Shown: positions 1 to 27,947 of the stretch, one piece after another | How positions within the stretch are numbered: position 1 is the stretch's first letter | How the letters are laid out: each line of letters starts with the position of its first letter | Source of the DNA: a virus | Strand: one strand, 5' to 3' | Length of the DNA stretch: 27,947 nt | IMG/VR virus record: IMGVR_UViG_3300025009_000327 | Coordinates: 1-27,947 of that record | Position numbers and translations under genes: made by a program | Notes under the pieces: model-generated | Seen by the model: the letters and a program-made list of their open reading frames with translations, nothing else | Database searches by the model: none | What the model was told of the DNA's origin: nothing

Positions 1-8
1 ATGGAAAG

Positions 9-314
9 GTGCTGCGGGATTACAGCCTCCACGTGGACGAATGCTCCATTTGCGACGCGGGCGGATACCGGGAAACATACGCGCACCCCGCTGTGACTGA
101 GACAGTGAAACTCCTGGGCGGGCGGGAGGCCATCCTGACTGACAACCCCGCCGCGGATCGGGCGCGCTTTTCAGACGCATATCGGGAAGTGATCGCACGC
201 GAGCGCATGAAAACAGCCATGCTTCCAGAAGTCAAGGAGTATGTACGGGAAAAGCGCGCGCAACTGGACGCGGGCGCACAGATCAAGCAGCTTACGAAAG
301 GGATGACAAAATGA
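9..314 (+). CDS. Hypothetical protein, possibly the 3' part of a longer gene
   Basis: I do not recognise the family. The frame is open to the left edge of the window, so the GTG at 9 may be internal and the gene may begin upstream. The product has a Cys-Ser-Ile-Cys pair near residues 13-16, then a charged, mostly helical-looking C-terminus rich in Lys, Arg and Glu, with no membrane segment. It overlaps the next gene by an ATGA (311-314), which indicates translational coupling in an early operon. It could be the tail end of a replication or DNA-binding protein, but nothing visible proves that. Confidence 0.6.
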   Translation: MLRDYSLHVDECSICDAGGYRETYAHPAVTETVKLLGGREAILTDNPAADRARFSDAYREVIARERMKTAMLPEVKEYVREKRAQLDAGAQIKQLTKGMTK

Positions 315-685
315 TCGACGAACTTTCAGACCGCAATTACACGCTTAGTCAGATGTCCTTGTTCCCGTCCTTCGAGTGGTACGCGAATGCCTGGGATGAA
401 CTCGGCGCGGACATGGAAATGGCAGGCAGGCTTTGCACCGCTGAGAACTGCCGCACGCGCGCAAAGCACTACCGCGAGGTAGCCGAGCGCGGCGATGGGG
501 TGATCCGCTTTTTGGAGAATGGGACGGTGAAATTAGTTGAACTGAATGATGCCGTACCCACTGCCGTCGCGAGCGGCAGCAGGCAGAACGTGGAACTCAA
601 TCCACCGCAGGACACCGCCGCCGAAGCGTGCTTCCCGCGCGAGCAGAATTATACCGCCCCCGCGCGGGCACAGAAAGAAGGATGA
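311..685 (+). CDS. Hypothetical phage protein
   Basis: This 124-residue protein is of unknown function. The start ATG overlaps the stop of the gene before it, and the next gene begins one base after its stop, so it sits within a tightly packed operon. The N-terminal half looks globular, with several Trp, Tyr and Cys residues (a Cys pair near residues 42-47). The last 40 or so residues are rich in Pro, Ala, Glu and Gln and are probably disordered. No catalytic motif or membrane segment is visible. Confidence 0.6.
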   Translation: MIDELSDRNYTLSQMSLFPSFEWYANAWDELGADMEMAGRLCTAENCRTRAKHYREVAERGDGVIRFLENGTVKLVELNDAVPTAVASGSRQNVELNPPQDTAAEACFPREQNYTAPARAQKEG

Positions 686-686
686 C

Positions 687-896
687 ATGCTAGACAGAAT
701 AATCTCGAACCATCGCACACTGGGCACGAACCACCAGCAGGCGGAGCAGTACAACGCCGAGGCAGATGAGGCATTGCTGGAACTGGAGACACTGGAATCG
801 AAACTCAACCCGCCGCCGTGCGAGTTATGCGGGACGGCGCGGCAGGTACTCTACCGCTGCCCGCACTGTCAGGCGATACGGGAGGCACGGCTATGA
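687..896 (+). CDS. Small zinc-ribbon-like protein
   Basis: This is a 69-residue protein. The start at 687 follows an AAGGA ribosome binding site (677-682), so I prefer it to the longer in-frame start at 546. The first half is acidic and helical. The second half holds CELC and CPHC about 14 residues apart, the spacing of a small zinc ribbon, so it probably binds one zinc ion. Such modules in phages commonly bind nucleic acid or protein, but the partner is unknown. The stop overlaps the next start by ATGA (893-896). Confidence 0.6.
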   Translation: MLDRIISNHRTLGTNHQQAEQYNAEADEALLELETLESKLNPPPCELCGTARQVLYRCPHCQAIREARL

Positions 897-1114
897 GCAC
901 AAATCACTTACCCGTCGGACTGAATTCTAAAGCCGCCGCGGAACTGGCCGCGCTGAGGGCGAGAGTGGCAGAACTGGAAAAGAACCTACATTTCATAAAG
1001 TTTCTTGTAACAGGCGACAAAATCCCGCGCTGGCAAAACGACATAGCCACAACAATCACGCGCGAAACAATCGCCAATGCGTGTGATGAAGGGCTGAAAG
1101 CGGGCCCGGCATGA
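893..1114 (+). CDS. Small hypothetical protein with a short coiled coil
   Basis: This 73-residue product has no recognised family. The chosen ATG has GGAGG a few bases upstream; the longer frame starting at 818 would overlap the previous gene far more. Residues 14-36 are a run of Ala, Leu, Glu and Arg with heptad-like spacing, suggesting a short coiled coil and hence oligomerisation. No cysteines or membrane segment are present. Confidence 0.5.
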   Translation: MSTNHLPVGLNSKAAAELAALRARVAELEKNLHFIKFLVTGDKIPRWQNDIATTITRETIANACDEGLKAGPA

Positions 1115-1146
1115 GCGCGCCCGCCGTTGCTGTGAAAGGAGATATC

Positions 1147-1686
1147 ATGTTGAAGAAAGTGGACCATCACATCGAAGCAGTCCGCGCATGGAGGCAAGCA
1201 AACAAGGACTTGAAACACTTCGCGGAATGTTGTTGGCACGTAGACGAAAGCGATACCAAAGCCGTCGCAGATGACTGTAAATGTTCGCACGATACAGTCA
1301 CGAACTATCGCAACGCGTACGGGCTATATCTTGACTTCGGCGGGGATGGGTACGAACCGGCTCGTAACATATGGGAAGAGGCTAATATCGCTCTATGGGT
1401 CAAGGCGGCAAGGCTGCGAAGCTCTCTGGAATTATCAAACTGGAAAACGTGGGAATATTTACAGACCGCTGCGCTGGAAGGCATGACGCGCGAGCAACTT
1501 GGGGCGCATGTGGGCGAGAAGGAAAACGATACCCCTCACTGGTTGCGCCGCCTGCGTTCCGTGATCCGAATGCTCATGCCCGCGCGTGCTGACTGGAAGA
1601 CTGAATTGCCGCCTGAGAAGCGCGCGCGTTATGAAAAGGCGGTAGCCGAATTCACCGCTGAACTCAAGGCGATTGCAGAGGACTAG
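1147..1686 (+). CDS. Putative HTH-containing phage protein
   Basis: This 179-residue protein starts at the ATG preceded by AAAGGAG (1136-1142). An upstream in-frame ATG at 1111, which overlaps the previous stop, is possible but has a poorer binding site. A segment near residues 38-60 (ADDCKCSHDTVTNYRNAY) has helix-turn-helix character, and the C-terminal third is basic with a Pro-Pro-Glu-Lys turn followed by an amphipathic helix. It may be a small DNA-binding regulator or replication accessory protein. The assignment rests on pattern only. Confidence 0.6.
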   Translation: MLKKVDHHIEAVRAWRQANKDLKHFAECCWHVDESDTKAVADDCKCSHDTVTNYRNAYGLYLDFGGDGYEPARNIWEEANIALWVKAARLRSSLELSNWKTWEYLQTAALEGMTREQLGAHVGEKENDTPHWLRRLRSVIRMLMPARADWKTELPPEKRARYEKAVAEFTAELKAIAED

Positions 1687-1717
1687 CCGCCTGCGTGCGG
1701 CAGAGAGAAGGATAACG

Positions 1718-1963
1718 ATGGATAAAATATTTGTTACTGTTTGGGAATTGCAAAAGGCGGAAATAAATCACTACTGTTTCGACAACTGCAAAAAGGTTAT
1801 TTTCGGCTTGATAATGGACGAACAACTCGGAGGCCTTTCGCATTGCTACGAGAGCCACTGCCCATTTCTGGATCGCGAAATGGATGAACCATTTGGAGAG
1901 GTGAACGGGCGTAACGCGTACCTCCGAAAATTGGTAGAAATTCCGCAGCCCGCCGAGGGCTGA
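1718..1963 (+). CDS. Small Cys/His-rich hypothetical protein
   Basis: This 81-residue protein has a ribosome binding site AGAAGGA just upstream of the chosen ATG. It carries Cys and His residues arranged as HYCFDNC near residues 18-24 and HCYESHC near 42-48, which would suit a metal-binding fold. I do not recognise the family. It is the last gene before a separate promoter at 1973-2001, so it probably ends a transcription unit, though no terminator hairpin is visible. Confidence 0.5.
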   Translation: MDKIFVTVWELQKAEINHYCFDNCKKVIFGLIMDEQLGGLSHCYESHCPFLDREMDEPFGEVNGRNAYLRKLVEIPQPAEG

Positions 1964-1972
1964 AATTGGGGG

Positions 1973-2001
1973 TTGTAATTTGTTTGCAGCTGACGTATAA
2001 T
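1973..2001 (+). promoter_or_regulatory. Sigma-70-type promoter, possibly giving a leaderless mRNA
   Basis: The sequence shows TTGTAA (1973-1978), 17 bases, then a perfect TATAAT (1996-2001). The expected transcription start, 6-8 bases after the -10 box, falls at or next to the ATG at 2008. No Shine-Dalgarno sequence lies between, so the transcript may be leaderless. It would drive the HTH gene at 2008 and those after it. Confidence 0.6.
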
Positions 2002-2007
2002 TAGAAC

Positions 2008-2265
2008 ATGAATGAAACAGTACAACGAACAGCACGAACATTTGAAGGACAGACCCAGGTACGCAAGGCGATTGAGAAATATCTAAAAGTGCGTGGCATG
2101 ACCAGTACTCGCAAGGTCGCCGCATACGTCACGAAGGAAACGGGGATACCTGTCTCTGCCTCCACCATTTCCAGACTGGTCCGCAAGTTTGGTTATGATC
2201 GCGCCGTTGTGGAATGGGAACACGTGGAGCAGTCAGAGGAATGGATAAAGAAACCAAAGGAGTAA
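2008..2265 (+). CDS. Small HTH DNA-binding protein
   Basis: This 85-residue basic protein has a likely helix-turn-helix at residues 33-62, where a helix with RKVAAYV is followed by a turn (TGIPVS) and a Ser-rich recognition helix (STISRLVRKFGY). The fold resembles that of small phage regulators. It has its own consensus promoter directly upstream, in contrast to the coupled genes around it, which fits a regulator expressed on its own. The start codon lies about 6 bases after the -10 box, so translation may be leaderless. Its target is unknown. Confidence 0.65.
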   Translation: MNETVQRTARTFEGQTQVRKAIEKYLKVRGMTSTRKVAAYVTKETGIPVSASTISRLVRKFGYDRAVVEWEHVEQSEEWIKKPKE

Positions 2266-2267
2266 AC

Positions 2268-2507
2268 ATGCAAAGCAGAGATGAATTAGGTAACATCAAG
2301 CAATTGAGCGAAATTGACCTTTCAAACATTGCCGATTTGACCGCAAAAATCAAATCAGCCGAAGAGAAAGGGGCTACATCTCATACAATTTCAAAACTCC
2401 CGAAGGCGGGACTGAACGTGGAGTTAAATGGGATGTCATATCGTGTGGAGTTCGCAGATTTTGTGAAGGGCAAATTTACTGTCAAACTTGTATTGAGGGA
2501 TAAGTGA
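2268..2507 (+). CDS. Small hypothetical protein
   Basis: This 79-residue product starts at an ATG with AAAGGAG (2257-2263) at good spacing, 2 bases after the preceding stop. It has an N-terminal helical acidic region and a C-terminal beta-rich half (LNVELNGMSYRVEF, then KFTVKLVLRDK) that looks like a small sheet. There are no cysteines or membrane segments. The family is not recognised. Its stop overlaps the next start codon by one base. Confidence 0.6.
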   Translation: MQSRDELGNIKQLSEIDLSNIADLTAKIKSAEEKGATSHTISKLPKAGLNVELNGMSYRVEFADFVKGKFTVKLVLRDK

Positions 2508-2698
2508 TGAAATGCCCCCACTGCGGTACAACCATTCGGCGTAAGCGACGCATAATTTCGCTCATGCGGATACGCGGCAAGCATGTAACGATTGTAGATG
2601 TACGCGACATCTTCGAGGTCCGCATCAATGGCAAGACTGGCAAGCCATATCGCAACTATCACTTTCCAGCTATTCCGCTGATTGTGGTGAAAGAATGA
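2507..2698 (+). CDS. Small zinc-finger-like basic protein
   Basis: This 63-residue protein is coupled to its neighbours on both sides (TGATG at 2505-2509, ATGA at 2695-2698). It begins with a CPHC knuckle followed by a very basic stretch (TTIRRKRRI). Only one Cys pair is present, so a full zinc site would need other ligands or a dimer. The basic charge suggests nucleic-acid binding, but this is inference. Confidence 0.55.
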   Translation: MKCPHCGTTIRRKRRIISLMRIRGKHVTIVDVRDIFEVRINGKTGKPYRNYHFPAIPLIVVKE

Positions 2699-3324
2699 CA
2701 ACTGTAAACGAAATTCAAAATACACTCACTCAGCAGATCGCCGCAAATAGCGGACTGGATCAGCACCGAGAGTATCTCGGCATTTCCAAAATATCAGGTT
2801 GCCCACGCGCGGCGTACAACGAATATTTTGACGGCGTAGGGGAAATCTCAGAAGCCACGCATCGTTTTTGCTTTGCAGGATATGAGCAGGAGCGGAGCGT
2901 TTTGTCGCTCCTGCAAAAATCAGGTATCGGCTGTATGGATAATGGATACGGCGTGATCGCCCCGTTTGATGACCGCCTGTGTGGTCACATCGACGGGTTG
3001 ACCCTGGATAACGACCTGCTGGAGATCAAATCGTTGACCGTGGACAAGTTCGAGCGTATCCGCAAGGAAATGAAGGCCTCCTACAAGCATTTCATTCAGG
3101 TCCAACTTTACATGCGTTACGGCGGTTGGCGGCAATGTTTCACTGTCTACCGCTGCCGTGAGACATACGAGCACCTTGTTATTCCCGTCATGTACAACGA
3201 ACGGCAGGCAGAGAAAGCGGAGAATAAAGCGAAGGCCATTCTCGCCGCGATTGACGCGAAGGCCATTCTCGCCGCGATTGACGCGAAGGTTCCGCCCGCC
3301 TGCGAATGTGGAAGATGTAAATGA
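2695..3324 (+). CDS. PD-(D/E)XK nuclease, RecB/Cas4-like
   Basis: This 209-residue protein carries the core of the PD-(D/E)XK nuclease superfamily: GHIDG (Asp100), LLEIKS (Glu110 and Lys112) and the QVQLY helix motif (Gln135 to Tyr139). One cysteine lies near the N-terminus in GCPR (Cys36) and three near the C-terminus (Cys203, 205, 208). In Cas4 and AddB, that layout holds a 4Fe-4S cluster that pins the fold. In phages such enzymes act in recombination or DNA-end processing. The neighbour is a NinG-like nuclease, which supports a recombination module. Residues 179-198 include a 9-residue repeat from a recent 27-base tandem duplication. Confidence 0.8.
   Translation: MTTVNEIQNTLTQQIAANSGLDQHREYLGISKISGCPRAAYNEYFDGVGEISEATHRFCFAGYEQERSVLSLLQKSGIGCMDNGYGVIAPFDDRLCGHIDGLTLDNDLLEIKSLTVDKFERIRKEMKASYKHFIQVQLYMRYGGWRQCFTVYRCRETYEHLVIPVMYNERQAEKAENKAKAILAAIDAKAILAAIDAKVPPACECGRCK
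3229..3288 (+). repeat. 27-base tandem duplication within the nuclease gene
   Basis: Two identical 27-base copies (3229-3255 and 3256-3282) are followed by the first six bases of a third. The repeat is in frame and duplicates the segment KAILAAIDA in the helical C-terminal tail, between the nuclease core and the C-terminal cysteines. Perfect identity implies a recent slippage event. Confidence 0.9.
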
Positions 3325-3761
3325 ATACCCTCCGCGCCGCGCAACACCACGAAGTTATGACCATCATCGGTAAACCCAAGCCGGTGAAGCAAAAGAAGCA
3401 GAAGCGCCGCCGTTCAAAATCGGAACGTCGTCAACTGGAAGAGAAACTATGGAATCTGACAGCCGATTTTGTGAAAGCCCGTGATGGTTGCTGTGTCACC
3501 TGCGGGGCAACGGAAGGTTTGACGATTAGTCATTGGATACCAGCGGGCAAACAGCGCATTCGGTACGATCTAAGAAATTGTAATTGCCAATGCTCAACCT
3601 GCAACGGCGCGCACAACCACTGGCATTATTATTATGATAACTACATGCTCAAAACTTACGGTGAAAGCGTCATGGTGGAATTGACGGAACTAGCGATGCC
3701 GAAGAAATGGAAGTGGTCAGTGATAGACCTCCGTGCGCTGGTCGCGGAGCGGGAATGCTAG
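3321..3761 (+). CDS. ninG: NinG/Rap-like recombination endonuclease
   Basis: This 146-residue protein matches the pattern of lambda NinG (Rap), a structure-specific nuclease that acts on recombination intermediates. It has a very basic N-terminus (residues 17-36), an ARDGCCVTCG zinc knuckle (Cys58, Cys61), a SHWIP segment with His71, and a second cluster NCNCQCSTCN (Cys87-Cys94). An aromatic helix and a YG motif near 113-114 follow. The start overlaps the previous stop by ATGA; an in-frame ATG at 3357 is less likely. It is the last gene before the first cassette-like junction. The gene symbol is by similarity of motifs only. Confidence 0.75.
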   Translation: MNTLRAAQHHEVMTIIGKPKPVKQKKQKRRRSKSERRQLEEKLWNLTADFVKARDGCCVTCGATEGLTISHWIPAGKQRIRYDLRNCNCQCSTCNGAHNHWHYYYDNYMLKTYGESVMVELTELAMPKKWKWSVIDLRALVAEREC

Positions 3762-3827
3762 GCGGCTTTTTGTCCCCCGGCGGTGTCTTATGCGGAAACC
3801 GTCCGCTTACGCAGTAGTTAGATGCTT

Positions 3828-4565
3828 ATGAAAATCCTTGATCTGTTCGCTGGCATTGGTGGCAATCAAAGACGCGCGTTTATAGAACAACGCGGGCATG
3901 AATACATCACGCTTGATTATGTGCCAGAATTTAACTGCACAATAACGGCTGATATTTTTGAAATGACAGCAGAGAAGTTCGGATATTTCGATTTTGTGTG
4001 GGCATCCCCGCCATGTGAAGCGTTTAGTGTTGCGGCAATGGGGCATCATTGGGGTGGTGGTGCGAGAGCGTATATTCCAAAAACGCCACACGCTGAATTG
4101 TCTCAAAGGTTGGTCAAGCATACCTTGCAAATTATCCGAGACATGAAACCTAAAGCCTTCATTATCGAAAATCCACGCGGAGTATTACGTAAGTTGCCAT
4201 TTATGAAAACTCTACCACGAACAACGATCACTTATTGCCAGTATGGTGATAAGAACATGAAGCCGACCGATCTTTGGGGATTTGTCCCTGGCTGGTCGCC
4301 TCGTCCGATTTGCAAGAATGGGCGCAAGTGTCACGAGTCCGCCCCGCGTGGGTCTCAAACAGGGGTACAGGGTTTATCTGGCGCGGCTGAACGCGCAGTA
4401 GTCCCGCTCGATCTGTGGTGCGAAATCCTTGACGCGCTTGAAGGCATTACCGCATCTAACACAGCGTCCACCCGACAAGTGGGATTCGCCCGCCAAAATT
4501 ATCTTATCCACCCTGAAGGTGATTCTATTCTTTGGGAAGATGCTACGCCCGCCACTTGCGGGTAA
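3828..4565 (+). CDS. DNA (cytosine-5) methyltransferase, cassette-borne
   Basis: It transfers a methyl group from S-adenosylmethionine to cytosine in DNA. From the ATG at 3828 the 245-residue product shows motif I DLFAGIGG (residues 5-12), motif IV PPCEAFS (61-67, catalytic Cys63) and motif VI as ENPRG (114-118). It is shorter than typical enzymes of the family (300-400 residues), as is common in phages. The ATG at 3822 lies inside the crossover site GTTAGAT; both starts lack a clear ribosome binding site. The last 37 or so residues are encoded by the attC element and are probably not part of the fold. The likely role is protection from host restriction. Target sequence unknown. Confidence 0.85.
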   Translation: MKILDLFAGIGGNQRRAFIEQRGHEYITLDYVPEFNCTITADIFEMTAEKFGYFDFVWASPPCEAFSVAAMGHHWGGGARAYIPKTPHAELSQRLVKHTLQIIRDMKPKAFIIENPRGVLRKLPFMKTLPRTTITYCQYGDKNMKPTDLWGFVPGWSPRPICKNGRKCHESAPRGSQTGVQGLSGAAERAVVPLDLWCEILDALEGITASNTASTRQVGFARQNYLIHPEGDSILWEDATPATCG

Positions 4566-4580
4566 CGCAAGCCGTTAGGC
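4454..4580 (+). repeat. attC-like site 1 (127 bases)
   Basis: R'' is ATCTAAC (4454-4460) and R' is GTTAGGC (4574-4580). Between them the arms pair well: GCGT (4464-4467) with ACGC (4565-4568), ACCCG (4470-4474) with CGGGT (4559-4563), and CAAGTGG (4476-4482) with CCACTTG (4552-4558). A4475 is left unpaired. An extrahelical base on one arm is the hallmark of attC sites folded as single strands for integron integrases. Confidence 0.75.
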
Positions 4581-4587
4581 AACCTCT

Positions 4588-5259
4588 ATGCGTATCTTAG
4601 TAGCGTGTGAATTCACGGGAACGATCAGGAGCGCTTTCGCGGCTCGGGGACATGATGCTTGGTCATGCGACTTCCGCGAGAGTGAAACACCTGGCAATCA
4701 CTATCAGGGTGATGTGCGAGACATCCTTTTTGAAAATTGGGATTTGCTCATTGCTCACCCGCCTTGCACTTATCTAAGTTACGCAGCTAACCACGTTTGG
4801 AACAAACCAGGTAGAGTTGAGCTACGAGAAGAAGCCATGAAGTTTTTTATGCTATTTGTGAATTGCAACATACCAATGGCGTGCATTGAAAATCCCGTAG
4901 GGTATCCAGGTAAAGTTTACAGGAAACCAGATCAGATAATTCACCCCTATTATTTTGGTGAGCGTCAATTAAAGCGTACATGCCTTTGGCTAAAGAACTT
5001 ACCTAAATTATGGTGGTGGAAAGAAGATGATTTATTTGGAAAGAAAACGATGACAGATTATCCAGAGCCAACCTATATTGATAATACACCAAGAGCCAAG
5101 AAGCGTTATTTTACAGAAGCTAATCATGGCGAAAAAAATCGCTCCATATCGTTTGATTCCATAGCAGGTGCAATGGCGCAGCAGTGGGGCTGCCTAACAC
5201 CGCGTGCACCAGACGGCAGGCAAGCTGCATCAGCAGAAAACGATGAATCTAATGATTGA
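4588..5259 (+). CDS. DNA cytosine methyltransferase-like phage protein, cassette-borne
   Basis: This 223-residue protein starts seven bases after the crossover site GTTAGGC. It has a Rossmann-like N-terminus (MRILVACEFTGTIRSAF), HPPCTYLS (57-64, Cys60 in the position of the catalytic Cys of cytosine-5 methyltransferases) and ENPVG (101-105) as motif VI. It lacks the usual DLFAG form of motif I. I know this family from many phages, where it is annotated as a methyltransferase-like protein; its exact reaction is less certain than for its neighbour. Residues from about 202 onward are encoded by the attC element. It has no paralogy to its neighbour beyond the shared motifs. Confidence 0.7.
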   Translation: MRILVACEFTGTIRSAFAARGHDAWSCDFRESETPGNHYQGDVRDILFENWDLLIAHPPCTYLSYAANHVWNKPGRVELREEAMKFFMLFVNCNIPMACIENPVGYPGKVYRKPDQIIHPYYFGERQLKRTCLWLKNLPKLWWWKEDDLFGKKTMTDYPEPTYIDNTPRAKKRYFTEANHGEKNRSISFDSIAGAMAQQWGCLTPRAPDGRQAASAENDESND

Positions 5260-5386
5260 TTGGCTGCTCAGACTATTATTCTTTCCGTTGTATTGGAGAT
5301 GCAAACATTGTAAAGAGGTCAATAGTAAGCATCTTGACCACTGTTTTTATTGCAGAAAGCCCCGCCAGTAACGCAAACCGTTGGGC
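5192..5386 (+). repeat. attC-like site 2 (195 bases, enlarged loop)
   Basis: R'' is GCCTAAC (5192-5198), complementary to the GTTAGGC that opens the same cassette. The left half continues as ACCGCGTGCACC. The right half is CCAGTAACGCAAACC followed by R' GTTGGGC (5380-5386). GCGT pairs with ACGC near the ends, but the inner arms pair less well than in site 1. The loop is unusually long because it holds a small ORF (5243-5371). Confidence 0.65.
5243..5371 (+). CDS. 42-residue zinc-ribbon protein encoded in an attC loop
   Basis: This short ORF lies inside attC-like site 2. The product has a hydrophobic N-terminus (IDWLLRLLFFPLYW, perhaps a membrane anchor) followed by CKHC and CFYC 10 residues apart, the spacing of a zinc ribbon. 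The stop is the TAA of the attC right half. The start could also be the ATG at 5252. There is no strong ribosome binding site. The clean Cys-x-x-Cys pairs argue that the ORF is real or is a remnant of a real domain. Function unknown. Confidence 0.5.
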   Translation: MNLMIDWLLRLLFFPLYWRCKHCKEVNSKHLDHCFYCRKPRQ

Positions 5387-5406
5387 GATTCGCCCGAGGA
5401 GGCAAA

Positions 5407-5568
5407 ATGTATCTTGATGAATTGATGAGTATTGTAGAAAAATTGCGTGTTGTGAAAATTGGAGACGAGAGAGCGCAAAACTATCTTGGCGCAGCCGTCA
5501 TCAACCTCGATATCCGTGCAATGGACATGGATGACATTCGTAATTCCCGCTACAAGAAGAGCCGCTAA
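5407..5568 (+). CDS. 53-residue hypothetical protein, cassette-like position
   Basis: The chosen ATG has GAGGAGG (5396-5402) upstream, one of the best binding sites in the region. The protein is small, helical and charged, ending in RYKKSR. It begins just after the R' GTTGGGC of attC-like site 2, and its stop is the TAA of a degenerate attC right half (GCTAACCGAGACCGTTGG, 5564-5581), so it occupies a cassette slot. Family not recognised. Confidence 0.55.
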   Translation: MYLDELMSIVEKLRVVKIGDERAQNYLGAAVINLDIRAMDMDDIRNSRYKKSR

Positions 5569-5583
5569 CCGAGACCGTTGGAA
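5561..5583 (+). repeat. Degenerate attC right half
   Basis: The sequence CCGCTAACCGAGACCGTTGG (5562-5581) differs at only a few positions from the attC right half CCGCTAACGCAAGCCGTTAG seen at 8528-8546. No RYYYAAC left half is visible upstream in this cassette. It looks like a decayed or truncated site at the right edge of array 1. Confidence 0.45.
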
Positions 5584-5594
5584 AGGATATAAGC

Positions 5595-5795
5595 ATGTTT
5601 ACGAAACTGTTGACCGCTATAAACTCGGAAGACAATCTGCCTGCAAAAGAACGCGAGACTTTTTTTGAAGCTGTCGCAAACGCATCAGAGAGTGAAATTG
5701 AGAATAACGTTGGGCGTAAGGCGAAAAATGCCATTATGCAGTGGTGGTATGACGTGTGTACTCTGCATCTGCATGAGACGGAACGCAACCAATGA
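5595..5795 (+). CDS. Small hypothetical protein
   Basis: This 66-residue acidic protein has GAAAGGA (5581-5587) upstream of its ATG. It is helical with a Trp-Trp-Tyr segment near the C-terminus (MQWWYDVC) and no predicted membrane segment. The stop overlaps the next start by ATGA (5792-5795), so it opens the coupled run of small membrane-protein genes. Family not recognised. Confidence 0.6.
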   Translation: MFTKLLTAINSEDNLPAKERETFFEAVANASESEIENNVGRKAKNAIMQWWYDVCTLHLHETERNQ

Positions 5796-6004
5796 TAGAC
5801 TCGTTCCTTCCATTTGGTATTTTGTTTTTTACTGCCACATTTATTTTATTAAAAGGCAGTTCGCGTTTTGCAGTATGGAAAATCAATCGGAGATCATCCC
5901 GCCGCGTAAGGCGCGAAATTGAACAGGCGTATCGTGCAGGCCGGGTTGAAAAGGTTGTGATTGACGAAGAAGATAACAGCATCAATTTCATCAGGTCAAA
6001 ATGA
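5792..6004 (+). CDS. Small single-pass membrane protein
   Basis: This 70-residue protein has one hydrophobic segment at residues 5-22 (FLPFGILFFTATFILL), then a basic stretch (WKINRRSSRRVRR) and an acidic C-terminus. The positive-inside rule suggests that the C-terminus faces the cytoplasm. It is coupled at both ends by ATGA overlaps (5792-5795 and 6001-6004). Function unknown. Confidence 0.6.
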   Translation: MIDSFLPFGILFFTATFILLKGSSRFAVWKINRRSSRRVRREIEQAYRAGRVEKVVIDEEDNSINFIRSK

Positions 6005-6204
6005 GTAATCCCGAGAACGCCTCCATTCTGTTTTTTGTATTCGGCCTCATCGCCGCTATCCTGATTTCGTTTCTGTGGCGGAAAGGCATCGTGCCACTGC
6101 CACCCATCTGGTTTCACTCGGACCACACTCCCGCTGAGCCGCACGAAACGCCGCCGATGCAGGACGACCCAGGCTATTATTTCAAGGATGTGAATGATGG
6201 ATAA
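6001..6204 (+). CDS. Small single-pass membrane protein
   Basis: This 67-residue protein has one transmembrane helix at about residues 8-25 (ILFFVFGLIAAILISFLW), then RKG, then a Pro-, His- and acid-rich tail (residues 30-67). There is no signal-peptidase site. It belongs to the run of small membrane-protein genes between 5.8 and 7.5 kb. Role unknown. Confidence 0.6.
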   Translation: MSNPENASILFFVFGLIAAILISFLWRKGIVPLPPIWFHSDHTPAEPHETPPMQDDPGYYFKDVNDG

Positions 6205-6310
6205 AAACAAGGTTACTCGCGTCAGAGAAATTCTACTTGTCGTTGTGCTCACAGTTCCGGGACTCCTGTTTTTGTTGTGGTGGGCGTGGAAGATTTTCAC
6301 GGAGGCGTAA
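6197..6310 (+). CDS. 37-residue single-pass membrane protein
   Basis: AAGGA (6184-6188) precedes two adjacent ATG codons (6194 and 6197) in one frame; I chose the second for spacing. The product has a basic N-terminus (MDKNKVTRVRE) and one hydrophobic helix (LLVVVLTVPGLLFLLWWAW). The stop is followed two bases later by the next gene's GTG. Its size, its binding site and its place in the run make it credible despite its length. Confidence 0.5.
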   Translation: MDKNKVTRVREILLVVVLTVPGLLFLLWWAWKIFTEA

Positions 6311-6311
6311 C

Positions 6312-6476
6312 GTGTCCAGGAACAGAATTGCAGGAATCATGCTCATCATTGCTTTCATCTTCGCGTGCGGTTCTTCCATTATCGTGGTTGCACAGTGGGT
6401 CGAGATTGGAGATGCGGCGTTACCAATCGTTGCCGCTGTGATTGTGTTCTTCCTGATTGTGTTGAGAAAAAGATAA
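6312..6476 (+). CDS. 54-residue two-pass membrane protein
   Basis: It starts with GTG at 6312, supported by GGAGG (6301-6305); the longer frame from 6237 overlaps the preceding gene and reads as out-of-frame noise. Two hydrophobic segments (IAGIMLIIAFIFACGSSIIVV and ALPIVAAVIVFFLIVL) flank a short acidic loop, and the protein ends in RKR. A holin-like function is conceivable, but the position among early genes argues against lysis. Confidence 0.5.
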   Translation: MSRNRIAGIMLIIAFIFACGSSIIVVAQWVEIGDAALPIVAAVIVFFLIVLRKR

Positions 6477-6727
6477 TGCCTGAGATTGTAGGCGATGATC
6501 TAATCCCCATCGACACGATCACCATTATCGGCGTCAACCGAATGTTGAAAAATGGGAACGTGATCTACGATAAAGAAACGCGCGACATGGGGATCGCCGC
6601 GTATGATTGCAAATATTACGAGCAGCCCGACGGCACACTCCGAGTCTATATCAATCGCTATCACGGTAATGTGTCGAAAGGGGAAGGGCCGATCATTCTG
6701 AGACGCGAACAAGTGAGAGACGTGTAA
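6476..6727 (+). CDS. Hypothetical soluble protein
   Basis: This 83-residue protein is coupled to its neighbours by one-base overlaps (TAATG at 6474-6478 and 6725-6729). It seems to be a small beta-rich domain (TITIIGVNRML, NVIYDKETR, TLRVYINRYHG, PIILRREQV) with no cysteine pair and no membrane segment. It is the only clearly soluble product within the run of membrane-protein genes. Family not recognised. Confidence 0.6.
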   Translation: MPEIVGDDLIPIDTITIIGVNRMLKNGNVIYDKETRDMGIAAYDCKYYEQPDGTLRVYINRYHGNVSKGEGPIILRREQVRDV

Positions 6728-7278
6728 TGTATGTCCAGCATTACTACTGGTTGTTTCCAAATGCAAGCCTGTTAGCAGGCGTCTATTTGGTTTACAACTT
6801 TGGCGGTAAGTGGTCTCCGTGGTTCAGTTACTCCATTTACTTTGGTTTCGGCTTTGTCGCTTGCTGTCATGCAATCTTTTTACTGCGAGCTGAGAAGTCA
6901 GACCTTGAATACACATCACACGCGCCAGAGGCTCCCAAGCGGCCCGCCCAACGCATCATGCCGCCAGTCCGCATCAATGGCGTCGTAAATCAAATGACGG
7001 TTGACCTTGTAAAATTCGACAAGGAACGCGGATTTGCGCGCACGCTAATTCAGATGCGGAGTGACTGGGGCTTGGACAAGGTTGATACGACTGAGGGTTT
7101 CTGGGTCAAGTCAGGGAAGTTTCCGCGCTCTGAGTTTGTAGAACTCAAGAACAAGTGGAGGCACTACGGCGCGTTGTTCCGCAAATCCGAACACGCAAAC
7201 TCTCCCGATACGGTAGGGGACTGGAAACTTGTGCGTAAGATTGCCAATGGAAATCCTTTACCGCCTATCCCCCACTGA
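6727..7278 (+). CDS. Membrane-anchored hypothetical protein
   Basis: This 183-residue protein has two hydrophobic segments in the first 55 residues (about 7-24 and 33-54), then a basic Pro-rich linker (APKRPAQR) and a soluble domain of about 110 residues. That domain is rich in Trp, Lys and Arg and includes GFARTLIQMRSDWGLDKVDTT and an FPRSEFVELKNKW helix. It looks like a membrane-tethered cytoplasmic domain. I do not recognise it. Confidence 0.6.
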   Translation: MYVQHYYWLFPNASLLAGVYLVYNFGGKWSPWFSYSIYFGFGFVACCHAIFLLRAEKSDLEYTSHAPEAPKRPAQRIMPPVRINGVVNQMTVDLVKFDKERGFARTLIQMRSDWGLDKVDTTEGFWVKSGKFPRSEFVELKNKWRHYGALFRKSEHANSPDTVGDWKLVRKIANGNPLPPIPH

Positions 7279-7371
7279 CATATTATTTACACGCCTGGAA
7301 TGCAGATTTACCCGTAAAGCGAAAAAGCGAAGTGAAGTGAAGTGACAAGTGAGTGAAAAAGTGAGACAAAA

Positions 7372-7494
7372 ATGGATGACAGTATCACTCGTGGTTGGGA
7401 GTTATGCGCACAGGTCGCATGGGTTGTGGCCGGGATCGCGTGCGCCCTGGCGTACATCGCCTGGCGCGACCTACGCAAGCCGCCGAAGAAGTGA
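7372..7494 (+). CDS. 40-residue single-pass membrane protein
   Basis: The product MDDSITRGWELCAQ begins acidic and is followed by one hydrophobic helix (VAWVVAGIACALAYIAW) and a basic end (RDLRKPPKK). The ribosome binding site is weak. The 93 bases before it have no gene and hold only a low-complexity run of three GAAGT units (7329-7345). It is credible because it fits the pattern of the preceding small membrane proteins, but less certain than those. Confidence 0.4.
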   Translation: MDDSITRGWELCAQVAWVVAGIACALAYIAWRDLRKPPKK

Positions 7495-7595
7495 AACGGG
7501 CGTTTTGGGGTCGCACAACCAGAATTACAATGCCCGTCACCGCCCGTGACACCTGCGTGAGCTACTAAAAAACATATACGGAAAGCCGCCACCAA

Positions 7596-7928
7596 ATGAA
7601 ACCGTCTAAAGCCAAAATCAGGAAAGCAAAGTCACAGCTGCGCCGCCTGCATAAGGTCGTGAAATCCTACCGCGTCATCGCTCGTGACTACTACGGCGGA
7701 GAGATAAAGTTTGGAACTCTCCAGCGTTTTGTGGATGATGCAAACTACGTTCCACAAGACGAAAAGATATTGAACGCACTGGGTTTGATAACTCCGCCCA
7801 ACCCCTACCGAATTTTGCCGCGCTGGTTTCATCGAATTCCGGAAGCACTGAAATACTTCAACGATAAGAGAGAACAGATAAAACTAATGTCAAAGAACAC
7901 ACGCCCAAACAGAACGGAGACGAAATGA
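7596..7928 (+). CDS. Putative small HTH regulator
   Basis: This 110-residue basic protein has a segment (residues 27-64) with the look of the single-helix-turn-helix found in small phage regulators: VIARDYYGGEIKFGTLQRF, then DEKILNALGL, an ending often seen in such proteins. It ends in a Lys/Arg-rich tail. The ribosome binding site is weak. The stop overlaps the next gene by ATGA (7925-7928). Confidence 0.55.
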   Translation: MKPSKAKIRKAKSQLRRLHKVVKSYRVIARDYYGGEIKFGTLQRFVDDANYVPQDEKILNALGLITPPNPYRILPRWFHRIPEALKYFNDKREQIKLMSKNTRPNRTETK

Positions 7929-8236
7929 AAAAAGACGAGGCTGTAACAGTCCCGATAAAACCATGGTGGGAGGGTGATCAGCGCGTCGAAAAGTTTATGG
8001 CGCCAGTACGTGATGCCATCGCACGGCATCTTCCGTGGCCGAGCGCGGAATTTACAGACATATACAATCGCGCCTACGAGGCGGTTTACAATGCAATCAA
8101 AGAAGCAGAGGCCGCCCATCCCAGCGCGCGGCAGCCGGTTTGTGCCGATTGTGGTGCGGAGTATGCTTTGATCGGCACAGATGCCGTTACGTGTGCGATA
8201 TGCGGATCAACCCGCCGCAAGGCGCGTGAAAAATAA
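7925..8236 (+). CDS. Zinc-ribbon-containing hypothetical protein
   Basis: This 103-residue protein has GGAGACGAA upstream of its ATG. The first 70 residues are helical, and the last 35 hold a zinc ribbon with CADC and CAIC about 17 residues apart, ending with a basic tail (STRRKAREK). It lies just upstream of the first junction of cassette array 2, and its stop is 20 bases before the attC-like right half at 8250. Function unknown. Confidence 0.6.
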   Translation: MKKDEAVTVPIKPWWEGDQRVEKFMAPVRDAIARHLPWPSAEFTDIYNRAYEAVYNAIKEAEAAHPSARQPVCADCGAEYALIGTDAVTCAICGSTRRKAREK

Positions 8237-8249
8237 ACTTATAAGGCTT

Positions 8250-8274
8250 GCGCCAGTAACGCAAACCGTTAGAA
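8250..8274 (+). repeat. attC-like right half at the left edge of array 2
   Basis: The sequence CCAGTAACGCAAACC followed by GTTAGAA is the same as the right half of attC-like site 2 (5366-5386) up to the variable R' bases. No RYYYAAC left half is clear upstream; GCCCATCCCAGCGCGCGGCA (8116-8135) could be a decayed one, but it lies inside the coding region of the previous gene. Confidence 0.5.
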
Positions 8275-8281
8275 GGCATCT

Positions 8282-8533
8282 ATGTCAGATTACAGAAATT
8301 ACTCAAAGGTTTTGTCAGTATCTTATGGTGATAGCTATGGTCGCATGTTGAAACTTGAATGTGGTCATGAAGTGTATCGCTATTGCAAAGTTGCCCCCAA
8401 GAAGGTGAAATGCGAGAGATGCCTTCTAACACCGCGTGCAGCCGACGGGGCTTGCACCCACGTAAACAGTGCGGCTTTCAAGATGGACGAACATGGCAAT
8501 TTATATTGCTCTATCTGTTCGCCCTGCCGCTAA
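8282..8533 (+). CDS. Cassette ORF, 83 residues, Cys-rich C-terminus
   Basis: The ORF begins seven bases after the crossover site. It has Cys and His residues (ECGHEVYRYCKV, KCERC) and a second set in the attC-encoded part (CTHV near residue 58, CSICSPC near 77). The first set (ECGH and CERC) could itself form one zinc site. The frame runs through the attC site and stops at the TAA of its right half, so the native fold may end near residue 50. No clear ribosome binding site is visible. Confidence 0.55.
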   Translation: MSDYRNYSKVLSVSYGDSYGRMLKLECGHEVYRYCKVAPKKVKCERCLLTPRAADGACTHVNSAAFKMDEHGNLYCSICSPCR

Positions 8534-8548
8534 CGCAAGCCGTTAGTC
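8424..8548 (+). repeat. attC-like site 3 (125 bases)
   Basis: R'' is TTCTAAC (8424-8430), then ACCGCGTGCAGCCGAC. The right half is CCGCTAACGCAAGCC with R' GTTAGTC (8542-8548). Fourteen bases ending in R'' (8417-8430) are complementary to the left junction of the cassette at 8268-8281. GCGT pairs with ACGC; the inner arms pair only partly. Confidence 0.7.
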
Positions 8549-8573
8549 GTTTTCTTGCGAAAGGAGAAACGTG

Positions 8574-8792
8574 ATGAACGTAGGTCAATTGAAAAAGATG
8601 TTGGAACAATATCCTGATGATATGGAAATCCTGAATGGTCGCTATAGCGATTATGAAATTATTTCAGAAGATGAATGGCATGTTGTTCAGGGAGTCGAAA
8701 ACGAAGGTGGCTGGATAATGCGCTCACATCCAACCATGAGTGAAGAAAATAAGCGCAAGGAAAAGTCTTATTTGTATCTTGAAGGAAATTAG
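8574..8792 (+). CDS. Cassette ORF, 72-residue hypothetical protein
   Basis: The start ATG follows AAAGGAG (8560-8566), so this cassette gene has its own translation signal. The opening MNVGQLKKMLEQYPDDMEI is a pattern I know from small conserved phage and bacterial proteins of unknown function (often MTVGELIELLSQYDPDTPV and similar). The rest is acidic and probably folds as a small alpha/beta domain. The stop lies four bases before R'' of attC-like site 4, so here the gene and the site do not overlap. Confidence 0.65.
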   Translation: MNVGQLKKMLEQYPDDMEILNGRYSDYEIISEDEWHVVQGVENEGGWIMRSHPTMSEENKRKEKSYLYLEGN

Positions 8793-8795
8793 CAC

Positions 8796-8901
8796 GCCTA
8801 ACAATGCGTGCAGCGGATGATGGGTATGCTCTCCGTTTGCAGGCATTTATCTAGTCTGAAAGTTTATCCCGCCCACTCGCGGGTAATACAAGCCGTTAGG
8901 T
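8796..8901 (+). repeat. attC-like site 4 (106 bases)
   Basis: R'' is GCCTAAC (8796-8802), then AATGCGTGCAGCGGA. The right half is CGCGGGTAATACAAGCC with R' GTTAGGT (8895-8901). A small local hairpin (CCCGC and GCGGG, 8868-8883) sits at the base of the right half. The R'' of this cassette matches its left junction GTTAGTC at fewer positions than in the first unit, which suggests mutation or exchange. Confidence 0.7.
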
Positions 8902-8931
8902 GGCTTCGTGGCTGTCCGAAAGAAAGGCAAA

Positions 8932-9159
8932 ATGAGCGTTATATATTTAGATAGTTTTGACACCGTGTCTGATTTGCGCGGCAAGAGGCGCACGTATAAA
9001 AATATCAAAGCGGCAGTTTTAGCGGCTGGTAGATTTTCATGCTTCGATATTGAAACAGGGAAAGATGGCAGAATATTTACAAAACTATGCCACAATGATC
9101 CAGAGATTGAAACTTTTTATATGAGTTATCCGTGGATAGGAGTACGCCGCCACGGGTAA
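8932..9159 (+). CDS. Cassette ORF, 75-residue hypothetical protein
   Basis: The start at 8932 has AGAAAGG upstream; the in-frame GTG at 8908 lies too close to the crossover site to have a binding site. The product begins MSVIYLDSFDTVSDLRG and has a central helical segment (KNIKAAVLAAGRFSCF). It ends GVRRHG within a truncated attC right half, whose TAA is its stop codon. Family not recognised. Confidence 0.55.
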   Translation: MSVIYLDSFDTVSDLRGKRRTYKNIKAAVLAAGRFSCFDIETGKDGRIFTKLCHNDPEIETFYMSYPWIGVRRHG

Positions 9160-9174
9160 CACAAGCCGTTCTAT
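9144..9174 (+). repeat. Truncated attC-like site 5 (right half only)
   Basis: The sequence GCCACGGGTAACACAAGCC followed by GTTCTAT (9168-9174) is a clear right half, nearly the same as those of sites 1 and 4. No RYYYAAC plus GCGTGCA left half is present in the preceding 200 bases. R' is GTTCTAT, which does not match GTTRRRY. Confidence 0.5.
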
Positions 9175-9200
9175 GGTAGATAAAGAAAGGAAAGTGTATT

Positions 9201-9491
9201 ATGGCAATTGTTGAAAACGCAGAGTTGAAACTCACCCTAACTGTCTACGCCGACGAGATTGAAGACATCGCCGCGTTGGTGCGTGATGCTGCGAAAGAAA
9301 TAAAGCGTGGCTCACTGGCTGGAAATGTCGGCGGCTGTCTCGGTTTCTATCAATACGAAGTTGAGGAGCAAGGCCGCGCCGCCCAACACCGCGTGCAGCG
9401 GACTTTGCTGGTATGCACCTGCGAAAAGTTCGAGCCGGCGAATGAGGTTAGTAAATTGTGTCGGCACTGCGGGCTACCGCAAAGCCAGTAA
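9201..9491 (+). CDS. Cassette ORF, 96 residues, zinc-ribbon end
   Basis: AAAGGA lies ahead of the ATG at 9201. The first 60 residues make an alpha/beta domain (AELKLTLTVYADEIEDIAALV, then AAKEIKRGSL). The last 35 residues are encoded by the attC site and contain CTC and CRHC about 16 residues apart, which looks like another zinc ribbon. The stop is the TAA of the attC right half. Whether the C-terminal part is a functional domain or read-through of the site cannot be told from sequence. Confidence 0.55.
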   Translation: MAIVENAELKLTLTVYADEIEDIAALVRDAAKEIKRGSLAGNVGGCLGFYQYEVEEQGRAAQHRVQRTLLVCTCEKFEPANEVSKLCRHCGLPQSQ

Positions 9492-9506
9492 CGCAAGCCG
9501 TTGTGC
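9381..9506 (+). repeat. attC-like site 6 (126 bases)
   Basis: R'' is GCCCAAC (9381-9387), then ACCGCGTGCAGCGGAC. The right half is CCAGTAACGCAAGCC with R' GTTGTGC (9500-9506). CTTTGC (9403-9408) pairs with GCAAAG (9479-9484) and GG (9400-9401) with CC (9485-9486), leaving A9402 unpaired; GCGT (9391-9394) pairs with ACGC (9491-9494). It is the last site of array 2. Confidence 0.7.
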
Positions 9507-9521
9507 GGCTCTCCTCCTAAC

Positions 9522-9566
9522 GAAACCTCCCGACTCGAAAGCAGAAGTCGGGAGGTTTCCATTTTT
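9522..9566 (+). terminator. Rho-independent terminator between convergent blocks
   Basis: A 14-base stem, GAAACCTCCCGACT (9522-9535) with AGTCGGGAGGTTTC (9546-9559), has a 10-base loop and is followed by CATTTTTC. It ends transcription of the + strand block. No T-run follows the hairpin on the - strand, so it should work mainly in the + direction, though the stem may also slow late transcripts that come from the right. Confidence 0.9.
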
Positions 9567-9587
9567 CTATCGGAGCCGCGTTGTCTG

Positions 9588-9794
9588 TTACAAGACGCCT
9601 CGCGTTCGCAACTGGGCAGTCAGGACGATGCCGAAAAGTGCGAGTAACTGCTCAAGCACGTACTGAATCTGCTCCTGCGTGAACGGCAGATCGGGGAAGA
9701 AATATTTCAACAGGCCATAGATGAACGTCACGGCCAGCAGAAACAGGGGGATTGGCAACGGCAACGCCGCCACAACTGACAAAAACTTATTCAT
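9588..9794 (-). CDS. Small membrane protein, putative holin
   Basis: This 68-residue protein starts with AAAAGGAG at good spacing. It has a long hydrophobic N-terminal segment (residues 4-31, PLPIPLFLLAVTFIYGLLKYFF) and a second weaker one near residues 46-61 (YVLEQLLALFGIVLTAQL), then a basic end. The size, topology and position at the far end of the late operon fit a holin, which would release the GH25 endolysin, but two other membrane proteins next to the endolysin gene are also candidates. Confidence 0.55.
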   Translation of the reverse strand: MNKFLSVVAALPLPIPLFLLAVTFIYGLLKYFFPDLPFTQEQIQYVLEQLLALFGIVLTAQLRTRGVL

Positions 9795-9808
9795 TGAGAA
9801 TTCTCCTT

Positions 9809-10042
9809 TTACTTTTCGTTACGGGCAATTGATGCATTTGCCCACATAACTGACGTTTCAAGTTCGGTGAGGGACACCGATAACTCGCGGCTAGGCGGGC
9901 AATTTTTCACAAGCAACTCAGCAAATTCCTTTGCCTTCGCTCGAATTGCCTCATAGCGTTCGGGTTGGTCAGGCTTCGGCGCATGATACTTAAAGTTGTT
10001 CTCAAGTTTCTCGAAGTCCTCAGGTCTCGGAGTGTACTGCAT
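9809..10042 (-). CDS. acb2: Acb2/Tad1-type cyclic-nucleotide sponge (anti-CBASS/anti-Thoeris)
   Basis: The 77-residue protein closely matches the helical-hairpin family of phage Acb2 and Tad1. Diagnostic stretches are KYHAPKPDQPERYEAIR (18-34), the helix KAKEFAELLVKNCPPSRELS (36-55) and the C-terminal ETSVMWANASIARNE (62-76). Known members form hexamers that bind cyclic di- and trinucleotides (Acb2), some also gcADPR-type signals (Tad1), so bacterial CBASS or Thoeris effectors stay inactive. It has a strong binding site (AAAGGAG) and sits between the DUF5662-type gene and the putative holin. Which signal it binds cannot be read from the sequence. Confidence 0.8.
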   Translation of the reverse strand: MQYTPRPEDFEKLENNFKYHAPKPDQPERYEAIRAKAKEFAELLVKNCPPSRELSVSLTELETSVMWANASIARNEK

Positions 10043-10062
10043 ATGATCTCCTTTTACTAATT

Positions 10063-10080
10063 CATCTCCGCGCGGAGATG
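10063..10080. promoter_or_regulatory. 18-base perfect palindrome
   Basis: CATCTCCGCGCGGAGATG is a perfect inverted repeat without a spacer, 20 bases upstream of the start of the Acb2-type gene. No T-run follows on either strand, so a terminator is unlikely. A dimer-bound operator or an mRNA element in the leader of the sponge gene is more likely. The rest of the 196-base gap (10043-10238) shows no gene. Confidence 0.5.
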
Positions 10081-10238
10081 TTGTTGATATTGTACACCGT
10101 TACTGTCAGTATCGGTGGCGTTGTGTTTACGGCCATCCGCCGCCACGCGTTGGGTCATACAAATAACGTTGTCATACGTCACCAGGTCTTCACTCCAAGA
10201 GCGGTTAGTTTCATGCAGTCTCCAAACAAATATCCGTT

Positions 10239-10694
10239 TTATTCATACCAGCCGAGTTCTTTAGCGGTATTGGCAAATATCCTGTAAAGTTGGTCAGACA
10301 TATTGAAACGCTTTTTGTTCACCTCTAAACCTTTTGAAAATCCTGTATCGCTTCTGATGCTTGCGGCCATCCAATCACAAAACATTTCCACAACGTCTAC
10401 TAAGGTCATATCGTCAATGCCGTTCTCGAAGTGTTCCGGGTGATGACGGTTGTTTGCGAAGTGATGAGCAAGCGCGGGTTTCATTTCCTTTAGAAGCGCC
10501 TCGTACTCAGGACTTCCATATTTCAAAAGTTTGAGCCTGGGTACAAGAGTGTCGTACGTTTCCTTTTCGGGTTGCTCCAACTTGCTTGCGTCGTGCTTTT
10601 CTTTTCGGTCAAGCAACTTGAAGAAGATTTCCTTCATGAAATGGTCAACGTGCCGGATGTGTTCTCTCGTATCCTTCTCGCTGTCGTAAGTCAT
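10239..10694 (-). CDS. DUF5662-type phage protein
   Basis: This 151-residue protein starts at the ATG after GAAAGGA; a GTG 15 bases upstream is in frame but overlaps the binding site. It carries a HDASKLE motif (residues 34-40), a His-rich HHF...RHHPEHFE segment (77-90) and a MTLVDVVEMFCDWMAAS helix (96-112). This pattern is typical of DUF5662, a family common in phages and of unknown function. The spaced His and Asp residues suggest a metal-binding helical bundle, perhaps a hydrolase of HD type. It sits beside the Acb2-type gene, in a region where counter-defence genes are often found. Confidence 0.65.
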   Translation of the reverse strand: MTYDSEKDTREHIRHVDHFMKEIFFKLLDRKEKHDASKLEQPEKETYDTLVPRLKLLKYGSPEYEALLKEMKPALAHHFANNRHHPEHFENGIDDMTLVDVVEMFCDWMAASIRSDTGFSKGLEVNKKRFNMSDQLYRIFANTAKELGWYE

Positions 10695-10725
10695 GATTTT
10701 TCCTTTCACCGAATGTTCATTCTAT

Positions 10726-13032
10726 TTACACCAGCGGGATAGTCAATTGCGTTCGGCCCGCACCCCAATCTCCTGCACCGGCATCCGATTTTGCGGAGTA
10801 GATGACATCAAATCCTGTTGCTGTGCGAATTCCCACCGAACCGCGATAAATCCATTTGTTATCCCACCCCGAAACAGATTTATACATCAGTGGAGTGTCG
10901 GCAATGTGCCAGCGTCTCCCATCCGTTGAGGACGCCAGCCACATATAATCGCCCGTGTCATGGACGGTTATCATAGCAAGATAGTTTCCGTTTTCAAGAT
11001 AGACATCCAAATGCCACATGTTTTGTGGGTCTGAGTATGGCGAGCGTGTAAAACAGGTTGTCGGGCTGCTCCACGTGCCGTCGATTGTGGCACATGTCCG
11101 AACACGGCAAACCTCCTGTCCGACAATAGGATATATACTGTAAATTTCAAATGTGCCATCCCCCTTTTTTGCGATAGATGGTGATACATCAGGAAATCCA
11201 GCTATGATTGTGGCTTGTGCTGCCCACGTTATGCCATCAATGGATGATGTCAAGCTTAATCCATCAGGCGTAAGCTGGGCTAAATATAGAGTGTCTAAAT
11301 CTGCATCGTAAAACAAATCAGGATCGGCGTTGTGTGATGTTTCCGGAGCCGCCACGACTGGATTGATTATCCCCGGCGGTTCGATCCATGTCTCCATGTC
11401 GTCGGAAACTACAATCCACGGATTTTCTTTAGATTCGTCGCTCTCAGGATATGGATTGATAACCATCCAGTAGGTATATCCATTCCATTTACCTGTTGGA
11501 TTTGGCCTGACTACATCAGGATGCACAACTTGATTTGCATTGCCGCCTGTCTCGCCGTTAGGGATAGTGAGACGCGACGAAGCGTTCGCCATCGTCGCGG
11601 AGTTGACCTGGAAGCCCTTGAATGTTGCATGATTCATTGCGGTTAGTTCTGTCAGCGCATCTCCCCCAATGTAATATGGATATATTTCTAAACTTGTGAT
11701 TGCTCCTCCAGTTCCTAAATCTGCAATTTTCCCGTCCACCTCCGCCATGAACGTTTCGTCGTATGAATACGACGCGCCCGTGATGTCTCCTTTATGAAAC
11801 CATGTGCCCAGATTCAACGGCAGAACTCGTATTCCAACCCGCATACCATTTGTGACACCGGTTCCGCTCAACAGAGTAGACGGTGTGCCATCCACCACCT
11901 TGGCCATGGAATATGCGCCTGCGCTGGAAATCAAAATTCGCATGAAATTCGTAGCATCTTGAATTTTGTAGTGCACTTCGATGTTTCCAGAACTGGGAAG
12001 TGTAACAGTCAGGTAAATCAAAAATCGTTCAGTGAGTGTAAATACCGCATCCACCGCAGGGGAGGCAATAATGGTTCCATCAGCGGATGGGGCAGTCCAC
12101 GGCGCGCCTAATTGCGCAACCCTGAAATAATCCACGTTGAAAACTTTATCATAATTTAAAACGCCGGGATAAAGGTTTTCTGTTATCCCCGCCAGCGTTA
12201 CCCAAGCACGTTCCCAATCGGGATGACTTCCCCCGCCCTTTAGCAACAAATGATAGCCTGCCGACCTCTGGACGATAGCCAAATACACATCATTAAGCGC
12301 AGCATAGACCACGCCGTTGAAATCCGGGAAATTAGCAGCCCCGATTTTTGCGTTAGTGTAACCAAAATTCGGGAGGTTGAATGCCACGTCTACGGTGTCC
12401 CCGCTTTGATTTCCGTCGAATACCACTCCTCGCAGAAAGCCGATTGTAGTTGCGGCAGGGTAAAGGCAGGCAATTGCACATATACCTGGGGAGCGTGTAA
12501 CTGCGTTCCACCAAATTCCAGGGTCCCCAACGGCGGGCACAGCTTTACCTCCTGCACATACAAGATCAGAACCATCTATGGATAATTTATTAGACACGTC
12601 CACACATAAGCGAACGCCCGGCCCGGGTGTTGCCGATGTGCCATTGATTGCTCCAGCGGAACGGATGTCAGTAAAATCATCCACAACAATGGCAGTAGAC
12701 ACAATCGCCAACGGAGTCGCTTCCGTGTTAAGATTTCCCGACGCATCCTGACATACCCCGGCAGCGATGGTTGCCGTCACAGTCGCAAGTGCGTTAGGAA
12801 CAACGGATAAGGTATAAACCGTTGCCGAAACCGGCGTAAACGTGCCTTTCGTGCCGTTGGTAATTCCGAAATCCGCTACCTCAAAACCCGTTACATCCTC
12901 CGAGAATGTAACTGTAAACGTCAGAGGCGACACGGGGGTAGGACTGGATTGGTCGCACGTAATCACTACCGTCGGCGCGGTGGTGTCGCCCTGATTTGCC
13001 AGCAGCGTCGTTAGCAAGATTGCTCTTTTCAT
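10726..13032 (-). CDS. Tail fibre with Ig-like domain and beta-propeller
   Basis: This 768-residue protein is probably a receptor-binding fibre. After a short hydrophobic N-terminus, residues 18-108 form a bacterial Ig-like domain (TAPTVVITCD...FTVTFSEDVTGF). The middle (about 115-480) is beta-rich and lectin-like, with VDDFTDIR at its start. The end (about 490-768) looks like a five-bladed propeller of the GH43/sialidase type, with repeated units such as WMVINPYPESD, WIVVSDDMETW, HNADPDLFYD and DGRRWHI. I see no clear catalytic triad, so glycan binding and glycan cleavage are both possible. It lies directly downstream of the tail gene at 13041. Confidence 0.7.
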   Translation of the reverse strand: MKRAILLTTLLANQGDTTAPTVVITCDQSSPTPVSPLTFTVTFSEDVTGFEVADFGITNGTKGTFTPVSATVYTLSVVPNALATVTATIAAGVCQDASGNLNTEATPLAIVSTAIVVDDFTDIRSAGAINGTSATPGPGVRLCVDVSNKLSIDGSDLVCAGGKAVPAVGDPGIWWNAVTRSPGICAIACLYPAATTIGFLRGVVFDGNQSGDTVDVAFNLPNFGYTNAKIGAANFPDFNGVVYAALNDVYLAIVQRSAGYHLLLKGGGSHPDWERAWVTLAGITENLYPGVLNYDKVFNVDYFRVAQLGAPWTAPSADGTIIASPAVDAVFTLTERFLIYLTVTLPSSGNIEVHYKIQDATNFMRILISSAGAYSMAKVVDGTPSTLLSGTGVTNGMRVGIRVLPLNLGTWFHKGDITGASYSYDETFMAEVDGKIADLGTGGAITSLEIYPYYIGGDALTELTAMNHATFKGFQVNSATMANASSRLTIPNGETGGNANQVVHPDVVRPNPTGKWNGYTYWMVINPYPESDESKENPWIVVSDDMETWIEPPGIINPVVAAPETSHNADPDLFYDADLDTLYLAQLTPDGLSLTSSIDGITWAAQATIIAGFPDVSPSIAKKGDGTFEIYSIYPIVGQEVCRVRTCATIDGTWSSPTTCFTRSPYSDPQNMWHLDVYLENGNYLAMITVHDTGDYMWLASSTDGRRWHIADTPLMYKSVSGWDNKWIYRGSVGIRTATGFDVIYSAKSDAGAGDWGAGRTQLTIPLV

Positions 13033-13040
13033 TCAGCCTC

Positions 13041-13790
13041 CTACGCGGGACTATAAATCAAATAGGGTGACGGGAGCGGCTTGCTCATATCCACCTTCGC
13101 CAAGTGTGCCAACGGTATCTTGATTGTTTCACGCGCCACAAGTGGAATCCACACGTCCGCGCCATCACCCTGCGGAAAACGTGATAGCGTGGTTTCGTTC
13201 ACCACGTTTAACGCGCAAAACTTATGCCAGATTGCAACGTCCTCTACGGCGGGCGGTGCGGCGTTTCCGTCCAGCATGGAAACAATCAGGACGTTGTTTG
13301 CGACCAGCGCACGCATGGAGGCGCGGAAATTTCGAGCCAGCACAGTCCGCCTTACCGTCTTTATCAATGTCAGTGCATCCTTCAATGCTTGTAAAACGCT
13401 GTAGCCTTCTGTGCCTGTTACTACCGCACCGCCGCACACGCGCGACTTGTCGTATTTGAGCTTTCCTGTCGCGGTCAGATCAAGCCTGTTCACGTAATCG
13501 GGCTTTGCAGTTCCGCCCGGATAGTCAAAGCCACTGTCAAAATTATTGAAGGCTGTTTTATACCCCATCAGCCTCCGCCATTTGATTGGCGTCATATCTG
13601 GATTGAGCGCCTTCGTAAATAGCTGCCATTCCTCATTGAGCGGAATTGCCACACCTCCGACAGGGTAGACTTCTGGAACACTCCACCGCCACAACGGGCC
13701 GCGCTCCGCGTCATGGAGTACGCGATAAAGTTGCACGGCGGGAGGCGGTTCGGCCACCTGCCACCTGAGCGTCGATTGAACCGTGTACAT
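13041..13790 (-). CDS. Hypothetical tail-region protein
   Basis: This 249-residue protein starts at an ATG whose last base overlaps the stop of the endolysin gene. It is a mixed alpha/beta protein with an N-terminal beta domain (TLRWQVAEPPPAVQLYRV) and a helical middle (ALKDALTLIKTVRRTVL). No enzyme motif is visible. It lies between the endolysin and the long fibre; a virion component or an accessory of the fibre is likely. Family not recognised. Confidence 0.55.
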   Translation of the reverse strand: MYTVQSTLRWQVAEPPPAVQLYRVLHDAERGPLWRWSVPEVYPVGGVAIPLNEEWQLFTKALNPDMTPIKWRRLMGYKTAFNNFDSGFDYPGGTAKPDYVNRLDLTATGKLKYDKSRVCGGAVVTGTEGYSVLQALKDALTLIKTVRRTVLARNFRASMRALVANNVLIVSMLDGNAAPPAVEDVAIWHKFCALNVVNETTLSRFPQGDGADVWIPLVARETIKIPLAHLAKVDMSKPLPSPYLIYSPA

Positions 13791-14947
13791 TATAGTTGCT
13801 TCGTCAAAACGAAATGCGCTTCGCCGGTCCAGCGCGCGCCGTCTGGATCGATCATGGTTTTCTGTTCGATGAATTCGCGCGTCTCGGCAGGGGGCGGAGG
13901 CGGAGGAGGTGGTTCATCAACTGCAACCCACTCCCACGCGATATAAGCCTGGCTCACTCCTGAACTAGCCCAACGCGTATCGGTGATGGCGACGCCGTTC
14001 ACCTTTGATAATTTGAGCCATTGATTATAGGCTTCACTGGCTTCAATGATGTCGCCCGGAACAAGAAACTTCGGGTCCGTAGAAACCTGATTATAGGTAT
14101 TGGACGGCCCGATCCGAACATGCACGGTTCCCTTTACCGTGCCTTGAATAACTTGCATGTTGCCTCCTGTTGGCGGGGGAGTTGTGCCGCCGCTGTATCG
14201 TGCATCGAAATCGGCCTGTGAGCCGTTGAAATAGTTCATGTCCAATTCGGCGCTCTCTACGCCCCACTCGTGCCCAACCGCGGGAGTTCCGAACTGCCAT
14301 AAAAGCAGATTGGACCACGGAGCAGGAATTAGGACATTCGCTGGATTGCTCGTATACCACGCTTCCCATAGCGGATGCGCTTTCAAATAATTGTACTGGC
14401 TTGCGTTTGTGACTGCGTTGGAATGGTCGCGGAACCAGTAATAGCCTGTGTACATTCCAATCCTGCAATTGGGCAAGCCGCGTTCCATCGCTTCCATAAA
14501 CGCAACCACGTTTTTTAGTCCGCTATATGGCCCGCCGTAGGAGTTCTCCCAATCCGCCCACAATTCCATCTCGGGCGGGTCGTTCTGCAACATGCTAAGC
14601 CACAAAGCCGCCTGTGTTCCAGGCGATGCGCGGTCATCATAAAACCAGTATGTCGCGCGCTTCATTCCTACCCGTTTAGCCTCTGCCCAATTGCGATCAA
14701 ATTGAACATCCTTCCAAACGTTCTGGCCGGCCCGAATGACTACCGCGTCTGTCTTTGTCCGCATAAGATCGTGATTGGGCCTGCCTTGCCAGAAGGAATA
14801 ATCCGGGATCTCTTTTAGTGTAGCGATAACAGCACTCAGAGAAACGACAAAGCGCCGGCCTCTCGGGTTGAGCGCGCGGTTAAGGATGGACCTTAGATTA
14901 TTTTTGGGAACGTATAAACCCGCGCGTAATCCAATGTGTTCGTTCAT
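13790..14947 (-). CDS. Endolysin: GH25 muramidase with SH3-like domain
   Basis: This 385-residue enzyme cleaves the beta-1,4 bond between N-acetylmuramic acid and N-acetylglucosamine in the cell wall. The GH25 domain spans about 44-252: PDYSFWQG (Asp49), AVVIRAGQNVWKD, ELWADWEN (Asp132 and Glu134, the catalytic pair position), MYTGYYW, LLLWQFG and LDMNYFNG. An SH3-like wall-binding domain follows (about 264-335, HVRIGPSNTYNQV), then a proline run near 349-356 and a C-terminal tail of unknown role. Two membrane-protein genes lie directly upstream, so this forms a lysis unit. It overlaps the 146-residue gene by ATGA (14944-14947). Confidence 0.85.
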   Translation of the reverse strand: MNEHIGLRAGLYVPKNNLRSILNRALNPRGRRFVVSLSAVIATLKEIPDYSFWQGRPNHDLMRTKTDAVVIRAGQNVWKDVQFDRNWAEAKRVGMKRATYWFYDDRASPGTQAALWLSMLQNDPPEMELWADWENSYGGPYSGLKNVVAFMEAMERGLPNCRIGMYTGYYWFRDHSNAVTNASQYNYLKAHPLWEAWYTSNPANVLIPAPWSNLLLWQFGTPAVGHEWGVESAELDMNYFNGSQADFDARYSGGTTPPPTGGNMQVIQGTVKGTVHVRIGPSNTYNQVSTDPKFLVPGDIIEASEAYNQWLKLSKVNGVAITDTRWASSGVSQAYIAWEWVAVDEPPPPPPPPAETREFIEQKTMIDPDGARWTGEAHFVLTKQL

Positions 14948-15384
14948 TTCTTTTCCTTCAATTCGTCGGTTGTGCGCTTCACACTGCCGAGTTGTTTTTG
15001 CAGTTCGCCGATCTGCCGTTCATACTCGTCTCTCTGCAAGGTCAATCGCTCCTCGAATTCAACGCGTTGAGAGGCGAGCATGTCTTCTAACAAACGGACT
15101 TTCCGTTCCAGTTCTTCAATGCGGTCCTCTTTGAGCTTCATCGCCACTTTGTTGTCCTTGATGGTTTCTTCGTAAGCGTCTATTTTCTTTTCCAATTCGT
15201 CAATGCGCGCGCCATCCTCTTTTCTGTCCTTGATGGCTTGTTGCGCCAGAGTGTAGGCACTCTGAGCAAGAGATATATCTGTCTGCTTCATCTCGCGCGG
15301 GAACTTTTTCCATGCCAGCCAGATACCAGACACAACAACGATAAACCCGCCGATGGCCTCCAGCACTACAACCCAGTCACTCAT
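14944..15384 (-). CDS. Membrane-anchored coiled-coil protein
   Basis: From the ATG at 15384 (overlapping the previous stop by ATGA) the 146-residue product has a transmembrane helix at about residues 5-24 (VVLEAIGGFIVVVSGIWLAW) and a long, highly charged coiled coil for the rest. The longer frame from 15681 runs through the upstream gene in another frame and is rejected. Topology and place beside the endolysin suggest a lysis accessory (holin-like or spanin-like) or a phage membrane scaffold. Exact role unknown. Confidence 0.6.
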   Translation of the reverse strand: MSDWVVVLEAIGGFIVVVSGIWLAWKKFPREMKQTDISLAQSAYTLAQQAIKDRKEDGARIDELEKKIDAYEETIKDNKVAMKLKEDRIEELERKVRLLEDMLASQRVEFEERLTLQRDEYERQIGELQKQLGSVKRTTDELKEKK

Positions 15385-15677
15385 TTCCGAAGCCCCCAGA
15401 TGTAGCGCCCGAACAGAATGATGAGCGTGAAAAAGAGCACCGCGAACGCGTAGCGTGCCAGAATACGCGCGGCCTCTATCGGAACAAATGGCGTAATCGC
15501 GTACGTGATCCAGACATATGCAATCGGGATTGCGAGAAAACCCGCCACCCATCCCATCGTAGACGCGCGGTTGCGTACGTAGATATAAATCAGCATACCC
15601 TCTAGTATACCGATTTCTGCGAGCAGGAACCAAACGGGAATGAGGATCACTCCAGCCGCCCGCGCGTATCGATCCAT
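15381..15677 (-). CDS. Three-pass membrane protein, holin candidate
   Basis: This 98-residue protein has three hydrophobic stretches at about 8-30, 41-62 and 75-92 (GVILIPVWFLLAEIGIL, VAGFLAIPIAYVWITYAI, YAFAVLFFTLIILFG) and ends in a basic tail. The size and three-helix topology suit a class I holin-like protein, and the gene lies two genes upstream of the endolysin. The start overlaps the 3' end of the 393-residue gene by 31 bases. Confidence 0.55.
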   Translation of the reverse strand: MDRYARAAGVILIPVWFLLAEIGILEGMLIYIYVRNRASTMGWVAGFLAIPIAYVWITYAITPFVPIEAARILARYAFAVLFFTLIILFGRYIWGLRK

Positions 15678-16828
15678 CCATGCGTATTGATTATAAGGAT
15701 GGTCGCTGCGGCTGAAATCTCAACCCTGCTCCGCACCTGTGCGGAGCGGTTCGCAAATACCCTTATGTCTGCGCTGCTCGTAAACATCGGGAACGCCGCG
15801 CCGCTATATGAATAAAACAAGTTGAGCGGGTAGGTTGGCGTTGTGTCGGTTTGTAGGAGGTCGGTGATCAAGATGCCCTGCGGATTATCGGCAACGCCTG
15901 AATTGCTCGCACCAATCACAGACACAATCCCTTCGATCCTCAGTCCCGTTGGAATGGTAAGTGTACGCGTTACCGCCGCGGTTCCTGGAGCGGTTGCATT
16001 GACATCTGTTACAGGGACTTTCCATGCAAACTTGTCACCAGACTGTACAAACGGTTTGATAGCCGATCCAGTTCTAACGATCGACGCGATACGTCGAAAC
16101 GAATCGTAGCTCGTTGGTAACTTCGGGCCTGGTAATCCCGTATGTACTCCCGATTGCGTGCCGCTGGTATTAACTGCCGCGCCGCCGTTGGAGGTTGAAA
16201 ATTGAAAAGCGGTTTCAGTCAATCCAGTGGCGATAACATAATATTGCGTTCCCGCCGTAACGCCTGTTGGGAGCGCGCCGGTAGTCGAAAATTTCACAGG
16301 CGAACCCGCTACTAATCCATGCCCGTTTCCAGCCACACCCCACGTTACAACGGCGGGGGAGGCAATAGTCATGGTGATGACTGCGCTCTCATCGTGCGAG
16401 AGAGACGCAATCGCATCGACCACGCCGGTATCGGAACGTTTGATGCAATGCACGTGATAGGTTGCGTTTGCAATCGAGCCTTGATCCAAAAATCCAGCAG
16501 ACGACCCCACCGCCCAGGCAACGTCTAACTGTTTGCCAGTGAGCGCGGTTGTTAGCGCCATGTCTGCTGTATTGGCTCTATCCCTACATTGGCCGACTGC
16601 AATGTCAATATCATTCGTCGGGTCTGAGGCGTTATTCGAGATTTTCATGCCGAACAGATGACCCGCTGGGTAACCAACTGGCTGGTAGACCGTGTCGAAA
16701 TAGGTTTTTATTACTGCGCGTGAGAAGATTTGTGTAGCTGGACTTGTGCCGCGATTTTTTACGCCGCGAAAAAAGTCGTCGCTCTCGAATGCGCTTGCCT
16801 GTGTGCGGGTTGAATCTTTTACAGCCAT
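15647..16828 (-). CDS. Virion fibre-like protein
   Basis: This 393-residue protein has TAGGAGATGAC before its ATG. It is Ala-, Gly- and Thr-rich and beta-rich. Near residues 170-230 it carries a module common in phage tail proteins, GHGLVAGSPVKFSTTGALPTG followed by TAGTQYYVIATG. The final 100 residues are beta strands that could form a head or knob. It follows the LamG-bearing tail gene, so a distal tail or baseplate fibre is the likeliest role. Confidence 0.6.
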   Translation of the reverse strand: MAVKDSTRTQASAFESDDFFRGVKNRGTSPATQIFSRAVIKTYFDTVYQPVGYPAGHLFGMKISNNASDPTNDIDIAVGQCRDRANTADMALTTALTGKQLDVAWAVGSSAGFLDQGSIANATYHVHCIKRSDTGVVDAIASLSHDESAVITMTIASPAVVTWGVAGNGHGLVAGSPVKFSTTGALPTGVTAGTQYYVIATGLTETAFQFSTSNGGAAVNTSGTQSGVHTGLPGPKLPTSYDSFRRIASIVRTGSAIKPFVQSGDKFAWKVPVTDVNATAPGTAAVTRTLTIPTGLRIEGIVSVIGASNSGVADNPQGILITDLLQTDTTPTYPLNLFYSYSGAAFPMFTSSADIRVFANRSAQVRSRVEISAAATILIINTHGWIDTRGRLE

Positions 16829-16836
16829 GTCATCTC

Positions 16837-19092
16837 CTACGGTGCGGCGCGCCCCACGGGAGTGCCGTGAATTGAACCGACGACCTTGAAAACATTGTCG
16901 AATACTTTTTGTGATGTGGTCAGAGTTTGATCTACGAAGTCCGCTAAATCCTCATCGCGCACCGCAAAGCCCTGGAACCTCAACCCGTCAGTCAGGAGTG
17001 TTTCGTCAGGAGTGCCGCCATTGTATAATGTAGTTACTTCCGATTGCGGGGTGATACGTCCATAAATGCGCGGGTCGGCAATTTTCCCGTCAAACGATGT
17101 GTCGTAATCGCTGGCGCTGGAGTGGGTGTTCCCGATAACAAACTCCAATCCGGCCTCGTCTTCCCGCGCACCCACCGGTGTATTGGTTTCCGTCAACGTT
17201 TGGGATGTTCCGTTGATGTAAATAACGGGGTCGGCTGTTGGGTCTGTAGATGTGTCGTGAGTAACAACTATATGTGTCCAGCCTCCAAGTGGTACAGAAT
17301 TATCAGGGGTTTTCCAAATCCCATTAATGCCAGCGGGAGTCGCAGTCTGATAATACTGGATATAGCGCGGAGATTTGACGCTGATAAGAACGTAAACCCC
17401 ATAGCCTATAATATTGTCTATTGATCCGGTAGCATCCGCGTCCATGTACACCCACACAGAAAAACTCCGTGTTTGTAAATTAGAAATATATGGCACGTAC
17501 CCAAAATTGACGGCGTCTGGCGCGCTTCCTCCCGCAAACTCAATCGCCAGTGGCGAAAAACCTGCAATCAGAGACAGTGCAATTGCCACGTGCCATGTCA
17601 CTGTGATTATTTTGCCAGCCATGGTAACCTCAATTCCCTGGATGTAAAAATTGTTCGCGAATCCAATTTCTGGTATCACAATATACCGCAGATCCCCGAC
17701 CTCTGTGTACAGAAACGCCATCATTGCAGAGGGGGATTTATTGGCTGTAAATGTAATAGAATTCTGAACCGTGCGCGGCTCTTTATGCTCCTCGACCTGA
17801 CTGTCCACGAACACAGACCCCGAACCAAGATCGTTTTTATATTTCTGATGCAGTGTCTCACTATTGGCTTCAAACTCCGTGATGGACGCGCCGTTTGTCG
17901 CGACATGCTCAATTGAATTGGGTATTCGTATCGCCGTTGCCCGAGGATCGAATGTGCGAACAAACATCGTCGCGGCGTTGCTGTTGTATAGGTCAACAGA
18001 AAAGCCATCTGTGCCCGGTGCCCAGTTATTGAGTGTCAGACTCGAGGTGATGTTAGACCCGCCGCCGCCTGTTGCCGTGAACGCAGAACAATCAGTACCC
18101 GTTGCAGGGTCCGGTTCTATCCAATCCTGTGCGTTGATCGGCAGGCCTCCAACAGGGTCTGCCCAATATCCTTTTAGAGGGTATGTTTGCCCTGAGGCGA
18201 TAATAATTTCTTCGTCCAACTCAAATAAAACCTCAGGTGACGCGCCGAGTCTGCGTGGGTAAGCCACTACCGTCATCCGATTAATCTGATGATCGCCAGA
18301 GGGCGCTTCATAATCTTTGATGACCGAGCCGTCGAATGTCATTGCGGCAAGTTCGTCATTTGCCACAAATTCCCCATCTTCGTTTATCGCTAGTTCCCCA
18401 TCTTCGTTTATCGCCAGGTTGCTATCATCTATGGCAAGTGGAAATGTTCCCGCTGTTCTCCAACCGTGCCGACTGTCCGCGCTCTCGAAGCGGAGCGTGC
18501 CGTCATGTTTTAGATAGACGTGACCGAGTTCGGAATAAGCGACTTTTACCATCTCCTTGTAAACCGTTGTCTTTGATGTGTTCGTGTCAAACGCAGTTGG
18601 GAATGTTTCGCGGCCCGTATCGAAATCTGTCCCGCCTGGAGGCGCTATCCCAATCAGATTTGTCGCGGTAGTCAATACTTCGTCGCCGCGTTGATTGGCC
18701 TGAACACCAGGATTGACAATCGGGGTGCGCTCTGCGTAATCGAGCCAGTCCACGCAGTAGGCATAGGCTAATTTGTCTTTGTTGCTTGGACGCGCGTCCA
18801 CGTCATCCAGATAATAGAGATACTCGTAATCGTTGCTTTCAAACGTGATGACTATCTTTATCGGTATGCCCTTGCGCCACCCCGAAAGCATACTCGGCCC
18901 GCCGATGGTATACAAACCTGTTGCGTTGTTCAGGGGCAGTCGTAAATCTGCGGTATCCGCGATACGATCCATCGGCCCATTGCCCGATATTCCCCAAAAC
19001 AAATTAGCACCCGCTGCGCCACATGCGTCATCCAGTTCCACCCAGGCGGCGGAGATATAACCGTAAAACTTTATGGTTGCATTGGCCTGCAT
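16837..19092 (-). CDS. Large tail protein with C-terminal LamG/concanavalin-like domain
   Basis: This 751-residue protein directly follows the tape measure gene, the usual site of distal-tail, hub and receptor-binding proteins. The N-terminal 500 residues show mixed beta structure typical of a tail hub. The last 220 or so residues are a LamG-like jelly roll: FSVWVYMDAD, GWTHIVVTHDTSTD, VIYINGTSQT and FDGKIADPRIYGR, which commonly binds sugars. A short 8-residue repeat (LAINEDGE twice) reflects a 24-base tandem duplication at 18370-18417. The start overlaps the tape measure stop by one base. Confidence 0.65.
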   Translation of the reverse strand: MQANATIKFYGYISAAWVELDDACGAAGANLFWGISGNGPMDRIADTADLRLPLNNATGLYTIGGPSMLSGWRKGIPIKIVITFESNDYEYLYYLDDVDARPSNKDKLAYAYCVDWLDYAERTPIVNPGVQANQRGDEVLTTATNLIGIAPPGGTDFDTGRETFPTAFDTNTSKTTVYKEMVKVAYSELGHVYLKHDGTLRFESADSRHGWRTAGTFPLAIDDSNLAINEDGELAINEDGEFVANDELAAMTFDGSVIKDYEAPSGDHQINRMTVVAYPRRLGASPEVLFELDEEIIIASGQTYPLKGYWADPVGGLPINAQDWIEPDPATGTDCSAFTATGGGGSNITSSLTLNNWAPGTDGFSVDLYNSNAATMFVRTFDPRATAIRIPNSIEHVATNGASITEFEANSETLHQKYKNDLGSGSVFVDSQVEEHKEPRTVQNSITFTANKSPSAMMAFLYTEVGDLRYIVIPEIGFANNFYIQGIEVTMAGKIITVTWHVAIALSLIAGFSPLAIEFAGGSAPDAVNFGYVPYISNLQTRSFSVWVYMDADATGSIDNIIGYGVYVLISVKSPRYIQYYQTATPAGINGIWKTPDNSVPLGGWTHIVVTHDTSTDPTADPVIYINGTSQTLTETNTPVGAREDEAGLEFVIGNTHSSASDYDTSFDGKIADPRIYGRITPQSEVTTLYNGGTPDETLLTDGLRFQGFAVRDEDLADFVDQTLTTSQKVFDNVFKVVGSIHGTPVGRAAP
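18370..18417 (-). repeat. 24-base tandem duplication in tail gene
   Basis: Two copies of a 24-base unit (18370-18393 and 18394-18417) differ at one base and encode LAINEDGE twice in frame. This is a small recent slippage product within the large tail protein gene. Confidence 0.85.
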
Positions 19093-20771
19093 TATCCCGC
19101 CTTACTCAATGCACGGCTAAAGGCCTTTTCCATCGCCCGCCCCATCTGCCTATAATCCATGATTCCAGATAGATCATTATTCGGCGTTATATTTCCGTTC
19201 GTTTGCGGGGTCATTACCTCTGGCCCGCGCTCACCAACGAGATAGGGAGTTCCGGCCATCACTGGCCCGCCTGCCGCACGCGAGCCGCCCAAATAACCGG
19301 GCTGCTGTGTGTAGCTACCCGCCCCGTAGACGCTATTGTAGTAACTCGTGATCGTGGTGCTTACGTTTGTCGGGATTGAGTTGTATTTTGCGACGAGTGC
19401 GTCCGCTTCCTGCTGGATGCGTATCATGTCGTCTACCGCCTGCTGGGTGTAGACGCCCCACGCTAGACCCTGCTCCAATAGCCCCTGCTGCTCCTCTGTG
19501 GTCAGGCCGTCGATTGACAGCATTTCCTCCGCACGCGCAAGAATACGCCTGCGGGTGGCAAGTTCAAATTCTAGCGCGTTGTCCATTTGCGCCTGTTCAT
19601 TCTCTGCAAGTTTTTTATTTATGTCCTGTACTGCTTCACTCTCAGGCCAATAACCCTGCGCGATAAGTTCTTGCTTTTTAGCCAAGAGTTCTGCATGGGT
19701 GGTCTGTAAGTCGCGTTCCTTGTCCTGGAACGCGTCGAGGGCATTGGTCAATTCGCCAATCTCTCGCAAGTAATCCTGATTGGCCTTCGTCATATCCTTT
19801 ATAGCCTGTTCTGCGATGCGCGTTTCTTCGGCTATTCGTTTTGTTGCTTCCGCCTCGTCCTCAAATGTACCGGTTGCCAATGCTGATTCCTGGGTCGCTA
19901 ATCGTTTTGCGTCTGCGACCTCACGTTCGGCCCGGGCCAGGTCAATATATTGAACCAGCATGGCGGACCCAACGGGAAGGTAGCCCTTTCCGTCTTTCGT
20001 TGCCAATTCTTGCGCGCGTATTAGGTCCATCTGATGATTAATGACGCCAGTCATGGCATCAACTAATGGGGGCGCAACGCTATACGTGTATGCATCCCAC
20101 GAATCGTTGAGGTTATCTTGTGCGAATTTCAGTCTCAACGACCGTCGATAAGCCTCTTCTGTAAAAATTAGATTTTCCTCTACCGCGGCGCTCATCTCGC
20201 GAATGGAATCACTCCCCTTTTCGAGCAACTTCCCCATATCCTCACCGGATTTACCAAAACGGTCTAACAGGAATTGAGTACGTTCCACGCCTGGAGCGAG
20301 AGAGTTATATTCATCGGCCAGCGCCGCGAGGCCTTCAATGTTCGGCTGAAATCCGTCCTTCTGCGCCAGCTTCATCGAGGTACGAAGTGTGTCTACACTG
20401 ATACCCACGTCATCAGCGACTTCCCGTAAGCGACTGGCTTCCTCGACTGTCGTGCCAAGCGACCGGGCCATGTTTCCCGCCTCAATAGCATTATCAACGT
20501 ATTTCTGTCCGACCTCATCCCAAACCGCCTGCCCTACCCGCACTACATCTAAAACGGTCTGATACATGGACCTAAAATCAGTCCACGACATAGTAGATTT
20601 CTGAGTGGTCCTTTCCTGTTCTTTGAGAACTTGATTTAATGCAGTTGTGCTAATGCCCAAGCCGTGAGACGCGTCCTTAATCGTGTCCATCTTGACTTGG
20701 ACTTCTTGCGCCTTTTTTATGAAGTCGGCGTTATTCAACTGCGCGTCAAGTTCTATTCGTGGATTTGGCAT
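19092..20771 (-). CDS. Tape measure protein
   Basis: This 559-residue protein sets tail length by scaffolding the tail tube. It is mostly helical, with Lys/Glu-rich coiled coil between about 300 and 430 (IAEQAIKDMTKANQDYLREI, DKERDLQTTHAELLAKK), and a conserved early part (SLGTTVEEASRLREVADDVG, FLLDRFGKSGEDMGKLL). The C-terminus bears the usual tape-measure signature GGPVMAGTPYLVGERGPEV (near 511-529). At about 1.5 angstroms per residue the tail would be near 84 nm, which fits a siphovirus. It is translated after the tail assembly chaperones; its start overlaps the end of the frameshift product by 19 bases. Confidence 0.85.
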   Translation of the reverse strand: MPNPRIELDAQLNNADFIKKAQEVQVKMDTIKDASHGLGISTTALNQVLKEQERTTQKSTMSWTDFRSMYQTVLDVVRVGQAVWDEVGQKYVDNAIEAGNMARSLGTTVEEASRLREVADDVGISVDTLRTSMKLAQKDGFQPNIEGLAALADEYNSLAPGVERTQFLLDRFGKSGEDMGKLLEKGSDSIREMSAAVEENLIFTEEAYRRSLRLKFAQDNLNDSWDAYTYSVAPPLVDAMTGVINHQMDLIRAQELATKDGKGYLPVGSAMLVQYIDLARAEREVADAKRLATQESALATGTFEDEAEATKRIAEETRIAEQAIKDMTKANQDYLREIGELTNALDAFQDKERDLQTTHAELLAKKQELIAQGYWPESEAVQDINKKLAENEQAQMDNALEFELATRRRILARAEEMLSIDGLTTEEQQGLLEQGLAWGVYTQQAVDDMIRIQQEADALVAKYNSIPTNVSTTITSYYNSVYGAGSYTQQPGYLGGSRAAGGPVMAGTPYLVGERGPEVMTPQTNGNITPNNDLSGIMDYRQMGRAMEKAFSRALSKAG

Positions 20772-21354
20772 AACTTAACGGCCTCTGCTAATATCTCAGC
20801 TAGTCTTGGGTTAGATTGCGCCCATTCAGCCCAATTCTGTGAGCGTTTGGAGGATTCATGGGCTATTACGATATTCTCAGCGGCAATCAGGCGGCAGTAT
20901 TCACCGAAGTAAAATACCCTCCGTCCCGTCACCGCCTCCAGTCCGAACCGTTCTATTCGATGTAGCTTTTCCAATTCGGGAGAGTGAAGGCCTTCGCTAG
21001 CGTGCCGATAAGCGTCGGCCTTTACTCGTTTGGGATTTCGGCTTGTCCGAAATACAGATTTCGCATCTCGGTATAAATCGCCTCAATCAGTTTGTGACTC
21101 TCGGTTCGCGGCAGGCGCGGGAAGTTCTCCGCTGTAACTGGATTGGGGAAGTTCTCCAGTTCCCATTTTTCAACCCACGCGACAATTGCGGGAATCTGGT
21201 TGCGGTCTATCACCGAGTAGAAAACCCTTTCGCCTTCGCCTGTCAGGTTTCCGAAAGTGGCTTCCATCGCGTCGATTTGGTCCCAGTTCGGATTGTCGGC
21301 AATCGTGACCGACCCCGGCCACTTGGTAGATGGGGAGGTGATTACTTTAGACAT
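20753..21354 (-). CDS. Tail assembly chaperone, -1 frameshift fusion (gpGT-like)
   Basis: This is the long product formed when ribosomes slip back one base at CCCAAAC (21034 to 21028). It shares the first 109 residues with the short chaperone and gains 91 residues from the -1 frame (reading CGA GTA AAG GCC after the slip), for about 200 in all. The -1 frame is open without a stop from the slip site to 20753 and has no good start of its own; only a TTG at 20974 would serve. In lambda and many siphoviruses such a G/GT pair coats the tape measure, which is the next gene here. The frameshift is inferred, not measured. Confidence 0.75.
21022..21354 (-). CDS. Tail assembly chaperone (gpG-like)
   Basis: The 110-residue protein starts at the ATG after TAGGAG; the longer frame reaching 21384 overlaps the tail-tube gene. 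It has a small folded N-terminus (KWPGSVTIADNPNWDQIDAME) and a helical, acidic C-terminal half. The gene lies directly downstream of the tail-tube genes and upstream of the tape measure gene. With the -1 frame after it, this is the typical position of the lambda gpG equivalent, a chaperone that is not kept in the virion. Confidence 0.75.
   Translation of the reverse strand: MSKVITSPSTKWPGSVTIADNPNWDQIDAMEATFGNLTGEGERVFYSVIDRNQIPAIVAWVEKWELENFPNPVTAENFPRLPRTESHKLIEAIYTEMRNLYFGQAEIPNE
21028..21034 (-). promoter_or_regulatory. -1 frameshift slippery heptamer CCCAAAC
   Basis: In the 0 frame the codons read ATC CCA AAC GAG TAA, so the heptamer sits as X XXY YYZ, the canonical form for -1 slippage, just four codons before the stop. 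Eight bases after it a hairpin can form: GCCGA (21019-21015) with TCGGC (21008-21004), loop CGCTTA. An alternative pair is AAGGCC with GGCCTT. Both are suitable stimulators. Confidence 0.75.
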
Positions 21355-21359
21355 TACTC

Positions 21360-21815
21360 CTAGCTTTCTGCGGCTGTACCCCATGCGGGGGCTGTTGGGC
21401 CGAATACGTCGAACGTTGCCGTCCAGGTGTTCGCGTTGAAGTCCGGGAGGTATGAGTTACAAACGTAGCCACTCGTCGAGGATGATGTAATTCCAAACTG
21501 CGGTTCTCCAGCGTCCCAAGCCGAACGGATACCGATCTGAATATCCAGCGATAGAGGCACGCCTGTACCACAGATGCCAGTCATATGCGAGTGGATGACA
21601 GTATCCCACGGACCGCTAAGCGTGAGTGGCAAAGAGGGCTTGCCAATCACGACATTTTTAGAACCGTCCGAAAAAGCCGTGACATCCTGCGTTTCGTATG
21701 TGGCCCCAACCGTTCCAACGTTGTTCGTATACGCCGAAATATCGGTGAGCGTTCCGCCCGAATTGTCTACCTTTACGGTGATATGCTTTGCATGAGTTCT
21801 TCCTGTGTCTGCCAT
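21360..21815 (-). CDS. Tail-tube-like protein (paralogue 2)
   Basis: The 151-residue product starts after AAAGGAG. The opening MADTGRTHAKHITVKVD resembles the first residues of the next gene upstream (MTRTHNKHIRAYVDG), and both have a DVT/SKNVVIG-type segment (compare ECKNVLIGQADI with GSKNVVIGKPSL). This suggests a paralogous pair of tail-tube subunits or a tube protein plus its terminator. The position directly before the chaperone pair supports a major tail protein. Which of the two is the main tube subunit is unclear. Confidence 0.65.
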   Translation of the reverse strand: MADTGRTHAKHITVKVDNSGGTLTDISAYTNNVGTVGATYETQDVTAFSDGSKNVVIGKPSLPLTLSGPWDTVIHSHMTGICGTGVPLSLDIQIGIRSAWDAGEPQFGITSSSTSGYVCNSYLPDFNANTWTATFDVFGPTAPAWGTAAES

Positions 21816-21828
21816 TGTTTTATCTCCT

Positions 21829-22617
21829 TTATGCCAAATTGTTCCGAATGAATCCGATTGCAAATGTAGCTGTGGTGGCTGTCCCAAAGGCGATTTGCCA
21901 TCGCAAATATCGTTTGATCGCTGCGTTGGTTGCCAACGCAACCATGCCATGCTGGGGAGTGACTGCGGCAGTAATGCTTCCAGAGGTCGCGCCGGTTATC
22001 GCGCCAAATGATCCGTCCAGATTGGTATCAGCCTCTTGCGCTGTGAGCGTTACTGTGCCATCGCTGCTGAAAAGATGATAGCAGAATACTCCTCCCAACG
22101 ACGGGGGAGATGCTCCGTAGTCGTCTATGCCAACGGCTGTGTTCGCGCCTGCGGCTGAGGTCCGCGCCGCTTTCGGATATAACAGCACCCCCCAGGGTCT
22201 TTTATAGGTCAGTGTCGAAGCATACGAAGCGCCTCCAAATGGAATCGAAGCCGCGACAAATCCTGCCCCCTTTTCCACCTGATAACCGATCTGCTCAAAC
22301 TTCCACGCAAAAATTGGATCTCCTGCTGCGGGCGTGGCGTTGGCTCCAATGGCAACCATGAGATTACGCGTACCGTGATCTGCTGTGCCTGAGCCAGCCA
22401 AAACAAATAACCCGGCCGCGTCGTTATCCAAAAACGCGTTGATTGGTCCGGCTTGAATATCGGCCTGTCCGATTAGAACATTTTTACATTCGTCGGTTAG
22501 CGCAGCGTCTGGCTCTGCCCCGAACATCCAACTCAGCGCGCCGATTTGCCGGGTGTAGCCTGAAATATCCACCCCGTCTACGTAAGCGCGAATATGCTTG
22601 TTGTGTGTGCGTGTCAT
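21829..22617 (-). CDS. Tail-tube-like protein (paralogue 1)
   Basis: This 262-residue beta-rich protein overlaps the previous stop by ATGA (22614-22617). It opens with MTRTHNKHIRAYVDGVDISGYTRQIG, then a segment DECKNVLIGQADI that recurs in shorter form in the next gene. Its Gly- and Ala-rich body, with many Thr and Ser, fits a tail-tube or tube-decorating subunit. It is larger than the downstream paralogue; the extra part may be a surface domain. Confidence 0.65.
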   Translation of the reverse strand: MTRTHNKHIRAYVDGVDISGYTRQIGALSWMFGAEPDAALTDECKNVLIGQADIQAGPINAFLDNDAAGLFVLAGSGTADHGTRNLMVAIGANATPAAGDPIFAWKFEQIGYQVEKGAGFVAASIPFGGASYASTLTYKRPWGVLLYPKAARTSAAGANTAVGIDDYGASPPSLGGVFCYHLFSSDGTVTLTAQEADTNLDGSFGAITGATSGSITAAVTPQHGMVALATNAAIKRYLRWQIAFGTATTATFAIGFIRNNLA

Positions 22618-22862
22618 TTTGTCGCCTTGCCTTTGCGAGGTTTTGCTACGCGCTCGACCTCAGGATTGAAATCTGGTAGTGTCCCAAAATCGCCTTTAGT
22701 TTCCCCGATGCTTGATTCGATTTCCTCTTCCACTTCCTCAGCCACGCCCAGCCGTACCAGTTCCATCGCCTGCGCCTGCGGGAGGTCTGCAATATCATCT
22801 ACATCGTAGGTTCTCATCGCGGTCTCGCGTCCGCTGTAGCCAAAAAGAAATTTGATTTTCAT
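22614..22862 (-). CDS. Small head-tail-region protein
   Basis: This 82-residue product begins at ATG 22862 (overlapping the upstream stop by ATGA), with GGAG eight bases ahead. It opens MKIKFLFGYSGRET and has a DVDDIADLPQAQAMELVRLGVAEEV region, a pattern common in small phage head-tail proteins that accompany capsid or tail genes, followed by an acidic run and a basic tail. The role is not certain; a minor virion or assembly component is likely. Confidence 0.6.
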   Translation of the reverse strand: MKIKFLFGYSGRETAMRTYDVDDIADLPQAQAMELVRLGVAEEVEEEIESSIGETKGDFGTLPDFNPEVERVAKPRKGKATK

Positions 22863-23314
22863 TGCGCGTGCTCCAGTACCCTTAGAGAAATCAGGATACC
22901 CCAATACTGGTTTCCTGCTGGGTCTTGTATGATTCCGATATCTCCAATGCCAGATGTTTCCAAATCCACTAATCCGTCAATCTTATCGTTAGAGGCGAAT
23001 GCTACAAGAATTGCCGAAAGTTTCGTCATTAATCCACTATAAATATCAAACGTTCCAACGCCGCTCCCGGCTTCGGCATACAAAAAGACGTAATTCAAGT
23101 TGTAGTTGAAATCCATCTTAGCAGTACCATTGGAACCAAACGAAACTCGTTCTTGACTAAAATCCGACACAAATCCATTCGGCTGCGGGATAAGCACCGG
23201 GCAGATGAGTGCCGCGCTCTGCGGAATCTCGTCAACATCCTTGATCGTCACACCCGTGATACTCAAGGCCGCAATGCTGTTTGTGATAGTCAAGAAAGCG
23301 GAGGTAATGGTCAC
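22859..23314 (-). CDS. Putative tail completion protein
   Basis: This 151-residue protein overlaps both neighbours (ATGA at 23311-23314 and 22859-22862). It is rich in beta strands and small hydrophobic residues, with a clear FNYNLNYVFLYAEAG strand and a C-terminal WGILISLRVLEH strand. Between the connector gene and the tail-tube genes, one expects a head-tail joining or tail-terminator protein. The family is inferred from position and length only. Confidence 0.55.
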   Translation of the reverse strand: MTITSAFLTITNSIAALSITGVTIKDVDEIPQSAALICPVLIPQPNGFVSDFSQERVSFGSNGTAKMDFNYNLNYVFLYAEAGSGVGTFDIYSGLMTKLSAILVAFASNDKIDGLVDLETSGIGDIGIIQDPAGNQYWGILISLRVLEHAQ

Positions 23315-24162
23315 ACGTACCGCCTGTAAGTTTTGACGAACTCAGCCGCCATCGAAGGAATATCTTTAGGGCTGAGGACCACACCCGCCGCCGTGACCGT
23401 TTCCGTGTTGCTCGTGGACTGACCGAACCTGCGGCGATAGGCAGTATTGGCAATCTCGATAACTGCATTACGCGCGTCCTCCATCGGAACCCAGATATAC
23501 ACCGTCGCGCCATTATCGTGAGTTGTGGCAGTAGAGCCATTGTCGCCACGCGAAACAACGTTTACCTTTCCAGTTGGCGCAGTTGAGACAATGCAAATCT
23601 CGTTATCGATTTTTATGATGTGTCCAGAAGCAAACAAAGCGGCACTCGCTACATCGAATTCCGTCTCGTTCGCGTCCAGCGCCTCCGCCAGGGTGGAGCC
23701 TACTTTCCAGGCGTTGACATAGCGGCTGTGATAACCCCAAATTGCTGTGAGGTCTAAAACATGTTCGTATTCTCCGTCCGAGTCAGTTTCCCAAACAACG
23801 GTTGACGTCTCTTTCATCATTAATTTGTATTTGGGCGATTCGTTCTTCGGGTGCAGGTTGTAGTTTGTAGCCGCGACGGAGGTATTATCGCCGTTCAGGA
23901 AAGTAATGACTTCCAGCAGATCGGCGTCGAAACAAATCTCGCGGCCTGTATATGGATAGTCGGGGATCGAATAATTGCGCATCTCGATACGTGGATAGAA
24001 CCAGCGGGACGTTTTCCCGTCAATGTAGCGGCTGGCATACTCCAATAGCTGCTCTGCAACCCCATCATCTACCGTGTCAGTGGACACAGACGATGATTGC
24101 TGACGCGCGGCCATATAATTCTTGAGTTCCGCGAGAGTGGCATAACTATTTCGGGGTGTCAT
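23311..24162 (-). CDS. Putative head-tail connector protein
   Basis: This 283-residue protein begins MTPRNSYATLAELKNYM, a start typical of phage connector (gp6/gp15-like adaptor) proteins, whose first helices read TLAELK or similar. Residues 35-50 hold VAEQLLEYASRYIDGKT, and the C-terminal helices (EDARNAVIEIANTAYRRRFG, AAEFVKTYRR) resemble the adaptor helices. A middle beta insert (about 160-230) is unusual for the family. It joins the portal region to the tail. It is coupled to the Rossmann-like gene upstream by ATGA. Confidence 0.65.
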   Translation of the reverse strand: MTPRNSYATLAELKNYMAARQQSSSVSTDTVDDGVAEQLLEYASRYIDGKTSRWFYPRIEMRNYSIPDYPYTGREICFDADLLEVITFLNGDNTSVAATNYNLHPKNESPKYKLMMKETSTVVWETDSDGEYEHVLDLTAIWGYHSRYVNAWKVGSTLAEALDANETEFDVASAALFASGHIIKIDNEICIVSTAPTGKVNVVSRGDNGSTATTHDNGATVYIWVPMEDARNAVIEIANTAYRRRFGQSTSNTETVTAAGVVLSPKDIPSMAAEFVKTYRRYV

Positions 24163-25214
24163 TTTACGACACCATTCGCCTGTGCCATATCGTCATACCT
24201 CACGATATAGCTAACGTTTTCGTGATATTTCCCAAGCTGCGCGCCAGTATCATAGGCGCATTTTCCCATCGCCTCGATAAAGCCAAGCATCTGATTTACT
24301 GCCTGCACCGAATTTGTCTGCTTCCAGACGTTCCACAGGTATTCGACCTTGCCGCCTTCGTGAAGCATGAGGGCTTTATGCTTTTCGCCTTCGATTTGCG
24401 CTTCTGCGGCTGCTGTTTCAAAGCCGCCTCTATCCGCATAGCGGTCTCCAAACGTGTGGTATCGTTCCGCCTCTGCCAGCGCACCCGCGAATTCCCCGCA
24501 GGTCATCGCAGCAGTCTGGAACGTCAAAGAGAACTGCTGTACCTTTTCATACTCTTTCTTTTCCACGGCGCGCTCGATTGCCTTTTTCATATTCTGTAAA
24601 TTCTTCTCGGACGATGACCACTGAGCATCCAGAAATTTGACGCGCTCCTGAAAATGAGCACATCCCAATGAGAATTCACCTTCGTAACCATAGAGAGGCA
24701 CTTCAAAGATATTTTGTCCAAGATGCAAAATAGCTGAGTCTACGTTCTCCACGCTCAGCCGCCCGCGCAGGAAACCGAACCAGAATAAATAGCCATTTGC
24801 CTGAGATTGATATTCTGTTACCGAGAGTTCCACGCCGAAGATTCGGACCTGTTCGTAGCCATTCAGAACAGCCAGAGCTGCCATATACGCAAAGGTGGAT
24901 GGGAACATCTGCACCCCGGCCAGTGCCTTTGCTTCTTCGAGCGGGTATCTCACACTATCGGGAACCAATGGGTCTAATTCCTGCATATAAATTGGCTTGA
25001 AGTGCTTTTGTTGCAGCCATTCCCAGTGATGAACGTCCTTTGTGTTGTGGCCTTTGTAAATCTCCGGCTCGTGCATCTGGAAAACCGCATTCCAGCGCTT
25101 GCACCACGAATGATTACCGGCTTCGTTGAAAACCCAAATGTCAAAAGATGGGTCATCCCAGGGGGCGTTATCGCGCGTGTCGGGTCCGCTTCCGACTATG
25201 GCAAGTTTATTCAT
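24159..25214 (-). CDS. Rossmann-like protein of unknown role within the head-tail module
   Basis: This 351-residue protein starts MNKLAIVGSGPDTRDNAPWDD, a beta-strand plus glycine-rich loop that looks like a nucleotide-binding fold, followed by IWVFNEAG and VFQMHEPEIY. Further on, MFPSTFAYMAALAVLNGYEQVRIFGVELS and YLFWFGFLRGR are typical of a phage protein family I have seen next to capsid genes and that resembles DUF115/glycosyltransferase-type folds. The C-terminal 150 residues are helical and coiled-coil-like (NLQNMKKAIERAVEKKEYEK). It could modify a virion glycan or DNA, or be structural. Function unknown. Confidence 0.6.
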   Translation of the reverse strand: MNKLAIVGSGPDTRDNAPWDDPSFDIWVFNEAGNHSWCKRWNAVFQMHEPEIYKGHNTKDVHHWEWLQQKHFKPIYMQELDPLVPDSVRYPLEEAKALAGVQMFPSTFAYMAALAVLNGYEQVRIFGVELSVTEYQSQANGYLFWFGFLRGRLSVENVDSAILHLGQNIFEVPLYGYEGEFSLGCAHFQERVKFLDAQWSSSEKNLQNMKKAIERAVEKKEYEKVQQFSLTFQTAAMTCGEFAGALAEAERYHTFGDRYADRGGFETAAAEAQIEGEKHKALMLHEGGKVEYLWNVWKQTNSVQAVNQMLGFIEAMGKCAYDTGAQLGKYHENVSYIVRYDDMAQANGVVK

Positions 25215-25365
25215 TCGGCGCGCTTTCTATTTCTTTTTCCTTCAACTTTGCAAGCCAGTATTCGCAATCTTGAATAGCTCCAAGTAGAGCATTGCCATTT
25301 GCCTGCACTCGTTCCAATTCTCTCCGCAATTCAGATAATCGCTTTTCAATAGCTTCTTTGTCCAT
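25207..25365 (-). CDS. 52-residue coiled-coil protein
   Basis: This short gene fills the space between the 299-residue fibre-like gene and the Rossmann-like gene. It starts 2 bases after the preceding stop and overlaps the next start by 8 bases. The product is a charged helix, MDKEAIEKRLSELRREL, with ANGNALLGAIQDCEYWLAKL in the middle. Similar short proteins occur beside capsid genes in many phages, so I hold it to be real. Function unknown. Confidence 0.6.
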   Translation of the reverse strand: MDKEAIEKRLSELRRELERVQANGNALLGAIQDCEYWLAKLKEKEIESAPNE

Positions 25366-25367
25366 GA

Positions 25368-26267
25368 TTAGGCTTTCGCAGCATAGAGCGGGATGTAGCG
25401 GACAGTCGAATCAATCAGCACCTTGATCCAGCCCTGATTTGCCGTAGCAGAAATATCATTGAGGTCTGAGCCATTGGTGAGACTAGCGGGCAATCCATCG
25501 TCAGGGAGCCATAAAAGATTTGTGAAGCCGTTAGCCGTATTGGTCAAATGAAGCAAAGACTTTGTAACGCCTGACGCGTTCTCGATATTGAGAGCCGAAA
25601 CATCCTGAGCACTTACATCAGTTACGTTTGACTGGACCGCCAAGAATATCGCGGCAGCTACTCCCCCCGAGTTGAAAGTCTCGCCATTGAGTAATAGCTT
25701 GGCAAAAATGGGGAATATTCCAACAGCGGGCAATCCGCCTGCGGTTAGAACCGTTGAACCCGCATCCACTTCACAAATTGCCTGTACAGCGAACATACTC
25801 GCACACGATGCGCCGCTGTCCATGAATGGGAAGAAGCCAGCGCCTAATACCTCTGCCACGCCAGTCGTGTGGAGTTCGCGATAATCCGTGTACACCTGTG
25901 CGGGGGTCGCTCCGACTGTGCCGCTAAAGCTGATCCACCCGCTCGTGCGGGTGGGGTTGACGCTTGCGCCGCGAATGGCGTTTTTGTTAGCCGCCAGCGT
26001 CATCCCTTCAAGGTCGATTGCATGACCTGCGGGAGAGGTACTGGCTAAATCCAGATTGCCAGCGTCGAGAATATTCAATTGAGCGGCTGTAGCGGTCAGT
26101 CCATTGATCGCCGCCAACTCGGAAGAGGAGGGACTTACAAGGTCCGTACCGATTTTGAACGCGCTATCAATCCGCACACCATTGGACGTATCAATATCCA
26201 TGATGTTCGTAGCGCCATCATGAATCCAAAGCCGGGTGTCAGAAATTTTTTCGATTTGTATCGACAT
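25368..26267 (-). CDS. Capsid- or fibre-associated structural protein
   Basis: This 299-residue protein has the ELAAINGLTATAAQLNILD motif (near residues 50-68), common in phage head-fibre and decoration proteins. The N-terminus (MSIQIEKISDTRLWIHDGAT) and Ala/Gly-rich beta body fit a trimeric surface protein. It is near the capsid genes and separated from them by a hairpin. The start has GAGG seven bases upstream. Confidence 0.6.
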   Translation of the reverse strand: MSIQIEKISDTRLWIHDGATNIMDIDTSNGVRIDSAFKIGTDLVSPSSSELAAINGLTATAAQLNILDAGNLDLASTSPAGHAIDLEGMTLAANKNAIRGASVNPTRTSGWISFSGTVGATPAQVYTDYRELHTTGVAEVLGAGFFPFMDSGASCASMFAVQAICEVDAGSTVLTAGGLPAVGIFPIFAKLLLNGETFNSGGVAAAIFLAVQSNVTDVSAQDVSALNIENASGVTKSLLHLTNTANGFTNLLWLPDDGLPASLTNGSDLNDISATANQGWIKVLIDSTVRYIPLYAAKA

Positions 26268-26278
26268 GACAACCTCAG

Positions 26279-26304
26279 AGGGGAGAGGGGTTAGCCTCTC
26301 CCCT
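26279..26304. other. GC-rich hairpin downstream of the capsid genes
   Basis: GGGGAGAGG (26280-26288) pairs with CCTCTCCCC (26295-26303), extended by A26279 and T26304, with loop GGTTAG. On the - strand no T-run follows (CTGAGGTTG), so it is not a standard terminator. It may act as a partial terminator or an mRNA stabiliser that lets capsid genes be expressed more than the genes after it. Confidence 0.55.
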
Positions 26305-26311
26305 TTGTGAA

Positions 26312-26809
26312 TTAGGTAGCGGACTTGTGAGTCAACTGCGGATAGCGCGGGTCGAGCACGGCCCAGGCTGCGACTTCGGTAGCCGAAGCGCCTGCGTCAG
26401 GCGTGATGACCATACGCACAAAGCGGGCGTCAGCGAGTGCACCTTCCAGTGCAGCGGGATTGATGTCCACCGCGAGGATCTTGTCATCGTCGGTTGTGCC
26501 CACCGAAACGCCGCTTGAAGTCGCGGCAGTGATCGCGCCCCAGGTATTCGCCGCAACTGCACCGGACAGGCGGTAGCTGAACGCGATAGCAACTTCACTA
26601 CCAGAAGCGGCAGCGGTTGCACATTCCATCGTCACCACAACGGCCTGATCTGCGGAGGTGGATGTGATCGAGCCGAAGAATGCAAAGAACGTAGCGTGCA
26701 GCGCGTTCTTCATATCCACGAAGGCGGTAGCCGTCGCGCTTGTGGTCACATCCGCGGGGGAAACGAGCGGAACGATGTTTTCCATCGTGACAAATCGAGC
26801 GTCTTTCAT
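26312..26809 (-). CDS. Capsid decoration-like protein
   Basis: This 165-residue protein directly follows the major capsid gene, with AAGGAG before its ATG. It is a beta-rich, Ala/Thr/Ser-rich protein (MKDARFVTMENIVPLVSPADVTT, ALHATFFAFFGSITS, ARFVRMVITPDAG), similar in type to capsid-stabilising or decoration proteins of siphoviruses. No enzymatic motif is visible. The exact family is not fixed. Confidence 0.6.
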   Translation of the reverse strand: MKDARFVTMENIVPLVSPADVTTSATATAFVDMKNALHATFFAFFGSITSTSADQAVVVTMECATAAASGSEVAIAFSYRLSGAVAANTWGAITAATSSGVSVGTTDDDKILAVDINPAALEGALADARFVRMVITPDAGASATEVAAWAVLDPRYPQLTHKSAT

Positions 26810-26821
26810 TGTGTCATCTCC

Positions 26822-27947
26822 TTATGCCGAAGCCGACCCAAGCACGACAAAGGGCGAACGGTTGTTTGAACCTTTGTAGGGCGTGAGCGCCGAAGCAAGC
26901 GCGGTCTGACCGTCTGCGCGGTAAATGAAGCGGATAACTTCCTGATCGGTCAGGAATTCAACGTGCATGGAGGTTGCCATTTCCACGTTGCCCTTTTCCC
27001 ACAGAAGATACTCGTTCAGGTCTGCGAGCAGAATATCGCCGCTTGTATTGAGCGACGGATTGAACTCGGTTTCGATGATCGGGCGACCGTACAATGTGCG
27101 GACCCCATCGCGGTAACTCGCATAGGGATACAGGACGGAGGTCGAGCCGACTGCAAACAGACTGTCAAGCTGCGCAGAACAATCAGGATTGATGTAAAAA
27201 TTCGCGCGCGCCTTCGAGCGCAGAGAGAGCCGCATCCACATATTGGAGATGTCATCGCCTTTGATCGTGGAGGCGGTATTGCGCGCCACGGAAATCAGCG
27301 CGCCGGATTGCATGATACCCTGCGGGCCAGCCACGCCCAAGCCGTTCAGAATGTCGTCGTTGAGCATGAAGCCAATTTCTTCCCGGCTCCCTTGCTCCAC
27401 GATCGCGGCAAACTGTGCGGCATCCCTCAAAAGCTCGTTGGTGTCATATACGAGCACACCATACTTTTTGAGTTCCCACTGAATGCGCCTGAATTTCGGC
27501 TTGCTCTTCGTAACCGTTTCGCCCTCTGCCAGGCGATAACCACGCAGGCCGCCCCAGCGTGAGCCGGTTTCGCGACTGGTTTCGTCTACGCCGTTGATCC
27601 ATCCAGAATTGCTGTTATTGGAAACGGGGAGTTTTCGCACGGCGTTGGCGAATGGTCCTTCTTCATGGATTGGTTTGATGACCTCGGCGGTCAGGGTCGG
27701 CTCAAGCAAAATACCGCCGTCCGTGGGCACGCCTTCGGATGCGCCTTGCACGGCTTTGGCTTCCATTGCCTGCAAGCGTTTGATGCGGGGGTCCACCGTG
27801 CGACCGAGAGAGGTGTAATAGTTCTTGACGGCGATGGCTTGTTCTGCCAGTGTCTTAAACGGGCGGTCGGCCTCATCGGTCGTGACCGGGATAACTCCAG
27901 CGGAATTGACAGGTTCGGTCGCTTCAATGGCTTTCTTCGAGCCAGCC
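26822..27947 (-). CDS. Major capsid protein, HK97-type (partial, N-terminus off the right edge)
   Basis: The frame is open from the stop at 26822 to the right edge, about 374 residues so far, so the GTG at 27796 is not the real start. The visible part has features of the HK97 fold. A charged helical N-arm (FKTLAEQAIAVKNYYTSL) is followed by GGILLEPTLTAEVIKPI (near the start of the mature capsid domain). The E-loop/spine region follows (KKYGVLVYDTNELLRDA, EQGSREEIGFMLNDDILNG), then NFYINPDCSAQLDSLF and LYGRPIIETEFNPSL, and a P-domain end FIYRADGQTALASAL. The gene is the most upstream late gene in the window. Confidence 0.85.
   Translation of the reverse strand, partial: AGSKKAIEATEPVNSAGVIPVTTDEADRPFKTLAEQAIAVKNYYTSLGRTVDPRIKRLQAMEAKAVQGASEGVPTDGGILLEPTLTAEVIKPIHEEGPFANAVRKLPVSNNSNSGWINGVDETSRETGSRWGGLRGYRLAEGETVTKSKPKFRRIQWELKKYGVLVYDTNELLRDAAQFAAIVEQGSREEIGFMLNDDILNGLGVAGPQGIMQSGALISVARNTASTIKGDDISNMWMRLSLRSKARANFYINPDCSAQLDSLFAVGSTSVLYPYASYRDGVRTLYGRPIIETEFNPSLNTSGDILLADLNEYLLWEKGNVEMATSMHVEFLTDQEVIRFIYRADGQTALASALTPYKGSNNRSPFVVLGSASA

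Follow-up and report, generated by a model that had tools for sequence, protein, structure and literature searches.

R'' complementarity to own cassette starts in a phage-borne attC cluster

The DNA analysed here, called the window, is the virus contig IMGVR_UViG_3300025009_000327 over its whole length of 27,947 bases (positions 1 to 27,947). It is a tailed-phage contig bearing a CALIN, which is an attC cluster without an integrase, at about 3.8–9.5 kb. The cassettes were very probably inserted as circles by the IntI of a host, probably a Chloroflexota bacterium, and the partner of an R'' is the start of its own cassette. The insertion by a host IntI, the existence of the circle and the identity of the host are what we infer.

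The crossover falls between G and TT of GTTRRRY (PMC3518468), and a cassette is assigned the attC that its circular form displays (PMC2674596). An integron integrase of the host, probably one of the Chloroflexota, would have put each cassette in place as a circle. With the crossover behind the first G of R', the bases of R' that follow this G come from the next cassette, and R'' in the array adjoins a borrowed R'. Its partner is the stretch of the first 9–10 bases of its own cassette, which adjoins R'' only in the circle.

The end match is known, textbook integron biology, a consequence of the G/TTRRRY crossover and no new property. The array adds a member to a known kind, the phage CALINs described in 2023. 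The part deserving a further look is the reading of open frames through attC.

The attC array and its viral contig

The contig is shown to be viral by a phage major head protein at 26822–27796 on the minus strand. A tape measure protein (19092–20771) and an endolysin (13790–14947) are encoded on the same contig as the array, and so is a NinG/Rap-type endonuclease. Searching the whole window with the TIGR02249 profile of the integron integrase gave no match at E ≤ 1, on a contig that may be a fragment. The window thus has no intI and is not a complete integron with intI and attI. An Rfam search of the window gave no match either.

Between 4452 and 9506 the array has five attC sites that run from R'' to R', plus two half sites of L'-R', all on the plus strand and in one orientation. 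It is a CALIN by the definition, which asks for at least two attC sites made up of R'' (RYYYAAC), L'', L' and R' (GTTRRRY). The cassettes lie between phage genes. All features given below are on the plus strand.

The left junction of cassette 1 is at 3817–3825, with the G at 3817 and the cassette start TTAGATGC at 3818. Upstream of 3817 is phage sequence without a recognisable R'' or L'', and the left edge has no recognisable attI. Gene cassette 1 (3818–4574) has an open reading frame (ORF) at 3822–4565 whose stop is the TAA of L'. It encodes a C-5 cytosine DNA methylase (Pfam PF00145, E 7e-10; phrog_757). Its attC 1 (4452–4580) consists of R'' GCATCTAAC at 4452–4460, L' TAACGCAAGCC at 4563–4573 and R' GTTAGGC at 4574–4580.

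Gene cassette 2 (4575–5380) has an ORF at 4588–5259 that is methyltransferase-like (phrog_757). Within the loop of its long attC 2 (5192–5386) lies a small, separate ORF that bears two CxxC motifs and stops at the L' TAA. The cassettes other than these two methyltransferase cassettes have small unknown ORFs. From 5380 to 8268 (2.9 kb), the ORFs look like ordinary phage ones, as if phage genes sat inside the array.

A half site of L'-R' at 8257–8274, with no R'' found upstream, marks the cassette start GTTAGAAGGCATC. The following gene cassette (8269–8542) has a Cys-rich ORF at 8282–8533 that stops at the TAA of L', and ends in attC 3 (8424–8548; R'' TTCTAAC, R' GTTAGTC). The next one (8543–8895) has an ORF at 8571–8792 and ends in attC 4 (8796–8901; R'' GCCTAAC, R' GTTAGGT). 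The second half site (9157–9174), for which no R'' was found, supplies the TAA to an ORF at 8908–9159. Since both half sites are without R'', a part of the array has decayed. The last gene cassette (9169–9500) has an ORF at 9201–9491 with a zinc-ribbon-like tail encoded within attC 5 (9381–9506; R'' GCCCAAC, R' GTTGTGC), the right end of the array.

Phage attC clusters without an integrase were described by Qi et al. 2023 (PMC9892861), in which 5 of the 6 phage attC sites tested were recombined by IntI1. The present arrays are like those phage CALINs in having no integrase, a single cassette orientation and DNA methyltransferase cargo. They differ in that the attC sites are of Chloroflexota type, the phages are metagenomic and the ORFs often run through attC. 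Many Chloroflexota-type phage arrays are hereby added to the few phage CALINs described.

Relatives, host and entry of the cassettes

Compared by sequence, the relatives in two loci show the cassettes as units. In locus L069, a relative with 74% identity to cassette 1 has the start GTTAGGTGC and the R'' GCACCTAAC, so that relative to cassette 1 the sixth base is altered at both ends together, some 640 bases apart. To its left is a full L'-R', where the window has unrelated phage sequence. A 73% relative of cassette 2 (locus L167) stands first in its own array. Its similarity to the window opens exactly at GTTAGGCAACC, preceded by unrelated attC-free sequence, and its R'' GGTTGCCTAAC is complementary to its own start over 11 nt.

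There are also relatives without attC, one of cassette 1 (L070) and three of cassette 2 (L166, L168 and L174). Those of cassette 2 end near the point where R'' begins in the cassette. The plain methyltransferase relative of cassette 1 (L070:4331–5029) has a tail, QNYLxHPxGDSIxW, shared with 4452–4580 of the window, where it is inside the attC loop. The two tails differ mostly at third codon positions, as judged by eye. We considered this locus as the birth of a cassette and dropped the idea, as other phage homologues lack the C-terminal tail altogether. It may descend from a cassette by loss of the attC, or be a precursor.

One alternative is that ordinary homologous or illegitimate recombination copied the array from a host integron into the phage, rather than IntI building it up cassette by cassette. 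Such routes are raised for phage CALINs by Qi et al. 2023 (PMC9892861), and the left edge at 3817 with no recognisable attI is in line with them. However, the first cassette in L167 has its left edge exactly at the crossover base. No cassette-1 homologue was found in 33 of the attC-bearing bacterial genomes, in a search run without a positive control. Moreover, attG sites are a reported point of entry of cassettes into genomes (Loot et al. 2024, as cited in PMC12901181), and such entry would suit a left edge without attI. Copying of the array is hence the less favoured and on balance unlikely route, and insertion of cassettes as circles is preferred.

The host is probably a Chloroflexota bacterium, as judged only from the attC type. 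The attC core GSTAACGCAAGCCGTTRG is present in 78 genome stretches, mostly of Chloroflexota and mainly of Anaerolineae. IntI scores above the curated cut-off in 20 of the 31 tested genomes sharing the attC type, and full intI is found in 2 of the 44 attC-bearing viral contigs. The integrase is likely to be supplied by the host as its IntI.

Three viral attC arrays, L031 (G039), L021 (G030) and L010 (G019), come with a full or truncated integron integrase, and in the first two a portal protein is also present. The Chloroflexota-type attC core occurs in two variants, in 45 and 90 viral stretches, many of them with multiple sites. Phage CALINs with this attC type look common.

The relatives of the capsid are mostly short fragments, and only 3 of the 23 records searched have the L'-R' core. 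For the NinG-like left neighbour, no relatives were found in the viral contigs or in ten named records. The relatives of the right-flank gene (L189–L191) have no attC of the window type.

The partner of R''

The preliminary description had GTTAGATGC (3817–3825) as the exact reverse complement of GCATCTAAC (4452–4460), and both the letters and the coordinates are exact. It also had the local R' GTTAGGC as unmatched. The own start reads GTTAGATGC followed by TTATG and the complement of R'' reads GTTAGATGC followed by GGTAA, so 9 nt agree, versus 5 for the local R' GTTAGGCAA.

Ends of about 10 nt in inverted repeat could also belong to a transposon with terminal inverted repeats or to some other inverted-repeat element. 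But the array has no transposase, the right end runs on into the L''-loop-L'-R' hairpin as in attC, and the same G/TT left edge recurs among cassettes with different neighbours. Such an element is highly improbable, and cassette ends remain the preferred reading.

That two 9-mers are complementary by accident is scarcely credible and is refuted by the tables below: although the window has 109 exact inverted pairs of 9 nt no more than 700 nt apart, near the number expected by chance (87 ± 11 in Markov simulations), the attC anatomy presets the compared positions, and 280 other cassettes obey the rule with z = 18–25. The preliminary description had chance excluded, which the 9-nt match alone does not achieve and the added tables over many cassettes do. 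Similar complementarity does occur elsewhere in the window, as those 109 pairs attest, yet the attC anatomy fixes where to look. The match is unusual because this anatomy sets beforehand which two places to compare, and only 2 of the 195 other cassette starts match the cassette-1 R'' over at least 9 nt.

Five cassettes of the window are readable at both ends. The own start is the better partner in three of them (9 versus 5, 8 versus 3 and 14 versus 5), including the cassette at 8269–8542, whose own R'' is complementary to its own start over 14 nt. The local R' is slightly better in the other two (5 versus 6 and 3 versus 4). The own-start rule is not universal in the window but is overwhelming across the related arrays.

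For the first set, viral and genome contigs were searched for the L'-R' core GSTAACGCAAGCCGTTRG, which gave 85 viral and 110 bacterial cassettes. The attC sites were called by one scored rule and each R'' was compared with the own and the next cassette starts. In the viral cassettes, the agreement of own R'' with own start is 0.80–0.95 at positions 4–9 and falls to 0.61 and then 0.29 at positions 10 and 11. The bacterial values are 0.90–0.96, 0.77 and 0.39, respectively. In both, the agreement is down to background by position 11, so the partner rule spans about 10 nt, past the 7-nt core.

The next cassette's start agrees with R'' only at the level of shuffled partners. Against these, z is 18 (viral) and 25 (bacterial) for the own start and −0.9 and −0.6 for the next start. 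Where the own and next starts differ, the own start is better in 70 of 80 viral and 94 of 105 bacterial cassettes, and the next start in 7 and 5. About 9–15% of the cassettes outside the window break the own-start rule. A second set, obtained with the separate pattern GCAAACC, gave the same result in 85 further viral cassettes. The first set had too few homologous pairs of cassettes, at too great a distance, for a covariation statistic.

The preliminary description had proposed tabulating R'' against cassette start and local R', and the table of 85, 110 and 85 cassettes strongly favours the own start. It had also named the absence of the pattern from related arrays as fatal, and the pattern is present there in both viral and bacterial ones. 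The pairing of R'' with its own start, with the crossover after the first G of R', that it had put forward agrees with these tables and with the published rule.

The predicted folds of the bottom strand point the same way. The fold with the own start is the more stable one in 66 viral and 99 bacterial cassettes, and that with the next start in 14 and 10. For cassette 1, the predicted energy is −26.0 kcal/mol with the own start, as in the circular form, and −20.4 kcal/mol with the next start. Both R and L arms are predicted to pair in the circular form, giving the attC bottom-strand hairpin of R''/R' and L''/L' pairing, while the R arm is unpaired in the array form.

The class 1 cassettes (aadA2, aadB and blaVIM-2) likewise have R'' complementary to their own start over 9–12 nt and the crossover at G/TTRRRY (PMC3518468). 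They differ in attC sequences and in that the fetched arrays are on plasmids with attI1 (intI1 annotated in 3 of 6). As a control, the own-start match is 12 nt for aadA2, 12 for aadB, 11 for VIM-2, 9 for aadA22 and 9 for one qacG2, and the next-start match is 3–6 nt. Most of the resolved class 1 cassettes fit the rule, with several sites that disagreed or were left unresolved by the crude gene-based finder. The Chloroflexota chromosomal integrons (Anaerolineae MAGs), many of which have intI, share the L'-R' core and the own-start rule with the phage arrays.

The phage array thus retains the signature of cassettes moved as circles. Therefore, its cassettes look recombinable and not merely degenerate. 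The partner table is a ready test for the genuineness of an attC array.

Open reading frames through attC

Many viral cassettes seem to be translated straight through the recombination site. An ORF was counted as through-reading if its start codon is more than 60 nt upstream of R'' and it crosses R'', L'' and the loop to the L' TAA. In the viral cassettes, the L' frame is open in this way at 60 of 98 sites and the other two frames at 5 and 11. An independent viral set gave 60 of 115, versus 6 and 13; the two sets cover the viral loci L002–L070 and L198–L261. Where the contig encodes a portal or head protein, the count is 27 of 43, versus 1 and 8.

The bacterial arrays show no such excess, with 18 of 152 in the L' frame versus 9 and 17, and in this the Chloroflexota chromosomal integrons differ from the phage arrays. 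A few loop families prevail in the bacterial set and may make the contrast less strong. In the window, four ORFs end at the L' TAA (3822–4565, 8282–8533, 8908–9159 and 9201–9491). The next start codon after the L' TAA comes at a median of 39 nt.

According to the review (PMC8876359) of the work by Jacquier et al., ribosomes are impeded by attC hairpins, and a short ORF inside attC can lift the block. Therefore, through-translation could sustain expression of the array. As that review presents them, the short attC ORFs are alike in that translation across attC opens the hairpin and aids the next cassette. They are unlike in that the main ORF of the viral cassettes itself crosses attC and ends at the L' TAA.

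We lean towards a reading in which the phage attC doubles as a coding sequence. The ORF would end at the L' TAA, and its translation would melt the mRNA hairpin and couple the cassettes in an operon-like manner. A minority of the loops would supply a zinc-ribbon-like C-terminus, and R'' and the cassette start would be shaped by both codons and circle pairing. Such coding use of attC by viral arrays and not by bacterial ones would be without precedent in the literature surveyed. No open-access paper joining integron, attC and zinc ribbon was found, and this absence speaks only weakly for novelty.

CxC or CxxC motifs occur in the L' frame of 28 of 114 viral loops, versus 2 in each of the other frames and 2 of 155 bacterial loops. 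The second viral set shows this more weakly (17 versus 7 and 2). Diverse Cys-rich, zinc-ribbon-like C-terminal tails are seen in the L' frame of three loops of the window (5196–5380, 8428–8542 and 9385–9500). ORFs with such attC-encoded tails number 22 in the first set and 16 in the second.
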